Positions 1 to 64,000 of a stretch of DNA of 64,000 bases are shown here, piece after piece. Numbering within the stretch: the stretch's first letter is position 1; each line of letters begins with the position of its first letter. The DNA comes from Phycisphaeraceae bacterium. Lineage in GTDB: Bacteria; Planctomycetota; Phycisphaerae; Phycisphaerales; UBA1924. The notes beneath the pieces were generated by a model. The model was not told the origin of the DNA, did no database searches, and saw nothing but the letters and a program-made list of their open reading frames with translations. Position numbers and translations under genes: made by a program. Location: the NCBI GenBank assembly GCA_019636795.1, contig JAHBWW010000007.1, positions 62,001 through 126,000 on the forward strand. The letters are read 5' to 3'.

Positions 1-621
1 GCCGATCCCGTCTCGCTTCTGAGCGGTTCAGCCAATCCCGAACTTGCCCGCCGCTTCATCGCCTTCACACTCACCGAAGAGGGCCAGGCGTTGTGGCAGT
101 TCCGCGCCACCTCACGCAACGGCGCATCAAACCCGCCCGGGCCCGCAGGCCAGCCCATGGGGCCACGCCAATACGAACTCCGCCGCATGCCCGTCCGCCG
201 CATCATGGCTGAAAAATACTTCGATCACTTCGCCGATCAGGTCGATCCCTTCGCCATCGCCTCCAACACCGCCAATCCCGGATGGCGTACTGGCGTCCAG
301 ATGATGATGGGCGCGTTCGCCATCACCACAGGCCCCGAAATCCGCGAAGCATGGAACGCCATCGCCATGGCCACCGAGACGCCAACCTTCCCCCCCGATG
401 TCATCGCGTACATGCACGAACTTCTCCACGCCTTTCCCGAGCAGACCATGCCCGACGGTTCTGTGTTGGCCTTCAATGAACAGAACTATCGGGCCTTTCG
501 CGATTCCTGGCGCGATCCTGTCGCTGCCAAACGCGCAGAAATTGCCTATGTCCGCTTTTTCCGCCATCAGTACGCCACAATCGTCGATCTCTATCACAAG
601 CACAGACCTGCCTCGCGATAG
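1..621 (+). CDS. Extracellular solute-binding protein, C-terminal part
   Basis: The frame is open from the first base, so the N-terminus lies outside the window; 206 residues remain. The visible start contains 'NPELARRFIAFTLTEEGQA', which matches the C-terminal lobe of periplasmic binding proteins of the iron/thiamine ABC-transporter type, where a phrase like 'ARRFIDFLLSPEGQ' is typical. The rest is rich in aromatic residues and ends in a basic tail. By family such a protein captures a ligand outside the inner membrane and hands it to a permease/ATPase pair; the ligand cannot be read from this fragment. The pyruvate kinase gene begins three bases after the stop on the same strand, so the two may share a transcript, although their functions are unrelated. 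Confidence 0.7.
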   Translation, partial: ADPVSLLSGSANPELARRFIAFTLTEEGQALWQFRATSRNGASNPPGPAGQPMGPRQYELRRMPVRRIMAEKYFDHFADQVDPFAIASNTANPGWRTGVQMMMGAFAITTGPEIREAWNAIAMATETPTFPPDVIAYMHELLHAFPEQTMPDGSVLAFNEQNYRAFRDSWRDPVAAKRAEIAYVRFFRHQYATIVDLYHKHRPASR

Positions 622-624
622 TCG

Positions 625-2211
625 ATGAACTCTGCGGAGATACCCGTGCGCGACCCGATGGCCCAACCTGAACTCGCCAGACCAACACACACCAAAGTCG
701 TCGCCACTCTCGGCCCGGCATCCGAGCCTCCCGAGATGCTCGACAAACTCATCGCCGCAGGCGTCTCCATCTTCCGCCTCAACTTCTCCCACGGCGACCT
801 CGAAGACCACGCAAAACGCCTTGCGAATGTTCGTCAAGCCGCACAGCGCTCAGGCCAACCCGTCGCTGTTCTTGGTGACCTTCAAGGCCCCAAACTCCGC
901 GTCACCGGCGTCCCCGATCTCGCGCCAGATGGCGGCATCATCGTCGAAACCGGAAGTGACATCCTCTTCCGCCGCAACGTCTCCGAAGCCTACATTGACC
1001 CTGAAACCCGGCTCCCCGTCTTTGGCTCGACCTTCGACCCACTCTTTCACGATGTCCTCCCAGGCCAGCGCGTCCTTATCAATGATGGCGCAATCCGAAT
1101 GCTCGCGGTCGACGCAATTCCAGGAATCGAACTCCGCTGCCGCGTCACCGTCGGCGGACGCATCACCTCACGCAAAGGCATCAACCTCCCCGAATCCGAT
1201 CTTCACGTCCCTTCCATTACCGATCGCGATCTTCAGTGTGTCGAATGGGCCGTACGCCATGGTCTCGATTTCCTCGCTCTCTCCTTCGTGCGCACCGCCG
1301 CCGAAGTCATCGACCTCAAGCAACGCATCGCAGGCCTCTGCTCGACCGATCGCGCCATTCACGATCAATCCGCAGGCCTCGAAATCCCCGTCATCGCCAA
1401 GATCGAAAAGCCCCAGGCCATCGCCAACATCGAATCCATTGTGCAGGCTGTCGATGCCATCATGGTCGCGCGCGGCGACCTCGGCGTCGAGATGGACGTC
1501 GCCTACGTCCCCGTCGCCCAGCGCCTCATTATCAAAACCTGCCGCGAATACGGCAAGCCCGTCATCGTCGCCACGCAGATGCTCGAATCCATGATCGAGA
1601 GTGCCTCACCCACACGCGCTGAATCCAACGATGTCGCCGGCGCAGTCTTTCAAGGCGCCGATGCCGTCATGCTCTCGGGCGAGACTGCTGTCGGCAAGCA
1701 TCCCGCTCTCGTCGTCGAAACCATGCGACGCATCATTGCGGTCACCGAATCGAGCATTGTCGATACCACCAGCGAGTTCGCGCCCGCGCCCAAACTCGAA
1801 GAGCTCCCATACCGCTCCGCAGCCCTGGCGCGCGGCGCATGGCACATCGCACGCGAAAGCAAAGCCACCGTCGTCGTTGTCTGGTCGCAGCAGGGCGGCA
1901 TGGCACGCTATCTCAGCCGCAGCGCCTTCCGCATCCCCATCATCGCTTACTCCAGCAGCACCGTCGCTACGCGACAGATGACGCTCCTGGCCAACGTCAA
2001 TCCTGTTCAGGCCGTGCCGCCGCCCTCGGGCACACTCGCTGAGTGGACTGAAATGGTCGAGGCCTATCTTCGCGAGCACGGCATCGCCAAAGATGGCGAT
2101 GTCGCCGTCCTCATCGCCGGCAAGCCCCTGGGCGGCTCGCGCGCACAAGACCTTCTGGCCCTGCTCCGCATCGGTGATCGCAACAGCGGCTTCCGCGCGC
2201 ACGATCACTGA
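625..2211 (+). CDS. pyk: Pyruvate kinase
   Basis: Converts phosphoenolpyruvate and ADP to pyruvate and ATP, the last step of glycolysis, in the cytoplasm. The 528-residue product has the full set of family blocks: 'KVVATLGPAS' near the N-terminus, 'FRLNFSHG', 'GDLQGPKLR', the catalytic lysine segment 'IAKIEKPQAIANIE', the metal/PEP loop 'VARGDLGVEM' and 'ATQMLESM'. A C-terminal effector-binding domain with 'MLSGETAVGKHP' before it completes the usual length. The first ATG lies three bases after the upstream stop; a second in-frame ATG at 658 would remove 11 non-conserved residues and is equally possible. It converges with the next gene, only 11 bases apart. Confidence 0.96.
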   Translation: MNSAEIPVRDPMAQPELARPTHTKVVATLGPASEPPEMLDKLIAAGVSIFRLNFSHGDLEDHAKRLANVRQAAQRSGQPVAVLGDLQGPKLRVTGVPDLAPDGGIIVETGSDILFRRNVSEAYIDPETRLPVFGSTFDPLFHDVLPGQRVLINDGAIRMLAVDAIPGIELRCRVTVGGRITSRKGINLPESDLHVPSITDRDLQCVEWAVRHGLDFLALSFVRTAAEVIDLKQRIAGLCSTDRAIHDQSAGLEIPVIAKIEKPQAIANIESIVQAVDAIMVARGDLGVEMDVAYVPVAQRLIIKTCREYGKPVIVATQMLESMIESASPTRAESNDVAGAVFQGADAVMLSGETAVGKHPALVVETMRRIIAVTESSIVDTTSEFAPAPKLEELPYRSAALARGAWHIARESKATVVVVWSQQGGMARYLSRSAFRIPIIAYSSSTVATRQMTLLANVNPVQAVPPPSGTLAEWTEMVEAYLREHGIAKDGDVAVLIAGKPLGGSRAQDLLALLRIGDRNSGFRAHDH

Positions 2212-2222
2212 TCAAAACCCAC

Positions 2223-4700
2223 TCAAGGGCATCCGCCCGAAAACGCCCCCAGAAACATCTGCACATCAAAAAAATCCAGCACCCCGTCGCCGTTCAGATC
2301 TCCCAGCGGGTCTCCACCCGCGAAGTACGACAGAAAAACCTGCACGTCGAAGAAGTCATACACGCCCCATGGCGCCGCCAGATCCGCAGGGCACGGGTCC
2401 GTCGCCGCCTCCAGCAGCAACTTCGACCACACCTTGGCCAGTTGCAGGTTCCCGCGCCGACTCAGGTGCGGCAGGTTCGAGCGATGCCCATCGCCCAACT
2501 GCTCCAGACTCGTCCCGATCCCCGGCCGATCAAACGCCACAACACCAACCACGCCTTCCGCTGCTGCGTTGTTCACGATGTACGTCGGCCATGCCAGCAA
2601 CTGCCCCGATGGATGATCACCTTCGCCCGCCCAGACCACTTCGCATTGAGGCAGGGCAGCGCGAATCTCGGCCGTCCAGTCACGCATGTTCGACGTCACC
2701 GAGTTCTGCTGCGCCGGAACCACCAGCCACAAATCCGATTGCGACATCTCCATCCACGCGCGCCGCGCCGTCGCATCACCATACAACAACTGAGGCAGAT
2801 ATCCGTTCCCGCCCCACCCCGACATGCCGAACACAAATCCTCTCACATTCGGCCGCCACGCATTGAACGCAAACACTGCAAACCCATTTCCACCGCTCGC
2901 CTCGAGCCGAAGTCCGCGCCAATCGTTTTCGTCCCCAGCCTCTATCGCATCAAACTCGTGCCGCACCGTCTCGAAGCGCCAAGGCCCCACACGCATATCC
3001 GACCCCGTGCTCGGTGAACTCAGCATCGGCATCGTGAACTCGACGATCGCGCTGAAAATCCCCTGCGTCACGCGCGACACAATATGCAACTGCCCGGCCC
3101 CAGGCCCTGCCACGACGTAGATGGCATCGCCAGCCTCCACCAGCCCTGTCCAATCGCCATCAAGTCGGATCGCGGTCGGATTGATAATGCTGTCGCCCGG
3201 CCCCCACAAACGCCCATATCGCTGTGTGTTCAAGTCCAGCACCTGCGGCGGACCTGCTGCAATCCCGACATCGCCCTGCGAGCGACCGCGCGTCGCCTGC
3301 CACATCAACGTCGACGCGCCCGGGAACGCTATCACATGCGCTTCAACCACCAGAGGCTTGTCCGCCGTCATCAGACTCCCTGGCTCAGGCTTCGCTCGCA
3401 TCTCATAGAAACCGCCATTCTCGACAAACAGCCCGGCCCCTGGTCCTTGGCTCGGCCCACGCGCACTTCCCGTCCACATCCGCGAAAAAGCACCGTACTT
3501 CCCGAACGTCGCATCGATCAACTGTGCGCGGTGCGATCGCGCCTCCTCCGTGCAATCAAGCCCGAACCAGGGTGCGAGCGACCCACGCGTTGCAGGACGA
3601 AAAAACACACCGGCCGTGTGCTCACGCTGTAAGTCAATGAACCCATGCGTGTAGTTTCCCGGCGAGAGATCCGTCCCATCTGATCGCGACACCGCGCGAC
3701 TGTTCGAACTGATCATCACCCGCATCAGCCGATGAGGCTGCGTCGCTAGCCGACGCGCCAAAGGCGACGGCCCGCCAACACTCTCGAACGTAGCACTGAA
3801 CGGCCCCGGATCGCGCACAAACCACTCTGACGCCTCGTCGTCGTACACACTCTCGTACACAAACCCGCTGACCTGAGCCGTCCCGCGCACTCGGTTGAAC
3901 CGCTCGTATTCGCTCAGCCCCGCCACCTGCCGATCGAACACATGCACATTGTGCCGCCCAACGGCCTCTCCAACTACCGCCGCACGCTCGTGCCGCTCTC
4001 CGCCCGCATCAACATCCGTCGGCTGTGTCGTCATCGCATGATTCATCATCCACAGCGCGCCCGAAGGACCATTCATTGAGCCCGACGGTGCTGTATGCAG
4101 CACATACCCGCCAAAATAGCGCCGGTACTGATACATTGTCAGCACATCCACAGGCCCAACTGTGTGCGATCGCACACACACAAGCCCATACAACCCCACC
4201 AGCGCCGGCCGACCATCCGATCCACGACCCAGCCGAGCGCCTCCGCTTGCCGAGTTCATCAACGACGCAGGCAGGCCGAAAGTCGCCGAGTTCTCCCAAC
4301 CACCCTCATGCGTACGCACATGCAGCGTGATCTCGCGCACGCCACCTCTGTACACCATCGCGATCAGTGTCCATTGGCCGCCTGCCACAACCCCATCCGC
4401 AACGACGCCAAACTCTTCCGTCCCGCCCTCTATCAACTTCATCACCGCAGACGCCTCGACACGCCCCTCAGCGTCAGTCCCGATCCGAAAGACCCCCGGC
4501 ACTTCGAAGATGCTTCGAGCATCCGCAACCGTCTCATCCGCCCGAACCCACAGCAGGACCGAGAAGTCCGTCGGCAAATTCCCCAGCGAAAAGACTCCAC
4601 CTGCAAGCTCAATGACCGAATCACCCGACGTGCTGCGCACCGCCGCCGGTGCCGACGAGCACATCAGAATCACCGTCAGAATTATCAAAAAATGACGCAT
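2223..4700 (-). CDS. Secreted LamG / SGNH-like protein with dockerin-like C-terminus
   Basis: An 825-residue exported protein. Residues 1-20 form a signal peptide (MRHF, hydrophobic core, APAA cleavage site). Residues about 30-190 resemble a LamG/concanavalin-like jelly roll ('FSVLLWVRADETV'). Residues about 615-765 resemble an SGNH/GDSL-type hydrolase: 'VFGMSGWGGNGY', 'SDLWLVVPAQQNS' and a terminal D-x-x-H-like block in 'DGHRSNLPHLSRRGN'. This suggests an esterase acting on a surface carbohydrate, but the serine block is not clear. The last 50 residues are a dockerin-like doublet with two FFDVQ motifs and a final GCP, shared with three other proteins in the window. A strong ribosome site (GGGGGAGG) precedes the ATG. 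Function is inferred from architecture only. Confidence 0.8.
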   Translation of the reverse strand: MRHFLIILTVILMCSSAPAAVRSTSGDSVIELAGGVFSLGNLPTDFSVLLWVRADETVADARSIFEVPGVFRIGTDAEGRVEASAVMKLIEGGTEEFGVVADGVVAGGQWTLIAMVYRGGVREITLHVRTHEGGWENSATFGLPASLMNSASGGARLGRGSDGRPALVGLYGLVCVRSHTVGPVDVLTMYQYRRYFGGYVLHTAPSGSMNGPSGALWMMNHAMTTQPTDVDAGGERHERAAVVGEAVGRHNVHVFDRQVAGLSEYERFNRVRGTAQVSGFVYESVYDDEASEWFVRDPGPFSATFESVGGPSPLARRLATQPHRLMRVMISSNSRAVSRSDGTDLSPGNYTHGFIDLQREHTAGVFFRPATRGSLAPWFGLDCTEEARSHRAQLIDATFGKYGAFSRMWTGSARGPSQGPGAGLFVENGGFYEMRAKPEPGSLMTADKPLVVEAHVIAFPGASTLMWQATRGRSQGDVGIAAGPPQVLDLNTQRYGRLWGPGDSIINPTAIRLDGDWTGLVEAGDAIYVVAGPGAGQLHIVSRVTQGIFSAIVEFTMPMLSSPSTGSDMRVGPWRFETVRHEFDAIEAGDENDWRGLRLEASGGNGFAVFAFNAWRPNVRGFVFGMSGWGGNGYLPQLLYGDATARRAWMEMSQSDLWLVVPAQQNSVTSNMRDWTAEIRAALPQCEVVWAGEGDHPSGQLLAWPTYIVNNAAAEGVVGVVAFDRPGIGTSLEQLGDGHRSNLPHLSRRGNLQLAKVWSKLLLEAATDPCPADLAAPWGVYDFFDVQVFLSYFAGGDPLGDLNGDGVLDFFDVQMFLGAFSGGCP

Positions 4701-4832
4701 CGCCTCCCCCTGGAGCGAACACCAGACTTCGCAGTCGGTCCCCGCTCAACTCATTGTGCGATTCTTTCTCGCCCCGTCAAGCCCATCTGACTCACGGTCA
4801 ACAAGAAACCGCCCAGAATCCGCACAAACCGA

Positions 4833-5774
4833 CTACTCGCTCTCACGCTGCACATGCACATCCATCTGCGGAAACGGAATCGAAATCGCCGCCTCATCAA
4901 GCGCAACCTTGATGCCGCGCGTCAGACGTTCCTTCACTGCCCAGAACTCCGAAGTCGCAGCCCACACACGCACCGACCACTGGATCGAAGAACTCCCCAA
5001 CTCACTCAAATACACCACAACATCCCGGTCCGGCAGCCTGCCCTCCACGCCTTCCGCCGCACGCACAAGCACTTCGCGCGTCCGATCCAGATTCGCCGCA
5101 TACGCCGTCCCCACCGCGACATCGACTCGCCTCGTCGCGTGAAACGTCACGTTCTCGATCGTGCTCCCATAGATCGAGCCATTGGGCACAATGATCCGCC
5201 GATTGTCAGGTGTATCAAAAACCGTCGTGAACAGCCCGATCTCATCAACCTTCCCCATAACTCCGCCCGCAGACACCACATCCCCGACCTTGAAAGGCCT
5301 GAACACCAGCAGCAGCACCCCCGCCGCCACATTGCTCAGCGTCCCCGAAAGCGACAAACCGATCGCAAAACCAACCGCAGCGATCACCGCCGCAAAACTC
5401 GTCGTCTTCACCCCGAAGGTATCCAGAATGACCAGCCCACCCAGCACCAGCACGCCATAGCGCACCAGGTTCCCAAAAAACCGCGCCAGCGTAATCTCGA
5501 TCTTCGCTCGCTTCCCAATCCGTGTGGCAAACCGGCCAAGCCATCTCGCAATCACCAGCACCACCAAAATCAGCACGATCGCCTTGGCCAAAGGCCACCC
5601 GATCCCGCTCCACAGCGCCATCAAGTCCGACTGCGACAGATTCCCCTCCGAAATTGACTGAATCAACGAATCCGCTCTCTCCAGAATCGATACTTCTTCG
5701 CCATTCCCGGCCGCCGCATCTGCCGCAGGCTCAGCTCCGGTCGCATCAATCTCTTCCTGCATCAAAAGCCACAT
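4833..5774 (-). CDS. MscS-family small-conductance mechanosensitive channel
   Basis: Inner-membrane channel that opens under membrane tension and releases solutes after osmotic downshock. The 313-residue protein has an acidic N-terminal stretch, hydrophobic segments at about residues 55-75 and 95-120, then the pore helix 'GFAIGLSLSGTLSNVAAG' with the Gly/Ala packing expected of TM3. The beta domain follows ('VLLLVFRPFKVGDVV', 'PNGSIYGSTIENVT'), and then a C-terminal alpha/beta domain. That is the length of a minimal MscS without large extra domains. I chose the ATG at 5774 because GAGGTG lies seven bases upstream; TTG at 5780 is an alternative. The DUF481 gene lies 26 bases upstream on the same strand, so both are probably one transcript for envelope stress. 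Confidence 0.93.
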   Translation of the reverse strand: MWLLMQEEIDATGAEPAADAAAGNGEEVSILERADSLIQSISEGNLSQSDLMALWSGIGWPLAKAIVLILVVLVIARWLGRFATRIGKRAKIEITLARFFGNLVRYGVLVLGGLVILDTFGVKTTSFAAVIAAVGFAIGLSLSGTLSNVAAGVLLLVFRPFKVGDVVSAGGVMGKVDEIGLFTTVFDTPDNRRIIVPNGSIYGSTIENVTFHATRRVDVAVGTAYAANLDRTREVLVRAAEGVEGRLPDRDVVVYLSELGSSSIQWSVRVWAATSEFWAVKERLTRGIKVALDEAAISIPFPQMDVHVQRESE

Positions 5775-5800
5775 CTTCAATCACCTCATGTGCACGATAC

Positions 5801-6691
5801 TCAGAACGACCACCCCATCGTGAGGAAGTAATCCAAATCGTTGTGCTTACGCCCCGTCCCAGGCTGACTGTCGTGCCGATGCTCCGCCCCAAGCCTCAGG
5901 AACAGATTCGTCTCCGGGTCCACCATCACTTCCCACGTCGCCCGATTGTTCCATCGGAACTCTCCCTGCTCCGAAAGATCCGGGTAATACTCCGTCGCAG
6001 CCGTGAGCCGCTGCCGATCCGTCAACTGCCGCGAATACTCCAACCCCGCCAATCCCTCGGGGTTGAACTCTTCGTCCTCGCCTCCGATTTTGTACGAGCC
6101 GCCAAGACCCACTCGACCCACCAGCAGCGTCTTCTCGTTCTTGATGAACTCATACGCAACACCAACAAACCCGCTGAGCCTGTGGTCCCAGTCCTGAAAC
6201 TGATCCGACTCATACTTGCCCTGCGCAAAGATCCTCCACTTCGAATCCTTGAACAGCCAGTCATTGCGCAGATTCAACTCAAGCCGATTTGCACTCTCCT
6301 GGCCGTCCGATTTGGCATATTGATACGCCGCCCCGAACGACGTTTCATATCGCTCCGTTGTGCGCTTCGCGTTCACACTCGTCCGAAAACTGATCCGATC
6401 AGTATTTCCGCCCGAGCCCGTGAGCCCCGCTTCGACCGAGCCTTTCCACCCCTCAAGCCAACTCGGTGAATACGCAGCCTCAGGCTGAACCGCCGTATCA
6501 GTACCCGCCGACGATGCCAACTGCGACTCCGCCTCCGCCAGTGCCGCCTTCTCCGCCTCGATCGCCGCTTCCAAAGCCGCGATGCGATCCCGAGCCGCCT
6601 GCGCCCGTGCCGCAGCATCCTCCGCTTGCCCAACACTCATCCCCGCCGCCAACCCGAGCACGCTCAGAACCATGGCCATCCTCGAACGCAT
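5801..6691 (-). CDS. DUF481 family outer-membrane beta-barrel protein
   Basis: A 296-residue predicted outer-membrane protein of the DUF481 (YdiY-like, salt-stress associated) family. Residues 1-24 are a signal peptide starting 'MRSRMAMVLSVLGLAAG'. Residues about 25-55 form an Ala/Glu-rich coiled coil ('AARDRIAALEAAIEAEKAAL'). The remainder has alternating polar/hydrophobic strands of a barrel, with the family start 'WKGSVEAGLTGSGGNTD' and a terminal aromatic 'MGWSF', as usual for OmpA/porin-type assembly signals. The ATG at 6691 has GGGGAG six bases upstream, which decides it over a start 17 codons further out. The MscS gene follows 26 bases later. The role of the family is not firmly known. 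Confidence 0.88.
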   Translation of the reverse strand: MRSRMAMVLSVLGLAAGMSVGQAEDAAARAQAARDRIAALEAAIEAEKAALAEAESQLASSAGTDTAVQPEAAYSPSWLEGWKGSVEAGLTGSGGNTDRISFRTSVNAKRTTERYETSFGAAYQYAKSDGQESANRLELNLRNDWLFKDSKWRIFAQGKYESDQFQDWDHRLSGFVGVAYEFIKNEKTLLVGRVGLGGSYKIGGEDEEFNPEGLAGLEYSRQLTDRQRLTAATEYYPDLSEQGEFRWNNRATWEVMVDPETNLFLRLGAEHRHDSQPGTGRKHNDLDYFLTMGWSF

Positions 6692-6842
6692 GCACAACTC
6701 CCCAAAAAAAGTACATTCACATCCCGCCGAAGACTCGCCCAAACACCCGTTTAAGCCGCCTCTTCACCCGCGGACCTTGAACGTAGGGCCACTATTTACA
6801 CGCCACCACAATCCGCTCAATGAAAATCTCCCGTTCGGCCGA

Positions 6843-6848
6843 TATGAT
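6843..6848 (+). promoter_or_regulatory. -10 box for leaderless amidase transcript
   Basis: TATGAT followed by seven bases and an in-frame GTG at 6856. No Shine-Dalgarno sequence is present. The same spacing recurs at several other genes in the window. No clear -35 box. Confidence 0.45.
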
Positions 6849-6855
6849 GGACGCC

Positions 6856-7584
6856 GTGGATAACTTCAATCGTCGCCAATGGATCGCCCACGCCATCGCG
6901 TGCGGCACGCTCACCTCTCTCTCCGCCATTCTCGGAGCCTGTGGCTCCACCAACGCACGCAGGGGCACCACCGCCAGCCAGATCGGTAAGCCCATTCCCG
7001 CTAATCCCGTCCCCGCTTCAGGGGCCGCAGGCTCGTCCTCCGTCGCGCTCGGTTCGGCCGGATCTATTCCCTCAGGCGTTCTCCCACGCTCACGCTGGAC
7101 TCGCGTCGGACCCGATCCCCGCCTCGCCGACCCCATGCGAGGCATCTCACACATCACCGTCCATCATGACGGAATGCCCCCGGTCGCACTCAACTCCATG
7201 GCGGCCTGCGCAAGTCGCATCGAAACCATCCGCAACGGCCACCGCAGCAAGGGATGGGCAGACATCGGTTATCACTACGTCATCGATCCCGAAGGCCGAG
7301 TCTGGGAAGGCCGCACCACCACCCTTCAGGGCGCACACGTCAAGGACCAGAACCCCGGAAATCTCGGCATCCTGGTCCTCGGAAACTTCGAACAGCAGCA
7401 ACCCACCCCGCGCGCATTGACTGCGCTCGATCAGTTCCTCATCGCCCAATCACGCCAGTATCGGATCCCCGCTTCACGCATCTACACCCATCAGGAACTC
7501 GCGCCAACCGCCTGCCCCGGACGCAATCTCCAGCGATACATGGACCAGACCCGCTCTCGCGGCGGCCGTGTCGCGTCCGCTTGA
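6856..7584 (+). CDS. Lipoprotein N-acetylmuramoyl-L-alanine amidase (Amidase_2/PGRP type)
   Basis: Predicted zinc amidase that cleaves the bond between muramic acid and the stem peptide of peptidoglycan in the periplasm. The N-terminus has a Tat-like 'NRRQW', a hydrophobic stretch and the lipobox 'ILGAC', so it is probably a lipid-anchored protein. After a Ser/Ala/Pro linker, the catalytic domain runs from about residue 75: 'ITVHHDG' (first zinc His), 'GWADIGYHYVIDPEGRVWEG' (substrate groove) and 'THQELAPTACPG' (second His and Cys ligand). The GTG start is chosen because TATGAT lies seven bases before it and it gives a well-formed lipoprotein signal; ATG at 6820 or 6844 are alternatives. It converges with fliN, 18 bases away. 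Confidence 0.86.
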   Translation: MDNFNRRQWIAHAIACGTLTSLSAILGACGSTNARRGTTASQIGKPIPANPVPASGAAGSSSVALGSAGSIPSGVLPRSRWTRVGPDPRLADPMRGISHITVHHDGMPPVALNSMAACASRIETIRNGHRSKGWADIGYHYVIDPEGRVWEGRTTTLQGAHVKDQNPGNLGILVLGNFEQQQPTPRALTALDQFLIAQSRQYRIPASRIYTHQELAPTACPGRNLQRYMDQTRSRGGRVASA

Positions 7585-7602
7585 TTTCCCTGCGATTCCC
7601 AC

Positions 7603-7917
7603 TCACTGCGGCTGCTGCATTGCACCCGCAGCATCCTCCGCGCCTTCTCCCGCTCCCAGTGCATTGATGCGCAGCAGCGAATCGCCGATTTGCGTGACTT
7701 CGACGCCGTAGTTCTCACCGACCTTCATCGCAACACCGTGCCCGATCCGCCGGTTATTCACCAGCAGATCAAGATCCTGATCCACCGTCTTGCCCAGTTC
7801 AATAATCGACCCGGGCACCAGCGACATCACCTCGCCCATCGCGATCGCTCGCTCGGCAAGCAACACAACGATCGGCACCTCAAGGCGCAGAATCGACGAA
7901 AGTTCAGTTCCCATCAT
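7603..7917 (-). CDS. fliN: Flagellar motor switch protein FliN (SpoA domain), orphan
   Basis: A 104-residue protein that is almost entirely a SpoA/FliN domain: 'LRLEVPIVVLLAERAIAM', 'LVPGSIIELGKTVDQDLDLL', 'VNNRRIGHGVAMKVGENYGV', 'VTQIG'. In the flagellar C-ring FliN forms the lower rim, binds FliH/export components and takes part in switching; the same domain occurs in type III secretion. No other flagellar gene is in the window. It lies 76 bases behind fabF on the same strand, so it may be read through from the acpP-fabF operon. The last 18 residues are a low-complexity Ala/Gly/Gln tail. Confidence 0.88.
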   Translation of the reverse strand: MMGTELSSILRLEVPIVVLLAERAIAMGEVMSLVPGSIIELGKTVDQDLDLLVNNRRIGHGVAMKVGENYGVEVTQIGDSLLRINALGAGEGAEDAAGAMQQPQ

Positions 7918-7993
7918 TCTCTTGATCGATCCGATAAGGGTCAGACTTCAATCATGCACGCTCAGGCTGCCAACGCAACCCGCGTGCCGACCC

Positions 7994-9298
7994 TCACCCC
8001 TGATAACGCCCGATGATCAGCGTCACGTTGTGCCCGCCGAAACCGAACGTGTTATTCATCGCGTACCGCACCGGCCTCTCCCGCGCATCATGTGCTACCA
8101 GATCAATATCAAACCCCTCATCCGGGTGGTCTAAATTGATTGTCGGAGGCACAATACCATCGCGCACCGCGTGCAGACACCCTATCAACTCCACCGCCCC
8201 CGACGCTCCCAGGCAATGCCCGTGCATCGACTTGGTCGAACTCATCAGCAGCGTCCCGTCCGCACTCCGCCTCGCATGATTCCCAAACACCGAGAACACC
8301 GCAGCAATTTCTGCGCGATCGCCCAGAGGCGTCGATGTTCCGTGCGCATTGATGTAGTCAATCTGCTCGGGCCTAAGCCCCGCATCGTGTAAGGCCCACA
8401 ACATCGATCGCGCCGCACCACGACCCTCAGGATCCGGAGCCGTGATATGACCCGCGTCCGAACTGTTGGCACACCCCACCAACTCGCCATAGATCCTCGC
8501 GCCGCGTGCCAGTGCGTGCTCCAGACTCTCGAGCACGAACACCGCCCCGCCCTCAGCCAGCACAAACCCATCACGCCCCGAGTCAAAAGGCCTGCTCGCC
8601 CGCTCCGGATCATCGTTGCGCGTGCTCAACGCCTTCATCGTGCTGAACGCGCTCAGGCACAAGGGCGTAATCGCTGCCTCCGCCCCGCCAGCCAGCATCA
8701 CGTCCGCCTGACCGCGACGGATATACCACATCGCATCCGAAAAAGCATGCCCCGAACTCGCGCACGCCGTCGCATGTGCCGATGCCGGACCTTGCAGGTT
8801 GAAGCGGATCGAGATATTCCCCGTCACCGCGTTGACCATCAGTCGCGGCACCGTAAACGGGCTCACCCGATCCGAGCCGCGCGTACTGAGCGTCTGCATG
8901 CCTTCTTCGATCGTCTGAATCCCGCCGATTCCCGACCCCATCACCACGCCGCGGCGGGTCGGGTCGCCCTGCGAGAAATCCATCCCCGAATCGCGCACCG
9001 CCTCGATCGCCGACCCGACCCCGATGATCGTGCAACGGTCCAGCCGCCGCGCCTCGCGGGGCTCCATGAACCGGCTGGCGTCAAGATTGCGGATCTGCCC
9101 GCCGATCGTGACGTCCCATTCGTTCGGGTACCGCTTGAACTCTTCGCTCTCAATTGCAGCCACCCCGCTGACCCCGGCGCGCATGGCAGCCCAGGTTGAC
9201 GGCGCGTCAAGACCGAGGTTCGTCATCGCGCCCATCCCGGTCACCACGACCCGGTGGTACCGACGAGACGAGCCAATGGTAAGGTCATTTTCAGCCAT
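7994..9298 (-). CDS. fabF: Beta-ketoacyl-ACP synthase II
   Basis: Condenses malonyl-ACP with acyl-ACP in fatty-acid elongation in the cytoplasm. The 434-residue thiolase-fold protein shows the Cys-His-His triad: catalytic Cys in 'ATACASSGHAF', first His in 'NAHGTSTPLGDRAE', second His in 'STKSMHGHCLGASGA'. The glycine-rich C-terminus 'NNTFGFGGHNVTLI' is also typical. The N-terminus before 'RVVVTGMGAMTNLG' is about 15 residues longer than usual. The ATG at 9298 is chosen over a start four codons upstream. acpP sits 51 bases upstream on the same strand, the common acpP-fabF order. Confidence 0.96.
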   Translation of the reverse strand: MAENDLTIGSSRRYHRVVVTGMGAMTNLGLDAPSTWAAMRAGVSGVAAIESEEFKRYPNEWDVTIGGQIRNLDASRFMEPREARRLDRCTIIGVGSAIEAVRDSGMDFSQGDPTRRGVVMGSGIGGIQTIEEGMQTLSTRGSDRVSPFTVPRLMVNAVTGNISIRFNLQGPASAHATACASSGHAFSDAMWYIRRGQADVMLAGGAEAAITPLCLSAFSTMKALSTRNDDPERASRPFDSGRDGFVLAEGGAVFVLESLEHALARGARIYGELVGCANSSDAGHITAPDPEGRGAARSMLWALHDAGLRPEQIDYINAHGTSTPLGDRAEIAAVFSVFGNHARRSADGTLLMSSTKSMHGHCLGASGAVELIGCLHAVRDGIVPPTINLDHPDEGFDIDLVAHDARERPVRYAMNNTFGFGGHNVTLIIGRYQG

Positions 9299-9349
9299 GG
9301 AGCAACACACAATCGAGCCTACCCGATCATCACCCCCGTGACAACCGGC

Positions 9350-9598
9350 TCACTCAACCCCGTGGGCCTGCTTGATAAACATGATCGCTTCGCCGACAGT
9401 ACGGATCTTCTCCGCCTGGTCATCCGGAATCGACGTCTCGAACTCGTCCTCAAACTCCATGACGAGTTCTACCGTGTCCAGACTGTCCGCATTCAAGTCA
9501 TCCACGAAGCTTGTATCCCGCGTGATGGTCGACTTATCGGCTCCCAGCTGGTTGGCAACGATGTCGATCACCTTCGCTTCGATTTCTTGCTCGGTCAC
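9350..9598 (-). CDS. acpP: Acyl carrier protein
   Basis: An 82-residue acidic four-helix carrier that holds the growing acyl chain on a phosphopantetheine arm. The attachment site is Ser39 in '[16 protein letters not shown]', an exact family motif. Length and acidity are standard, with a short C-terminal 'KQAHGVE'. It is the first gene of a probable acpP-fabF(-fliN) unit; its product is the substrate carrier for FabF encoded next. Confidence 0.97.
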
Positions 9599-9949
9599 GC
9601 TTCAGTCTCCACAACGGTCGGATGAGGCCGAGACCCACGCTGGCCCGGGCGGGGACCACCCCACGCTCACCCCAGTAGCCGCGATTCTAGCAACTCCACC
9701 GCCGACCCGCCAAGCATCCCACTTTCCCACCCACATTTCCAGTCCCCCGCGCCGATTTCCATACCGCGCAACCCGGTCCGGTTATGCCGCCCACGCCCAC
9801 GATTCTCCTCTTTGACCTTCTTCACACCCTCTATCACCCCCTCAATCACGCCGATGCACCAGAGCAACAGGTTCCTGACACCCGCGTCCGGACCCCGTCG
9901 CCACAATCCCGTTCGGATCGTGTTCAGAGCAGCACGGAGGTCGATTGAC
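9599..9949. other. Intergenic region between acpP and DUF1444-like gene
   Basis: A 351-base divergent interval that must hold the acpP promoter (minus strand) and the promoter of the downstream plus-strand gene. A plus-strand frame is open from 9812, but its composition (TPSITPSITP) is low-complexity and the real start is at 9950. I see no RNA gene or clear operator. Confidence 0.5.
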
Positions 9950-10750
9950 ATGGCCCACATGCCCCAGGAACCCGAGGCCTTTGCAGAACAGGTCGCCATC
10001 CTTCTCAAACGCCTCCAGCCCGAATACGACGTCGACCTCGTCGGGCCACGCGAACTCATCGTCAATGGCCGACGCCTCGACCTCGAAAACCTCTTCCGCA
10101 TGGTCGCCCACGAACCGAACCGCGGAACCGAAATCGTCGAGCACTTCCTCGAACAACTCTTCTCCTCCGACGCCCTCTCACTGGCCGACCTCAACTTTGA
10201 TCTCGCACGCCCGCGCATCATGCCGCGCATTCAACCCGAATCCATCTTCGAACACCTCAGCCGCGACCTGGTCGCCCATGTCCCGTTCGTCAATGGCACC
10301 GTCATCGTCTTCGTCCTCGACATGCCACAGATGACCGTCAGCCTCACCACCGAGCAGACCGTCCGCTGGAATGTCAGCATGGAAGACCTCGACACCATCG
10401 CACGCGAAAATCTTGAGGCCTACGCACCCGAGTTTGACCTTCAGGTCATCGAAAGCCGCGAGGGTGGCAAAGCCATCATCGTCGCCGAACAGGACGGCTA
10501 CGACGCCGCACGCCTCCTCATTTCAAGCCTCTACAACAAACTCGCCTCACACCTCGGAGGCGACTTCTACGTCGCAACCCCCGCACGCGACATGTTCCTC
10601 GCACTGTCGCTCAAGCCCAAAGAGTTCTGCGACCGACTCCAGGCCCGCGTCGAAGAAGACTACCGACGCCTCCCATACCCCATCTGCAGCGAACTGTTCT
10701 ACGTCACCCGCGACGGCGTCGCCGGCACCCGCGGCAAACTCGCCGCATAA
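9950..10750 (+). CDS. DUF1444-like (UPF0354/YtpQ-type) protein
   Basis: A 266-residue soluble protein without signal peptide or membrane segments. The pattern 'YDVDLVGPRELIVNGRRLDL' followed by alpha/beta segments, 'VTRDGVAGTRG' at the C-terminus and 'YVATPARDMFLAL' near residue 215 resembles the DUF1444 (YtpQ) family, whose biochemical role is unknown. The ATG at 9950 has GGAGG nine bases upstream, which rules out an earlier start at 9812. The next gene (trpG/pabA) begins 136 bases downstream, after a palindromic repeat. The family assignment is from memory of motifs and is moderately sure. Confidence 0.65.
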   Translation: MAHMPQEPEAFAEQVAILLKRLQPEYDVDLVGPRELIVNGRRLDLENLFRMVAHEPNRGTEIVEHFLEQLFSSDALSLADLNFDLARPRIMPRIQPESIFEHLSRDLVAHVPFVNGTVIVFVLDMPQMTVSLTTEQTVRWNVSMEDLDTIARENLEAYAPEFDLQVIESREGGKAIIVAEQDGYDAARLLISSLYNKLASHLGGDFYVATPARDMFLALSLKPKEFCDRLQARVEEDYRRLPYPICSELFYVTRDGVAGTRGKLAA

Positions 10751-10771
10751 CCAGACCCTTGCATTCGGACG

Positions 10772-10833
10772 CCGGTTCTTTGGGCGCACTCCTGCTTCCA
10801 ATCCGCCCATCGCTTCGACGCCCAAAGATCCGG
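10772..10833. repeat. 62-bp imperfect palindrome, copy 1
   Basis: Left arm 10772-10786 (CCGGTTCTTTGGGCG) and right arm 10819-10833 pair in 14 of 15 positions around a 32-base loop. A second copy with the same arm length and loop length lies at 11717-11778, on the other side of trpG/pabA. It could form a long hairpin in the RNA. Confidence 0.8.
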
Positions 10834-10873
10834 GTCAGAGACTCGCTCGATTCCAACTGCACCAACGCTGCCC

Positions 10874-10879
10874 TAAACT
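10874..10879 (+). promoter_or_regulatory. -10 box for leaderless trpG/pabA transcript
   Basis: TAAACT, seven bases before the GTG start at 10887, with TTCCAA 17 bases upstream as a weak -35. No ribosome-binding site is visible before the GTG. Confidence 0.45.
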
Positions 10880-10886
10880 CGCTCCT

Positions 10887-11531
10887 GTGATTCTGCTCAT
10901 CGACAACTACGACAGTTTCACGTGGAATCTCGTCCAGAGACTCGGGGAAATCGACCCCTCGCTCGAGCCCGGACGCGACCTGGTCGTCGTCCGCGCTGAC
11001 AAACTCGCCCCACAAGACGCCGACGCTCTCGACCACGGGCGCGGCCCCACACACCTTATCATCTCACCCGGACCCTGCACCCCCAAAGAAGCCGGCAACT
11101 CACCCGCCATGATCGCCCATTTCGCGGGACGCATCCCCATCCTCGGCGTCTGCCTCGGGCACCAGTGCATGGCCGACCTGAACGGCATGGATGTCGTCCG
11201 CCACACCATCCAGATGCACGGCAAGACCAGCCCCATCTCCCACGACGGACGCGGAGTGTTTGCGGGTTTGCCGAATCCATTTATCGCGACTCGATACCAC
11301 TCTCTCGTCGTCAGGCCCGAGTCGATCGCGCCCGATGGCGACTGGGAAGTTTCAGCCTGGTGCGAGGACACATTGCCCGACGGAAGGCGCGAGCGGGTGG
11401 TCATGGGGTTGCGCCGGGTGTGGCAGGATGCGGGCAAGGCGCCGGTCGAGGGGGTGCAGTTTCACCCCGAGAGTTTCCTGACGCTCGATGGGCCACAGTT
11501 GCTTACAAATTTCCTGAACATGGGACGCTAA
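10887..11531 (+). CDS. trpG: Anthranilate/aminodeoxychorismate synthase glutaminase subunit
   Basis: Class I glutamine amidotransferase (214 residues) that makes ammonia from glutamine for a chorismate-using partner (TrpE or PabB). The sequence starts 'ILLIDNYDSFTWNL', followed by 'IISPGPCTPKEAG', the nucleophile Cys in 'ILGVCLGHQCMA', the 'YHSLVV' strand and the His/Glu pair in 'VEGVQFHPESFLT', so all three catalytic residues are present. The start is a GTG; the frame is open further upstream but that stretch is not conserved and crosses a palindromic repeat. No partner synthase gene is nearby, so trpG and pabA cannot be separated; the protein may serve both pathways. Confidence 0.9.
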   Translation: MILLIDNYDSFTWNLVQRLGEIDPSLEPGRDLVVVRADKLAPQDADALDHGRGPTHLIISPGPCTPKEAGNSPAMIAHFAGRIPILGVCLGHQCMADLNGMDVVRHTIQMHGKTSPISHDGRGVFAGLPNPFIATRYHSLVVRPESIAPDGDWEVSAWCEDTLPDGRRERVVMGLRRVWQDAGKAPVEGVQFHPESFLTLDGPQLLTNFLNMGR

Positions 11532-11562
11532 AACTGGACGCCGTAAATCTGGACGCTCTATC

Positions 11563-11687
11563 TGGACGCCGGAGGTTTGCACCGACAGGTGCACAGCTCC
11601 GGGTACGGAAGTGTGCGGGATCACCTGCGGTTTTTGGACGCCGGAGGTTTGCACCGACAGGTGCACACCTCCGGGTACGGAAGTGCG
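11563..11687. repeat. Two tandem 53-bp repeats with internal 34-bp palindromes
   Basis: Two nearly identical units start at 11563 and 11635 (72-base period). Each holds a palindrome, at 11569-11602 and 11641-11674: arms CCGGAGGTTTGCACC and its complement around the loop GACA, with two mismatches in copy 1 and one in copy 2. Shorter relatives (CTGGACGC) precede the first unit. The region lies just after the trpG stop and could act as 3' hairpins or be a REP-like element. Confidence 0.8.
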
Positions 11688-11716
11688 CAGGCGCTCGCGT
11701 GCGAATGTCGCGTGAC

Positions 11717-11778
11717 CCGGACCTTTGGGCGAGTACGAGCAAGGTCCATCGGGCGCAAGAGTGTGCCCAAAGATCCGG
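11717..11778. repeat. 62-bp imperfect palindrome, copy 2
   Basis: Left arm 11717-11731 (CCGGACCTTTGGGCG) and right arm 11764-11778 pair at 13 of 15 positions around a 32-base loop, the same geometry as the copy at 10772-10833. Parts of the loop match the reverse complement of the first copy's loop (CAAGAGTG versus CAGGAGTG), so the two are probably inverted relative to each other. No gene is seen between 11532 and 11853. Confidence 0.78.
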
Positions 11779-11853
11779 CGTCCAAAAGTCCGAATTCCAA
11801 ATCCCGAAGTCCTAAGTCCAGGAAAGATGCGACGACCCGCGCATGATCTACCG

Positions 11854-13065
11854 TCACTTGCAACCGACGGCGTAAGACGCAAGGAACATCTGGACATCGA
11901 AGAAATCAATGACCGTGTCGTAGTTCATATCGGCCTCAATATCCATGTTGGAGTATGCCGCGAGGAATGCCTGCGTATCAAAGTAGTCCACAGTTCCATC
12001 ACAGTTGAAGTCAGCAGAGCATGGCATTTTGTTGAATAAGTCCAGATCGTCGGCATCGACAATGTTGTCCCGGTTGAAGTCAACGCGAGGATCAAAGCCG
12101 GGGTCTCCCAATTCAAGATTGAAAGTGGATCGCATCAACTCGCGGGCTTCCTGACAGCGATACCCAGTTGTCGAAATTACTCCGTCGCGGCGGCCGAGTT
12201 CAACGTATCGGACAGTAAGGCCGGCATAACGAGCCCCAGTTGGAATCGAGGACCCCAATTCAGTCGTTCCAGAAAGCTCGAGTCGGTCTTTTTGAGGCTC
12301 AAGGGTGAAGTCTTCGCTATCAAAAAAACCGCCGACATTGATGTCGTCGATTCCATCACTGTCGATATAGCCCTGATGTGCCCACTCTCCCAATGATTCA
12401 CCCAAAGAGTCCTTTGCCCACCCTTCGATGGCGATGAAACTTCCTGACCTTCCCATACCTTGAGGAGTGACCGGCGGGCCGCACGGCACCAAAAACGAGT
12501 TTACAAGGCCAGCTTGTGGGACCTCCACTTCAAAAGCGATGGGAACAGACTGTCCAAGGCTGGAGTAGAACTCCCATGTAACTGTCGAGGAAGCCGATAC
12601 AATTCCCAGATTGAGAGTTAAACAGTCGTACAACTCTTCACACTCAATCGTCAGAATAGTCTGTTTGTAGGCTGCAGATCGAGATGAAACTTGCACTTGT
12701 CCAGAAGTCTTCGTGGCATGCGCAGTCGCTCCCACACCGGTCCCGATGCTCGAATCACAGCCAAGACAGCCGGTAACCGCAGCGCTTGCGCCGATTGCCT
12801 CTTCCTTGCAAAGATCCGCAGACATCCCGTCCGCATCGGAGTCAAGGGGCGTGCATGCACTGTCACACTCTTTACCCACTTCCAAAGCTGTCATCGCGGC
12901 GGAAGTGAGCACGATGCCTGGTGCGATTTCCTTAATGGGAAGTTCTTCCACCTCCCATCGGACCTGAAGATCCATATACCAGCATACCAACTCATTGTTG
13001 ATTGCTTTGATCTGTGCGGTTGCCATCGTTGAAACGATGGCCAAGAAAAAGATTGCTGCACGCAT
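11854..13065 (-). CDS. Secreted protein with dockerin-like C-terminal doublet
   Basis: A 403-residue exported protein of unknown function. Residues 1-17 are a signal peptide ('MRAAIFFLAIVSTMATA'). The body has many cysteines ('ECDSACTPLDSDADGMSADL', 'CLGCDSSIG') suggesting disulfides and contains Asp/Asn-rich calcium-like loops. The last 55 residues hold two dockerin-like repeats ('DYFDTQAFLAAY', 'DFFDVQMFLASY') and end in GCK, as in three other secreted proteins of the window that end in GCP. An extra 'DFNRDNIVDADDLDLF' repeat lies about 50 residues earlier. AAAGGAGA five bases before the ATG decides the start. The gene has lower GC than its neighbours, which could mean recent acquisition. 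Confidence 0.78.
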   Translation of the reverse strand: MRAAIFFLAIVSTMATAQIKAINNELVCWYMDLQVRWEVEELPIKEIAPGIVLTSAAMTALEVGKECDSACTPLDSDADGMSADLCKEEAIGASAAVTGCLGCDSSIGTGVGATAHATKTSGQVQVSSRSAAYKQTILTIECEELYDCLTLNLGIVSASSTVTWEFYSSLGQSVPIAFEVEVPQAGLVNSFLVPCGPPVTPQGMGRSGSFIAIEGWAKDSLGESLGEWAHQGYIDSDGIDDINVGGFFDSEDFTLEPQKDRLELSGTTELGSSIPTGARYAGLTVRYVELGRRDGVISTTGYRCQEARELMRSTFNLELGDPGFDPRVDFNRDNIVDADDLDLFNKMPCSADFNCDGTVDYFDTQAFLAAYSNMDIEADMNYDTVIDFFDVQMFLASYAVGCK

Positions 13066-13138
13066 GTGAATCTCCTTTACACCCTATAACGGAGATTCGG
13101 TCGCCGGTTGCACACCTTTTCAAGCAATCGCACCTAAA

Positions 13139-13420
13139 TCAATCCTGAATCGCCTGCCGCGCCGACCCCGCTTCGCCCCGCGGCGGATTGGCTTCTTCTC
13201 GAAGTTTCATCAGGTATCGCGCATACTCCTCGTTGGTCATGTCGCCTTGAGGCGGCAGATTCGTGCCCGCAGGCATCTGCACCACCGGCCTCTCAAGCAA
13301 CTGCTTTTGCCGCTCGGTCAGCTCCGGCGCAGCAGGCCCCATGAGTGTGCGAACGATCATCACTGCCGCAGCCACAAAGAGCACGCCCGCGACAATCCCA
13401 AGTATGTGTTGTTTCTTCAT
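13139..13420 (-). CDS. Small single-pass membrane protein
   Basis: A 93-residue protein: short basic N-terminus 'MKKQH', one hydrophobic helix at about residues 7-27 and a polar tail rich in Pro, Glu and Arg ('PELTERQKQLLERPVVQMP'). I do not recognise a family. It begins 12 bases after the stop of the upstream pseudopilin gene, so the two are almost certainly one operon; this suggests a role in the same pilus-like or secretion assembly, perhaps as an accessory anchor. That is inference from position only. Confidence 0.7.
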   Translation of the reverse strand: MKKQHILGIVAGVLFVAAAVMIVRTLMGPAAPELTERQKQLLERPVVQMPAGTNLPPQGDMTNEEYARYLMKLREEANPPRGEAGSARQAIQD

Positions 13421-13432
13421 GGTGTGCTGTAC

Positions 13433-14440
13433 TCACCGTGCCAGATCGCGTCCCTTGATGCCGTTGCGTGTTGCCCAGAAGTGTGCGGGATAGCTGCCCG
13501 GGTTGAGCGAATCGCCGTTTTCGAGGTTGTCCTTATCCATGCCGTAGGGGCGAAGCACCGTGTTGGCGATCGGGTTCCAGACGTCAGTCGGGATGAAATC
13601 GCGCGCCCGCACAGGATCGGGATCAGCAGCACGTTCGTAGAGATCGGCCATATCAACACGGCTCACGCTGCCGTCGGCTGTAGTGACCTGAGGCAGGGCA
13701 AGCGGGTTGTTCCAGTTCGGGCTGAATGGCTGGCGGGGGAAGGCGAAAGTCTGCGGAAAGCCTGGAATGATGGCCGAAGGAATGCGCGAGCGCTGCGTGG
13801 TGTCAAAACGTTCCCAGATGATGACCTTTGCACTCGGGTACGTCACATGGTCGATGCGGTTGCGCCGCACTTTGGATGCTATCGCATCTGCGGGGACATT
13901 GTTGCCGCGAGGCGTGGTTGAGTACCGCTCAGGCGCATACCAGGTTGTCGGACTGAGAATGTAGGATGTATCCCAGATCCAGCTGCTGAAGTTGCCGTTG
14001 CCATAGACGATGAGATCGAGGTAACGCTGTTTTGGCATCGGGTCAAGAGGAGCGAACTGGATGTCAGACGCCCAGTCATTCTCGCTCAGGTCGGCTGCAA
14101 CGAGGCTGTACCAGTGAAAGGCGTACATTTCGCTGTACCACACGCCGGGCGAGTTGAAGATATAGGTACCGCCGAAACCGGGCTTACGCACGCGCGCCCA
14201 CCCGCCAAATCCTCCAGCCGTCGTTTCGTTGAACGGATTGATGAGCGAGCCATTGTTGTCACTTTGATACATCGCGGAGATCTGGCTCAGGCTCCGCAGG
14301 TTCATGGAACTGACCAGATTCTGCCCGGCCCGACGTGCCTCGCTCAGCGCTGGCAGCAGAATGCCGATGAGCAGCGCGATGATCGCAATGACAACCAACA
14401 ACTCGATCAGCGTGAATGCGCGGCGTCCGTATGATCGCAT
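13433..14440 (-). CDS. Type II pseudopilin-like protein (prepilin N-methylation signal)
   Basis: A 335-residue protein with a class III prepilin signal: 'MRSYGRRAFTLIELLVVIAI', cut by a prepilin peptidase before Phe, with the conserved Glu at +5 and a hydrophobic helix continuing 'IALLIGILLPALSEARR'. The large C-terminal domain has a planctomycete-type pseudopilin composition (many Trp/Tyr/Pro). By family it is exported and assembled into short type II secretion or pilus-like fibres at the inner membrane. AAGGGG before the ATG at 14440 decides the start. Upstream of it lies a 348-base divergent region; downstream a small membrane protein gene follows. A second pseudopilin sits at 42.3-43.3 kb. 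Confidence 0.88.
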   Translation of the reverse strand: MRSYGRRAFTLIELLVVIAIIALLIGILLPALSEARRAGQNLVSSMNLRSLSQISAMYQSDNNGSLINPFNETTAGGFGGWARVRKPGFGGTYIFNSPGVWYSEMYAFHWYSLVAADLSENDWASDIQFAPLDPMPKQRYLDLIVYGNGNFSSWIWDTSYILSPTTWYAPERYSTTPRGNNVPADAIASKVRRNRIDHVTYPSAKVIIWERFDTTQRSRIPSAIIPGFPQTFAFPRQPFSPNWNNPLALPQVTTADGSVSRVDMADLYERAADPDPVRARDFIPTDVWNPIANTVLRPYGMDKDNLENGDSLNPGSYPAHFWATRNGIKGRDLAR

Positions 14441-14788
14441 GACTTTCCCCTTCTCAACCGAGGCCCCCCCTCGGATACTGAACATTTCTGGCATCAGGGT
14501 GAATTCCCTGATGTGTGGCGACCCCGGAATCGGGCCGATGTGAACAGTCTACCCGAAGATCGTCGGGCGTGCTAGAGATTGTTCGGCGGGTTTGTGGTTA
14601 CAGATCCCATTTTGGGGGTTTGTGACTTATTTCCGACCTGAGAGGGCGGAAGCGGAGGCCATCGGCGGGTGTTGGGTCGGGCGTTGAATTGACCGATGAT
14701 CTGGGGGGCCGACGGGCCGTTATGGTCTTGATGATGCTGCGGGCGATGAGGCCCGCGGCCTTGAGCGAAGATATACCCTGGAGAGCCG
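14441..14788. other. Divergent intergenic region, pseudopilin / GH15
   Basis: 348 bases without a gene. It contains small hairpins (CCCGA/TCGGG around 14554-14570 and GCGGGC/GCCCGC around 14739-14756). It must hold promoters for both flanking genes; no clear -35/-10 pair could be fixed by eye. Confidence 0.4.
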
Positions 14789-16792
14789 ATGCCTCGCGAC
14801 TTGCCGGTCGGAAATGGGAGCCTGTTGATCGCTTTTGACAGGCATTATCGCCTGCGCGATTTGTATTACCCGAATGTCGGGCGACACCATCACACAGCCG
14901 GGCACCCGCAGAAGTTCGGTGTCTGGGCGGATGGGGAGTTTGCATGGATCGATGAGGCCGGGTGGGAGCGGGAACTGCGGTATCGGACCGACACGCTGGT
15001 GACCGAGGTTCGGCTTGTCCACAAGGGACTGGGCCTGGAACTGACGTGCAACGACGCGGTGGATTTTCACGAGGCGGTGTACTTCCGGCGGTGCGTGGTG
15101 CGCGACCTCAAGGGAAAACCCCGCGATGTCCGCGTCTTCTACCACATCGACCTGTCGATCAAGGGATCGGCGGTCGGGGACACGGCCAACTACGACCCGC
15201 AGACCAACTCGGTGGTGTTGTATAAGGAAGACGCGTACTTCCTGATCAATGCGTGCGACCAGCACAAGTGCGGGATCGACCATTGGGCGATCGGGACCAA
15301 GCGCATCGGCGACGCTGAGGGGACGTGGCGCGACGCTGAGGACGGGCAACTGGGGCGCAACGCGATCAGCCAGGGAAGCGTTGACGCGACGGTCGGGTTC
15401 AACCTTCAGATTCAGCCCAACGACGAGGCGTATGTGATCAGTTGGATCGCGTGCGGCGAGACGTATGACGATGTGAAGAGACTCAACAAGCGGATCTGGG
15501 AGAAAAGCCCGGACAGGCTGGTGGCGCGGACGGAGGCGTATTGGAGGTTGTGGGCGCGGAAGGAGCCGCTGAACACGACGCCGCTGCCCGAGAACATCCG
15601 CGATGCGTTCTATAGAAGCCAGTTGATCATGCGGACGCAGATCGACAACGGGGGCGCGATCGTTGCGGCCAACGACAGCGACATCACGCAGTTCGGGGGC
15701 GATCATTACAGTTATTGCTGGATGCGCGATGGGGCGTTGGTGGCGTATGCGCTGGTGCTTGCGGGGCAGAGCGAACTGAGCCGGAGTTTTTTCAGGTTTG
15801 CAGCCAGGTGTGTGCGTGAGGATGGGTTCTTTCTGCACAAGTACACGCCGCAGGGGAAACTGGCGTCGAGTTGGCATCCGTGGATGCTTGGCGGGCAGCG
15901 GGTGCTGCCGATTCAGCAGGATGAGACGGCATTGGTGACGTGGGCACTGCGGCGACACTTCGAGACGTTCCGCGATGTAGAGTTCATCAAGCCGTTGTAT
16001 ACGCCGCTGGTTGCCAAGCCGGCCGAGTGGATGCTGGAATATCGCGATCACAACGGGCTGCCGCAGCCGAGTTGGGATTTGTGGGAAGAACGGCGTGGCG
16101 TGCACACGTTCACGGTGGCATCGACGATCGGGGCGCTGGAGGCTGCGAGCCTGTTTGCGGCGGATTTCGGGGAGATGGATCGGGCAGCGAAGTTCAAGGA
16201 GGGTGCGGAGCGAATGCGGGCGGCACTGCGCAAGCACCTGTGGCACGAAGGGCACGGGTGCTTTGCGCGCATGGCGGTGCCGCTGGCCGATGGTGGTTAT
16301 CGGCTTGATCTGACGGCCGACTCGGCGAACTTTTCGCTGTTTGCGTTTGCCGGTCTGGATGCGGACGATCCGATGGTGGTTGCGGAGATGGGACGGATCC
16401 GCGAGCGGCTCTGGGTCAAGACAGAGGTCGGGGGCATCGCGCGCTATGAGCACGACTATTACCATCAGGTCGAAGCGAGCGACATCGAGCGTGTGCCGGG
16501 AAATCCGTGGGTGATCTGTACGCTGTGGCAGGCGCAGTATGTGATCGCGCGGGCCAGGACGCCGGCGGAGTTGCGGCAGGCGCTGCCGCTCATGGAGTGG
16601 GCGGTGTCGCGGGCGTTTGAGTCGGGAGTTCTGGCCGAGCAGTATCACCCGTACACGGGCGCGCCGATGAGCGTGAGCCCGCTGACGTGGAGTCACTCGA
16701 CGTTCGTTGTGGCGTGCGTCGAGTACCTGCGCAAACACGAGGCACTGGCAGCAGCAGCGCGGGACCGGCAGTGGGAAGATCGGGCGATTTAG
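14789..16792 (+). CDS. Glycoside hydrolase family 15 protein (glucoamylase/trehalase type)
   Basis: A 667-residue cytoplasmic enzyme without signal peptide. An N-terminal beta-sandwich starts 'LPVGNGSLLIAFDRHYRLRD', typical of bacterial GH15. The (alpha/alpha)6 barrel follows with 'GGDHYSYCWMRDGAL' and the general acid in 'SWDLWEERRGVHTF'. The general base lies in 'GVLAEQYHPYTG', followed by 'SPLTWSHSTFV'. By family it releases glucose from alpha-1,4-glucans, maltodextrins or trehalose; substrate cannot be fixed by eye. GGAGAG four bases before the ATG sets the start. The stop overlaps the convergent neighbour by four bases. Confidence 0.93.
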   Translation: MPRDLPVGNGSLLIAFDRHYRLRDLYYPNVGRHHHTAGHPQKFGVWADGEFAWIDEAGWERELRYRTDTLVTEVRLVHKGLGLELTCNDAVDFHEAVYFRRCVVRDLKGKPRDVRVFYHIDLSIKGSAVGDTANYDPQTNSVVLYKEDAYFLINACDQHKCGIDHWAIGTKRIGDAEGTWRDAEDGQLGRNAISQGSVDATVGFNLQIQPNDEAYVISWIACGETYDDVKRLNKRIWEKSPDRLVARTEAYWRLWARKEPLNTTPLPENIRDAFYRSQLIMRTQIDNGGAIVAANDSDITQFGGDHYSYCWMRDGALVAYALVLAGQSELSRSFFRFAARCVREDGFFLHKYTPQGKLASSWHPWMLGGQRVLPIQQDETALVTWALRRHFETFRDVEFIKPLYTPLVAKPAEWMLEYRDHNGLPQPSWDLWEERRGVHTFTVASTIGALEAASLFAADFGEMDRAAKFKEGAERMRAALRKHLWHEGHGCFARMAVPLADGGYRLDLTADSANFSLFAFAGLDADDPMVVAEMGRIRERLWVKTEVGGIARYEHDYYHQVEASDIERVPGNPWVICTLWQAQYVIARARTPAELRQALPLMEWAVSRAFESGVLAEQYHPYTGAPMSVSPLTWSHSTFVVACVEYLRKHEALAAAARDRQWEDRAI

Positions 16793-18090
16793 GACACTTT
16801 GCGCCAACCGCACTCCGCGCAGCCATCACCAAGCCGCCCTCGCAGATCGTGGGCGCAGTGCGGACATTGGCCTCGCAGCATCCGGCGTCGCTGGCGAAAA
16901 CCTGCGAACATTATCATCAAAAGAAACCAAGCGATCGCAAAGAAAAGTGTGTTGATGAACAATCCCCGCCAAATCGGAAGGTATGGAATTGCTGGATTCT
17001 GACCAGTTCCGGTAATGTGTGACGGAAGTGCGAGTACCTCCGGCAAAGGCACGCCGCCTATGAATTGTTCGCCCGGATTGTTGTTTTCCCATCGACAATG
17101 CATCGCGAGCATGGGCCAACCCCACGCGCGTTCCTGCATCTGGAATACACCTTCATCACTGAAGGCACGCGACAATTCCGGCTGATTCAGACCCCACTGT
17201 GGCTCCTGGAATTCATTCAGCACGCCGGTTGTGAATGAGTTCAACCCAAAACTGAGCCTGCTGTATCTCTGATTCTCTTCCATCGATCTGACTTGGCCAC
17301 CCCACAGGAGGTGGTGCTGCACAGCAATTGCATTCGACGATGAATTCGTGATTGGAACGCTGATGGATTGCACAAAACGTGATGGCAGCAAAAGACCAGA
17401 CGTTGCAGCGAAAACCCATGCGGATACAACTGTCGTGAAAGCGCCAAGAGTCAGATATTTTGCAGCAAGTCGTCGAAACTTTGCCCGCGATTCTGACTTG
17501 ACGAGCAGCGCAAGGTAACCGATCCCCGCGAAAAGACAGGCGAAGAAAAGCGTGTTCAAAAGCACCCCGCTCCAGATCGGAATGAATGGCAGAGCGCCCG
17601 GATACTCGACACCTGTGTTTGAAAGTCTTGCAAAAGTCTTTGGCAACCGAACCCCTCCAATGAAGTTCGGCATGCCGCCTTGCTCATCCCATACATACCA
17701 CAAGGCTTTCTTCGGCCAGCCCCACGCTGATTCCTGTGTTGTGCCTGGGTGCCACAGAGAGAGGGAAATGGTCCAGAGATCTTCGCCGCTGATGCCCCAG
17801 GTTGATCCGACCTCAGTTGAAGGCGCAAGGTCCAGGTAGTTTTGAAATTCCTCATGCGACAGTCGTGCAGCCGCATTCCAATGAAAGGATCGCTGTACTG
17901 CACCGAGTCGTTCACGCTGACGAATCAATACCGGCCCACTGACAGGGAATGCGTGGATCCGTGATTGCTCTGACCATCCATGCGGCGAAGAAGAAGCCAT
18001 GGCAGCAAGGCCCCATGCTGACAGCCATGTTGCAACCAAGCCTGCCATGAGGCACCAGAACAGGCGTCGGAGATGGCGGCGATAGTGCAT
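16789..18090 (-). CDS. Membrane protein with two similar halves and C-terminal zinc ribbon
   Basis: A 433-residue protein of unknown function. A hydrophobic helix near residues 10-30 is followed by two related extracytoplasmic segments, each ending in a transmembrane helix. Paired landmarks are 'ESAWGWPKKALWYVW' and 'ERAWGWPMLAMHCRW', 'FIGGVRLPKTFARLS' and 'FIGGVPLPEVLALPS', 'PIWSGVLLNTLFFA' and 'PIWRGLFINTLFFA'. The C-terminus carries a four-Cys ribbon 'CPHCAHDLRG...CAECGW', as in the 27.6-29.5 kb protein. The ATG at 18090 is preferred over a GTG six codons upstream. The halves suggest an ancient internal duplication. It lies downstream of tRNA-Gly on the same strand. Confidence 0.75.
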   Translation of the reverse strand: MHYRRHLRRLFWCLMAGLVATWLSAWGLAAMASSSPHGWSEQSRIHAFPVSGPVLIRQRERLGAVQRSFHWNAAARLSHEEFQNYLDLAPSTEVGSTWGISGEDLWTISLSLWHPGTTQESAWGWPKKALWYVWDEQGGMPNFIGGVRLPKTFARLSNTGVEYPGALPFIPIWSGVLLNTLFFACLFAGIGYLALLVKSESRAKFRRLAAKYLTLGAFTTVVSAWVFAATSGLLLPSRFVQSISVPITNSSSNAIAVQHHLLWGGQVRSMEENQRYSRLSFGLNSFTTGVLNEFQEPQWGLNQPELSRAFSDEGVFQMQERAWGWPMLAMHCRWENNNPGEQFIGGVPLPEVLALPSHITGTGQNPAIPYLPIWRGLFINTLFFAIAWFLLMIMFAGFRQRRRMLRGQCPHCAHDLRGRLGDGCAECGWRKVS

Positions 18091-18274
18091 GGAGCGTTCC
18101 CGGTGCACAACAGGGAGAGACTGACCAGATCACCGTTCGCACCGTTAGCGTGAGGTGTTCTCAGCATATAGCGTGAGCGCCGGGAATGCTGTGATGCGTT
18201 AACCCCCTCTGAGCGCCGACATAACGCTCGGCTGATGCCGAGCATCGGGACGATGTGCGCGCTGAAGGGGAAAA

Positions 18275-18346
18275 AGCGGGTGATCGGATTCGAACCGACG
18301 ACTTTCACGTTGGCAACGTGACGCTCTACCGCTGAGCTACACCCGC
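18275..18346 (-). tRNA. tRNA-Gly (GCC anticodon)
   Basis: A 72-base cloverleaf: acceptor arm GCGGGTG/CACCCGC, D-arm GCTCAGCGGTAGAGC, anticodon arm TCACG-TTGCCAA-CGTGA with anticodon GCC, and T-arm GTCGG-TTCGAAT-CCGAT. The 3' CCA is not encoded. It lies 84 bases downstream of dsbD, on the same strand. Confidence 0.96.
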
Positions 18347-18430
18347 TTACGGTGCCTCTGCCGGACTGTCTATCGGCTGTCCGGGAGGGGAAATGAAGGT
18401 AGGGCGGGTCTGCGACTGAGTCAATTGTAA

Positions 18431-20380
18431 TCAGCGCCCTCGTGCGGCGGCGATGGCCTCCATGACCTGGGCGGGGGTGTAGGCGTTGGCCTGCCAGGGC
18501 GAAGCGAGGCCCGGGCCGTCGATGACCAGCAGCGGGATGCCGGTCTGGCCGAGGCTTTCGAGCCGGGCCCAGCCGGGGGCGTTGCGGCTGGTGAGGTCGG
18601 CAATCATGGGCACGACGCCGCTGCCCGCCAGTTCGCCCTTGACGGGCTGGCGGTCGAGGACGGTGGCCTTGAGCACCTGGCAGTTGAGGCACCAGTCGGC
18701 GGTGAAATCGAGCACGACGACTTCGCCGCGCGCTCGCGCCGCCGCGAGGTTCTCGGGGCTGTACGGGATCCAGATGTCGTCCATGGCCTTGTGCGTGCGG
18801 CCGAGGGCGAACTGCACGCTGGTGGCCGCGATGACGAGCCCGACAAGCGAGAACGCCGCGCGGTTGGCGGGTTTTTTCGTGATGGCGAACGTCCGCACCG
18901 CCAGCCAGAGCCCGGCGCCCGCGGCCAGGAGCGCGATGACCCACCACGAGGCGACCTTGGCCGCGACCGGCAGAGACGCAGCCCGCACCGGGTCGGCCTT
19001 GACCAGGGCCATGACGCCCGCGCCCGCGAAGTAGGCCGCGGCGGCCAGCAGCAGCAGGCCCATGACCTGCTTGACGAGGGTGCTGGCCGGACCGGTTCTC
19101 GGGATCTTGGCGACCCACTGCGGCCGAGCCGCGAGCACGAGATAGGGAGCCGCCATGCCCACGCCGATCCCCGCGAAGATCGCGATGATGTCAAAGGCGG
19201 GCATGGTCGCCAGCCCGACCAGCAGCGCCCCGGCCACGAACCCGAAACAGGGCAACCCGAGCACGGCGGTCATGATCCCGAAAACGAACGAGCCGCCGAA
19301 CGAATCGGCCGACGCATTTACGCGGTAGGCGGCTTGGGGCAGGCGGATCTCAAAGAGGCCCATGATGCCCAGCCCCATCGCCGCGATGACCAGCCCGATG
19401 CCCAGCGTGACCCACCAGATGCCAAAGAGGGCCGACGGGTCGCCGAACGCCTCGCGAAACAGCGCGACGGGCAGGCCCACGCCGATCCAGAACGCGACGA
19501 CCCCGGCTGCCATCGCGGCCCCGAGCGACAGGGCTTTGGCGGGCGTGGCGGCGTGTTTGGACAACGCCATGACCTTGAGCGGGATGACGGGCAGGACGCA
19601 GGGCGTCAGGTTGAGTACAAAGCCCCCGACGATCGCCAGCAGCACCAGCGCGATCAGCCCGCGGGGCACGGTCAAGCCGAAGAAGGTCGAGCCGCCCGCG
19701 GCGGTTTCGCGCGCGTCGGGCTGGTTGGCTCCTTCCCACGAGCGCTCGAAGACGGTGCGATCGAAGGCAGCGAAATCGCCGGTCCATGTTGGCGCTGCCG
19801 CAGCGTCTGCATCGCTTTGGTCCGCGATAGGAATGACAATCTCCCGGTCATCGAACACGGGGGCCTCGCACAGGCGATCATCGCACGCCTGGTAGATCAG
19901 TTGGAAGGTCAGACGGATTTCGCTCGCCCCCGCTTCGGGCATGAGCGGCACATAGATCGCCGCGCGGCCCTCGTAGACGGGGTAATCCATCGGTCCGTCA
20001 CCGGTGAAATCGACCTTGATGGTCTTGCTGGCCGGCCACTGGATCGGGCCGACGGCGGCGCCGGTTCCTTTCAGACCGGCCAGTTCGGTGGCGACGGCGG
20101 TGAAGCTGGGGATGGGCGGCGGGCGGTGGGTGTGGCTGTGCCAGCCGGGGATGTGGTCGAGGATGACGGCCAGGGCGAAGGGCTCGCCGGGGCGTGCGGC
20201 CGGGGCGGCGGAGACAATTTCGACTTCGACGACGGGGCCATAGGCGGCGCCGAAGGGGTCGAACCCGGGCTGGGAATTCGCTGGCGCGGCAGGGAGGCTC
20301 AGGGCCAACATGGCCACCAGCAACCCCAGCGCAGCGCGCAGCGGGCGAGACAGGGCAGAGAGCGTGATCGGGCTGTGCAT
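18431..20380 (-). CDS. dsbD: Thiol:disulfide interchange protein DsbD
   Basis: Inner-membrane protein that passes electrons from cytoplasmic thioredoxin to periplasmic thiol proteins. The 649-residue product has a signal peptide (to 'LPAAPANS') and an N-terminal DsbD-alpha domain with the Cys pair in 'YQACDDRLCEAP'. Next comes a multi-helix beta domain with the redox cysteines in 'NLTPCVLPVIPLKV' and 'GLPCFGFVAGALL'. It ends in a thioredoxin-like gamma domain with 'DFTADWCLNCQVLK'. All three cysteine pairs are present. The frame stays open far upstream, but that part is antisense to murQ; I start at the ATG followed directly by the signal peptide. With DsbD the organism can reduce or repair disulfides in the many Cys-containing exported proteins. 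Confidence 0.94.
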   Translation of the reverse strand: MHSPITLSALSRPLRAALGLLVAMLALSLPAAPANSQPGFDPFGAAYGPVVEVEIVSAAPAARPGEPFALAVILDHIPGWHSHTHRPPPIPSFTAVATELAGLKGTGAAVGPIQWPASKTIKVDFTGDGPMDYPVYEGRAAIYVPLMPEAGASEIRLTFQLIYQACDDRLCEAPVFDDREIVIPIADQSDADAAAAPTWTGDFAAFDRTVFERSWEGANQPDARETAAGGSTFFGLTVPRGLIALVLLAIVGGFVLNLTPCVLPVIPLKVMALSKHAATPAKALSLGAAMAAGVVAFWIGVGLPVALFREAFGDPSALFGIWWVTLGIGLVIAAMGLGIMGLFEIRLPQAAYRVNASADSFGGSFVFGIMTAVLGLPCFGFVAGALLVGLATMPAFDIIAIFAGIGVGMAAPYLVLAARPQWVAKIPRTGPASTLVKQVMGLLLLAAAAYFAGAGVMALVKADPVRAASLPVAAKVASWWVIALLAAGAGLWLAVRTFAITKKPANRAAFSLVGLVIAATSVQFALGRTHKAMDDIWIPYSPENLAAARARGEVVVLDFTADWCLNCQVLKATVLDRQPVKGELAGSGVVPMIADLTSRNAPGWARLESLGQTGIPLLVIDGPGLASPWQANAYTPAQVMEAIAAARGR

Positions 20381-20578
20381 CGGGTCGGGCTCCAGGTTCG
20401 GAGGGATGAACGCCTCCGGTGGCGGGATTGTTCGCAGGCCGGATGGTCGGTGCGCGGAGGAGGGTGTTTGCCCCTGATGGCCGGCTGACCTGCCCGCCCA
20501 AGCCCACTTGCGGGCCGGATCAGCACTTTTCCTACGGTGCAGGCCCCCGCCGCCGTGACGGCCGCCGCGCCGAATCGC

Positions 20579-20584
20579 TATTGT
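20579..20584 (+). promoter_or_regulatory. -10 box for leaderless murQ transcript
   Basis: TATTGT, six bases before the ATG at 20591; GTGACG about 18 bases upstream could be a weak -35. AAAGGG touches the ATG and is too close to act as a Shine-Dalgarno site. Confidence 0.45.
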
Positions 20585-20590
20585 AAAGGG

Positions 20591-21535
20591 ATGCATCCCA
20601 CGCCGCCTGACCGGGGAAAGGTCGCGACGGAATCCCCCAATCCCGCTACCGGGGGGCTGGGGGACATGGATATCGCCGACTGCGTGGCAGCCCTGATGGC
20701 CGTCGATGCCGAGATCATCGCTGCGATGGCCGCCGCCCGGCCCGCCCTGACCGCACTGATCGAGCGGGCCGCGCCCGGTTTCGCCGCGGGAGGGAGGGTG
20801 ATTACCGTAGGGGCGGGGACCAGCGGCCGCCTGGCGGTCCTCGACGCTGCCGAACTGGGGCCCACGTTCTGCCTCGAGCCCGGGCGGTTCATCGCCCTGA
20901 TCGCCGGGGGCGACGCGGCTCTGCGCACCAGCAGCGAGGGACGCGAAGACGACCCGGCCGAGTTTGCCCCCGCCCTGGGGGCGCTGAACCTGGGTCCGCA
21001 CGACACCGTCATCGGCCTCAGCGCGGGCGGGACCACGCCTTGCGTGCTCGGGGCGCTCACGCTCGCGCGAGCGGCCGGCGCGGGCACGGGGCTGATCGCG
21101 TGCAGCCCGACCGCGGCTGCCAACGCCGCCGACCTGGTCGTCATCATCCCCACCGGCCCCGAAGCCATCGCAGGCTCGACGCGCCTCAAGGCGGGCACCG
21201 CGACCAAGATGGCGCTCAACCTCATCAGCACCGCGCTGATGATCGCCGACGGCCGGGTGCATGAGAACCTCATGGTCGATGTCCGTCCCGCCAACGCCAA
21301 ACTCATCGACCGGGCCGCGCGCATCATCACCCGACTCACGGGCGCTGAGCGCGACGCGGCGCTGGCGCTGCTCGAGCGCGCGGGCGGGAGCGTCAAGGTC
21401 GCGGTGCTCATGCACGAGCGGGCGCTCGAGCGCGCCGAGGCCGAGGCCGCGCTGGCCGCCGCCCGCGGCAGGCTGCACGCAGCTCTGACCAGCACGGCCG
21501 CGATCGCGCCAGCGCCCCGCACCGGGTCGCTATGA
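20591..21535 (+). CDS. murQ: N-acetylmuramic acid 6-phosphate etherase
   Basis: Cleaves the lactyl ether of MurNAc-6-phosphate, giving GlcNAc-6-phosphate and D-lactate in cell-wall recycling, in the cytoplasm. The 314-residue SIS-domain protein shows 'VATESPNPATGGLGDMD' (family 'TEQRNP' region), the sugar-phosphate loop 'VGAGTSGRLAVLDAAELGPT', the second loop 'IGLSAGGTTP', and 'GSTRLKAGTATKMALNLIST' with 'VDVRPANAKL'. The catalytic Glu region is preserved in 'SEGREDDPAE'. The ATG at 20591 is favoured by a -10 box six bases upstream; an ATG at 20537 would add 18 non-conserved residues. No MurNAc transporter is nearby. thrS starts 39 bases downstream. Confidence 0.94.
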   Translation: MHPTPPDRGKVATESPNPATGGLGDMDIADCVAALMAVDAEIIAAMAAARPALTALIERAAPGFAAGGRVITVGAGTSGRLAVLDAAELGPTFCLEPGRFIALIAGGDAALRTSSEGREDDPAEFAPALGALNLGPHDTVIGLSAGGTTPCVLGALTLARAAGAGTGLIACSPTAAANAADLVVIIPTGPEAIAGSTRLKAGTATKMALNLISTALMIADGRVHENLMVDVRPANAKLIDRAARIITRLTGAERDAALALLERAGGSVKVAVLMHERALERAEAEAALAAARGRLHAALTSTAAIAPAPRTGSL

Positions 21536-21574
21536 TCGAGCCACACGGCGCACAACGCGCCCGAAGGATCGCTC

Positions 21575-23641
21575 ATGCCCCGCATTACTCTGCCCGATGG
21601 TTCCGTTCGTGAGTTCGCCGCGCCCGTGACGGCGCGGGCCGTGGCCGAGGCCATCGGCAAGCGCCTGGCCGCCGACGCTGTCGGAGCCGAAGTCGATGGA
21701 ACCGTCGTCGATCTGTCCGCCGTCATCGCCGATGATGCGCGCGTCGCCATCATCACGCCGAGCACGCGCGACGGCAAGGCCGACCCCCGCGCCCTCATGC
21801 TGCTGCGCCACTCGACCGCCCACGTCATGGCCGAAGCCATCCAGAGGCTCGTGCCCGAAGCCATGCTCGTCTACGGCCCGCCGCTCGAGACCGGGTTCTA
21901 CTACGACATCGCCTTCCCCGAAGGCCGGCCCCTGCGCGAAGGCGACTTCGAGGCGATCGAAGCCGAGATGGGCAAGATCGTCGCCGAGGACCGCGCGTTC
22001 ACCCGCTACGAGGTGACGCATGACGCGGGCATGACCAAACTCAAGAGCGAGGGAAGCAAGTACAAGATCGACAACGCCCTTCGTGCCCACGAGGCGGGCA
22101 GCCCGACGCTGACGTTCTACGCCACCGGCGAACCGGGCAGGAACTGGGAAGACCTGTGCCGCGGCCCGCACATCCCCTCGACCGGACGCATCGGGGCGTT
22201 CAAGATCACAAGCCTGGCGTCGAGCTACTGGCACGGCGACGAGAACAGCGACCGCCTCACGCGGGTCTATGGCACCGCGTTCTTTTCCGCAAAGGACCTC
22301 GATGAGCACGTCACACGTCTCGATGAGGCCAAGAAGCGCGACCACCGGGTCATCGGCCGCGCCCTGCGGCTGTTTCATATCGACGACATGGTCGGGCAGG
22401 GCCTGATCCTGTGGACCCCGGCCGGGGGCGTGGTGCGTGATGAGTTGCAACGGTTCATCTCGGACGAACTCAAGAAGCAAGGCTACCACCAGGTGTTCAC
22501 GCCGCACATCGGCAAGCTCGATCTGTACCGCACGAGCGGGCACTTTCCGTACTACGCCGACAGCCAGTTCCCGCCGCTGGTCGAACGCGACGAGATGGAC
22601 AGCCTCATCGCCGAAGGCTGCTCGTGCGCGGACCTGGCCAACCGCATGAAGACCGGCAACATCGAAGGCTTCATGCTCAAGCCGATGAACTGCCCCCACC
22701 ACATCCGCATCTTCGCCAGCCAGCCGCACTCATACCGCGACCTGCCGGTGCGCCTGGCCGAGTTCGGGACGGTGTACCGCTGGGAGCAGAGCGGCGAACT
22801 CAACGGGCTGACGCGGGTGCGCGGCTTCACGCAGGATGACGCCCACCTTTTTTGCACCGAAGACCAGGTGGGGGCCGAAGTGACCGGCTGCCTCGAACTG
22901 GTCAAGGTGATCTTCAAAACGCTGGGCATGACGGATTACCGCGTGCGCGTGGGGCTGCGCGACCCCGACAGCGGCAAGTACGTCGGCAAGGCCGAGGTAT
23001 GGGACAAGGCCGAACGCGCGTGTCGCGAGGCCGCGGCCTCGCTGGGCGTGCCCTTCAGCGAGGAACCGGGAGAGGCGGCGTTTTACGGCCCCAAGATCGA
23101 CTTCGTCGTCAAGGACGTGATCGGGCGCGAGTGGCAGCTGGGCACGGTGCAGGTCGATTACAACCTGCCCGAACGCTTCGACCTTTCGTACATCGGGCCC
23201 GACAACCGGCCCCACCGGCCCGTCATGATCCATCGCGCGCCGTTCGGGTCGATGGAACGCTTCTGCGGCGTGCTCATCGAACACTTCGCCGGGGCCTTCC
23301 CGACGTGGCTCGCACCCGAACAGGTCCGCGTGCTGCCCATCAGCGAGAAGAGCGCGGCGTATGGCCAGCGCGTGACGGCGGCGCTGCGGGCGCGCGGCGT
23401 GCGCGCCAGCATCGATGACGGCAACGAGCGCGTGCAGGCCAAGATCAAGCACGGCTCGGAGATGAAGATCCCGTACCTGCTGGTCGTCGGACCACGCGAT
23501 GAAGAGAACGCGACGGTGAGCGTGCGCGCGCTGGGCATCGAGAAGGATCTGGGAGCCATGGGGCTCGAAGCGTTCGTCGAGGCGATTGGAGAGGAGATCG
23601 CGGGGCGGGGAGAGAGCACGGTACGGGAGCGACTCCAATGA
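21575..23641 (+). CDS. thrS: Threonyl-tRNA synthetase
   Basis: Charges tRNA-Thr in the cytoplasm. The 688-residue protein has the N-terminal TGS domain ('MPRITLPDGSVREFAAPVT'), the editing domain with 'HSTAHVMAEAIQRL', a class II catalytic core with 'MLKPMNCPHHIRIF' (zinc Cys and motif 2 region), 'RWEQSGELNGLTRVRGFTQ', 'HRAPFGSMERFCGVLIEHFA' (motif 3), and a C-terminal anticodon-binding domain. Length and domain order are standard. GAAGGA before the ATG sets the start. The stop overlaps the next gene by four bases (ATGA), indicating translational coupling. A tRNA-Thr (CGT) is encoded 13 kb further on. Confidence 0.97.
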   Translation: MPRITLPDGSVREFAAPVTARAVAEAIGKRLAADAVGAEVDGTVVDLSAVIADDARVAIITPSTRDGKADPRALMLLRHSTAHVMAEAIQRLVPEAMLVYGPPLETGFYYDIAFPEGRPLREGDFEAIEAEMGKIVAEDRAFTRYEVTHDAGMTKLKSEGSKYKIDNALRAHEAGSPTLTFYATGEPGRNWEDLCRGPHIPSTGRIGAFKITSLASSYWHGDENSDRLTRVYGTAFFSAKDLDEHVTRLDEAKKRDHRVIGRALRLFHIDDMVGQGLILWTPAGGVVRDELQRFISDELKKQGYHQVFTPHIGKLDLYRTSGHFPYYADSQFPPLVERDEMDSLIAEGCSCADLANRMKTGNIEGFMLKPMNCPHHIRIFASQPHSYRDLPVRLAEFGTVYRWEQSGELNGLTRVRGFTQDDAHLFCTEDQVGAEVTGCLELVKVIFKTLGMTDYRVRVGLRDPDSGKYVGKAEVWDKAERACREAAASLGVPFSEEPGEAAFYGPKIDFVVKDVIGREWQLGTVQVDYNLPERFDLSYIGPDNRPHRPVMIHRAPFGSMERFCGVLIEHFAGAFPTWLAPEQVRVLPISEKSAAYGQRVTAALRARGVRASIDDGNERVQAKIKHGSEMKIPYLLVVGPRDEENATVSVRALGIEKDLGAMGLEAFVEAIGEEIAGRGESTVRERLQ

Positions 23642-24801
23642 GCGAAAAAATCTTCGACTTCGACTCTCTTGTCAAGACTCCCGAGGCAAAATCGAAGCCA
23701 GCGAAGAAATGGCACAGACTGCCGCTCTGGGCATGGGTCATCGCGCTCCCGTGTTGGCTGATCTTCTTTGTTCTTAAAATGCTCGATAGTGCAACAATCG
23801 TGAGTGATGCACCCGACAAGTTCGAGGCCGCACGCGGCGTGGGCATCGTGCTAGGCAGTTTTCTCACGTTGGCAATCTGCTGGGGGATCGCGCTAGGCAT
23901 CGGTCTGGTCTCAAGGTCCAAACGCACTTCATACGCCAGTGTCTTCGTGGTACTGTCGTGTTTCATAGCGTTCGGACAAGTCTGGGGTCATCTGCAGGAA
24001 ACACTTCGGCAGTACGGCACGTCACCGCAGGACAAGTCGGTCGCGGAGCTTCAAGCGTACCAGGCCGAGGTTCAGGACCGACGTCGCGCACAGATCGAGA
24101 GCGGCGATTACTCGATCGACACCAACACGCTCGATGAAACTGCCGAGCGGCTGAGGGCCGCGGGTGCCGCCAGCGGAACAATGCAGGACAGGGTCATCGC
24201 CGAAGTGTCCGCCGCATTGGTCGAGCGTGTGCGCGATGCCTCCGCCGCGTACACCGCCGCGGTCAACGCGCTGGCGGATCCCTCGGCGTTTGATCTGGTT
24301 TGGATCGAAGACAGGGAGGACCTCGACGACATTCGGCGGCGCGTGGCGCAGTTCCGTGTCGCGAACGAAGGCCTGCGGTCCGCCACATCCCCCACGCTCG
24401 AATATTTTGAAACCGAGTTCGCCAAGCGGGGCATCGCGGATCCCTTTCACGCTGCGGACTTTTTCCAGACCGTGCGCAACCACTCGAAACACGCGATCGT
24501 GCTCCAGTTGCGAGACTTGGACGCGGAGTTTTGCGATCTGGGCGACCGGGCGGTGGCGCTGCTCGATAAAAATTGGAAGGAGTGGAGCTTTGATCCCGAG
24601 ACCGGTGAACTGTTCCTGCACAACGACGAGTTGTTCGAGGGCTGGAACGCGATCACCGACCGGGTGAACGCGATCGCAGCCGAGCAGACGAGACTGATCC
24701 ACGAGATCGCGGGCCTTGCTCCCGAAGTTGAACCGGAGTCCGAGACAAGTGATAAGCGCCCTACGACGGAAGCACCCACATCGGACGACGACGGAGATTG
24801 A
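23638..24801 (+). CDS. Two-helix membrane protein of unknown function
   Basis: A 387-residue protein with a soluble N-terminal stretch of 30 residues, hydrophobic helices near residues 31-45, 75-95 and 101-117, and a long alpha-helical, charged C-terminal domain of about 260 residues with coiled-coil character ('AVAELQAYQAEVQDRRRAQ'-like segments). I do not recognise a family. The start overlaps the thrS stop by four bases, so it is translated together with thrS. Its end is followed within 14 bases by a repeat element whose hairpin may end the transcript. Confidence 0.7.
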   Translation: MSEKIFDFDSLVKTPEAKSKPAKKWHRLPLWAWVIALPCWLIFFVLKMLDSATIVSDAPDKFEAARGVGIVLGSFLTLAICWGIALGIGLVSRSKRTSYASVFVVLSCFIAFGQVWGHLQETLRQYGTSPQDKSVAELQAYQAEVQDRRRAQIESGDYSIDTNTLDETAERLRAAGAASGTMQDRVIAEVSAALVERVRDASAAYTAAVNALADPSAFDLVWIEDREDLDDIRRRVAQFRVANEGLRSATSPTLEYFETEFAKRGIADPFHAADFFQTVRNHSKHAIVLQLRDLDAEFCDLGDRAVALLDKNWKEWSFDPETGELFLHNDELFEGWNAITDRVNAIAAEQTRLIHEIAGLAPEVEPESETSDKRPTTEAPTSDDDGD

Positions 24802-24814
24802 CGTCGGGTGACTC

Positions 24815-24905
24815 CGCCTCGGCTTTGCGCGGCGAGGCGGGGTACGCTGTGGACGGAGCTGGGCCATTGATCGTGGCCATGCAGAGCCATGACCACGGCA
24901 CCCGG
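24815..24905 (+). repeat. MITE-like element, copy A (right part only)
   Basis: About 91 bases matching the right two thirds of copies B and C, including GCTGTGGACGGAGCTGGGCC and the right terminal arm ATCGTGGCCATGCAGAGCCA. The left arm is missing. It starts 14 bases after the stop of the membrane-protein gene. The outer part forms its own hairpin CCGCCTCG/CGAGGCGG. Confidence 0.82.
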
Positions 24906-24990
24906 CGGTAGCGTCGGCGTCGCCCGAGACGTGGTATGCTCCTGACAGCCGAGCGAATCGCGACCCGCATCACCTTCCACACGCACTCGT

Positions 24991-25037
24991 CCATGCTTAC
25001 CTCCTTGTGATCCTGGCAGACCAAGGGGTAAGCATGG
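24991..25037. repeat. Perfect-arm palindrome, 16-17 bp arms
   Basis: CCATGCTTACCTCCTTG (24991-25007) faces CAAGGGGTAAGCATGG (25022-25037) around a 14-base loop; the arms match except for one skipped base. It lies in a 562-base interval (24802-25363) that holds copy A of the MITE-like element and no recognisable gene. It may be an RNA hairpin or an element end. Confidence 0.7.
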
Positions 25038-25363
25038 CATGCGCACACACTTCATGCAAGTTCGTACGCACTTCGCGAAATCCTCCACGGGTGGAGCGCA
25101 ACCCGTGAACACATCCTCCCCCTCCTCTCGCCCAGACAGGGGCGAAGGAGTTGCCGCCGGACGCCGTGGCTGGTGCTCGATTCGAGGAAGTTTCCGTGTG
25201 GTCTTCTGCGGTCTCGGCTGTACAATTGGACATGACGACGTGCGGATCGGTTCGAAGCCAGATTCGGGTGAGGTGTTCCCGTATCGGTGCAGCGGATCGC
25301 GGGTTTGCCTGGAGGGTGGCCGGGCTCGTCGCCCGGTTCGCCTGATGGGAAGGAGGAATCACA

Positions 25364-26812
25364 ATGTGTATTCTGAAACGACCGAAGGTGAACGGTGTTC
25401 GAGTCTTGGCGACCGGGCTGAGGTGGGTGGTGTCGGCGTGCGTGCTCGGCGGCTTGCTGGGACCGACCGCGCGGGCGGACGACGATTGCATACCGCTGTG
25501 GTCGGCACTGGCCGGTCCGAACGCCGTGGGCTTGAGCGGTGGGAGTTTTGCGAAAGTGGGATCCCTGACGGTGTTCGACGACGGCACGGGCCCGGCCCTC
25601 TACGCCGGGGGCTCCTTCATCACCGCCGGGGGTGTGACGGTCAACAACATCGCGCGATGGGACGGCCACGAGTGGTCAGCGCTGGTCAGCCCGGAGCGTG
25701 TGGGCATCGACGACGAGGTCGAGGCCCTGACGGTGTTCGACGACGGCTCGGGCCCGGCCCTGTATGTCGGGGGCTGGTTCCTCGTTTACCTCGAGCGATG
25801 GGACGGTGAGGAGTGGTCGGTGCCCTCAAACACGCCCTATCTGGCCGTGAACGGCGAGGTGTTTGCCCTCAAGGTGTACGATGATGGTTCCGGCCCGTCC
25901 CTGTACGCCGGGGGCTCCTTTTTCGCCGCCGGGGGGAGGGTTGCCAACGGCATCGCGTCTTGGAACGGTTCCGAATGGTCGGTGTTGGCCGGCCCGTCCG
26001 GCGTGGGATTGCAGTACCGCTTCGGAGGCCTGGCCGCGGTCTTTGACATGGCGGGGTTCGACGACGGCACCGGTCCAGCCTTGTATGTCGCAGGCGAATT
26101 TGAGATCGCCGGCGGCGTGCCGGCCGACGGCATCGCACGCTGGGACGGACACGCGTGGTCGGACTTGGAATCCTCGGGAGTCATGCGCGCGATCGCAATC
26201 TATTGCCTGGCCGCGTTTGATGACGGCTCGGGCCCCGCTCTGTATGCCGGCGGCTACTTCAGAACCGCCGGGGGGGTGACCGTCATTGGCGTCGCACGCT
26301 GGGACGGCCATGACTGGTCGCTTGTCGGCGGCGAGGTTGGCAGCGTCAGGGCTCTGACGGTATTCGACGACGGCTCGGGCCCGGCCCTGTACGCCGGGGG
26401 CTCCTTTTTCACCGCCGGGGGGGTGACCGTCAATGGCGTCGCACGCTGGGACGGCCACGATTGGTCGGCGCTGGCAGGGCCGGACGGGGTGGGCGTGGAC
26501 GGCCCGACTTTTCCGGGCGTCTACGCCCTGAAGGCGTTCGACGACGGCTCGGGCCCGGCCCTGTACGCCGGGGGGCGTTTCACCACCGCAGGGGGGGTGA
26601 CGGTCAACAGAATCGCCCGGTGGCAGAGCTGCGCGACGCCGCCGTGCGTCGTGGACTTCAACAACGACGGCGTGCTCGACATCTTCGATGTGCAGATATT
26701 CCTCGGACTGTACGCTTCGGGCAGTTACCGCGCCGACTTCACGGAAGATGGCGTGCTGAACTTCTTCGATGTGCAACGCTTCCTGAACCTCTTCGCGACC
26801 GGCTGCCCGTAG
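25364..26812 (+). CDS. Secreted seven-repeat protein (probable beta-propeller) with dockerin-like end
   Basis: A 482-residue exported protein. After a long signal region ('MCILKRPKVNGVRVLATG', cleavage near 'PTARAD'), seven repeats of about 50-60 residues follow, each built on 'FDDGSGPALYAGGSF', 'TAGGVTVNGVARWDGHDWS'. Seven such units fit a seven-bladed beta-propeller. The C-terminus is the dockerin-like doublet ('DIFDVQIFLGLY', 'NFFDVQRFLNLF') ending in GCP. GGAGGA seven bases before the ATG sets the start. The repeats are close in DNA sequence as well, so the number of repeats may vary between strains. The ligand or function is unknown; the architecture suggests a cell-surface or matrix protein. 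Confidence 0.82.
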   Translation: MCILKRPKVNGVRVLATGLRWVVSACVLGGLLGPTARADDDCIPLWSALAGPNAVGLSGGSFAKVGSLTVFDDGTGPALYAGGSFITAGGVTVNNIARWDGHEWSALVSPERVGIDDEVEALTVFDDGSGPALYVGGWFLVYLERWDGEEWSVPSNTPYLAVNGEVFALKVYDDGSGPSLYAGGSFFAAGGRVANGIASWNGSEWSVLAGPSGVGLQYRFGGLAAVFDMAGFDDGTGPALYVAGEFEIAGGVPADGIARWDGHAWSDLESSGVMRAIAIYCLAAFDDGSGPALYAGGYFRTAGGVTVIGVARWDGHDWSLVGGEVGSVRALTVFDDGSGPALYAGGSFFTAGGVTVNGVARWDGHDWSALAGPDGVGVDGPTFPGVYALKAFDDGSGPALYAGGRFTTAGGVTVNRIARWQSCATPPCVVDFNNDGVLDIFDVQIFLGLYASGSYRADFTEDGVLNFFDVQRFLNLFATGCP

Positions 26813-26929
26813 CCTCGTGCGAGAACCGCTACGACTCGACAACACGATCCCGACCGGCACGAGCGCGAGGATCGACGCGATTTCTCACGCTGAAGATATC
26901 GACCTGGGGCCGGGTGCCATGTCCATGGC

Positions 26930-27062
26930 TTTGCATGGCCATGACGGATGCTCACTGGGCCGAGTCCCGATGCTTCGGCTTTGCGCAGCGAGGCGGGGTA
27001 CGCTGTGGACGGAGCTGGGCCACTGATCGTGGCCATGCAGAGCCATGGGCACGGCACACCGG
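26930..27062 (+). repeat. MITE-like element, copy B (full length)
   Basis: About 133 bases with imperfect terminal inverted repeats of about 33 bases: left CCATGTCCATGGCTTTGCAT, right complementary CCGTGCCCATGGCTCTGCAT. The central part holds the sequence shared with copies A and C (AGCGAGGCGGGGTACGCTGT). It lies about 120 bases after the stop of the propeller gene, in the same orientation as the other copies. Short frames on both strands differ between copies, so it is not coding. Confidence 0.85.
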
Positions 27063-27147
27063 CTCGGCAGTCTCCAAATGTGTCAAATAAGAAAGATCCC
27101 ATCGGCCCAAAGAGGCAGCACCTTCTTGACGATCAGTGAGGCTCAAC

Positions 27148-27411
27148 ATGAAAGAACTTCCTATTCCACCAGAAGCAACGGCGGACCCATATGCAAGAGA
27201 ACTTGTTCGCGTGTGGGCTGCTGAAGGTTGTCAGCATGTCTCATTGGCCGGCGGGCTTTGGTCTGACCCTGCTGCTTGGGGCTTGCTCCTTGTGGATCTC
27301 GCAAGGCATGTGGCTTCTCATTACGAACATAAGGAAGGACGAAATCCATCTGAAGTACTAAATCGTATCAGAGAAGCCTTTGATGCTGAATGGGAGTCTC
27401 CGACTGACTAA
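27148..27411 (+). CDS. Small DUF5076-like protein
   Basis: An 87-residue protein starting 'MKELPIPPEATADPYARELV', with 'VWAAEGCQHVSLAGGLW' in the middle and a helical, acidic C-terminus. The 'LPIPP..A..D..A.E..RVWAA' pattern resembles DUF5076, a small family of unknown function; I recall this from memory and cannot confirm it here. GTGAGG six bases before the ATG at 27148 decides the start over a GTG at 27136. The gene sits alone between two full copies of the MITE-like element. Confidence 0.7.
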   Translation: MKELPIPPEATADPYARELVRVWAAEGCQHVSLAGGLWSDPAAWGLLLVDLARHVASHYEHKEGRNPSEVLNRIREAFDAEWESPTD

Positions 27412-27431
27412 TTCGAGCGAAGAATGGAGCC

Positions 27432-27573
27432 AGGTGCCGTGGCCATGGCACTGCATGGCCATGACGGATGCACACTGGGCCAAGTCGATGCTTGGGATTT
27501 GCGCAGCGAGGCGGGGTACGCTGTGGACGGAGCTGGGCCATTGATCGTGGCCATGCAGAGACATGACCACGCC
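27432..27573 (+). repeat. MITE-like element, copy C (full length)
   Basis: About 142 bases. The left arm GTGCCGTGGCCATGGCACTG faces the right arm CATGCAGAGACATGACCACG; the centre contains GCGGGGTACGCTGTGGACGG as in copies A and B. It begins 21 bases after the stop of the DUF5076-like gene. The position just behind a stop is the same as in copies A and D. Confidence 0.85.
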
Positions 27574-27633
27574 GCCCTCATTGACCCATCGCACCTCACT
27601 GTTCTGTAGAGCAACCGCGCCGCTGCCGACTGG

Positions 27634-27639
27634 TATAGT
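27634..27639 (+). promoter_or_regulatory. -10 box for leaderless transcript
   Basis: TGGTATAGT, an extended -10, with TATAGT six bases before the ATG at 27646. Transcription would start at or beside the start codon. No Shine-Dalgarno sequence. Confidence 0.55.
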
Positions 27640-27645
27640 GCTCTG

Positions 27646-29499
27646 ATGTCAGACTTCAGCGACATGATTGCGGGAATCGGGCTCATCATCGGCGCGAGTG
27701 GGATCCTGCTGATCCTGCTTGTCTGGGGGGCGAGCGTGCTCTACCGCGGGCTTGATGGCGATCGCTTTCTGGTGCGCGGGCGGGTCGAAGGGCGGTGGGT
27801 TAATCCGGTCAACTGGCGGCTGATCATTCTCGGGGCGGGGTCGATCGGGCTGGGGTGGTTTATTGTGGGCGTTGGGACCTTTGCAGCCCGGCCCGAGACC
27901 GGGCCGGCGTGGTTTGTCTGGTCGCTGGCGCTGAGCGGGGCGCTGGCGCTGACGCCCGCGGCTTTTGCGTGGGCGTGGGTAGGCCGGCGGGCGGCAGGGA
28001 AGCCGCGCTGCCCGAAGTGCCTGTACAACGTCGCGGGTATCAAGGACCTGACGTGTCCGGAGTGCGGGTTCGCAGCCCAGACCGAGGCCTTCTGGTTCAA
28101 GCCGCGCAAGCGCAAGCGGGGCTTTGTGTTCGCGGCACTCATGCCGCTGGCGGCGGCGGTGCTGATCGCGCTGCCTTTTGTCGATCGTGTGCCCTGGCGC
28201 GCAGCGATCCCGACGGGCGTGCTGATCGGCCGCGTTGAGAGCCTCTCCGACACGATGCTGGGGCTGGACTATGACGGGTACTCTTCTCGCTTCACACCCA
28301 GGCAGGGCTCGCTCCTTGATCGCCTGATGAAAGGCACCCTGAGTCTGGATGAACTCGATGCGCTCGGGCTGCGCATCGAGGAGCTTGCCACGAGAACGCG
28401 CGATCCCAGGCAGTTGCTGCGGCTGCTCACAATCTCGACCTCGGCGGGCATCCATGTCACCATCGCGCCCGATGAGGGCGACTTTGCCGCCTGGGTTGCC
28501 GGAGCGCTCGAACCCGATGCCGGAGAACACCTGTATTGGTTCTCGCAAAACTGGCATCACCTGATCTCGATCAAGGTACCCCCTGCCCTGCCGCGCGCAG
28601 AACGGGCCGACATGATCGAGCGCCTACTCGCGGCGATGGCGGTCGGTCAGGTGGACTACCTGCACAACATGGTGCGAACGTTGACGGCTTGTGTACTGGC
28701 GGGTGATGATCAGGGGCTGCTGGATGCAATCGTTGAGGCAATGGGTGAGGGTCTCACAGCGAATCTGTTCGATGGCCAGGATGTCAATCGGGTCTCTCGC
28801 CTGACCGTGTTGCCCAGGGTCATGGCTCATGCGCAGCCTGAGCGGGCACCAGAGCGTGCGTGGGCGCGATGGTTCGAGGCTGCGGATGCCGATGAGCGGG
28901 CTGTCTGGTCGGCGGCGATCGTATGGTTCAGCGTCACGCTGGGCGAATCGAACCCGTGGAGCGGTGTGCAACAGTCTGCGTCAGAGCGCGCCAGGGCCGT
29001 CCCGCTGACCCCTGCGCAAAGAAAGGATGCGCTCGATCGGGTGCTGGCCGACATTGCCTCGCACCCGCAACTGCTGGCCGAAGCGGGAAGCTGGCAATCC
29101 CGCAGCGTCGAGGCCCTGCGCAATCTGGCCTTCGTGCTGCTGGCGCACTCTGACGCCGAGGCGCTTCTGCTCGAAGCGCTGGCCCAGCCCGCGGCGATCG
29201 ATCGGGCGGTCGCGCTGGCGACGCTCGAAGGATCGACCCGAACTCCGCTGTTTCGGCTTGAGACGCTGCTGGAGTTGGCACATCACGAACACCCGCCCCT
29301 GCGGGCGGCGGCGGTGTGGTCACTGCGTCAGGAATTGGAATGGTCAGATTCCAATCGCGACCTCTACGCTGAGCAGGTGCTGGCCTTGCCCAAGTATCCA
29401 GAGAACGTCGCGCTCATCGCGCTCATGCGCTATTGGATGGGCCAGGAAGTCCCCGATGACGACGACGCAGCGGGCGATGCGGCGGGCGAGTCGCCCTGA
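27646..29499 (+). CDS. Membrane protein with zinc ribbon and HEAT-like C-terminus
   Basis: A 617-residue protein of unknown function. Hydrophobic helices lie near residues 8-30, 62-84 and 90-110; then a four-Cys ribbon 'CPKCLYNVAG...CPECGF' (residues about 125-145), a further hydrophobic segment after 'KPRKRKRG', and a large soluble domain. The last 200 residues look like helical HEAT-type repeats ('LAFVLLAHSDAEALLLEAL', 'LRAAAVWSLRQELEW'), with an acidic tail 'DDDDAAGDAAGESP'. The ribbon form is shared with the 16.8-18.1 kb protein. An extended -10 box six bases before the ATG suggests a leaderless mRNA. A MITE-like copy follows the stop. Confidence 0.75.
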   Translation: MSDFSDMIAGIGLIIGASGILLILLVWGASVLYRGLDGDRFLVRGRVEGRWVNPVNWRLIILGAGSIGLGWFIVGVGTFAARPETGPAWFVWSLALSGALALTPAAFAWAWVGRRAAGKPRCPKCLYNVAGIKDLTCPECGFAAQTEAFWFKPRKRKRGFVFAALMPLAAAVLIALPFVDRVPWRAAIPTGVLIGRVESLSDTMLGLDYDGYSSRFTPRQGSLLDRLMKGTLSLDELDALGLRIEELATRTRDPRQLLRLLTISTSAGIHVTIAPDEGDFAAWVAGALEPDAGEHLYWFSQNWHHLISIKVPPALPRAERADMIERLLAAMAVGQVDYLHNMVRTLTACVLAGDDQGLLDAIVEAMGEGLTANLFDGQDVNRVSRLTVLPRVMAHAQPERAPERAWARWFEAADADERAVWSAAIVWFSVTLGESNPWSGVQQSASERARAVPLTPAQRKDALDRVLADIASHPQLLAEAGSWQSRSVEALRNLAFVLLAHSDAEALLLEALAQPAAIDRAVALATLEGSTRTPLFRLETLLELAHHEHPPLRAAAVWSLRQELEWSDSNRDLYAEQVLALPKYPENVALIALMRYWMGQEVPDDDDAAGDAAGESP

Positions 29500-29521
29500 G
29501 GAGGCGGGTGTCCTTACCACG

Positions 29522-29569
29522 GCTTTGCCACTGATCGTGGCCATGCAGAGCCATGGTCACGGCACCCGG
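29522..29569 (+). repeat. MITE-like element, copy D (right end only)
   Basis: About 48 bases matching the right terminal arm of copies A-C (CTGATCGTGGCCATGCAGAG and the following CACGGCACCCGG). It begins about 20 bases after the stop of the upstream gene. The centre and left arm are absent. The remaining 29500-29707 interval holds no gene. Confidence 0.8.
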
Positions 29570-29707
29570 CCGAGAAAGTGGGCGGGGAGTGAGCCTGCTG
29601 CGGGTGCATGCACCAAAACGGGGCTGAAGACTGCCGATCTCGACTCGGCGGGCCCATAACGCAGCCCGTGCCCGCCTACCCTCGCCTTTTCCAGCCAGAC
29701 CCCCGCC

Positions 29708-31060
29708 ATGACCACTCCGCCCACCCGCCGATACCTCGGTTTCTCGACCGCCGACGCCTTCCTCTTCGCGATCATGGTCGGCTGCGGGGAGGCGTACTTC
29801 GGGGCGTTCGGGCTGGCGGTGGGCATGAGCGAGATTCAGGTGGGCTTGCTGGCGTCGGTGCCGCTGCTGATGGGAGCGGCCATTCAACTCATGAGCCCGA
29901 CGATGGTGCGGCTGCTCGACTCGCACAAGAAGTGGGTCATCATCTGCACCGCGCTGCAGTCGATCGCGTTCGTGCCGATGATCGTGATGGCGGCGATGGG
30001 CAAGGGGTCGGCGTTTTTCGTGTTTGCAGCGGCGGCGATGTACTGGGGGGCCAACCTGGCGACGGGCCCGGCGTGGAACACATGGATCGGCACCGTCGTG
30101 CCGCGCCCGATCCGCTCGCGCTATTTCGCGTCGCGCGGGCGCGTGGCGCAGGTGGGCATCGTGCTGGGGCTGGTCGCGACCGGGCTGCTGATCCGTCAGA
30201 GCGAGACCGAGCGCAGCCCCGCGATCTTTCTCGTGCCGTTCATCATCGCCATGATCGCGCGCTTCGCGTGCATGTGGCTGCACGGGGCGATCGCCGAGCC
30301 GAGGCCCATCCCGCAGACCGAGCAGCGCCTGCCGATCCGCGAGCTGGTCTTCGGCAAGTTTTCGGCCTCGGGCGGGCGGCTGCTGCTGTACATGCTCTGC
30401 GTGCAGGTGTGCGTGCAGATCTCGGGGCCGTACTTCACGCCATTCATGCTCGGACAGCTCGAGTTCAGTTACACGACCTTCACGTTGATTCTCATCGCGT
30501 CGTTCGTGGGCAAGATCATCGCGCTGCCGTTCCTCGGGCGCATCGCCAAGGTCATCGGCGAGCGTGCGCTGCTGTGGATGGGGGGCATCGCGATCATCCC
30601 GCTGGCGGCGGTGTGGGCGGTGACGGACCATCCGGTGGCGCTCATCGGGCTGCAGTTCGCCGCGGGCTTTGCGTGGGCGTGCTACGAACTGGCGACGACG
30701 CTGATGCTCTTTGAGTCGATCCCCGCGGCCAAGCGTACGGCGATGCTGACGCTGTACAACTTTCTCAACGCGGTGTGCGTGGTCGTCGGGGCGATGATCG
30801 GGGCGGCGATTCTCAAGACGCTGGGCAGCGACCGCGAGGCGTACCTGATGCTGTTCATCATCAGTTCGATCGTGCGCGTGCTGACGCTGCCGCTGCTGAC
30901 GTGGATCCATGTGCCCGCGTTCGTGCCGAGGCTGCTGCCGTTGCGGACCTTGAGCGTGCGGCCCAACGCGGGCTCGGCCGAGAGGCCGGTGCTGGCCGCC
31001 GATGACGACGCGCCGGGCCCGGAAGTAGAAGAGGAAGAGGTCAAGAGCGGGGCGTCGTAA
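29708..31060 (+). CDS. MFS-type transporter
   Basis: A 450-residue integral membrane protein of the major facilitator superfamily with about 12 hydrophobic helices. Visible features: N-terminal 'STADAFLFAIMVGCGEAYFG', a short cytoplasmic loop after helix 2 ('RLLDSHKKW'), 'PAWNTWIGTVVPRPIRSRYF' in the central half, and a second half beginning 'FSASGGRLLLYMLCVQ'. The C-terminal 45 residues are acidic and cytoplasmic. The substrate cannot be inferred. I see no ribosome-binding site before the ATG. The next gene starts 212 bases downstream. Confidence 0.85.
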   Translation: MTTPPTRRYLGFSTADAFLFAIMVGCGEAYFGAFGLAVGMSEIQVGLLASVPLLMGAAIQLMSPTMVRLLDSHKKWVIICTALQSIAFVPMIVMAAMGKGSAFFVFAAAAMYWGANLATGPAWNTWIGTVVPRPIRSRYFASRGRVAQVGIVLGLVATGLLIRQSETERSPAIFLVPFIIAMIARFACMWLHGAIAEPRPIPQTEQRLPIRELVFGKFSASGGRLLLYMLCVQVCVQISGPYFTPFMLGQLEFSYTTFTLILIASFVGKIIALPFLGRIAKVIGERALLWMGGIAIIPLAAVWAVTDHPVALIGLQFAAGFAWACYELATTLMLFESIPAAKRTAMLTLYNFLNAVCVVVGAMIGAAILKTLGSDREAYLMLFIISSIVRVLTLPLLTWIHVPAFVPRLLPLRTLSVRPNAGSAERPVLAADDDAPGPEVEEEEVKSGAS

Positions 31061-31272
31061 GACGGTGGCGTCCGGGCGAGGCGTAACGCGGCGCGGGAGG
31101 GCATTGGTGTCCTGCGGTGTTCGCACAAAGTTCGCATCGGGGGCCAATCGGGGGGAGGTCTTAGGCATTTTTCTCACCCGCGGGTCCCGAAATCTGCTAC
31201 CTTGGGATGTCGGCCTTGGCGCGAGGGGCGCCAAGGTCTGGGACATCTCACACGCAGGTTCAGGGGAGCAGC

Positions 31273-34200
31273 ATGTCGAAGACTCGGAATCGAACAGTGG
31301 CGATCGCGCTGGCAGCCGTCGCCGGATTGGCTTTTTCATCTCACGCGCAGGTGCAGTGGCGTTCATCACCCGACGGGATCCTTGCCGTCCAGACCCCCGC
31401 CACGGTTCAGCAGTCGCTGGCCACGCTGGCGGCGCGCGAGAACCAGAAACGCGTGGTCATCGAGTTTTCGCGGGCGCTCTCGCAGAGCGAACGCGAACGG
31501 ATGGCGACGGCGGGGGTGAACGTGCTCGCGCCGATCGGAGGCGGAGCGTACTTCGCCTCGCTGGGGGGCGCGAACTTCGACGCGGCACGCGCGATCACCC
31601 TGAGCGGCATCGCGCGAGTGCGCGCGATCGACACGAACTGGAAACTGCACGAACTGTTCACCACCGGCCAGCGCACAGAGTGGGCGGAAGTCGGAGGCAC
31701 GCCGGAGAACCCGGTCGTCGGCGTGTATGTGCAGTTCCATCAGGACGCAATGCTCGATCTGGCAGCGGAAAAACTTATCGAGCAGTTCGGCGGGACCGTA
31801 CGCGACTTGATGGTCAGCGCCAATGCCTATGTCGTCGAGATGCCGCGCGACAAGGTCGAGGCGCTGGCAGCGATGGACGCGATCCAATGGATCGAACCGG
31901 CCCTGCCACAGATGAGCGAACTCGCACTCAAGCGCAACAACGAAAACCGCGCGCTCACGGCCGTCGATACGGTGCAGAGCGTCTACGGGCTCGACGGCAC
32001 GGGCGTGAAGGCGCTGATCTATGACGGCGGGCGCGCTCGCCTCACACACTCGTTCTACGCCGGACGCATCACCTCGATCGATTCGGCAAGCATCATCTCG
32101 CACGCCACGCACGTCGCAGCAACGGTCGGAGGCTCGGGCGCTGTCGGCACGGGAAATCACCGCGGCATGGCACCCAACGCCACGCTGTTCACGGCCGGGT
32201 TCCAGACCGATGGCTCCGGGACATTCCTCTATACCAACCCCGGCGACATCGAACTGGACTACGGCAACGCGATCAACAACCACGGCGTGGTGCTGATGAA
32301 CAACTCGATCGGCACCAACACCGAGACCAATGGCTTCCCCTGCTCTATTCAGGGGGATTACGGCATCACCGATGTCGTGATCGACAGCATCGCACGAGGA
32401 TCGATCGGGCCCGCGCCGATCATCGTCTGGGCAGCCGGCAATGAACGCCAGGGAACGCGCTGCAATGTCGAGGGTTACGGCTCGTACTACTCCTCCGCCC
32501 CGCCCGCTGGCGCCAAGAACCACCTGTGCATCGGTGCGGTCAACGCCAACAACGACTCGATGACGTCGTTCAGTTCGTGGGGCCCCACCGACGACGGACG
32601 CCTCAAGCCCGACTTTGTCGCGCCCGGGTGCCAGTCCAACGGTGACGGAGGCGTCACGAGCGCCTCATCATCGAGCGACACCGCCACGAGCGTCTCGTGC
32701 GGCACCTCGATGGCATCGCCCACGGCCTGCGGCATCGTCGCGCTCATGCTTCAGGACTATCGCATTCAGTTCCCCGGCCGCAACGATCCGCTCTCCTCGA
32801 CTGTCAAGGCGCTGCTCGCGCACACCGCGGTCGATCTGGGCAACCCCGGGCCTGACTATCAGTTCGGCTACGGCTCGATCCGCGCGACCAGCGCGATCGA
32901 CCACATGCGGCTCGACTCGCATCAGGAAGTCGACATCGAGAACGGCGAGGTGCGTTCGTTCTTCTTTACGGTCAATCCGGGAGAGACTTCGGTCAAGGTC
33001 ACCGCGGCATGGCCTGATGTTCCTGCAGCCGCGAACGCGACAGTCGCACTGATCAACGATGTGGATATCCGCCTGGTCTCGCCAAGCGGTGTGGTGTTCC
33101 AGCCTTGGACACTCAACCCGCTCAATCCATCGGCGGCTGCGGTGCGCACGACGCCCAACCGCCGCGACAACATCGAGCAGGTGCTCGTGGACAATCCGGA
33201 ACCCGGGCAGTGGCGGTGCGAGGTCGTCGGGCACTCGATCCCGAGCGGGCCTCAGGTCGTGTCGCTCGTCGGGCCTGGCGGCATGATGGAGCGCGGCGTG
33301 CGTATTCTCGTCTCGACCGTACCGTCGCTGGTCGATCCGGGCACGACGCTCACGGCCGACGTCACGATTCTCGTGGTCGAAGACGCGCTCGTTCCAAACT
33401 CCGCGATGCTGCACGCACGCAACAGCGGCGGCTCGTTCATCTCGACGCCTTTGAGCAGTCTTGGCGGTAACGCCTACTCGGGCCAGTTGCCTATGGCACT
33501 GTGCGAGAATCCGATGGAGTTCTTCGTGACGGCCGAAGGCGTCACGGCGGGCATTGTGTCAGCGCCGGCCGGCGGCGAGAACAACCCGTTCAGCGTGACC
33601 GCAGGCAACTTCAACGTCGCCTTTGCCGACAACTTCAACACCAATCTCGGCTGGACCGTGACCAACTCGGGCGGCCTGACCGACGGAGCCTGGGAACGCG
33701 CGATTCCTGTCACCGGCGATGCATGGGCTTCGCCGACCAGCGACTACGACGGCTCGGGGTGGTGCTATGTCACCGCCAACCGCAACGGCAACTCCGACGT
33801 GGACAACGGCTCCACCACGCTCACCAGCCCCGTCTTTGACGCCACCGGTGGCGATGCCTATCTCTCATACGCACGCTGGTTCCACAACACCTACGGCGCC
33901 AACCCCGGCATCGATGTGTTCGTCGTCGAAATCTCGAACAACGACGGCGCGTCGTGGCAGAATCTCGAAACCGTCGGGCCGACCGGGTCGCAAAGTTCGG
34001 GCGGGTGGTTCCATGTGAGTCATCGCGTGGCCGATGTCATCACGCCCACCAGCACGATGCGCGTGCGGTTCGTTGCGTCGGATCTTGGGCCCCAGGCGTA
34101 TGTCGAGGCTGCGGTCGATGCGTTTGCGATCACCAGTTTCGATTGTGAGAATCCGATCAGCAAGTGTGATGTGGATCTGACCGGAGACGGCATGCTCGAC

Positions 34201-34332
34201 TTCTTTGACGTGCAGGCATTCCTCGCGCTGTTCGCAGCCGAGGATCCGGCGGCTGATTTCAACAACGATGGCGAGTTCAACTTCTTCGATGTGCAGGGCT
34301 TCCTCGCGGCATTCAGCAAGGGTTGCCCGTAA
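31273..34332 (+). CDS. Secreted subtilisin-like serine protease (S8) with dockerin-like C-terminus
   Basis: A 1019-residue exported protease. Residues 1-26 are a signal peptide ('MSKTRNRTVAIALAAVAGLA'). A propeptide-like region runs to about residue 220. The S8 catalytic residues are Asp251 ('ALIYDGG'), His280 ('ISHATHVAATVGG'), Asn390 ('WAAGNERQ') and Ser479 ('SCGTSMASP'). A C-terminal region of beta-rich domains follows, including a P-like segment ('INDVDIRLVSPSG'), and the protein ends in two dockerin-like repeats ('DFFDVQAFLALF', 'NFFDVQGFLAAF') and GCP. GGGGAG before the ATG at 31273 sets the start over an ATG 22 codons upstream. Two terminator hairpins follow the stop. Confidence 0.92.
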   Translation: MSKTRNRTVAIALAAVAGLAFSSHAQVQWRSSPDGILAVQTPATVQQSLATLAARENQKRVVIEFSRALSQSERERMATAGVNVLAPIGGGAYFASLGGANFDAARAITLSGIARVRAIDTNWKLHELFTTGQRTEWAEVGGTPENPVVGVYVQFHQDAMLDLAAEKLIEQFGGTVRDLMVSANAYVVEMPRDKVEALAAMDAIQWIEPALPQMSELALKRNNENRALTAVDTVQSVYGLDGTGVKALIYDGGRARLTHSFYAGRITSIDSASIISHATHVAATVGGSGAVGTGNHRGMAPNATLFTAGFQTDGSGTFLYTNPGDIELDYGNAINNHGVVLMNNSIGTNTETNGFPCSIQGDYGITDVVIDSIARGSIGPAPIIVWAAGNERQGTRCNVEGYGSYYSSAPPAGAKNHLCIGAVNANNDSMTSFSSWGPTDDGRLKPDFVAPGCQSNGDGGVTSASSSSDTATSVSCGTSMASPTACGIVALMLQDYRIQFPGRNDPLSSTVKALLAHTAVDLGNPGPDYQFGYGSIRATSAIDHMRLDSHQEVDIENGEVRSFFFTVNPGETSVKVTAAWPDVPAAANATVALINDVDIRLVSPSGVVFQPWTLNPLNPSAAAVRTTPNRRDNIEQVLVDNPEPGQWRCEVVGHSIPSGPQVVSLVGPGGMMERGVRILVSTVPSLVDPGTTLTADVTILVVEDALVPNSAMLHARNSGGSFISTPLSSLGGNAYSGQLPMALCENPMEFFVTAEGVTAGIVSAPAGGENNPFSVTAGNFNVAFADNFNTNLGWTVTNSGGLTDGAWERAIPVTGDAWASPTSDYDGSGWCYVTANRNGNSDVDNGSTTLTSPVFDATGGDAYLSYARWFHNTYGANPGIDVFVVEISNNDGASWQNLETVGPTGSQSSGGWFHVSHRVADVITPTSTMRVRFVASDLGPQAYVEAAVDAFAITSFDCENPISKCDVDLTGDGMLDFFDVQAFLALFAAEDPAADFNNDGEFNFFDVQGFLAAFSKGCP

Positions 34333-34337
34333 GTCAG

Positions 34338-34359
34338 GCCTGAGATGATTCAGGCTTTT
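34338..34359 (+). terminator. Intrinsic terminator 1 after the subtilase gene
   Basis: Stem GCCTGA/TCAGGC around the loop GATGAT, followed by TTTT. It starts six bases after the stop codon. Confidence 0.7.
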
Positions 34360-34371
34360 GTGTAGAGGGAA

Positions 34372-34411
34372 CCGGGGTGGATGGGCCAAAGGGCTTGTCC
34401 ACCCCGGCTTT
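34372..34411 (+). terminator. Intrinsic terminator 2 after the subtilase gene
   Basis: Perfect 10-bp stem CCGGGGTGGA/TCCACCCCGG with a 16-base loop, followed by CTTTCGTT. It backs up the shorter hairpin just before it. Confidence 0.7.
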
Positions 34412-34445
34412 CGTTGTGAGGGCCGGCGTGCGGGCTTGCAAGCGA

Positions 34446-34451
34446 TATCAT
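34446..34451 (+). promoter_or_regulatory. -10 box for leaderless nnrD transcript
   Basis: TATCAT, seven bases before the ATG at 34459, with no Shine-Dalgarno sequence. No good -35 box at the usual distance. Confidence 0.45.
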
Positions 34452-34458
34452 CCGAGTT

Positions 34459-35367
34459 ATGGAGCGCATCTCATCACTCCCGTTGCTGCCGCCGAGGCCT
34501 GCGACGGGCCACAAGGGAACCTTCGGCACAGTCCTGATCGTCGGCGGATCGGCGGGCGATGTGCGCATGATCGGTGCGCCGGCTCTCGCAGCCTGTGGTG
34601 CGGCCCGTGCGGGCGCTGGGCTTGTACAGATACTTGCTCCTGCACCGATCATTGATGCCGTCATCGGGGCTGCGCTCTTTGCGATCGGCGTTGCGGTTCC
34701 GGTTGCGTCGGGTGACCTGATGGATCCACAGGCGGCTGTGCTTTCATTCGATCGCAATGCTGCAACCGCATCATCGATTGTGATCGGCCCGGGCCTTGGT
34801 GCGGGTCCGGCTGTCTCGACGCTGGCGCTGCGCGCGATCACTCAGGATGCTGTGCCGGTGGTCATTGACGCCGATGCGATCAATGAACTGGCAACACATC
34901 CGGAGATCTGGAAGGACCTTCGCGCCCCGGCTGTGCTCACGCCTCACCCCGGTGAGTTCGTTCGTCTCGAACGAGCGGTTAAGTCGAACAGCAACGGATC
35001 AATTCCCGCGACCGATGACGAGCGCGAAGAGCGCTGCGCCGCGCTGGCACAACGTCTCGGGGCTGTGGTTGTGCTCAAGGGGGCGGGAACGATCGTCAGC
35101 GACGGGACCCGCGTATGGCGATGCGACGCGGGGCACCCATGTCTGGCTACGGGCGGCACGGGCGATGTGCTCGCGGGTGTCATCGGCGGATTGATCGCTG
35201 CTACGGGCAGCCCATGCGATTGCTTTATACTCGCAGCAATCGCAGTCATGGCGCACGCCCGGGCTGGCGAGACATGGGCACGCACGCGCGGGGCATCGGC
35301 GGGGATGCTTGCCACCGAACTTGCGGAGCTGATCCCGGCTGAACTCGAATGTCTGCGTCAGGCCTGA
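34459..35367 (+). CDS. nnrD: ADP-dependent NAD(P)H-hydrate dehydratase
   Basis: Repairs damaged NAD(P)H hydrates back to NAD(P)H in the cytoplasm. The 302-residue ribokinase-like protein matches the C-terminal YjeF/NnrD domain: 'GHKGTFGTVLIVGGSAG', 'AARAGAGLVQI', 'IGPGLGAGP', 'VLTPHPGEFVRLE', 'VVLKGAGTIVSDG', and the nucleotide/catalytic loop 'TGGTGDVLAGVIGGL'. The epimerase half (NnrE) is not fused and not nearby, which is common. It converges with the Pmp3-like gene, 23 bases away. Confidence 0.94.
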   Translation: MERISSLPLLPPRPATGHKGTFGTVLIVGGSAGDVRMIGAPALAACGAARAGAGLVQILAPAPIIDAVIGAALFAIGVAVPVASGDLMDPQAAVLSFDRNAATASSIVIGPGLGAGPAVSTLALRAITQDAVPVVIDADAINELATHPEIWKDLRAPAVLTPHPGEFVRLERAVKSNSNGSIPATDDEREERCAALAQRLGAVVVLKGAGTIVSDGTRVWRCDAGHPCLATGGTGDVLAGVIGGLIAATGSPCDCFILAAIAVMAHARAGETWARTRGASAGMLATELAELIPAELECLRQA

Positions 35368-35390
35368 TCGCCCACCCCGAGCACGCGGTG

Positions 35391-35564
35391 CTACTTGAGC
35401 ACAACGATCAGCGCGTGGATGAGACCTGGGATGTAGAACAGGAAACACAGAATGATGTTCACAATCAGCGCCAGGCCGATGCCTTTGACCAGCCCCACCG
35501 CCAGAGGCGGGAGCAGAATCGCGATGATAACCATAAGCAGCTTGTTGGTTGTGATGTCGCTCAT
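35391..35564 (-). CDS. YqaE/Pmp3 family small membrane protein
   Basis: A 57-residue hydrophobic protein with two transmembrane helices: 'LLMVIIAILLPPLAVGLVKG' and 'IVNIILCFLFYIPGLIHALI'. The 'LPPLAVG' turn and 'ILCFLFYIPGLIHA' are the family signature (UPF0057/Pmp3). Members are linked to membrane potential and salt or cold stress; the mechanism is not settled. The ATG at 35564 has GGGGGA four bases upstream, which excludes the 11 codons before it. Confidence 0.9.
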   Translation of the reverse strand: MSDITTNKLLMVIIAILLPPLAVGLVKGIGLALIVNIILCFLFYIPGLIHALIVVLK

Positions 35565-35663
35565 AAATCCCCCTTCGCCTCTTGGGCGTGGTTGCAACTC
35601 TGCGAGAGTCTAACCATATCGCAGCAAACCTGCAACCTTGTGTATAAATGGCCCCCGCGGTTC

Positions 35664-35669
35664 TATCGT
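35664..35669 (+). promoter_or_regulatory. -10 box before GNAT gene
   Basis: TATCGT, five bases before the ATG at 35675; no Shine-Dalgarno site. Spacing is slightly shorter than in the other leaderless candidates. Confidence 0.35.
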
Positions 35670-35674
35670 GTTCA

Positions 35675-36508
35675 ATGATCGATCCGGCACACATTGCACA
35701 ACTCGAAGAATGTCGACAGGCCCTCGGTGTGGCCGAGATTGCCGATCTGGCCGAACCCATCATGGGCGGGATGATGTCATTCACAGCCCCCGGTTCGTGG
35801 ACGAATCAAGCCTGCGGCATGGCGATCGATGGACCCGTGACCGACGCGGATCTCGATCGCCTTGTCGAGTTCTATGTCTCGCGCGGGTGCGCCCCGCGCG
35901 TCGAGCTCTGTCCGTTTGCGGACAAAACCCTCATCGAGGGCCTCGCGGCTCGCGGGTTTGTGCTGGCCGACTTCGAGACAGTTCTTGCCCGTTCAATCAA
36001 CCTTGGTGCAGGCGACCTGGCGCTCGCGTGTCGCCCGCCGGAAGGCATCGAAATCCGCCGTATTGATCCAGGCGATCCGGCGCAGGTTGATCAGTGGATC
36101 CGTGTGTCCAGTTCCGGGTTTATTCAGCCCGATAGCGCGGGATTTGCAACTTTCTATGAAGCCTCTCGCCGCGTGGCGGTTCACCCGCGCATGGCGTGCT
36201 TCATCGCGGTGCAGAGCGCTCAGGTGGTTGGAGCCGGCGGGGTCGAAGTTGCGTCGCCTCTGGGCACGGATTCGATCGCGTGTCTCGTTGCGACATCCGT
36301 CCTGCCCGACTTTCGTCGCCGGGGTGTGCAGCAGGCACTGATCTCGGCCAGACTCGCACATGCCCGCGAGCAGGGGGCGATCTGGGCGACGATTCAATCC
36401 AAACCGCGGATCTCGACCGAGCGCAACGCCCGCCGCCTTGGATTCGAAACGGCGTATACGAAGTGCGTGCTTGTGCTCCGCAGGCCTGATCTGATCGAAT
36501 CACCCTAG
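35675..36508 (+). CDS. GNAT family N-acetyltransferase
   Basis: A 277-residue cytoplasmic protein. The C-terminal half, from about residue 130, is a GNAT fold: 'IACLVATSVLPDFRRRGVQQ' holds the acetyl-CoA-binding 'RRxGxxxAL'-type loop, followed by 'ALISARLAHAREQGAIWATI' and 'NARRLGFETAYTKCVL'. The N-terminal half is a degenerate second GNAT-like or substrate domain ('ADLDRLVEFYVSRGCAP'). The acceptor is not predictable. The ATG at 35675 is chosen because the upstream codons are not conserved and a -10 box precedes it. A tRNA-Thr on the other strand follows 25 bases after the stop. Confidence 0.85.
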   Translation: MIDPAHIAQLEECRQALGVAEIADLAEPIMGGMMSFTAPGSWTNQACGMAIDGPVTDADLDRLVEFYVSRGCAPRVELCPFADKTLIEGLAARGFVLADFETVLARSINLGAGDLALACRPPEGIEIRRIDPGDPAQVDQWIRVSSSGFIQPDSAGFATFYEASRRVAVHPRMACFIAVQSAQVVGAGGVEVASPLGTDSIACLVATSVLPDFRRRGVQQALISARLAHAREQGAIWATIQSKPRISTERNARRLGFETAYTKCVLVLRRPDLIESP

Positions 36509-36533
36509 AAACGGGGATGGGGCATGCGCAGAA

Positions 36534-36606
36534 AGCCACCTACTGGACTCGAACCAGCGACCTGAGCTTTACGAAAGCTCCGCTCTACCAACTGAGCTAA
36601 GGTGGC
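36534..36606 (-). tRNA. tRNA-Thr (CGT anticodon)
   Basis: A 73-base cloverleaf: acceptor arm GCCACCT/AGGTGGC, D-arm GCTCAGTTGGTAGAGC, anticodon arm GAGCT-TTCGTAA-AGCTC with anticodon CGT, and T-arm CTGG-TTCGAGT-CCAG. The 3' CCA is not encoded. It lies 37 bases behind hflX on the same strand. Confidence 0.96.
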
Positions 36607-36643
36607 AAACCCCGACTGTCCGAGGCCCCGAAGTATCGGCGCA

Positions 36644-38101
36644 TCAACCCGGCAAGTCCAACGCCGGTGCTGCCTGGGCATCGGTTTGCCCGGCCACCGC
36701 TTCGTCACGGAGTACTTCAATGCCGGCCCCCATCGCCACGACCCGCGACAACTGCCTTGCGCCGATCCGCACGCGCAGCCGAACCCGCTCATCTTCGTAC
36801 ATCCGTTCGAGCACCACGCCGCGACTTTCGAGCGTGTGGACAGCGCGGCTGAGCGACATTGGTACACGAACCTCGACCTCGCGCATCGGCCCGCGGACCT
36901 GTTCGAGAACGAACTGCCGCAACTCCTCGTGCCCGATGCGCCTCGGATCCGATTGAGCATCGAGCGCACAGATCGCGATCGACCCGGGCCGCTTGGCCTG
37001 CCAGACGAGCATGTCGCGGTTGTCGGAGAGTCGATCGACCTTATTCAGCAGCACAAGACGCTGGGGCCTCTGCCAGACACGCGCGATCCCAGCCCCATCG
37101 CGCACCAGTGCGCGATGCTGACGTCGCTCGTGCTCCTCGACCTCGTCGAACAGATCGTCGAGCGTCTGGTTCACCGTTTCGAGTTGCATTTCCGCTGCCG
37201 GGTCCGAGATATCAAGCACGATCAGGAGCAGATCGGCGTGTGTCGCCTCTTCGAGCGTCGCGCGAAACGACGCCACCAACTGGTGCGGAAGATCGCGCAC
37301 AAACCCGACCGTATCCGACAGCAGCACCGTCTCGCCGCCGCCAAGATCCCACTGGCGCGTGCGTGTCATCAAGGTCGCGAACAGGCGATCGTCAGCGTAC
37401 GCGCCCCCGGTCGTCAGAGTGTTGAACAGCGTGCTCTTGCCCGCGTTGGTGTATCCGACCAGTCCGACAGTGAAGTTCTCGATGTTGCGCTGCGAGACTG
37501 CGCGGCGCTTGCGTTCCTGGATGACCCGAAGTTCGGCCTGCAACTGGTTCTTGCGCTGTTGCACGAGTCTTCGGTCGATTTCAAGCTGCTGCTCGCCAGG
37601 CCCGCGCGTGCCCACGCCGCCAATTCCGCCCGAACCCACAATACGCTCGAGGTGGTCCCACATCGCCCGCAGCCTCGGATATGTGTACTCGAGCTGCGCG
37701 ATCTCAACCTGCAACTTGGCCTCGTGCGTCGTCGCGCGGCTGGCGAAAATGTCAAGGATCAACTCTGACCGATCGAGCACCTTCCGCTCGGTGATCTTCT
37801 CGATCGACGCGATCTGCTTGGGCGACAGGTCATGATCGAAGATAATCGTCTGGGCTTTGAGTTCCTCGCAGAGCGCCTTGAGTTCCTCGACTTTACCCTT
37901 GCCCATGTATGTCCCGGCTTCGGGGCGCTCACGCCGTTGCTCGAGCGTGCCGACGACGACGGCCCCGGCCTGCTTGGCCAGTTCTGCAAGTTCGCCGAAC
38001 GGGTCAGCAAATTCGTACCTGTCTGTAGGCAATCGCACCGCTGCCAGAACGGCGCGTTCTGATTCAACCTTGATGGACGATCGTTCCTTTGATGGGGGCA
38101 T
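36644..38101 (-). CDS. hflX: GTPase HflX
   Basis: Ribosome-associated GTPase that splits stalled 70S ribosomes, as known for the family. The 485-residue protein has the HflX N-terminal domain ('GTYMGKGKVEELKALCEEL', 'IIFDHDLSPKQ', 'LDRSELILDIFA'), the Gly-rich linker 'GGIGGVGTRGPGEQQLE', a coiled coil, and a G domain with P-loop 'VGYTNAGKSTLFN', G3 'SDTVGFVRDLPHQLV' and G4 'LLNKVDRL'. The ATG at 38101 is preferred over an ATG 37 codons upstream because TACAGT lies seven bases before it, the leaderless pattern seen elsewhere. tRNA-Thr follows on the same strand. Confidence 0.96.
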   Translation of the reverse strand: MPPSKERSSIKVESERAVLAAVRLPTDRYEFADPFGELAELAKQAGAVVVGTLEQRRERPEAGTYMGKGKVEELKALCEELKAQTIIFDHDLSPKQIASIEKITERKVLDRSELILDIFASRATTHEAKLQVEIAQLEYTYPRLRAMWDHLERIVGSGGIGGVGTRGPGEQQLEIDRRLVQQRKNQLQAELRVIQERKRRAVSQRNIENFTVGLVGYTNAGKSTLFNTLTTGGAYADDRLFATLMTRTRQWDLGGGETVLLSDTVGFVRDLPHQLVASFRATLEEATHADLLLIVLDISDPAAEMQLETVNQTLDDLFDEVEEHERRQHRALVRDGAGIARVWQRPQRLVLLNKVDRLSDNRDMLVWQAKRPGSIAICALDAQSDPRRIGHEELRQFVLEQVRGPMREVEVRVPMSLSRAVHTLESRGVVLERMYEDERVRLRVRIGARQLSRVVAMGAGIEVLRDEAVAGQTDAQAAPALDLPG

Positions 38102-38108
38102 ACCAGAG

Positions 38109-38114
38109 ACTGTA
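38109..38114 (-). promoter_or_regulatory. -10 box for leaderless hflX transcript
   Basis: On the minus strand TACAGT, seven bases before the ATG at 38101. Supports the internal start. Confidence 0.45.
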
Positions 38115-38198
38115 GGTCGCCGCAATGACCGCGCCCCTTCGAACAAGTGCGATCCTCCATACGATACACGATCAGTCCCACGCTTTCGGAGCCGAACC

Positions 38199-39845
38199 AT
38201 GACCAGACGCACTCGCGAGCTCTCGCTTTTCTCACTCCTCGGGGTGGCCGTTGTCGGCTCGACCCTGGCAATCGTGCAGAGCCAGAGCGACTACGCCTTC
38301 TTTGACCCAATGATCGACGTCAAGGCCATGATCGACCGCCTGTATGTGCATGACGTTGACAGCGACGCACTCCAGACGGCTGCGATTCAGGGCCTCATCG
38401 ACGCACTCGACGACCCGCACACCATCTACATCCCCCCCGCCGACGCAAGCGAGTTCAACAAATCCCTGAGCGGCGAATACGTCGGCATCGGGTCCGAAGT
38501 CAGTCTCCGCGATGGCTGGCTCACCATCATGAATCCGATGGACGATTCGCCCTCACTCGCAGCCGGCCTGCGCCCCGACGATCAGGTCCGCGCCATCGAC
38601 GGCCAATCAACACAGGGGCTCAGCGTCGAGAATTGCATCGCCCTCCTTCAGGGCAAGCCCAACACGCCTGTTGTGCTGACGATTCAACGCGCAGGCGAAA
38701 CGCTCGATGTCACCGTCATTCGCGATCACATCAAAACACGCGATGTCCAAGGCTTCGCACGCAATCTGGCTGGCGACGGTCGATGGCGATTCCTCATCGA
38801 CCCACAGCACGCCATCGCCTATGTACGCATCGCTCGCTTCACCGATCGCATCACCGACGAGGTCAAGGCTGCTCTTGACGAAGCGAAGATCGAAGCCAAC
38901 CGCGATCTGGCTGGCGTCATCCTCGACATGCGCGACGATCCGGGCGGCAGACTCGACGAAGCGATTCGATTGGCCGATCTCTTTCTCGAAAGTGGCATCA
39001 TCGTCTCGACCCGAGGCCGCCAGCAACCCGAAGCCGTCGCCCACGCAACACCCGGCGACTCATACGAGCGTGTGCCGCTTGCTGTCCTCATCAACGCCCG
39101 CAGTGCATCAGCCAGCGAGATCGTCGCCGGCGCGCTCGCCGACAACGATCGCGCCATCATCGTCGGCACACGCAGTTTCGGCAAGGGCAGCGTCCAGAGC
39201 GTTCGACCAATCCCCACCAAGCCCGGAGCCTTTCTCAAAATCACCGAACAACTCTACTACCTCCCGTCTGGCCGATGCCTCGATCGCACACCCGACGCGA
39301 CAGTCTGGGGCGTCGATCCAACGCCGGGCTACTTCGTTCCGATCGACGATGCGCAGGACTTTGAACGTCGAATCGTGCGCCGCCAGCGCGAGATCATCCG
39401 CCTGGGAACCAACGCCGACACAGTAACCGACGATTGGGCTTCGCCCCAGTGGATCGCTGAAGCGATCAAGGATCCGCAACTGTCAATGGCGATGCAGGCA
39501 ACTCAATCTCACGCCGCAACTGGTTCCTGGCCCGAAGTCGATGCCTCACGCGTCGCCCCCGACGCCATCCAAGCCGACGAGATCGCACGACTCATGCTCC
39601 GCCGCGATCGCATCGAACGCGAGCTCGATCGTGTACTGCGGCAACTCAGTGCTCTCGATGCCGGGATCAATCACTCGACTGCCCCGCGCGACCTGTGGGA
39701 CGACGAACTCAGCGTCGCTGGCGGCACACTCATCGTCAAAGATGCCCGCGGCGAGCCCGTGGCCACCCTGCGCATCAACAACCCGAATCTCGAACTGTGG
39801 CTCCTCGAGGCCGGCGTCGAGCCAATCACCGACGGAGACTCCTGA
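38199..39845 (+). CDS. C-terminal processing peptidase (S41, CtpA type)
   Basis: Exported serine protease that trims C-termini of envelope proteins. The 548-residue protein starts with a signal-anchor ('RRTRELSLFSLLGVAVVGST'), then has a helical N-terminal region with 'LIDALDDPHTIYIPP', a PDZ domain ('GEYVGIGSEVSL', 'AAGLRPDDQVRAIDG'), and the S41 core with 'GVILDMRDDPGGRLDEAI'. The nucleophile Ser lies in 'VLINARSASASEIVAGAL' and the Lys in 'TRSFGKGSVQS'. The C-terminal 200 residues are a helical extension plus a small domain. The frame is open upstream, antisense to hflX; the ATG with GGAG nine bases before it is preferred. tsaD begins one base after the stop, so both are in one operon. Confidence 0.93.
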   Translation: MTRRTRELSLFSLLGVAVVGSTLAIVQSQSDYAFFDPMIDVKAMIDRLYVHDVDSDALQTAAIQGLIDALDDPHTIYIPPADASEFNKSLSGEYVGIGSEVSLRDGWLTIMNPMDDSPSLAAGLRPDDQVRAIDGQSTQGLSVENCIALLQGKPNTPVVLTIQRAGETLDVTVIRDHIKTRDVQGFARNLAGDGRWRFLIDPQHAIAYVRIARFTDRITDEVKAALDEAKIEANRDLAGVILDMRDDPGGRLDEAIRLADLFLESGIIVSTRGRQQPEAVAHATPGDSYERVPLAVLINARSASASEIVAGALADNDRAIIVGTRSFGKGSVQSVRPIPTKPGAFLKITEQLYYLPSGRCLDRTPDATVWGVDPTPGYFVPIDDAQDFERRIVRRQREIIRLGTNADTVTDDWASPQWIAEAIKDPQLSMAMQATQSHAATGSWPEVDASRVAPDAIQADEIARLMLRRDRIERELDRVLRQLSALDAGINHSTAPRDLWDDELSVAGGTLIVKDARGEPVATLRINNPNLELWLLEAGVEPITDGDS

Positions 39846-39846
39846 C

Positions 39847-40920
39847 GTGATCGTTCTCGGCATCGAGTCTTCGTGCGATGAAACCGCAGCAGCAATCGTA
39901 GTGGACGGCGTGCAGGTTCGCTCCAATGTCATCGCATCGCAGTTTGATCTGCATGCCGAGTATGGCGGCGTCGTGCCCGAGATTGCAAGCCGCGCGCATG
40001 CCGAGCGCATTCGCGCCGTCATTCGCAGCGCGCTGAACAGCGCTAACGTCACATTGCGCGACGTTGATCTTGTCGCCGTCGGCCACCGTCCGGGACTCAT
40101 CGGCTCGCTGCTCGTGGGCGTCGCCGCGGCCAAATCGCTCGCATGGGCACTTGGTCGTCCGCTTGTCGGCGTCGATCATCTGCACGCTCACCTCTACGCC
40201 GCCGCCATGACTGCGCCCGATCCACTGGCTGCCTACCCGGCGCTTGGGCTTGTCGTCAGCGGCGGACACACCTCCCTTTTCTGGTGCACTTCACCAACTT
40301 CGCTCGTTCGCCTCGGCAGCACGCGTGATGACGCCATCGGCGAAGCATTCGACAAGGTCGCAAGTATCCTCGACCTGCCTCAGCCAGGTGGACCCGCGAT
40401 CGACCGCCTCGCACACGCACCAGATGCCAACGATCGCGCGTTCGACTTTCCGATCGCACGCCTCGAACACGACTCGCTCGATTTCTCGTTCAGTGGGCTC
40501 AAGACCGCTGTGCTCTATGCTGTGCGAGGGACACCGCGTCGCGATGTTCCGGGCGGCTTTGCCCGTGAAACGCCCGCGATGCTCGATGATGCGCGAAAGC
40601 GCAATCTCGCAGCATCATTTCAGCGTGCCGCAGTTCACGCCATTGTCATCAAACTACGCCGCGCGATCGACGCTGTGGGCGAGCCTCCACGTTCGCTCCT
40701 TGTCGGTGGAGGTGTGTCCGCAAACTCGCGCTTAAGGCGGGAACTTATGGAATTCGCTCGTACAAACGGACTTTCGCTGCATTTGCCGCCGGTGGATATG
40801 TGTGTGGATAACGCAGCCATGATCGCGGCCCTCGGTGCGCGCGTGCTGGTCGATCGGGGGCCTGACGACCTGACGCTTACCGCATCACCCAGCGCCACGA
40901 GCGATGCTGAGTCCGTATAA
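39847..40920 (+). CDS. tsaD: tRNA N6-adenosine threonylcarbamoyltransferase
   Basis: Makes the t6A37 modification of ANN-decoding tRNAs, with TsaB/TsaE/TsaC. The 357-residue ASKHA-fold protein has 'VLGIESSCDETAAAIV', the metal-binding His pair in 'VDHLHAHLYA', 'LVVSGGHTSLFW', 'DDAIGEAFDKVASIL', 'YPGG'-like 'LPQPGGPAID', 'FSFSGLKTAVLY' and 'GGGVSANSRLR'. The start is GTG one base after the ctpA stop; the open frame upstream overlaps ctpA and is not conserved. Partner genes are not in the window. Translational coupling with ctpA is likely. Confidence 0.97.
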   Translation: MIVLGIESSCDETAAAIVVDGVQVRSNVIASQFDLHAEYGGVVPEIASRAHAERIRAVIRSALNSANVTLRDVDLVAVGHRPGLIGSLLVGVAAAKSLAWALGRPLVGVDHLHAHLYAAAMTAPDPLAAYPALGLVVSGGHTSLFWCTSPTSLVRLGSTRDDAIGEAFDKVASILDLPQPGGPAIDRLAHAPDANDRAFDFPIARLEHDSLDFSFSGLKTAVLYAVRGTPRRDVPGGFARETPAMLDDARKRNLAASFQRAAVHAIVIKLRRAIDAVGEPPRSLLVGGGVSANSRLRRELMEFARTNGLSLHLPPVDMCVDNAAMIAALGARVLVDRGPDDLTLTASPSATSDAESV

Positions 40921-41182
40921 CGCCAGGACTTTTACGTTTGACATGTCGTGCGTGCGGATTGCGCAGATTTTGCGCTTCAGTTTTGTGCCCGCTCATGGCT
41001 GGTTGATTCATCCGTGCCGTAGCAGAATGCCGATACTGACTCGCCGGAGGGAGAGAGACCCCCCCGAAAGAGCAGATCGTGCGTTCCCAATGAACCATCG
41101 CCGTGCGGTAAGATGTCAGCAACATCGCTCCCATGACGGCGTTCTGCTGGTCAAGCATCTTTGATTTCTGGAGTGATTTTTC

Positions 41183-41428
41183 ATGTCTGAGCGTCTGCCC
41201 GGTCAACCTGCCGCTGCCAACAAGCCGGTGAGGGTCTGCCCGCAGTGCATGCACCCGACGCGAAAGTTGTACCGCATCAAGCACCAGGCGCTGGGCGATT
41301 GGGATTTCGCGTGCGCCGTATGTCACGCGCGATTGATCGAGGACAACCCGCACTACGTCTATGGCGGGGCAATCTCGGGCACCCCGCGCCGTCGCCGCGC
41401 AAAGATGCCGCGCACGACTGAGTCCTGA
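41183..41428 (+). CDS. Small zinc-ribbon protein
   Basis: An 81-residue basic protein with two Cys pairs: 'VCPQCMHPTRKLYRIKH' and 'WDFACAVCHARLIED', a likely zinc ribbon, followed by 'YVYGGAISGTPRRRRAK'. I do not recognise a family. The basic tail hints at nucleic acid binding, which is only an inference. GGAG about nine bases before the ATG supports the start. It converges with xth, ten bases away. Confidence 0.75.
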   Translation: MSERLPGQPAAANKPVRVCPQCMHPTRKLYRIKHQALGDWDFACAVCHARLIEDNPHYVYGGAISGTPRRRRAKMPRTTES

Positions 41429-41438
41429 ACCGCACCAA

Positions 41439-42212
41439 TCAGGTCTGCACTTCAATGAGTACGGGCGCGTGATCGGACACTTCCAGACCGCCTTGCCGAT
41501 CAATCCATGTGCGCTCGACTCGCTTCTCCGCAGCCTTGTTTCCGATCAGGTAGTCAATGCGCCACCCACGATCGAGCGCTCGCGCATTGCCACGATTCGA
41601 CCACCACGAGTACGGCCCATCCACATCGCCATGCGCCGCACGCACGAAGTCACGCCACCCGCCATCGAGAAACTGGCTGAACCACGCGCGCTCATGCGGC
41701 AGAAATCCTGATGTGCCTTCGTTGGCTTTGGCATAGAAGATGTCACGCGCGGTGTGCGCGATGTTGAAGTCTCCGCCAAGAATCGTCGGCACGCGCGAAC
41801 TGAGAAACTGCTGCGCCCAAGGCATGAACGCCTTGAGCCAGCGGTCCTTCTCAGCCTGCCGATGCTCGCCCGAAGAGCCTGAAGGCAGATACACACTGGC
41901 AACGCGCATCGGCCCGATACGCGCAACGATCAGTCGGCCCTCGTCGTCGGATGCTGCGCCCGCCAGCCCGATGCTCTCGATGGTCATCGGCTGGCGCGAC
42001 AGCACCGCCGTACCCGAGTACCCAGGCTTGACTGCGGGATGCCAATGTACGTGCCAGTCGCTGCACAGCCCGAGCGACGCGATGGCCTGCTCAGGGGAAG
42101 CACGCACTTCCTGAAGAAGCAACACATCGGGCGCAAGTCGCGCGATATGCTCGACCAAGCCCTTGCGCGAAGCGGCTCGAATCCCGTTCACATTCCAGGT
42201 CGCGATTCGCAT
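41439..42212 (-). CDS. xth: Exodeoxyribonuclease III
   Basis: DNA-repair enzyme with AP-endonuclease and 3'-5' exonuclease activity. The 257-residue protein of the EEP family shows 'MRIATWNVNGIRAAS' (Asn metal ligand), 'DVLLLQEVRAS' (Glu), 'VYLPSG', 'ILGGDFNIAHTARDI' (Asp/Asn), 'YSWWSNR...DRGWRIDYLI' and 'EVSDHAPVLIEV' (Asp-His). Length is standard. The ATG at 42212 begins directly with the family N-terminus, so the 28 codons before it are excluded. Confidence 0.95.
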   Translation of the reverse strand: MRIATWNVNGIRAASRKGLVEHIARLAPDVLLLQEVRASPEQAIASLGLCSDWHVHWHPAVKPGYSGTAVLSRQPMTIESIGLAGAASDDEGRLIVARIGPMRVASVYLPSGSSGEHRQAEKDRWLKAFMPWAQQFLSSRVPTILGGDFNIAHTARDIFYAKANEGTSGFLPHERAWFSQFLDGGWRDFVRAAHGDVDGPYSWWSNRGNARALDRGWRIDYLIGNKAAEKRVERTWIDRQGGLEVSDHAPVLIEVQT

Positions 42213-42273
42213 ATCAATGGCAGTGTAGATGGCCACGACGCGGGTTGGAAACAGCCCGGATTTGATCGCGGCC

Positions 42274-42311
42274 AAAAAAGACGAGGTCCGCGACACAGTG
42301 CCGCGGACCTC
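42274..42311 (-). terminator. Intrinsic terminator of the pseudopilin gene
   Basis: On the minus strand a perfect 10-bp stem GAGGTCCGCG/CGCGGACCTC with a 9-base loop, then a run of six T a few bases downstream. It lies 32 bases behind the pseudopilin stop and before xth, separating the two. Confidence 0.85.
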
Positions 42312-42342
42312 GCAAAGATTCTGGTCAATCTGTCCAGCAGGA

Positions 42343-43302
42343 TCAGTCGACGAAGATCGTGATGGTCAGGTTGGTACCCGCACCAGAGATGTTCGACACC
42401 TGGCGGAGCCACGCGTTGCGCTGCTCGAAGGCAAGGTTGGCCGCGGTCACGATCGTGCGGTCGAGGTCGTTCTCGTTGACGAAGATGTTGTCCGGCTGAG
42501 TGCGGTTCGCTTCAGCCAGGCCCGAGAACGTGAAGATCAGCTTCTCGGGGTTCGGCTCGGTCGAGAACTCGACGTGAGCGTCGTTGAACCCGATGAGGCC
42601 TTCCCACTTGGTGCGGCTGCCGTGGATCAGCAGCGTGTTCGACAGCGTGCCGGTGGGCCCGGTCACGAGTTCCCACGCGGCCGTGGCGCCGCCGCCGGTG
42701 TATTCCGGACCGCGGTTGCTGAGCATGGCTTCAGTCGCGCTGAACGTGTTGGAGAACTGCGCCTTGCGCTTGCCGAACGGCATCGAGTGAGCGTACGAGA
42801 AGTTGCCGATGGTCTGCTGGCCCGCGACTGCAGTCGTCGAGCTCTGGCACATCGGTGTGGCCGAGAACTTCGGATCCCACAGTGCGAATGCCGGCTCGGC
42901 CGCCCCGGTCGGGCTGGTCAGCTGGTATTCCTTGTACTGATCGTACTGGCCGTTCGGCTCGGTCGTGCCCTTGCACATTTCCGTCGGGATCGAACCATCG
43001 AACACCAGGATCGAGAAGATGTTGCGGGTGGTGTCCTTGAGTGCCGGATTCGCGACTGTCGCGCCAGCAATGGTCTTGTTGTTCCTGTCCAGACGGCTGG
43101 GCAGGGGGTACGAGTCGCGGTTGCTGTTGGCAAAGACCGCCATCGACTGCAGAATGTTGCGAATCTGAGTCGAGTCCTTGAGCTGCTGGGCCGTACGACG
43201 AGCCTTGCTCAATGCCGGCAGAAGGATGCCGATGAGCAGGGCGATGATCGCGATCACGACCAGCAGTTCGATCAACGTGAAACCACTACGAGACTTTTTC
43301 AT
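42343..43302 (-). CDS. Type II pseudopilin-like protein
   Basis: A 319-residue protein with a class III prepilin signal 'MKKSRSGFTLIELLVVIAII', cleaved before Phe, with Glu at +5 and the helix continuing 'ALLIGILLPALSKARRT'. The C-terminal domain is soluble, with many Thr/Asn/Ser ('NPALKDTTRNIFSILVFDGS') and Cys. GGAG eight bases before the ATG at 43302 decides the start. It is a single-gene unit with its own terminator, unlike the first pseudopilin at 13.4-14.4 kb. The N-terminal 36 residues are almost identical in both, the rest is not alike, suggesting different fibre subunits or cargo-linked pilins. Confidence 0.88.
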   Translation of the reverse strand: MKKSRSGFTLIELLVVIAIIALLIGILLPALSKARRTAQQLKDSTQIRNILQSMAVFANSNRDSYPLPSRLDRNNKTIAGATVANPALKDTTRNIFSILVFDGSIPTEMCKGTTEPNGQYDQYKEYQLTSPTGAAEPAFALWDPKFSATPMCQSSTTAVAGQQTIGNFSYAHSMPFGKRKAQFSNTFSATEAMLSNRGPEYTGGGATAAWELVTGPTGTLSNTLLIHGSRTKWEGLIGFNDAHVEFSTEPNPEKLIFTFSGLAEANRTQPDNIFVNENDLDRTIVTAANLAFEQRNAWLRQVSNISGAGTNLTITIFVD

Positions 43303-43753
43303 GACTATTTCTCCACATGACTTGTGTCGGGCACATGACAGGTGCCACGACGATTCCCTGAACAACACTCGCCGATGACAGGAGTTCGATTCAGGTGCCG
43401 CTCTGCCGGGACAATCCCGAACAGACGCACCGCCACTGAATACGAATCTTGCTCCGGCACGATTCCGGGTCCATCCCTCGAAGGTAGAGTGACACCAAGC
43501 GTCACCATACGCCTCTTAAGCCGACGATCATCCTCAGCGAAAAACCCGGTTTCGCGCCGAGGGCCAACTTGTCGGCCGCATGTGGAGGAAAAATCCGGTG
43601 GATGACACCACCAAATCAGGGCATTGCGATCAAAACTCATGCCCACATGCTGCCAGTCTGTGCACAGACCCTTGATACAATACACGATCCGGACGTTTGG
43701 CTCAACCGGTTGCATCCGTTCGTTCACAAAACTTGATCAGGAACACACAATTC
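43303..43753. other. Divergent intergenic region, pseudopilin / ridA
   Basis: 451 bases without a supported gene. A minus-strand frame at 43305-43727 has no start site, family pattern or codon bias that I could defend. It must carry both promoters; TTGATACAATACACGAT near 43671 is a possible ridA promoter region. Confidence 0.4.
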
Positions 43754-44227
43754 ATGAAAACACCCTATGATCCAGAGAGCTCTCTGGCCTCGCTCGGGCT
43801 CACCCTGCCTGCCGCGCCCAAACCGGTCGCTGCCTATATCCCATGGGTGCGCAGCGGTAATCTCCTGTATGTTTCTGGGCAGATCCCGTTTGTGGACGGT
43901 TCGCTCCTCCTCACGGGACCATTGCCCGATGCGGGATCTCTTGAACAGGCTCAGGCAGCTGCCAGACAGTGCGGGCTGAATGCCCTCGCGGTGGCGAAGT
44001 CGGCGCTGGAGTCCCTTGATCGGGTGTCGCGGGTCGTGCGACTGGCGGTGTTCGTGGCTAGTTCACCCCACTATCCGGATCACCCCAAGGTTGCCAACGG
44101 CGCGAGTGAGTTAATGGTCGCGGTGTTTGGCGAGCGAGGGCGACATGCACGGGCTGCGGTTGGGTGCTCGTCCCTCCCTCTCAACGCGACAGTCGAAGTC
44201 GAGGTGCTCTTCGAGATCGCATCCTGA
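43754..44227 (+). CDS. RidA family (YjgF/YER057c/UK114) protein
   Basis: A 157-residue protein of the RidA family, which hydrolyses reactive enamine/imine intermediates released by PLP enzymes. Visible motifs are 'KPVAAYIPWVRSGNLLYVSG', 'QIPF', 'AARQCGLNALAVAKSALES', 'VVRLAVFVASSPHYPDHPKV', 'NGASELMVAVFGERGRHARA' and 'SLPLNATVEVEVLFEI', including the conserved Arg in 'GRHARAAVG'. It is about 30 residues longer than E. coli RidA at the N-terminus, like the subgroup with 'LGLTLPAAPKPVA'. AGGAA upstream of the ATG at 43754 supports the start. Confidence 0.92.
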   Translation: MKTPYDPESSLASLGLTLPAAPKPVAAYIPWVRSGNLLYVSGQIPFVDGSLLLTGPLPDAGSLEQAQAAARQCGLNALAVAKSALESLDRVSRVVRLAVFVASSPHYPDHPKVANGASELMVAVFGERGRHARAAVGCSSLPLNATVEVEVLFEIAS

Positions 44228-44295
44228 CCCACCCAACACGGGGACAAGACGACAAGACTTGCACCCATACCCCCGTCGACCCGGCTTACACCTGT

Positions 44296-44331
44296 AAAAA
44301 GTAAAAGTCTCCGGCCTGACAGGCCGAAGAC
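44296..44331 (-). terminator. Intrinsic terminator of the PEP-CTERM gene
   Basis: On the minus strand an 11-bp near-perfect stem (AGGCCG core, GTCT/AGAC outer) around GTC at 44307-44331, followed by TTTTACTTTTT. It lies about 110 bases behind the stop of the 44.4-45.4 kb gene. The same hairpin may also help end ridA. Confidence 0.8.
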
Positions 44332-44439
44332 TGGGATGATTGTTCGGGACGATTTTTGGTAGTTGCATTGGGGCGCGGAGCGCAATACCTTGCCGCGCCC
44401 AAATGCAATTCTAAAGGCTGATTCGTTGCCCGCTCGGCG

Positions 44440-45369
44440 TCAGCGCAGACGTCGACGGCGACACGCACACAGGCCCGCTCCGACGAGCAACGCGAGTGTG
44501 CCGGGCGTCGGCACATACCCCTCATAGCCGGGCAGGTGGACTTCGCCATTCTGGGTGAACGAGCCGCCGATGAACACTGAGCCTTCGATGGCGGTGTTGT
44601 TGGTCAGCGAGGCGTTGGGCGCGAGAATCGCACCGTTGATCTGCCGCTGCAGGTCGATCGAGGTCGCGTCGACGAAGTTCCAGATGGTCGTCGCCCGAAC
44701 GTTCTGAGCATGCCATGCGCCGACGAAGTTGCCGGTGTTGTATACGACGTTGTTGCCGTAGACGTTGATGACAATGCTCGATGCGCCATTGGCGTTGAGG
44801 TTAATCTGCTGCACCATGCCATTCGAGAAAAGATCTGAAGCATTGATGCTGAACACCGCCAGGTTGCTCGGTCCGCCTGGGTTGGCGTTGAACGTCGCGG
44901 CCGAGGGCTGCTGCCCCGGGAGTGAGACGGTGCTGTTGGTCGTTAGCGAGGCAAGGTGCGACGAGATGTTTGACAGAGTCGCGCTGTACGGAGCGACAAG
45001 CCCAGCCACCGCTGCATCAACCGACTCAGTACCGCCGCCATTCATGTTCATATTGCCGAACCGTGCACCGGAGCGGCGGACGTTGCCGGCGTTAACGTTG
45101 ACGTTGCCCGCGGTGATGTTGCCGCCGACGAGCAGTGTGTCGATGAGAAGGTGAGCCTGAGGGTTGAGCTGCGTGGCATAGTTGGATGCCGGGCCGCCCA
45201 GATTGCCGCCGACGAAGGTACGGCCTTCGACTTCGGAAGTGCTGGTCAGGTTGCCCATGACCATCAGGTTGTATTGATTCAGCACGCTGGCCGATGCACT
45301 TCCTGCCATCGACGCCAACACGACTAGCCCCCCCGCAAGCGCGGGCCTAACGAAACGATCAACGATCAA
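44440..45369 (-). CDS. Choice-of-anchor A family protein with PEP-CTERM-like sorting signal
   Basis: A 309-residue secreted protein. Residues 1-27 are a signal peptide ('LAGGLVVLASMAGSASA'). The body matches choice-of-anchor A domains: 'YNLMVMGNLTSTSEVEGRTF', 'VGGNL', 'LLVGGNITAGNVNVNAGN' and 'NGAILAPNASLTNNTAIEGS'. The C-terminus has a PEP-CTERM-like tripartite signal: 'VPTPGTLALLVGAGL' then an Arg cluster 'CRRRRLR'. In this class the sorting signal is cut by an exosortase and the protein is exported to the surface or matrix. No exosortase is in the window. AAAGGA seven bases before the ATG supports the start. Own terminator downstream. Confidence 0.87.
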   Translation of the reverse strand: MIVDRFVRPALAGGLVVLASMAGSASASVLNQYNLMVMGNLTSTSEVEGRTFVGGNLGGPASNYATQLNPQAHLLIDTLLVGGNITAGNVNVNAGNVRRSGARFGNMNMNGGGTESVDAAVAGLVAPYSATLSNISSHLASLTTNSTVSLPGQQPSAATFNANPGGPSNLAVFSINASDLFSNGMVQQINLNANGASSIVINVYGNNVVYNTGNFVGAWHAQNVRATTIWNFVDATSIDLQRQINGAILAPNASLTNNTAIEGSVFIGGSFTQNGEVHLPGYEGYVPTPGTLALLVGAGLCACRRRRLR

Positions 45370-45639
45370 CGATCATGGCGTGTCCTTTCTCTCCAGTTTC
45401 TTGCTGTACTGAGGTGTAACGAAGCCTCAGGGTGTTCGCGGCTCCTACCCCGCGTACACGCCGCACTGTACGACTCTTGAGACCCCATGGACTCGGGTTT
45501 GCGTTTGAATTTCGCCATATTTTGGAGAATTAACTGCATCGGATTGAAGATGAGACGATCCGATTAATTGTTCTCGGGCTTCAAGCCGAGGCAGCAACGA
45601 GTGATGGAGTTCGTAGCTTGCGTTGATCGTGTGCGCATG

Positions 45640-45666
45640 AAAAAGGCCGATCCGAAGATCGGCCTT
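45640..45666 (-). terminator. Intrinsic terminator of the ribosomal operon
   Basis: On the minus strand a perfect 10-bp stem AAGGCCGATC/GATCGGCCTT with a TTCG tetraloop, then TTT. It lies 24 bases behind the rplQ stop and ends the S10-spc-alpha cluster. Confidence 0.92.
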
Positions 45667-45689
45667 GATTCTGAAGTTTCGTACTTTAC

Positions 45690-46322
45690 TCAGGCGGATT
45701 CACTGGCTGTGGTCTTGGCAGCCTTGCGCAGTTTCGCGGCATAGGCGGTGCGACGATCGGCCTGGCGGCGGCGCGTACTCGGGCGGCCACCGATCTCGGG
45801 GCCATCCTCATTGCCGACGAACTGAATCACAACCAGCGGAGCAGCGTCGCCGAGACGATGCTGCCCCAGTTTGATGATGCGGGTATATCCACCGGCGCGA
45901 TCCTCGAAGCGAGGTGCCACGTTCGTGAAGATGTGATTGATGAGTTTGGGAGCCTTGCGCAGTTCGCCGTAGCGATTGCGTTCGACCTTGTCACTGGCCG
46001 GAATGTCGAAGAACCCTTCGACGAAATCCCGCTTCTCCTCGACAGCCTCGCGGTCCGCGTCCGACGCGTTCTTGGCCAGATAACTCCAGGCGAAGGCGTT
46101 ACGATCGCCACCGAGCATCGATTCGACCAGTCGGCGCGAGTGAAGATCGTTCTTCCTGGCGCGTGTGACGATTTTTTCGACGAACGGCTGAAGGGCCTTG
46201 GCTTTGGGCAGCGTCGTGGTGATCTGCCCGTGTTCGAAGAGACTGGCAGCCATGTTGCGCAGCATCGCCTGACGGTGCGCAGTGGTGCGATTGAGTTTCA
46301 GACCGGCCTTGCGGTGACGCAT
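45690..46322 (-). CDS. rplQ: 50S ribosomal protein L17
   Basis: Large-subunit protein near the exit tunnel. The N-terminus 'RHRKAGLKLNRTTAHRQAML' and 'RNMAASLFEHGQITTTLPKA' are family hallmarks. With 210 residues it is far longer than the usual 120: an insertion between 'LVESMLGGDRNAFAWSYLAK' and 'RFEDRAGGYTRIIKLGQHRL' and a basic C-terminal tail 'GRPSTRRRQADRRTAYAAKL' account for this. It is the last gene of the cluster. Confidence 0.96.
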   Translation of the reverse strand: MRHRKAGLKLNRTTAHRQAMLRNMAASLFEHGQITTTLPKAKALQPFVEKIVTRARKNDLHSRRLVESMLGGDRNAFAWSYLAKNASDADREAVEEKRDFVEGFFDIPASDKVERNRYGELRKAPKLINHIFTNVAPRFEDRAGGYTRIIKLGQHRLGDAAPLVVIQFVGNEDGPEIGGRPSTRRRQADRRTAYAAKLRKAAKTTASESA

Positions 46323-46381
46323 GACAAACTCCCTGCAACTGAAGACCCGACCGTGTCGGGCCTCGATTGTAGCCTTCCCGA

Positions 46382-47389
46382 TCAGCCGATCGAGTGGCTC
46401 TGATACCCCTCGGGCAGATCCATGCCCAGATCCAGACCGATATCCAGCAATTTCCGCTTGACCTCGCGCAGGCTCGTTCGCCCGAACGAACGCAGTTTGA
46501 GCAGTTCCTGTTCGGACTGCTGGACGAGCTGTGCAACCGTGTCGATCCGGGCGGATTCGAGGCAGTTGCTTGCCCGCACCGAAAGATCAAGGTCGGAGAT
46601 CGGCATATTCAACTTGCGGATGAGGACCTCGTCGACGCCCGCTGCTGCCGCCGCCTCTTCGCTGACGCGTTCGTCGCCAAGATCAAAGTACTGGACGAAC
46701 GGGTTGAGATGTTTGCGAAGAATCTTGCCGGCTTCAACGATGGCCATTTCGGGCGTAATCGTGCCGTCGGTCCAGACTTCGAGGGTCAGCTTGTCATAGT
46801 TCGTGCGCTGACCGACGCGGGTGTCCTCGACCTTGTACCGAACACGCTGGACGGGCGTGTAGATCGCATCGACCGGGATCAGCGAGATTTCCTGCTCGTC
46901 GCCGCGAGCGTACTGCTCGGAGCCGGGAACGTACCCACGGCCCTTGCCGACGCGGAACTCCATCTCCAGCGTCACTTCGCTGGTGAGCGTCGCGAGCACC
47001 AGGTCCGGATTGCGGATGGTGATGGCGGTGTCGGCTTCGATGAGGTCGGCAGTGACTTCGCCAGGCCCCTGAGCCGCGAGTCGCATGGTCTTGGGCTCAT
47101 CGCCCTCCATCTGCACCACGAGGTTTTTGACGTTCAGAACGATGTCGGTAACGTCTTCGAGAATGCCCGGCAGAGTGGTGAACTCGTGCTCGGCGCCTTT
47201 GATTTTGACAGCAGTGACGGCTGCCCCTTCGAGCGAGCCGAGCAGCACGCGGCGCATGGCATTGCCGATGGTTGTGCCGAACCCACGCTCAAACGGTTCA
47301 ATCACGAACCGCCCGAAGGTGTCAGTTCTGAATTTGGGGTCGCTGACGACCTTGGTGGGAAGTTCGAATCCTCTCCAGCGAACGCGCAT
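46382..47389 (-). CDS. rpoA: DNA-directed RNA polymerase alpha subunit
   Basis: Scaffold of RNA polymerase. The 335-residue protein has the N-terminal dimerisation domain ('RFVIEPFERGFGTTIGNAMR', 'RVLLGSLEGAAVTAVKIKG', 'EFTTLPGILEDVTDIVLNVK') and the C-terminal DNA/regulator-binding domain ('DLDLSVRASNCLESARIDTV', 'LLKLRSFGRTSLREVKRKL'). GAGG eight bases before the ATG at 47389 sets the start. rplQ follows after 59 bases. A 199-base gap separates it from rpsK where rpsD would sit in many bacteria. Confidence 0.97.
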   Translation of the reverse strand: MRVRWRGFELPTKVVSDPKFRTDTFGRFVIEPFERGFGTTIGNAMRRVLLGSLEGAAVTAVKIKGAEHEFTTLPGILEDVTDIVLNVKNLVVQMEGDEPKTMRLAAQGPGEVTADLIEADTAITIRNPDLVLATLTSEVTLEMEFRVGKGRGYVPGSEQYARGDEQEISLIPVDAIYTPVQRVRYKVEDTRVGQRTNYDKLTLEVWTDGTITPEMAIVEAGKILRKHLNPFVQYFDLGDERVSEEAAAAAGVDEVLIRKLNMPISDLDLSVRASNCLESARIDTVAQLVQQSEQELLKLRSFGRTSLREVKRKLLDIGLDLGMDLPEGYQSHSIG

Positions 47390-47588
47390 TGGGTTATCCT
47401 CGCCACAGAGTTCTACTCGAGAGAACCTTCCGCGTTGCACTTCTCGTCGAGTTCGATCTGTGGCTCTCGAACCTGACTTCTGTGTGCAGGCGGGTCAGAC
47501 GCTTGATGTCGCCCGGCATCACACCGAGCAGGCTGCAAAAGGGCGAGAACACGGGGAGTGTCGGCCGATTCGCAGGGGAAAACATGAA

Positions 47589-47966
47589 TCAGACGCGGCG
47601 ACGCTTTGGCGGGCGGCAACCGTTGTGAGGAACCGGAGTGTGGTCCTCGATCGCGGTGACGCGCAGCCCGGTCGAGACAAGGCCCTGAACGGCAGATTCG
47701 CGCCCGGCACCGGTGCCAGTGATGCGGACCTCGACTTCACTCATGCCCATCTTGCGGACTTTGTGTCCGACCTGCTCGCCAGCGCGAGTGGCTGCAAAGG
47801 GAGTCGCCTTGCGGGCACCCTTGAAGCCGATCGTTCCAGCAGAATCCCATGCCAGGGCTTCGCCATTGACGTCGGTGACGGTGACGATCGTGTTGTTCTG
47901 GGTCGCCTTGACGTGGGCGATTCCGCGAATGACGTTCTTGCGGACTTTCTTAATCTTCTTGGCCAT
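47589..47966 (-). CDS. rpsK: 30S ribosomal protein S11
   Basis: Small-subunit platform protein contacting the E-site mRNA path. The 125-residue product has '[20 protein letters not shown]', '[20 protein letters not shown]' and the C-terminal '[20 protein letters not shown]', with standard length. It lies between rpsM and rpoA on the minus strand. S4 (rpsD) is not in the 199-base space behind it. Confidence 0.97.
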
Positions 47967-47987
47967 CGTTCTTCGCTCCAGAGAGAA

Positions 47988-48365
47988 TCAGCCCTTGACG
48001 CCCTTCTTGCCGGCGACAGTCTTCTTGCGGCCCTTGCGTGTGCGGGCGTTGCAGCGGGTGCGCTGCCCATGCACGGGGAGGCCTCGACGATGGCGATCGC
48101 CGCGATAGCAGCGGATGTCGCGCAGACGCTGAATGTTCTGACTGACCTGACGACGCAGCGCACCCTCGACGAGATACGTCGCATCGATGATCCCGTTGAT
48201 GTGGGCGATCTGCTGTTCGGTCAGTTCATTGGCGCGCACGTCACCGCTGATCTGGGCTTCCGCGAGAATCTCCGCGGCAAACTTCGGCCCAATTCCATGG
48301 ATGTACTGCAACGCGAAAAGTATTTTCTTCCGTTCGGGAACGTCGTTCCCCGCGATACGTGGCAC
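47988..48365 (-). CDS. rpsM: 30S ribosomal protein S13
   Basis: Small-subunit head protein that contacts tRNAs and the large subunit. The 125 residues include 'MPRIAGNDVPERKKILFALQ', 'YIHGIGPKFAAEIL', 'DIRCYRGDRHRRGLPVHGQR' and 'NARTRKGRKKTVAGKKGVKG'. Typical length. rpsK follows after 21 bases, rpmJ precedes it by 12. Confidence 0.97.
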   Translation of the reverse strand: MPRIAGNDVPERKKILFALQYIHGIGPKFAAEILAEAQISGDVRANELTEQQIAHINGIIDATYLVEGALRRQVSQNIQRLRDIRCYRGDRHRRGLPVHGQRTRCNARTRKGRKKTVAGKKGVKG

Positions 48366-48377
48366 GGCGGTCGCTCC

Positions 48378-48494
48378 TCAGCCCTGACGCTGCTTGAACC
48401 TGGGGTTCTTCTTGTTGATGACAAACACTTTGCCTTTTCGTCGGACGATCTGGCAGTCCTTTGTCCTGCGTTTGACACTTGATTTGACTTTCAT
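48378..48494 (-). CDS. rpmJ: 50S ribosomal protein L36, zinc-free form
   Basis: A 38-residue protein starting '[20 protein letters not shown]' and ending '[12 protein letters not shown]', clearly L36. Of the usual Cys3-His zinc set only one Cys remains, so this is the C-minus form. It sits in its normal place between secY and rpsM. Small size makes it easy to miss. IF-1 (infA) and Map/Adk, which often lie between secY and rpmJ, are absent. Confidence 0.94.
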
Positions 48495-48620
48495 CGTCCT
48501 CATCCTTCGGGCCGAGCCCGTTTTTCGTTCGTCTGTTGGCCGGATCGACTGGGCTTTTGGCTCCGAATCGAACCCGGTCTAGATACTAGGTCAGGCGCGG
48601 CCTGACGTCACCTGCCACCG

Positions 48621-50033
48621 TCAGAACCCTCCGGCACCCGCCGGACCACGCAGTTTCGGACCCCGGGCATCATCCTGCCCGCCGCCGAGGAACCCGGCAT
48701 AGTTGCGCATGAGGAGGGCGGCTTCGACTCGCTGGAGGAAGTCGAGCGCGACCGACACCACGATCAACAGCCCAGTTCCGCCGAGGAACTGCGTCACTAC
48801 AAAGTCGATGTTCAGACTGCGATTCACAACCATCGGCAACACCGCAATGACCGCCAGGAAGGCTGCTCCGACATATGTGATGCGCTCCATCACGGCTTCG
48901 AGATACTCGGCTGTGCGAGGCCCAGGTCTCAAGCCAGGAATGAATGAGCCGTGATCGCGCAATTGCTTGGACATTTCTTCGGGGTTGAACTGGACCGTGA
49001 TCCAGAAATAACTGAAGAAGTAGACCATGAAGATGTAGAGGAGAACATAAGGGAACTCGCCCATCATGAAGTTGTCGCTCAGCCATCCGGTCAGCAGGGG
49101 CCAGAACCCGCCGGCGCCGCTGCTCTGTACAGTCGAGTGCAGGCTGCTGAACAACACCGACGGGAGCATCATCAATGAACTGGCGAAGATGATCGGCATG
49201 ACGCCGCCGTGGTTGACGCGCAACGGAAGGAAACTCCGCTGCCCGCCGAAGACCTTGCGGCCGCGCGTATGCTTGGCCTGTTGCACGGGAATGCGCCGCT
49301 GCGCGACGGTGATGACAACCGACCCCGCGACAACAAGCACGAAGCCGGCTGCAAGCAGAATCAGCCCGAGCCACCCCATCTTTTCAGAGTCCGCCGGATC
49401 AAAGTTGCGATAGACAGCCATCACGGCATTGGGCATGCCCGTGAGAATCCCGGCCATGATGATCAGCGACATGCCGTTGCCGATGCCGAAACGGTCGATC
49501 TGCTCACCGAGCCACATGAGGAACACGGTGCCCGCAGTCAGCGCCATGACGGCCATCATCCACCACAATGGATTGGCCGCCCAGTTCGGATACACCAATC
49601 CCGAGCGCGTCATAAACGCAAGCCAGCCGATGCCCTGCATGATGCAAAGCCCGACCGTGGCGTAGCGTGTCCATTCCTGGATTTTCTGCTGTCCGGTTGG
49701 GCCTTCGTCCTTGAGTGCCTTGAGTGCCGGCACGACCCCGCCGAGCAACTGAAAGATGATGGCAGCCGAAATGTATGGCATGATCCCCAGGCCGAAGATC
49801 GTGCTCTGTGCGAACGATCCGCCGGAGAAAATCGCGACATACTCCGCCACCCGAGTCGCGGCACTATTCTCGGCTGCTGAACGCTGAAAGAACTCGCTCA
49901 ACTGCGATTGATTCACGCCGGGAAGCGGAATCCAGAACCCAATGCGATAGACCACGAGCATGCCAAGCGTGAACAGAATCTTGTTCCGCAGCTCGTCGAT
50001 CTTGAAGACGTTAGTGATGGTCTGAATCAGCAT
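48621..50033 (-). CDS. secY: Preprotein translocase subunit SecY
   Basis: Central channel of the Sec translocon in the inner membrane. The 470-residue protein has about ten hydrophobic helices. Landmarks are 'NKILFTLGMLVVYRIGFWIP', 'FGLGIMPYISAAIIFQLLGG', 'SLIIMAGILTGMPNAVMAVY', 'PLRVNHGGVMPIIFASSLMM' and 'EEMSKQLRDHGSFIPGLRPG'. The last 30 residues are a Gly-rich cytoplasmic tail. It follows rplO after 50 bases, the usual spc order. Confidence 0.97.
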   Translation of the reverse strand: MLIQTITNVFKIDELRNKILFTLGMLVVYRIGFWIPLPGVNQSQLSEFFQRSAAENSAATRVAEYVAIFSGGSFAQSTIFGLGIMPYISAAIIFQLLGGVVPALKALKDEGPTGQQKIQEWTRYATVGLCIMQGIGWLAFMTRSGLVYPNWAANPLWWMMAVMALTAGTVFLMWLGEQIDRFGIGNGMSLIIMAGILTGMPNAVMAVYRNFDPADSEKMGWLGLILLAAGFVLVVAGSVVITVAQRRIPVQQAKHTRGRKVFGGQRSFLPLRVNHGGVMPIIFASSLMMLPSVLFSSLHSTVQSSGAGGFWPLLTGWLSDNFMMGEFPYVLLYIFMVYFFSYFWITVQFNPEEMSKQLRDHGSFIPGLRPGPRTAEYLEAVMERITYVGAAFLAVIAVLPMVVNRSLNIDFVVTQFLGGTGLLIVVSVALDFLQRVEAALLMRNYAGFLGGGQDDARGPKLRGPAGAGGF

Positions 50034-50083
50034 TCGGTGTCAATCGATTCATGCCTGCACGGGCTTGTGCCTGAGCAAGGCTT

Positions 50084-50692
50084 TCAGTTCTTCTTGAGGA
50101 CTTCGCCCTTTGCGGCAGCCTCGGCCTTGGCTCGCTGGAACTTGCGCCGCTTGGCCTTCTTGGTCTGGTTCTTGGGTGAGTGGTCATCTGAGTTGCGATC
50201 CACGCCGCGAACTCGGTCACGCCGCGTCCCGGTCTCATCGACCGAGCCGCCCGCGCCCGTGACGTGCGTACGCACGGATGCCGACACGCGATGGGCAGTG
50301 ACATTGAGTTTCACGCCGACCTTCTGACCCTCTGCAAGGTTGCCCAGGATCTTGAGGTCGCGACTTTCATCGCGGATGAGCCCGGCCTTGATGAGGGTCT
50401 GCGCGTTGACATCGCCACCCTTGGCAAAGTCGGAATGCTGAAGGATGTCGCCGAGGTTGACGATCCAGAACTGAGTCCGGAACTCGACGTTGTTGAAGCC
50501 CATCTTCGGGAGGCGACGGAAGAATGGCATCTGGCCGCCTTCAAAACTGAAGCGGGTCGAATGTCCGGAGCGCGCGCCAGCACCCTTCTGTCCACGACCT
50601 GAGCGTTTGCCCGTGCCGCTGCCCTTGCCGCGCCCGATGCGCTTCCTGGCCTTGTACTTGCCCGCCTGGGCGGTAATCTCGTGAATCATCAT
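50084..50692 (-). CDS. rplO: 50S ribosomal protein L15 with C-terminal extension
   Basis: Large-subunit protein. The N-terminal 'KARKRIGRGKGSGTGKRSGR' and 'QMPFFRRLPKMGFNN' are the family's Gly/Lys/Arg-rich arm. The core ends near residue 145 ('VTAHRVSASVRTHVTGAGG'); another 55 residues follow ('DRVRGVDRNSDDHSPKNQTK', then basic Ala/Lys-rich), giving 202 residues instead of about 145. The gap to rpsE is only 32 bases, so L30 (rpmD) is absent. Confidence 0.96.
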   Translation of the reverse strand: MMIHEITAQAGKYKARKRIGRGKGSGTGKRSGRGQKGAGARSGHSTRFSFEGGQMPFFRRLPKMGFNNVEFRTQFWIVNLGDILQHSDFAKGGDVNAQTLIKAGLIRDESRDLKILGNLAEGQKVGVKLNVTAHRVSASVRTHVTGAGGSVDETGTRRDRVRGVDRNSDDHSPKNQTKKAKRRKFQRAKAEAAAKGEVLKKN

Positions 50693-50724
50693 GTCCGGTT
50701 TCTCCGGTCAGGAAAGTCCTGTGT

Positions 50725-51420
50725 TCAGTTTCCGCTCGATCCGGCTTCGGTCGATCCCGAAGCGTCCTGCTCTGCGCCGCGACGCCGCCCACCGCCGCCG
50801 CCGCCACGTCCGCCACGCCCGCCGCCACCGCGCCGTTCCTGCCCGACGGTGTTGACAGGGCCTTGCATTTTCTGCCCCGATGTCTTGGGCATGAAACGCT
50901 GTCCCTTTTCAACGCGCTGCTCGATATCAGTGGTTGTGATTTCGACGCCACGCAGCGAGGCGATGTCCTGTCTGAGTTGGAGTTGCTCGATACCTGCGAA
51001 CACGGCCTTGACCACGTTGAGCTTGTTCGTCGAGCCGTAGCACTTGGTCAGGCAATCCGTAATACCCGCCATTTCGAGGACCGTGCGCACCGTGCCGCCC
51101 GCAACAACGCCTGTCCCCGGCGAAGCGGGAATCAGACGGACGCGCGACGCACCAAAGCGGCCTTCGACCTCGTGCGGAATGGTCTTCCCGGTCATCGGAA
51201 CCAACGCCAAAACACGGCGAGCGTGCTTCTGCGCCTTTTCGATGGCAGCGGGAACTTCCTTCGACTTGGCATACCCATAGCCAACCTTCCCGCGGTGATC
51301 GCCAACGACCACGAGCGCGCCGAAACTGAATCGGCGACCGCCCTTGACCGTAGCGGCTGTGCGGTAGATGTTGACTGTGGATGCCTCTAGATGACTGGCT
51401 TCGTCCAGAACTTCTGCCAT
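50725..51420 (-). CDS. rpsE: 30S ribosomal protein S5 with Gly/Arg tail
   Basis: Small-subunit protein important for decoding accuracy. The 231 residues include 'TVKGGRRFSFGALVVVGDHR', 'GKVGYGYAKSKEVPAAIEKA', 'AKHARRVLALVPMTGKTIPH'-like and 'VRLIPASPGTGVVAGGTVRT'. The C-terminal 40 residues form an RGG-like Gly/Arg run and an acidic end ('GAEQDASGSTEAGSSGN'), absent from typical S5 of about 165 residues. Confidence 0.96.
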   Translation of the reverse strand: MAEVLDEASHLEASTVNIYRTAATVKGGRRFSFGALVVVGDHRGKVGYGYAKSKEVPAAIEKAQKHARRVLALVPMTGKTIPHEVEGRFGASRVRLIPASPGTGVVAGGTVRTVLEMAGITDCLTKCYGSTNKLNVVKAVFAGIEQLQLRQDIASLRGVEITTTDIEQRVEKGQRFMPKTSGQKMQGPVNTVGQERRGGGGRGGRGGGGGGRRRGAEQDASGSTEAGSSGN

Positions 51421-51445
51421 GACGTTTCTCTTCCTGATGAACTGG

Positions 51446-51808
51446 TTAGAACTGCAATCCGCCCTGGCGGGCAGCGTCTGCCAGCGCCTTGATCCGACCG
51501 TGATACCTGAATCCGCCGCGATCGAATGTGACCTGCGTCACACCCGAAGCCTTGGCCCGCTCGGCCACTTTGGTGCCGACGACCTTCGCAGCGTCAACGT
51601 TGCCGCCGCCGCTGGTCTTGATGTCCTTGTCGCGTGTCGACGCCGAGCAGAGCGTGCGCCCGCTGAGATCGTCGATGATCTGCACATAGATGTGCGCCAG
51701 TGAGCGATAGACCGCCATGCGAGGCCTGTCGGGAGTACCGATGACCCGCTTGCGGATGCCCGTCCGGCGTCGCGTGCGTCGAACTGTCTTTTTCTGTTGC
51801 CTGTCCAT
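51446..51808 (-). CDS. rplR: 50S ribosomal protein L18
   Basis: 5S rRNA-binding protein of the central protuberance. The 120 residues show '[20 protein letters not shown]', '[17 protein letters not shown]' and '[20 protein letters not shown]', with the terminal 'AARQGGLQF'. AAGGG nine bases before the ATG at 51808 is the reason for this start; earlier ATGs at 51817 and 51832 are alternatives. Confidence 0.96.
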
Positions 51809-51847
51809 AATCGCCATCCCTTGGTCGTACAACCCATCGTTTCAGCA

Positions 51848-52399
51848 TCAACTGCCGAACTGCTTGCCCTGCTTGCGCTGAATGACTTCTTCCGCGTACT
51901 TGATGCCCTTGCCGTTGTAAGGCTCGGGCGGGCGCTTCGACCGCACCTTCGCGGCGAACTGCCCCACTGCCTGCTTGTCCGGGCCATTGATCGTGATCAA
52001 CTGCTTCTCGACCAAAACATTCACGCCGGTCGGAATGTCAACCATCACCGGACTTGCAAAGCCGACGCTGAGCTTGAGCGTCTTGCCCGCAATGGCAGCG
52101 TTCCAACCCACGCCCACGACGTCAAGCTTCTTCTCGTAACCTTTGGTGACGCCCACCACCATGTTCGCGAAGATCGCGCGCGTGGTGCCCCACAGTGCCT
52201 TGGTCAGGCGATCGTCAGCCTTCGACTCGTCGATCGAGACATTGATCGACTTGTTGCTGTCATCGACCGAGACCTTCACCTCGGGGCGATGCTCGAACTC
52301 GAGCTTGCCCTTCGGGCCTTCGATGTGCACAGTGCGACCCGCGAGCGAGACTTTCACGCCCGATGGGACTGCGACTGGTTTTTTTCCGATCCTCGACAT
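51848..52399 (-). CDS. rplF: 50S ribosomal protein L6
   Basis: Large-subunit protein near the GTPase centre and L7/L12 stalk base. The 183 residues show the double-repeat fold with 'MSRIGKKPVAVPSGVKVSLA', 'GRTVHIEGPKGKLEFEH', 'VVGVTKGYEKKLDVVGVGWN' and 'KQAVGQFAAKVRSKRPPEPY', and 'NGKGIKYAEEVIQRKQGK' at the end. Standard length; spc order S8-L6-L18. Confidence 0.97.
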   Translation of the reverse strand: MSRIGKKPVAVPSGVKVSLAGRTVHIEGPKGKLEFEHRPEVKVSVDDSNKSINVSIDESKADDRLTKALWGTTRAIFANMVVGVTKGYEKKLDVVGVGWNAAIAGKTLKLSVGFASPVMVDIPTGVNVLVEKQLITINGPDKQAVGQFAAKVRSKRPPEPYNGKGIKYAEEVIQRKQGKQFGS

Positions 52400-52469
52400 G
52401 GTTCTATCCTCTTCTTCCGTCAGGATTCTGGCCCGACGAAATGCTTCTGCTTCCTGAGCCGCTCCTGCG

Positions 52470-52868
52470 TCAGATCACCGTGCACAGCAACTCGCCGCCG
52501 ACCTTCTGGTCGCGACACTGACGATCGCTCAACACCCCGCTGCTCGTCGAGATGATCGAAATGCCCAGACCCTGGCGGATGTGGTGCAGGTCGTCGACCT
52601 TGCGATACACGCGGCAACCCGGGGTGCTCTCCCGCTTGATTTCGTGGAGAATCGTCTCTCCCCGAGGCCCATAGCGGAGCTTGATGTTGATCTTGCCCTG
52701 TCGCCCGTCATCGACGAGCTCGAAGTCTGTGATGTAGCCTTCGCCCTTGAGCGCTTCGGCGATGCCGCGACAGACCTTGGTGTTCAAGCACACAACGGTC
52801 TTCTTGCGGTTCCGGGCCGCGTTGCGGACTCGGGTGAGCATATCAGCGATTGGATCATTCAGAGACAT
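52470..52868 (-). CDS. rpsH: 30S ribosomal protein S8
   Basis: 16S rRNA-binding assembly protein. The 132 residues contain 'MSLNDPIADMLTRVRNAARN', 'EGYITDFELVDDGRQGKINI', 'STPGCRVYRKVDDLHHIRQG' and the C-terminal 'ISTSSGVLSDRQCRDQKVGG' ending 'ELLCTVI'. In E. coli S8 is the autogenous repressor of the spc operon; whether that holds here is not visible. Confidence 0.97.
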   Translation of the reverse strand: MSLNDPIADMLTRVRNAARNRKKTVVCLNTKVCRGIAEALKGEGYITDFELVDDGRQGKINIKLRYGPRGETILHEIKRESTPGCRVYRKVDDLHHIRQGLGISIISTSSGVLSDRQCRDQKVGGELLCTVI

Positions 52869-52900
52869 TCTGCGTCCTCAGTGGTTCTTCGAGCCGCTTC

Positions 52901-53086
52901 TTACCACGATGCCTTGCGCATCCCCGGGATCTTGCCTTCCAAGGCCAGTTTCCTCAGCATGATGCGACTGATGCGGAACTTGCGATACACGCCCCGCGCA
53001 CGGCCGGTCAGTTCGCATCGGCGAACAATGCGCGATGAATACTTCGGGGTACGCTTGCTCTTGGCGACTTGTGCCTTCGTGGTCAT
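52901..53086 (-). CDS. rpsN: 30S ribosomal protein S14, short zinc-free form
   Basis: A 61-residue S14 with '[20 protein letters not shown]' and '[20 protein letters not shown]' and the terminal 'IPGMRKASW'. The length is that of the zinc-binding type Z, but three of its four cysteines are replaced ([14 protein letters not shown]), so zinc cannot be held in the usual way. Position after rplE is standard. Confidence 0.96.
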
Positions 53087-53138
53087 GAGTTCTTTGCCTT
53101 CTTCACTCTGCTGGTGTCTTTCTGAGAGAGGTCAACAA

Positions 53139-53789
53139 TCACCTCGACTTGCCGTCTTCGGGCTTGCGGAACGGCATCCCCAGTTCCGCCAGCACGAACC
53201 GACTCATCTCCGGAGTCGAATTCTTGAAACAGACGTTGATGTTCATCCCGTGCGTGAATGTCACTTCCGCCATGTTGATCTCGGGGAACACGCCCTGCTC
53301 GTTGAGACCCATCGAGTAACTTCCCTGCCGGTCGAACGCCTTGTCGTTCAACCCGCGGAAGTCCTTGATGCGAGGCGTGGCCAGGTGAATCAGACGATCG
53401 AGGAAGTGCCACATGCGTTCGCGACGCAGCGTCACCATGGCTGACGATTCGTACCCTTCGCGAACCTTGAAGTTCGAGACCGACTTCTTCGCATGCCGAA
53501 TCACAGGCTTCTGGCCCGAGATCGCTGTCAGCGTGTCGATCACCGTGCTCTTGACGTTCGGCGGAAGCTTGGTCCCGTCGAGGTGACGCCCCATGTTGAT
53601 GTTGATGACGACCTTGTCGATCTTCGGCATGGCCATCGCGTTGGCAACGCCGAACTTCTCCGACACTTTCGGCCGAACCGTCTGGTCGAACAGGGTCTTC
53701 ATGCGCGGCGGACCCGAGACAACAAGCGCTGCCTTGGCTGACTCGCTGTCTGCTCCGCCCTTCTTGGGTTTGCTCTTTTCCTTGGCCAT
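53139..53789 (-). CDS. rplE: 50S ribosomal protein L5 with N-terminal extension
   Basis: 5S rRNA-binding protein that also contacts P-site tRNA. The core starts 'MKTLFDQTVRPKVSEKFGVA' and continues with 'GQKPVIRHAKKSVSNFKVRE', 'RIKDFRGLNDKAFDRQGSYS' and 'MNINVCFKNSTPEMSRFVLA'. About 29 Lys/Ser/Ala-rich residues precede the usual start; an internal ATG at 53702 would give the standard length, but a GAGAG-type ribosome site lies before the longer one. Confidence 0.95.
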   Translation of the reverse strand: MAKEKSKPKKGGADSESAKAALVVSGPPRMKTLFDQTVRPKVSEKFGVANAMAMPKIDKVVININMGRHLDGTKLPPNVKSTVIDTLTAISGQKPVIRHAKKSVSNFKVREGYESSAMVTLRRERMWHFLDRLIHLATPRIKDFRGLNDKAFDRQGSYSMGLNEQGVFPEINMAEVTFTHGMNINVCFKNSTPEMSRFVLAELGMPFRKPEDGKSR

Positions 53790-53803
53790 GTGTTCTCTCG
53801 ATC

Positions 53804-54163
53804 TCAGATCGTTTCAGTCTTTGACTTGTCGCCCTTGCGCTTGCGGGCGATGGTTGCGATGGGTTGTCCGCTGCGCACCGCGACGCGGACCTTCGAGCCA
53901 TCCGAACGTTGTTCAAATCGCACACGCGTCGGCTTGCCGTCCACAACGGGGCTGACGTTGGAAATATGAATCGGTGCTTCCACCTGCACCACCGCGCCCT
54001 GCGGGCTGCGTTGTGTCGGGCGGATGTGCTTGGTGCGCAGGTTTACGCCCTTGACGATCACTGTCTCAGCCTTCGGGTTGACGCTCGACACTTCGCCCGT
54101 CTTGCCCTTTTCGGACCCCGCGGTGACGATGACCATGTCTCCGGCTCGCACGTGTCTTGCCAT
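53804..54163 (-). CDS. rplX: 50S ribosomal protein L24
   Basis: Early-assembly protein of the large subunit. The 119 residues include the KOW motif 'VRAGDMVIVTAGSEKGKTGE', 'VIVKGVNLRTKHIRPTQRSP' and 'EAPIHISNVSPVVDGKPTRV'. It begins one base after the rplN stop, so the two are translationally coupled. The C-terminus is lysine-rich. Confidence 0.96.
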   Translation of the reverse strand: MARHVRAGDMVIVTAGSEKGKTGEVSSVNPKAETVIVKGVNLRTKHIRPTQRSPQGAVVQVEAPIHISNVSPVVDGKPTRVRFEQRSDGSKVRVAVRSGQPIATIARKRKGDKSKTETI

Positions 54164-54164
54164 G

Positions 54165-54551
54165 TCAGATCACCTCCGTCGCGAGTGAAACAATCTTCAT
54201 GTAGTTCCGGTCGCGCAGCTCGCGGGCAACAGCACCGAAAATGCGGGTCCCCTTCGGGTTCCCGTCGTCGTTGATCAGAACCACCGCATTCGAGTCAAAA
54301 CGCACATACGACCCGTCGGCCCGTCGCGTCGCCTTGTTCGTGCGGACGATCACAGCTTTGGACATGTCGCCAGGCTTGATGTCCGCCCCGGGCAGGGCCT
54401 TCTTGATGCTCACGAGCACGCGATCACCGACGCCGGCAATCTTGCGCGTAAACCCGCCGCGACGGGTTGACCCGCCATACACACGGATCACGTAAGCGAT
54501 TTTCGCTCCGGAGTTATCCGCGACATCACATCTCGATTCTTGCTGCAACAT
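54165..54551 (-). CDS. rplN: 50S ribosomal protein L14
   Basis: Large-subunit protein at the subunit interface. The 128 residues begin '[20 protein letters not shown]' and include '[20 protein letters not shown]', '[20 protein letters not shown]' and '[20 protein letters not shown]'. Slightly longer than the usual 122. Spacing to rplX is a single base. Confidence 0.97.
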
Positions 54552-54621
54552 GGCTCGACACGCCTCTTTTCAAGCGAGGATTCACGTCCCCGCGATACAA
54601 CCATTCATCTCGTGATCTCGA

Positions 54622-54891
54622 TCACTCGCCCGATCGCTTCTCTACAATCCGGACCAGTTTCCAGAACTTGGTCTTGCTCATCGGACGGCACGGTGCCACC
54701 TCAACCACATCCCCCGTGTGCGACTCGTTGTTCTCGTCGTGCACATGGAGAACGGTCCGGCGGCTGACGTACTTGCCGTACTTCGGGTGCGGGGCACGAA
54801 AGTGAATAACAACTTTGCGCGTCTTGTCACGCGCGTCGGTTTCCACCACGCCCTGCCGGATTCCCTTGACTTGCTCGGCTTGTTTGCTCAT
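54622..54891 (-). CDS. rpsQ: 30S ribosomal protein S17
   Basis: 16S rRNA-binding protein of the small subunit. The 89 residues show 'RKVVIHFRAPHPKYGKYVSR', 'RTVLHVHDENNESHTGDVVE' and 'PCRPMSKTKFWKLVRIVEK', the OB-fold pattern. The ATG at 54891 (AAGGA nine bases upstream) is preferred over a GTG two codons earlier. Confidence 0.96.
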   Translation of the reverse strand: MSKQAEQVKGIRQGVVETDARDKTRKVVIHFRAPHPKYGKYVSRRTVLHVHDENNESHTGDVVEVAPCRPMSKTKFWKLVRIVEKRSGE

Positions 54892-54939
54892 CACCACTGT
54901 TCCTTAGCCGGGGGGCGTCTGCACACCCCGCCGCTTGAC

Positions 54940-55143
54940 TTACTTGCTCTGGCCCGCCAACTCCCGCGAACGAATCTCAGTCAGAAGCCTCGCGACATCG
55001 CGACGAACCTTCCCGATCGACGAGACGTCCTCGACCTTTTCCGTCACGCTCTGCGAACGCAAACGGAACAACTTCTCGCGCGACTTCTTGAGTTCAATCG
55101 CGATCTCTTCGTCTTTCAATGCTCGAACCTGCTCGCCATTCAT
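54940..55143 (-). CDS. rpmC: 50S ribosomal protein L29
   Basis: A 67-residue two-helix protein at the tunnel exit. Visible: 'VRALKDEEIAIELKKSREKL', 'FRLRSQSVTEKVEDVSSIGK', 'VRRDVARLLTEIRSRELAGQ'. Its place between rplP and rpsQ is the standard order. Confidence 0.95.
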   Translation of the reverse strand: MNGEQVRALKDEEIAIELKKSREKLFRLRSQSVTEKVEDVSSIGKVRRDVARLLTEIRSRELAGQSK

Positions 55144-55161
55144 CGCACACTCCCAAAATCA

Positions 55162-55587
55162 TCAGACCGTCAGACGACGCTTCACGAACCGGCAACGGAT
55201 CGGCATCTTCATCGCCACACGCACCAACGCTTCCTTGGCACGTGGCTCCGAGACCCCCGCGATCTCGAAGAGCACCGTCCCGGGCTTGACACGCGCCGCC
55301 CAGTAATCCACTTCAGCCTTGCCCTTGCCCATGCGCGTTTCCAGCGGCTTCTTGCTCACGGGCTTGTCCGGGAACACCCGTATGAACAGCTTGCCCTCAC
55401 GCTTGAGGAAGTGCTGAGCAGCAATACGCCCCGCCTCGATGCAGTTGCTCTTGAGCCAGCACTGATCGAGCGCCTGGAGGCCATAGTCCCCGAACGCAAC
55501 GTAGTTGCCCTTCGTCGCCTTGCGCTCACGCACGCGGCGAAACTCTTTGCGGTGTTTGACTCGCTTCGGAATCTTATAGGGAGGCAT
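55162..55587 (-). CDS. rplP: 50S ribosomal protein L16
   Basis: A-site/peptidyl-transferase-region protein. The 141 residues include '[20 protein letters not shown]', '[14 protein letters not shown]', '[20 protein letters not shown]', '[20 protein letters not shown]' and '[20 protein letters not shown]'. Standard length and position. Confidence 0.97.
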
Positions 55588-55616
55588 CGTCTAATTCCCT
55601 TTGATACTCGCTTGAC

Positions 55617-56318
55617 TCAACGACGACCGCGTGCCCTGGCCTGAGCCCCGGCAGCACGTGACTGTTCTTCTTCAACCTCGGGTGCATACTCACCCTTGTA
55701 AATCCACACCTTCACCCCGATCTGCCCGTACGCAGTCGAAGCCTCGGTAAATCCGTAATCGATGTTCGCCTGAAGCGTGCTCAGAGGCAGCGACCCGAGC
55801 CGAATATCCAGGTTGCGGCTCATTTCCGCACCGCCCAGTCGGCCACTGATCAGAATACGAACCCCACGCCCGCCCGCCTGCATCACCGCTTCGCCACGAC
55901 TCTTGACCACGCGGCGGAAACTCATCCGCTTCGACAACTGCTCGGCCACGCTCTCGGCAACCAGCTTCGCGTTCATGTCCGCATTCTTGATCTCGATAAT
56001 CGAAATCGAAACCTTGCGGCCCGTCATCAGCTGCAGCTCTTCCGTCATCCGATCGACTTCCGCACCCTTGGGCCCGATCACCAGACCAGGACGCGCCGTC
56101 TTGAGAATCACCTTGAGCTCTTCGCGCGTGCGCTCGATGAGAATGTCGCTCACCGCGGCGTTTGGCGGCGTGCGGTTCAGGCGATGATCCAGAAATCGAC
56201 GGATCTTCTCGTCCTCGATCAGAAGTTCGCCATACAACGCCTTGGGCGCGTACCAGCGGCTGCGGTGCGTTTCCGTCACCCCGAGCCTGAACCCAAATGG
56301 ATGAGTCTTCTGTCCCAT
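55617..56318 (-). CDS. rpsC: 30S ribosomal protein S3
   Basis: Small-subunit head protein at the mRNA entry site. The 233 residues begin 'MGQKTHPFGFRLGVTETHRS', contain the KH-domain core 'VIGPKGAEVDRMTEELQLMT', 'SVAEQLSKRMSFRRVVKSRG' and 'GVRILISGRLGGAEMSRNLD', and end in an Arg/Ala tail. It shares a base with the rplV stop, so the two are coupled. Confidence 0.97.
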   Translation of the reverse strand: MGQKTHPFGFRLGVTETHRSRWYAPKALYGELLIEDEKIRRFLDHRLNRTPPNAAVSDILIERTREELKVILKTARPGLVIGPKGAEVDRMTEELQLMTGRKVSISIIEIKNADMNAKLVAESVAEQLSKRMSFRRVVKSRGEAVMQAGGRGVRILISGRLGGAEMSRNLDIRLGSLPLSTLQANIDYGFTEASTAYGQIGVKVWIYKGEYAPEVEEEQSRAAGAQARARGRR

Positions 56319-56863
56319 CAGGAACGCTCCTCAACACTCACAGTAATGTGACTTGTTCTCTTGAGAATCTGGTGGGCACGCCCACGATCCTTCGGCCTGA
56401 ACCGCTTGATGTGCGGCCCTTCATCCACGCGACTCTCCGCAACGATCAACGCATTGGGATCGATCCCCGCCATCTCGGCATCCGAGCGGGCCGCGTCCAG
56501 TGCCTTGCGAATGTTCACCGCTGCCCGCTTGGAACTGAACATCAGCATGTTCTGGGCATCGACGAAACTCTTGCCACGAATCATGTCGGCCACCAGTTGG
56601 GCCTTGCGCGGGCTCCCACGGTGGTGACGAACCTGGCTGGTGAACCGCGTGATATCGCTCAGATCACACCCGAGCATCGCCGCGATCTTCTCGATGTCTG
56701 TCTTCGTGCATTTCGGGTGGTCGCTGCCGCGGACCCAGTTGCGAGCCGCTGCCAGAGCGCGCGGTCCGGAAAGCCCCGGTCGCTCGATGGCCTGGGCCAA
56801 CTGCTCGATGCTCTGCCCGCTTGCGGCCAGACGTTGCTTGAGTTTTTCGTGTCGAATCTTCAC
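56318..56863 (-). CDS. rplV: 50S ribosomal protein L22 with N-terminal helix-turn-helix-like extension
   Basis: The L22 core (from about residue 70) is clear: 'VRHHRGSPRKAQLVADMIRG', 'FSSKRAAVNIRKALDAARSD', 'AESRVDEGPHIKRFRPKDRG' and 'RTSHITVSVEE'. It lines the exit tunnel and binds 23S rRNA. The 181-residue protein has about 70 extra N-terminal residues that resemble an XRE/Cro-type helix-turn-helix: 'LKQRLAASGQSIEQLAQAIE', 'AAARNWVRGSDHP' and 'TKTDIEKIAAMLGCDLSDI'. The start is a GTG at 56863 with GGGAG seven bases upstream and 31 bases behind rpsS. An internal ATG at 56677 could yield a normal-length L22, so the extension needs proof at protein level. Confidence 0.93.
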   Translation of the reverse strand: MKIRHEKLKQRLAASGQSIEQLAQAIERPGLSGPRALAAARNWVRGSDHPKCTKTDIEKIAAMLGCDLSDITRFTSQVRHHRGSPRKAQLVADMIRGKSFVDAQNMLMFSSKRAAVNIRKALDAARSDAEMAGIDPNALIVAESRVDEGPHIKRFRPKDRGRAHQILKRTSHITVSVEERS

Positions 56864-56894
56864 CGATCACTCCCGAAGGATCCCCGCACGCCAA

Positions 56895-57179
56895 TCAGCG
56901 CCCGGATTTGATCCCTTCCTTCTTGTTCGTGTGTCCGCGGAACGTGCGCGTCAGCGCGAACTCGCCCAACTTGTGCCCAACCATGTCCTCTGTCACAAAC
57001 ACATCCATGAACACCCGCCCGTTGTGCACCTGAAACGTCTGGCCCACAAACTCCGGCACAATCGTGCACGCGCGGGCCCACGTCTTGATCGGCTCGCGAC
57101 GACCCTGCTGCCGCTGCCGCTCAACCTTCATGTACAACTTCTCGTCGACGTACGGACCTTTTTTCAGACTGCGTCCCAT
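56895..57179 (-). CDS. rpsS: 30S ribosomal protein S19
   Basis: Small-subunit head protein forming a complex with S13. The 94 residues show '[20 protein letters not shown]', '[20 protein letters not shown]', '[20 protein letters not shown]' and '[20 protein letters not shown]'. Standard length and position between rplB and rplV. Confidence 0.97.
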
Positions 57180-57205
57180 TGATGCGTCCTCATTCCTTCA
57201 CGAAC

Positions 57206-58063
57206 TTACCGCTTCTGCCCGTACCGCTTGCTCTTGCGACGACGGATGATCAAATCCTGCGAGTGCTGCTTCCGGTTACGCGTGCCGCCGCCCTTGGCCT
57301 CGACACCCGACGGACTCACCGGAGGACGGCCGCTCTTGCTCCGACCCTCACCACCACCCAGCGGGTGAGCATGGTGGCTCATTGCAACGCCGCGAACCTT
57401 CGGCCGGCGCCCAAGCTTCCGATTCAAACCCGCCTTGCCCAGGCGACGATTCTGATGGTCTGTATTACCGACCTGCCCGATCACCGCTCGGCAATCGATC
57501 GGCACACGACGAATTTCGCCCGAAGGCAGCACCAGAGTCGCGTATCGGCCTTCCTTGTTGGTCAACCTGGCCGATGAACCCGCCGAGCGACAGATCTGCC
57601 CGCCACGCCCAGGCTCAAGCTCCACACAGTGAACGCTCAGACCCGTCGGGATATAGCGCAGAGGCATGAAGTTTCCAACCTGAGGCTCCGCAGCTTCGGT
57701 CGATGACGAAATCACCTTCATGCCGTCCTTGAGCCCGATCGGTGCGATGATATAGCGCTTGATCCCATCGGCATACTCGATCAGCGCAATGTGGCTCGAA
57801 CGATTGGGATCGTACTCGATTCCAACCACCGTACCCTCGATCCCGTCGCGATCGCCCCGGCGGAAGTCGATCATGCGATACATGCGCTTCACGCCGCCGC
57901 CACGACCACGCACGGTGATCTTGCCGTGATGGTTGCGGCCGCCCTTGCTCGGCTTCGGACGCAAAAGACCCTTCTCGGGCGTCTTCTTCGTCACTTCTTC
58001 GTGCATGTTCACCGACGCATTGCGACGGCCAGCACTTGTCGGTTTGTATACGCGAATCGACAT
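57206..58063 (-). CDS. rplB: 50S ribosomal protein L2
   Basis: Conserved peptidyl-transferase-region protein. The 285 residues include 'KTPEKGLLRPKPSKGGRNHH', 'GKITVRGRGGGVKRMYRMID', 'GRGGQICRSAGSSARLTNKE', 'VRGVAMSHHAHPLGGGEGRS' and the C-terminal 'RRRKSKRYGQKR'. The catalytically relevant His of 'SHHAHPLGGGEG' is present. Follows rplW after 12 bases. Confidence 0.98.
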   Translation of the reverse strand: MSIRVYKPTSAGRRNASVNMHEEVTKKTPEKGLLRPKPSKGGRNHHGKITVRGRGGGVKRMYRMIDFRRGDRDGIEGTVVGIEYDPNRSSHIALIEYADGIKRYIIAPIGLKDGMKVISSSTEAAEPQVGNFMPLRYIPTGLSVHCVELEPGRGGQICRSAGSSARLTNKEGRYATLVLPSGEIRRVPIDCRAVIGQVGNTDHQNRRLGKAGLNRKLGRRPKVRGVAMSHHAHPLGGGEGRSKSGRPPVSPSGVEAKGGGTRNRKQHSQDLIIRRRKSKRYGQKR

Positions 58064-58075
58064 CTTCGACCTTCC

Positions 58076-58354
58076 TTAGAACAACTCGATCACGTCGCCC
58101 TCACGAAGCTTGACCGTGGCCTTCTTCGTCGGGGACGGCTTGACATATCCGAACTTCGTTCGACGCAGCGCGCTCTTGCGCACCTGTGTCTGTACCGCTT
58201 CAACCTTCACGCCATACAGCGACTCGATCGCCGCCTTGATATCCGTCTTGGATGCACGCCGATCCACCTCAAACGTGTAGTGGTTCTGCTCCATCCCTGC
58301 CGTGCTCTTCTCGGTCAGCAGCGGACGCTTGATGTAGTACGAGAGTTCCATCAC
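58076..58354 (-). CDS. rplW: 50S ribosomal protein L23
   Basis: Exit-tunnel protein that docks trigger factor and SRP. The 92 residues include 'YYIKRPLLTEKSTAGMEQNH', 'YTFEVDRRASKTDIKAAIES' and 'LYGVKVEAVQTQVRKSALRR'. The start overlaps the rplD stop by four bases, a translational coupling. Confidence 0.96.
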   Translation of the reverse strand: MMELSYYIKRPLLTEKSTAGMEQNHYTFEVDRRASKTDIKAAIESLYGVKVEAVQTQVRKSALRRTKFGYVKPSPTKKATVKLREGDVIELF

Positions 58355-59058
58355 GCGGCCTCCTCGCCACCAGCAGCCTGGCGGCCCATCGGCTCAACCT
58401 TGGCCGACTTGTCAATCTGCGACGACGGACCACTCAGCCACGCCTGAAGATCGCCCTTGTCGATCACCAGGAACCGGTGATTGAGCATCTCGAAGCAGTT
58501 CAACTCGTCGGCCCGGCACAGCGAAACGGTTTCGACATTTCGCCCGCTCAGCCTCGCGTTGCGGCTCTTGTCCGCATCCGGAGACAACGCCACCAACGCC
58601 TTCTTGTCAATCCCCAGGTTCGCAAGCAGCGACACAAAGTCCTTCGTGCGAGGCGTCGCGAACGACAACCCATCGATCACACGCACTTCGTTGTCGAGCA
58701 GCTTCGAGAGCAGCGCATTGCGATTCGCCTTACGCCGCATCTTCTTGGGCATGTCAAGCCGGTAGTCGTCGCGCGCCCGCTTCTTGGCAAAGGCATGGCC
58801 ACCACCACGGAAGTGCGGGACCTTCTTGTTGCCGTGTCGTGCGCGACCCGTGCCCTTCTGGCGGTACATCTTGCGGTTTGAGCCGCTGACTTCCGCCCGG
58901 GTCAGGGTTCGTGCAGACCCCTGCCGCAGGTTCGCGTGATATCGAACATATGCCTGCTTGATCAGCGCCGGATTGACCGTGCCGCCAAGGGCTGACTCAT
59001 CGATCGACATTGTGCCGACCGAAGTGCCGTTCATGTTGTAGACGGGGACATCAATCAT
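58351..59058 (-). CDS. rplD: 50S ribosomal protein L4
   Basis: Large-subunit protein lining the exit tunnel. The 235 residues show 'LIKQAYVRYHANLRQGSART', 'YRQKGTGRARHGNKKVPHFR', 'GGGHAFAKKRARDDYRLDMP' and 'LSKLLDNEVRVIDGLSF'. The ATG at 59058 with GAGG close upstream is chosen over a start 13 codons earlier. In E. coli L4 represses its own S10 operon; here a 245-base interval rich in hairpins precedes rplD, a candidate regulatory leader. Confidence 0.96.
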   Translation of the reverse strand: MIDVPVYNMNGTSVGTMSIDESALGGTVNPALIKQAYVRYHANLRQGSARTLTRAEVSGSNRKMYRQKGTGRARHGNKKVPHFRGGGHAFAKKRARDDYRLDMPKKMRRKANRNALLSKLLDNEVRVIDGLSFATPRTKDFVSLLANLGIDKKALVALSPDADKSRNARLSGRNVETVSLCRADELNCFEMLNHRFLVIDKGDLQAWLSGPSSQIDKSAKVEPMGRQAAGGEEAA

Positions 59059-59303
59059 GTCTTTCCTCGCCCAGCGCCTTTGTTCACCCGGCCACAATTG
59101 ACCGGGAGACTATTGCTTCGCCTATTCGTCCTGAACGCTCTTGTCGGTCTCCCGACCCCAGGCGTTTCGCCCGGTGCGCCAGCCCGAAATCGACTCGGCT
59201 GCTCCACGCCCCACAAGGGGGCACACACTTGTCTTCGTCCGGCGGTTTCCTTTCGGACCTTCCGGACAACACGGCGAGAAACCGCTTCTCACCGCGTCTC
59301 AAA
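59059..59303 (-). promoter_or_regulatory. Hairpin-rich interval upstream of rplD
   Basis: 245 bases between rplC and rplD, unusual in this tightly packed cluster. It holds several short hairpins: GAGAA/TTCTC near 59276-59290, GTCCGG/CCGGAC near 59237-59267, GCCCC/GGGGC at 59209-59222, and GTCGG/CCGAC at 59143-59156. It could be a structured leader, possibly for L4 autoregulation, or contain a promoter. Confidence 0.4.
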
Positions 59304-59987
59304 TCACTTCCCAGCCGTCTTGCCCTGCTTGCTTGTATTCAGGCGCACGGCATTGCGAACTTGCACAATACTCTTGTTCGGACCCGGCACCGGCCCCTTG
59401 ACCAGCAGCAAATTCCGATCCTTGTCAATACGAACCACATCGAGGCTGCGAACCGTGACGCGCTCGTCACCCAAGCGCCCCGACATTCTCTTGCCCTTCT
59501 TCAACTTGCCCGAAAAACCGCGGTTGGTCGCGTGCCCGCCGATCGACCCCGGCGAACGGTGCTTGCGCTCCACGCCGTGCGATGCCTGCTGACCCTTGAA
59601 CCCGTACCGCTTCATCACACCCGCGAAGCCTTTACCCTTGCTGTTGGCAATGACGTCGACGTATCCGATCCCTTCAATCGCCTCGATCCCGAGTGTCTGC
59701 CCGAGCTCGAACTTCGAAGCCTCTTCCTCGGTGCAGCGGAACTCCGCATGCCGCCGAAGAGGATCTGCACCCGCCTTGGCATCGTGCCCGATCATCGGGA
59801 TCGTCGAGTTGCGAGCCTTCATCGCTCCATACCCGATCTGCACAGCCGAATAGCCGTCCTTCTCGTTCGTCCGGATCTGCGTGACGACGCACGGACCAAG
59901 TTCGATCACGGTCACCGGCACACTCTTGCCGTCCTCCGTGAACACACGGGTCATTCCCAACTTGGTTCCCATCAGCATCACTGACAT
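59304..59987 (-). CDS. rplC: 50S ribosomal protein L3
   Basis: Early-assembly protein close to the peptidyl-transferase centre. The 227 residues include 'MLMGTKLGMTRVFTEDGKSV', 'GKGFAGVMKRYGFKGQQASH', 'HRSPGSIGGHATNRGFSGKL' and 'KKGKRMSGRLGDERVTVRSL'. A 146-base interval with a terminator separates it from rpsJ. Confidence 0.97.
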   Translation of the reverse strand: MSVMLMGTKLGMTRVFTEDGKSVPVTVIELGPCVVTQIRTNEKDGYSAVQIGYGAMKARNSTIPMIGHDAKAGADPLRRHAEFRCTEEEASKFELGQTLGIEAIEGIGYVDVIANSKGKGFAGVMKRYGFKGQQASHGVERKHRSPGSIGGHATNRGFSGKLKKGKRMSGRLGDERVTVRSLDVVRIDKDRNLLLVKGPVPGPNKSIVQVRNAVRLNTSKQGKTAGK

Positions 59988-60091
59988 CGTCGAATCCTTC
60001 GCCTCATCCGAGGCCGCTTCATGCTCGCAGTGCGTTCAAACGCAAAGCCGCAGAGGAAGTCTTGCTGTCGGGGTCAGGACCATCCCGCCCC

Positions 60092-60127
60092 AAAGAAAAG
60101 GCCGCTCCCTTCGAGAGGCAAGCGGCC
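60092..60127 (-). terminator. Intrinsic terminator between rpsJ and rplC
   Basis: On the minus strand a stem GGCCGCT/AGCGGCC with a 14-base loop, directly followed by TTTTCTTT. It begins only seven bases behind the rpsJ stop. It would end or attenuate transcripts from rpsJ before rplC, so rplC needs its own promoter or regulated read-through. Confidence 0.85.
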
Positions 60128-60133
60128 GAAACA

Positions 60134-60442
60134 TCACGCCTTGATACGCACAAACACACCAGCAGGAACGACGAGGCGATTAAGAGCCTCGACCGTGCGT
60201 GCGTTGGGCTCGACAATGTCGATCACCCGCTTGTGTGTGCGAATCTCGAACTGTTCGCGACTCTTCTTGTCGATGAAAGGACCGCGCAACACCGTGTAGC
60301 GCTCAATCCGCGTCGGAAGCGGAATCGGGCCCTTCACCTTCGCGTTGGTGCGCTTGGCATGATCCACAATCTCCTTCGCCGAAGCGTCGAGAGCGATGTG
60401 GTCATACGCCTCCATCCGAATTCGGATCTTGCCACCGGTCAT
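60134..60442 (-). CDS. rpsJ: 30S ribosomal protein S10
   Basis: Small-subunit protein that also joins antitermination complexes as NusE. The 102 residues show '[20 protein letters not shown]', '[20 protein letters not shown]', '[20 protein letters not shown]' and '[13 protein letters not shown]'. The ATG at 60442 gives the family length and has an AGGAAAAGG stretch upstream; a start 21 codons earlier is not conserved. First gene of the ribosomal cluster; fusA and tuf are not upstream. Confidence 0.97.
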
Positions 60443-60829
60443 AAGTGCAACGTGCCTTTTCCTAAATCCCGGAACCAAATCCCGGGCCGAAACAATAGCC
60501 CTCACACCGCGTGAGGTCTAGCGAACAACAACCATGCCCAACCGATCCATCGTGAATCGGCGGAGACAACTCGCTCAGTGCCGCTGGCGCAATGCCCGAC
60601 GGAATCCACCACTGACGACCCCCAAGGCCACCCGTGCCTCGACCAGGTCCACGCCCGGATCGCAGAACCGTCCCGGGACAAGCCCCGAAGAGTAGAACAT
60701 CAGGCTCATTAGTCAACGCATACCCTCGTTTGAACCGAACATTTTTTCATAGCCTTCCCCGCTCTCGCACACACGACTCATTCACCCCGGGCCCGCGAGC
60801 ACCGCGTACCCCCGGAAGGAGACCTGACC
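60443..60829. other. Divergent region upstream of the ribosomal cluster
   Basis: 387 bases between rpsJ and the plus-strand secreted-protein gene. It should contain the main promoter of the rpsJ unit. A hairpin CCTCAC/GTGAGG lies at 60500-60516, within a probable rpsJ leader. No gene seen. Confidence 0.45.
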
Positions 60830-62311
60830 ATGAGCCTTCGTTTGGTTGCCAGTGTCCTGCTCACCCTGACCAGCCCGGTCTGTTTCGCACAGCCTAAGGG
60901 CAATCCAAATCCACCCCAACCCCCTCAGAAAGGGGTTGCACTCGCCCCGGATCCCCTCCGCGTCGAGGCTGTCGGTGTCACGATTTCCATGCCCATCGGC
61001 TCAGTGGCCGAAAACGCAGTCTACGAAAAAATCGCATCCACCCGCATTCAGCTCCCAAACGACCTTGGCATGGTTGTCGTTCAGGAACGACGCTCCAAAA
61101 ACCTCCAACTCGACGTCACCACCGTCGCCGACGAAATCATCACCCAACTTCTCGCCATTTCTCCCCGACACGGGTTCATCACCGATCCCGACGACCCCAG
61201 GGTCGGACGTGATTCCAAGGGTAACCGCGAACTTCAAGTCGTCGGCACCAGCGCGGCTGTCATGTCCCGCAACAAGTCCTTCACCGTTGGAGGTTTCCAA
61301 TCAGACCACGCCTACGTCGCAATCCCGCGCGAAGGAAACAGCGATGCCACCCTGCGGGGATCCACCCTCCTCATGACGGGACCAGGACGATTCGTGCTTT
61401 TTGAGTTATTCACCTCACTTTCAACCTTCGAGCCCGCTCGGGAGATGTACGAAGTCATGCTCGCCTCTGTCGAAATCGAAGATCCGGCCAACCTCGCTGC
61501 CCGCCGAGTGGCCGCAATTTCCGCCGGCATCCACGCCCTTGAACGCCTCACCGAATCCGACTACCGCGAGATCTTTGAAAAGCACGGCGAGCGCTGGGAA
61601 AGGCTCTATACCTCCGGCGGCACGGGCTCCGTGCTCGATGACTCCGAAATCGGGTACCGCCGGGTCACCGCCCGCGTCGGGCATCGCGGCGATCTGACCG
61701 CCAAAAAACCACGCGACAAATGGACCGCCAACGACCTTCAGGAAGGGTACATCGTGCAGATCGATGCCCGCCTGCTCGAACTCGGAGGCGTGATCGACAC
61801 CCGCTCAACCTACTTCCTCTCCCTCGATCGACGCGAAGAAGCCTGGGTCGTCAACATGGCAATCCGCCGCGAGAAAGACATCAGCCGCTGGCAGGAAATC
61901 GGCGCGCGCAGCGATGACGACCTCACGGTACAGATCATTCCCAAGTCGTCAGCCGCCACCACCATTCGCCCGCAAATCGAGGGCGAAGGCTACCTCTCCG
62001 TGGTCGAGAGCCTGATTCTCCCCCAGTTGCTCGTCAAGGTCGGCATCCCCACCGACTACGCGTTCTATACCTATCAGACAACATCCGGCACCATCCGCCT
62101 CCGCACCGATTCGCTGCACGAATCGCCGGGGCGGAAAGGTCGATGGAAGCTGCAAACACGTCTGAACACAGATGCAGAACGCCAGACCTTCACGCTCGAC
62201 GAAACCGGCGCGATCATCGGATCAGAGTTTGACGACGGCCGGCGCTGGGAACCCATCTCCCTCGAACAGCTCCTCCGAATCTGGAAGAACAAGGGGCTTC
62301 CGCTCGACTGA
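60830..62311 (+). CDS. Secreted protein of unknown function
   Basis: A 493-residue protein with a signal peptide ('MSLRLVASVLLTLTSPVCFA') and a short Pro/Asn-rich linker. The mature part begins 'DPLRVEAVGVTISMPIGSVA' and contains 'MVVVQERRSKNLQLDVTTVA', a segment with 'VGRDSKGNRELQVVGTSAAV' and a C-terminal domain with 'YAFYTYQTTSGTIRLRTDSL'. No lipobox, dockerin-like end or membrane helix is seen, so it is probably periplasmic. I do not recognise a family. AAGGAGA before the ATG supports the start. ruvB starts 36 bases behind its stop but has its own -10 box. Confidence 0.75.
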   Translation: MSLRLVASVLLTLTSPVCFAQPKGNPNPPQPPQKGVALAPDPLRVEAVGVTISMPIGSVAENAVYEKIASTRIQLPNDLGMVVVQERRSKNLQLDVTTVADEIITQLLAISPRHGFITDPDDPRVGRDSKGNRELQVVGTSAAVMSRNKSFTVGGFQSDHAYVAIPREGNSDATLRGSTLLMTGPGRFVLFELFTSLSTFEPAREMYEVMLASVEIEDPANLAARRVAAISAGIHALERLTESDYREIFEKHGERWERLYTSGGTGSVLDDSEIGYRRVTARVGHRGDLTAKKPRDKWTANDLQEGYIVQIDARLLELGGVIDTRSTYFLSLDRREEAWVVNMAIRREKDISRWQEIGARSDDDLTVQIIPKSSAATTIRPQIEGEGYLSVVESLILPQLLVKVGIPTDYAFYTYQTTSGTIRLRTDSLHESPGRKGRWKLQTRLNTDAERQTFTLDETGAIIGSEFDDGRRWEPISLEQLLRIWKNKGLPLD

Positions 62312-62334
62312 CCCATCGAAGCCCGAACAGACGA

Positions 62335-62340
62335 TACACT
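62335..62340 (+). promoter_or_regulatory. -10 box for leaderless ruvB transcript
   Basis: TACACT (in GATACACT), seven bases before the ATG at 62348; no Shine-Dalgarno sequence. This also favours the ATG over a TTG two codons earlier. Confidence 0.45.
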
Positions 62341-62347
62341 GTTGCAC

Positions 62348-63391
62348 ATGGCTACCGATCGCATCATCTCCGCCGAAGCGGTCTCCAACCCCGAAGACGA
62401 GCGCCTCAACTGGTCGCTGCGCCCCGAGCGCATGAGCGAATACGTCGGTCAGCCGGAGTTGATCGAGCGCCTGAGCATCGCCATCGAAGCCGTGCGCCAG
62501 CGCGATGAACCCCTCGACCACGTCCTGCTGCACGGGCCCCCGGGCCTGGGCAAAACTACTTTGGCCCACGTCATCGCCCGAGAGATGGGGTCAAGGCTGC
62601 ACACAACTTCCGGCCCCGCTCTGGCCCGAGGCACCGACCTGGTCGCCTGCCTCACCCGCCTCGAACGTGGCGATGTCCTGTTCATCGACGAGATCCACCG
62701 TCTCCCCGTCGCGGTCGAAGAGTTCATCTACCCCGCGATGGAAGACTTCCGGATCGACATTTGCCTCGACACCGGCCTCAACGCGCGCACGGTACAGATC
62801 AACTGTCAGCCGTTCACCCTCATCGGCGCCACCACGCGCGCCGGGCTGCTCAGTGCCCCCCTGCGCTCGCGCTTCGGCATCGTCCATCACCTGCGCTACT
62901 ACAACGAGCACGAACTGCTGACGATTCTGGAACGAAGCAGCGACCTTCTGGGTGTTGTGCCCGCAGCCGGTTCCCTCGCCCGCATCGCCAACCGCTCCCG
63001 AGGCACGCCCCGCATCGCCAATCGCCTCCTGCGCCGCGTCCGCGATTTTTCACAGGTCCGCGCCGATTGCGTGTTTTCCACACCGGTTGTCGACGCCGCC
63101 CTCAAACTCGAAGGCGTCGACCACCTCGGACTTGACGAACTTGACCGTGCCTATATGCGCATCATCGGCACAACCTATCAGGGCGGACCCGTCGGGCTCG
63201 AAACCGTCGCCGCAACCATGAACGAGGACGCCGGCACCCTCGAAGACGTGGTCGAGCCATACCTCCTTCAGATCGGGTTCCTGTCGCGCACCAAGCGTGG
63301 GCGGGCCCTGACGGCTGCGGGAGCATTGCACATCGGTCGCGGGGTTCGTGCCGCACCAGCCGACTATGGCCACGATGCCTTGTTTGAATGA
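62348..63391 (+). CDS. ruvB: Holliday junction branch-migration helicase RuvB
   Basis: AAA+ motor that drives branch migration with RuvA during recombination repair. The 347 residues show 'NWSLRPERMSEYVGQPELIE', Walker A 'HGPPGLGKTTLAHVIAREMG', Walker B 'VLFIDEIHRLPVAVEEFIYP', sensor 1 'LIGATTRAGLLSAPLRSRFG' with the Arg finger, and the winged helix with 'YMRIIGTTYQGGPVGLETVA' and 'EPYLLQIGFLSRTKRGRALT'. Standard length. ruvA and ruvC are not in the window. Confidence 0.97.
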   Translation: MATDRIISAEAVSNPEDERLNWSLRPERMSEYVGQPELIERLSIAIEAVRQRDEPLDHVLLHGPPGLGKTTLAHVIAREMGSRLHTTSGPALARGTDLVACLTRLERGDVLFIDEIHRLPVAVEEFIYPAMEDFRIDICLDTGLNARTVQINCQPFTLIGATTRAGLLSAPLRSRFGIVHHLRYYNEHELLTILERSSDLLGVVPAAGSLARIANRSRGTPRIANRLLRRVRDFSQVRADCVFSTPVVDAALKLEGVDHLGLDELDRAYMRIIGTTYQGGPVGLETVAATMNEDAGTLEDVVEPYLLQIGFLSRTKRGRALTAAGALHIGRGVRAAPADYGHDALFE

Positions 63392-63445
63392 GAGGGCGCA
63401 CGCAGTACACACCGCAAACGGCTCAGCCGCCCACAAGCACCCCGA

Positions 63446-64000
63446 TCACTTCTTGGCAGCGCTGGCCGACAAGGACTTGGACATTTCTTCAGTCAGGTAC
63501 AGGATGCACCCGTCATTCGGGCTGAGCGTCAACTTGCCCGCCATCAGCGACATCGCGGTCTCCATGGGGACCGACATCATCGACGAGCCACAGATGTACT
63601 CATGCCGTTTGCGGTCGATCACCTCAAGCGGCGCCATGGCCTCGTCGCCACGCTCTTCAACCAGTTTGGTATAGATATTCAGCGCGTCAACCGGCACATC
63701 GGCAACCAGTTGCTCGCGCTCGCGCACCAGTTCGGCCAGACGGTCCTTGATCTCGTCGGACCGCTTGGCGCGATCCTGCTCAGCAACATCGCGGAGTTTC
63801 AAGCGCTCGACCTTCGCCGCCTCGAGTTCGATCAGTTGCGCCTCAAGTTGTTCAATCTTTTCCATCTGCTCAAGTTGAGATTCTTCCATCGCGGTCTTGC
63901 GTTCCTTGAACGTGTTGACCTCGGTGAGCAGGGCCTTGTATTCCTTGTTCGTCTTGGCCAGATTCATACGGTCGCGCAGTTCAGCCACATGGGCATCAAT
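63446..64000 (-). CDS. Coiled-coil protein with degenerate C4 zinc-ribbon domain, N-terminus cut
   Basis: The frame runs past the right edge, so the N-terminus is missing; about 184 residues are visible. They form a long coiled coil ('MEESQLEQMEKIEQLEAQLI', 'ELEAAKVERLKLRDVAEQDR'), with the family phrase 'AKTNKEYKALLTEVNTFKER', typical of the C4-type zinc-ribbon (DUF164, CdsZ-like) proteins. In that family the C-terminus has two CxxC pairs; here the region reads 'YICGSSMMSVPMETAMSLMA' and 'GKLTLSPNDGCILYL', with only two Cys, so zinc binding is doubtful. The last residues are a Lys/Ala tail. Convergent with ruvB, 54 bases apart. Confidence 0.78.
   Translation of the reverse strand: MDAHVAELRDRMNLAKTNKEYKALLTEVNTFKERKTAMEESQLEQMEKIEQLEAQLIELEAAKVERLKLRDVAEQDRAKRSDEIKDRLAELVREREQLVADVPVDALNIYTKLVEERGDEAMAPLEVIDRKRHEYICGSSMMSVPMETAMSLMAGKLTLSPNDGCILYLTEEMSKSLSASAAKK

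Follow-up and report, generated by a model that had tools for sequence, protein, structure and literature searches.

Four repeats in a planctomycete genome very probably belong to a REP-RAYT system with a GTGC-tagged hairpin

Four related repeats lie in the window, by which we mean the whole 64,000-nt stretch of DNA analysed here (positions 62001-126000 of contig C7 in the 3.49-Mb, 8-contig genome G000). We are confident, though short of certain, that these copies are REPs and REP doublets (REPINs) of a single REP-RAYT system and that the RAYT encoded on C7 is its cognate enzyme. A RAYT with matching ends, together with arms that are hairpins of the REP type, points to a REP/REPIN-RAYT system and not to a classical MITE. 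The first-pass annotation had described a MITE-like element with imperfect terminal inverted repeats, a description we replace, because each arm is a REP hairpin belonging to a RAYT (HUH/Y1, single-strand) system. The copies, and the gene between the second and the third, are:

24816-24906, + strand: copy 1, without left arm; spacer/centre plus right (A-type) arm at 24870-24906, the arm with 1 mismatch to the consensus
26909-27062, + strand: copy 2, complete inverted doublet; left (B-type) arm 26909-26945, spacer 80 nt, right (A-type) arm 27026-27062, arms with 5 and 4 mismatches
27148-27411, + strand: DUF5076 gene (PF16826, E 1.9e-29), of low GC, between copies 2 and 3
27429-27580, + strand: copy 3, complete inverted doublet with a degenerate outer right end; left (B-type) arm 27429-27465, spacer 78 nt, right (A-type) arm 27544-27580, arms with 4 and 7 mismatches
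29534-29570, + strand: copy 4, single right (A-type) arm, 1 mismatch to the consensus

Repeat search and reading agree that the four related repeats are real. The sequence TGGCCATGCAGAGCCATG, at up to 3 mismatches, matches the window 6 times against 0.10 expected, a count reached in 0 of 100 shuffles. All four copies point one way, as had been claimed, and the common centre reported for three of them is an 86-nt block (centre plus right arm) shared at 78-81 of 86 positions, with copies 1 and 2 identical at 81. The make-up first proposed (two complete copies, one without its left arm, one right arm alone) stands, and its limits have been corrected: we place them where conservation across 42 arms ends, so that copy 2 begins at 26909, 21 nt ahead of the start first given. 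About 22 nt ahead of the arm of copy 4 resemble, in side-by-side comparison, the inner flank of the arms at C4:219010 and C5:260668. Folded as single-stranded DNA, copies 2 and 3 each form one long hairpin (-44 kcal/mol, z -4.5, and -36.6 kcal/mol, z -2.5, respectively), and truncated copy 1 scores z -1.6. Single arms are variable (z +0.5, -2.35 and -1.2); the left arm of copy 2, by itself, folds no better than shuffles (z +0.5).

A genome-wide search for further copies was productive. The 37-nt arm occurs at least 43 times with up to 11 mismatches in 37, a count that covers 200.8 kb of loci around the first matches of the search, with the candidate C3:507383 lying outside the scan and one arm row with 12 mismatches left out; a shuffled control allowing up to 12 mismatches gave 0 matches. 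The arms are scattered over contigs C1, C2, C3, C4, C5 and C7. From the outer end an arm reads GCCGG, the tag GTGC and a 10-bp stem with a GCTCTG-type loop, and conservation at the outer end breaks off sharply after GGCACCCGGC (42 arms). The arms fall into sub-types A (CGTGG.../...CCACG) and B (CATGG.../...CCATG), which are told apart by a change in both partners of one stem pair; of the 43 arms, 31 have G-C at this pair and 10 have A-T. Another stem pair is often broken, being non-standard in 14 of 43. Eight inverted doublets, 145-204 nt overall with spacers of 71-130 nt, always carry their tails outward, and the remaining arms are singles or direct repeats. An arm at C7:160857-160893 ends 2 nt from the end of C7, and the arms at C5:136-256 fall within the first 260 nt of C5, as if the assembly broke inside these repeats.

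Searching G000 with NCBIfam NF047646 returned four RAYTs, all outside the window; to that extent the claim that the window holds no transposase was correct. One match, at C7:160306-160773 (95.5 bits), lies on the same contig, ~71 kb from the window copies, and is the transposase with matching ends, bracketed by the same arms: two arms (160157 and 160197) lie upstream and one inverted arm (160857-160893) downstream. The gene encodes a stand-alone RAYT of 187 aa, and the unit, 737 nt long, is the one copy with these ends in the genome. Thus the earlier picture of a small palindromic element, dispersed and non-autonomous, with its enzyme encoded elsewhere, is borne out by the genome copies and the RAYT. 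The predicted model of the protein (mean pLDDT 93.7) is best matched by E. coli TnpA-REP (4ER8, Z 16.5 over 144 residues), followed by the transposases of IS608 (11.8) and ISDra2 at Z ~11-12, and its sequence profile matches 4ER8 with E 4.5e-14. Matches of the model to tRNA-His guanylyltransferases (Z ~7-9) are taken to indicate a common fold. H63 and H65 (the HUH motif) never vary in a 43-row RAYT alignment, nor do N147 and P148; Y143 is almost invariant. The Y motif here reads Y143-I-H-T-N-P. PF01797 alone finds two Y1 genes in G000, neither with these ends, and misses the cognate RAYT; for L103 there is no match in Pfam.

The other three RAYTs of G000 were considered as cognate enzyme and rejected, since none is flanked by a window-type arm. 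None appears in the scanned loci around the RAYTs at C1:446608 and C5:332359, and the whole-genome search gave no match on C6, where the RAYT at C6:85949 has another palindrome. The RAYTs at C5:332359-332817 and C6:85949-86401 are stand-alone genes, each with its own different inverted flanking repeats, so that this genome holds several REP-RAYT families.

Orthologues of the C7 RAYT in two other genera, 60% (genome G014) and 68% (G024) identical, are likewise flanked by palindromes. We searched all three genomes with the three arm variants at up to 3 mismatches. The G000 variant has 39, 5 and 16 copies in G000, G014 and G024, the G014 variant 0, 18 and 0, and the G024 variant 6, 3 and 18; reversed patterns gave 0 in each of the three. 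The margin in G024 (18 of its own against 16 of the G000 variant) is small because the patterns overlap at 3 mismatches, and with the limit set at 0-1 mismatch the G024 counts are 7 for its own variant and 4 for the G000 pattern. The RAYT of each genome is flanked by that genome's own arm variant, as expected for a cognate pair (PMC6006769, in part).

A route by which such arms would spread can be proposed. In single-stranded DNA the arms would fold into hairpins; the RAYT would bind tag plus hairpin and cut beside the hairpin with its HUH/tyrosine site; arms or doublets would then be joined into new single-stranded sites without target duplication and, over time, could spread through intergenic DNA. 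The cutting and joining, like present activity, use by the host and the descent of the window doublets, are matters that we infer.

Under a classical MITE reading, the repeats would be double-stranded elements with inverted repeats, moved in cut-and-paste fashion by a DDE-type transposase that has matching ends. In its favour are the inverted ends and the want of coding capacity, and some doublets do look like internal deletions of a longer unit. However, the unit with matching ends encodes a Y1/HUH enzyme, each arm is itself a hairpin, many arms are single, and no target duplication was visible by eye in the 12 nt on each side of the four window copies, one truncated and one a single arm. We therefore regard a MITE as very improbable. 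Some doublets may nevertheless be called MITE-like in so far as they keep remnants of both RAYT-unit ends; the two in the window do not. Local segmental duplication, by which the copies would have arisen without transposition, we rate just as low. As duplication would have it, three copies lying inside 2.8 kb resemble one another more closely than most others do, but the arms are spread over six contigs and the 200-nt flanks of the copies are unrelated: in 12 comparisons none scored above all 200 shuffles, and the strongest was equalled or exceeded by 6 of 200.

That the copies were recruited as 3' RNA hairpins, serving as transcript ends or mRNA stabilisers, is compatible with a REP origin and would explain their placement by use; we think it improbable, if less so than the two readings above. 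In its favour, 41 of 43 arms lie outside predicted genes (about 17% of the window is intergenic by the same crude gene finder, which missed the gene at 27148-27411), and the four window copies trail stop codons of called ORFs by 14, 96, 17 and 34 nt, so that the earlier statement that three begin 14-21 bases after a stop is only roughly true. Against it, no terminator-like site overlaps any window copy and an Rfam search of window positions 20000-34000 gave no match. Moreover, the 36 arms with both neighbours called sit in 25 co-directed, 7 convergent and 4 divergent gaps, whereas these classes provide 20.5, 6.5 and 6.3 kb of the intergenic bases in the scanned loci. Convergent gaps thus show no excess over divergent ones beyond their base shares, and the position of each copy behind a gene, first read as a 3'-end preference, looks like an extragenic bias.

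Given a REP-RAYT system, how its doublets formed can be approached through their spacers. How REPINs arise is described as an open question in the part of PMC3116915 drawn on here, where internal deletion is offered merely as a possibility. We set each spacer beside the inner sequence of the RAYT unit at either end and scored the match against 500 dinucleotide shuffles, which makes 16 tests. Five tests scored above every shuffle (p <= 0.002, or <= 0.032 after multiplication by 16): both sides of C4:218900, both sides of C5:260668 and the B side of C3:405390. The B-side match spans the position of the RAYT stop codon. Three further tests gave 0.004 (C1:726588 A, C3:22995 B and C3:405390 A) and one 0.024 (C1:643909 A); the other seven were not significant, including all four of the window doublets (0.11-0.89). 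Doublets that retain both ends of the RAYT unit are sequence evidence for an origin by internal deletion, and some doublets of this genome probably arose in this manner. The centre of the window doublets is shared with C1:726588 and, more weakly, with C3:22995, and the window doublets may be later, shortened members. The doublets examined in G014 are short and resemble a doublet downstream of the G014 RAYT, not the RAYT-unit ends, indicating that internal deletion is not the sole route.

The hairpin foot of the G000 consensus reads GTGC. A GGGTGCC-like stretch beside otherwise differing hairpins was first noticed at RAYT loci, with GGGTGGC at L124 and GTGTGCC at L122. In E. coli TnpA-REP the residues W94, Q95, E100, H101 and R104 are reported to read GTAG (PMC6006769, in part); the stretch matching them here, mapped by eye, is WQ.GGG[YFH]DRN, which defines a GGG class. 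GTGC stands at a hairpin foot within 260 nt in 53 of 63 GGG-class loci (12 of the 13 in which the tag was discovered and 41 of the remaining 50), in 44 at the exact place, as compared with 7 and 4 in control windows 700-1100 nt away. The hairpin finder gave no GTGC at ten loci; L124 and L136 have GTGG beside the hairpin. Across the class GTAG occurs in 1 of 63 and GTGG in 7 of 63. Among 21 RAYTs of the phylum whose motif is E. coli-like (WQ, 2-4 residues, [FWYH][EDQ]H), none has GTGC and 15 have GTAG, and nine further loci of the phylum with other motifs have GTGC in 2.

These counts come from a non-random sample, in which the best matches were taken first and 20 loci chosen with short and 20 with long frames were added. 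There were 93 loci with a match, and eight were dropped before the tag count, three seen twice (L112, L114, L150) and five remote or fragmentary (L107, L123, L125, L126, L127). Eleven loci that failed the motif pattern were placed by eye, ten in the GGG class (L115 without the motif region) and L180 in the nested class described below. In a tree of 109 RAYTs, whose bootstrap is not fully settled, a 100/98 branch sets all 62 GGG rows, along with two others, apart from the rest. The Fisher p of 1.4e-12 for tag against motif class overstates the causal evidence, as tag and motif differ across one supported split; the association is a correlation only and essentially one event. Several dispersed arms of G024 (L237-L245) carry GTGG where others carry GTGC, hence the tag is variable within a single system. 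In the main text of PMC3733652 and PMC6006769 no word begins with GTGC. Among the literature matches listed for GGTGCC in a RAYT context, the string in PMC2817692 (seen in part) follows a GTGG head; those for tyrosine transposase with GTGC are unrelated by title, and a search for repetitive extragenic palindromes in Phycisphaerae gave no match. A foot tag of GTGC rather than GTRG or CGTC looks like an unusual feature of the system.

A GC element edge looks like a second. How RAYTs choose cut sites is treated as an open question in the part of PMC8266576 consulted, according to which some of the tag bases determine the dinucleotide that is cut (A3G4 with CT) and changed tags shift the cut site in one system and not in two others. 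Applied to GTGC, this guide rule leads one to expect a GC edge. In 33 of 42 G000 arms, which are related copies found with a consensus containing GC, the conserved sequence ends in this dinucleotide, placed exactly 3 nt outside the tag; it is there in 14 of 28 arms of G014 and G024 and, as the commonest dinucleotide at that place, in 29 of 137 feet of a wide set of tagged hairpins. The idea of a GC edge was formed after the data had been seen. For GTGG the model would expect CC, yet none of the seven GTGG arms of G024 has that edge. A natural change from GTRG to GTGC, an altered tag-reading stretch and a GC edge make the guide model directly testable.

The DUF5076 gene stands apart in composition and distribution. 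The interval 27062-27428 has a GC of 0.503 against 0.617 for the window, and 7 of 1273 windows of 367 nt have GC <= 0.51. DUF5076 was found in 2 of 61 genomes searched, this one included, and within the family in 1 of 37, here alone. The gene is possibly a passenger. From copy 2 to copy 3 a putative composite of two direct REPINs around a gene would measure 672 nt, compared with 737 nt for the RAYT unit. The other low-GC inter-arm interval, C2:445548-446079 (GC 0.54), was considered as composite cargo; it holds a dockerin-like ORF of a locally common kind (by eye) and therefore lends the idea no support. Elsewhere in the window, the gene at 25364-26812, for a 482-aa protein, contains a 63-nt internal repeat in seven copies, and the protein's ending (DFNNDGVLDIFDVQ...) is dockerin-like by eye. 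The gene at 31207-34332 has, also by eye, a similar ending; Pfam matches are below cut-off.

A joint reading would have GTGC as a third tagged REP superfamily, in Planctomycetota, evolved together with the remodelled RAYT loop WQ.GGG[YFH]DRN. The tag would still act as guide, its last two bases pairing with the cut dinucleotide, and cutting and insertion would have moved from CT to GC. REPINs of this genome would originate when the RAYT unit loses its interior, and two of them would jointly carry a foreign DUF5076 gene in the place of the RAYT. Taken as a whole we consider this reading speculative and rather doubtful.

A second RAYT clade, perhaps more surprising than the finding in the window, lies in frame inside host enzymes at 22 loci: C1:446608-446997 of G000 (L100), and L105 and L176-L195 in other genomes of its family; the class was selected for its long frames. 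By sequence motifs the hosts are ValS (10), RdgB/Ham1 (8), LeuS (3) and a 2-amino-3-ketobutyrate CoA ligase-like enzyme (1). Pfam agrees in the six examined, with Y1_Tnp inside the host, below cut-off in L178. By pattern, HUH is present in 20 of 22 and Y...NP in 20 of 22, and the linkers often read like translated REPs (GFQPV). In the tree a branch with support 100/99 separates the clade, whose distribution calls for 5 or more changes of host, as if a RAYT had moved in frame between essential genes. A literature search for in-frame RAYTs in tRNA synthetases with REP gave no match.

Among known systems, the closest are the REPINs and RAYTs of Pseudomonas fluorescens, E. coli and Nostoc as given in the sections of PMC3116915 used here. 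They share dispersed inverted doublets foldable as one hairpin, a lone RAYT with the same REPs on its flanks, and an inferred non-autonomous spread. They differ in the tag (GTAG/GTGG there, GTGC here) and in spacer length, which is greater here (71-130 nt); furthermore, some spacers here keep RAYT-unit ends, which is only a possibility there. E. coli TnpA-REP (4ER8) with its GTAG REPs shares the fold (Z 16.5), the HUH and Y...NP motifs and a hairpin with a tag at its 5' foot; it has W94-Q95...E100-H101...R104 (PMC6006769, in part) where the present enzyme has WQ.GGG[YFH]DRN and the tag GTGC. TIRtrons/TIRYTs (PMC3733652, in part) likewise have a RAYT-like gene between partly self-complementary inverted repeats and dispersed copies; some of their TIRs carry GGGGWSAS, whereas here the repeats are REP hairpins with a one-sided tag and that motif is not in the consensus. 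IS200/IS605 elements (IS608, ISDra2) share a Y1 HUH enzyme, hairpins near the ends and adjoining guide bases (PMC8266576, in part). Those elements are multi-copy and autonomous with Y...Q (PMC6006769, in part), and the RAYT unit here is single-copy with Y...NP. Of the REP superfamilies, the GTRG-tagged one has GTAG or GTGG at the foot, the G000 consensus having GTGC there and some G024 arms GTGG. The CGTC-tagged superfamily has CGTC at one end and no associated transposase gene, whereas the repeats described here combine GTGC with a RAYT.
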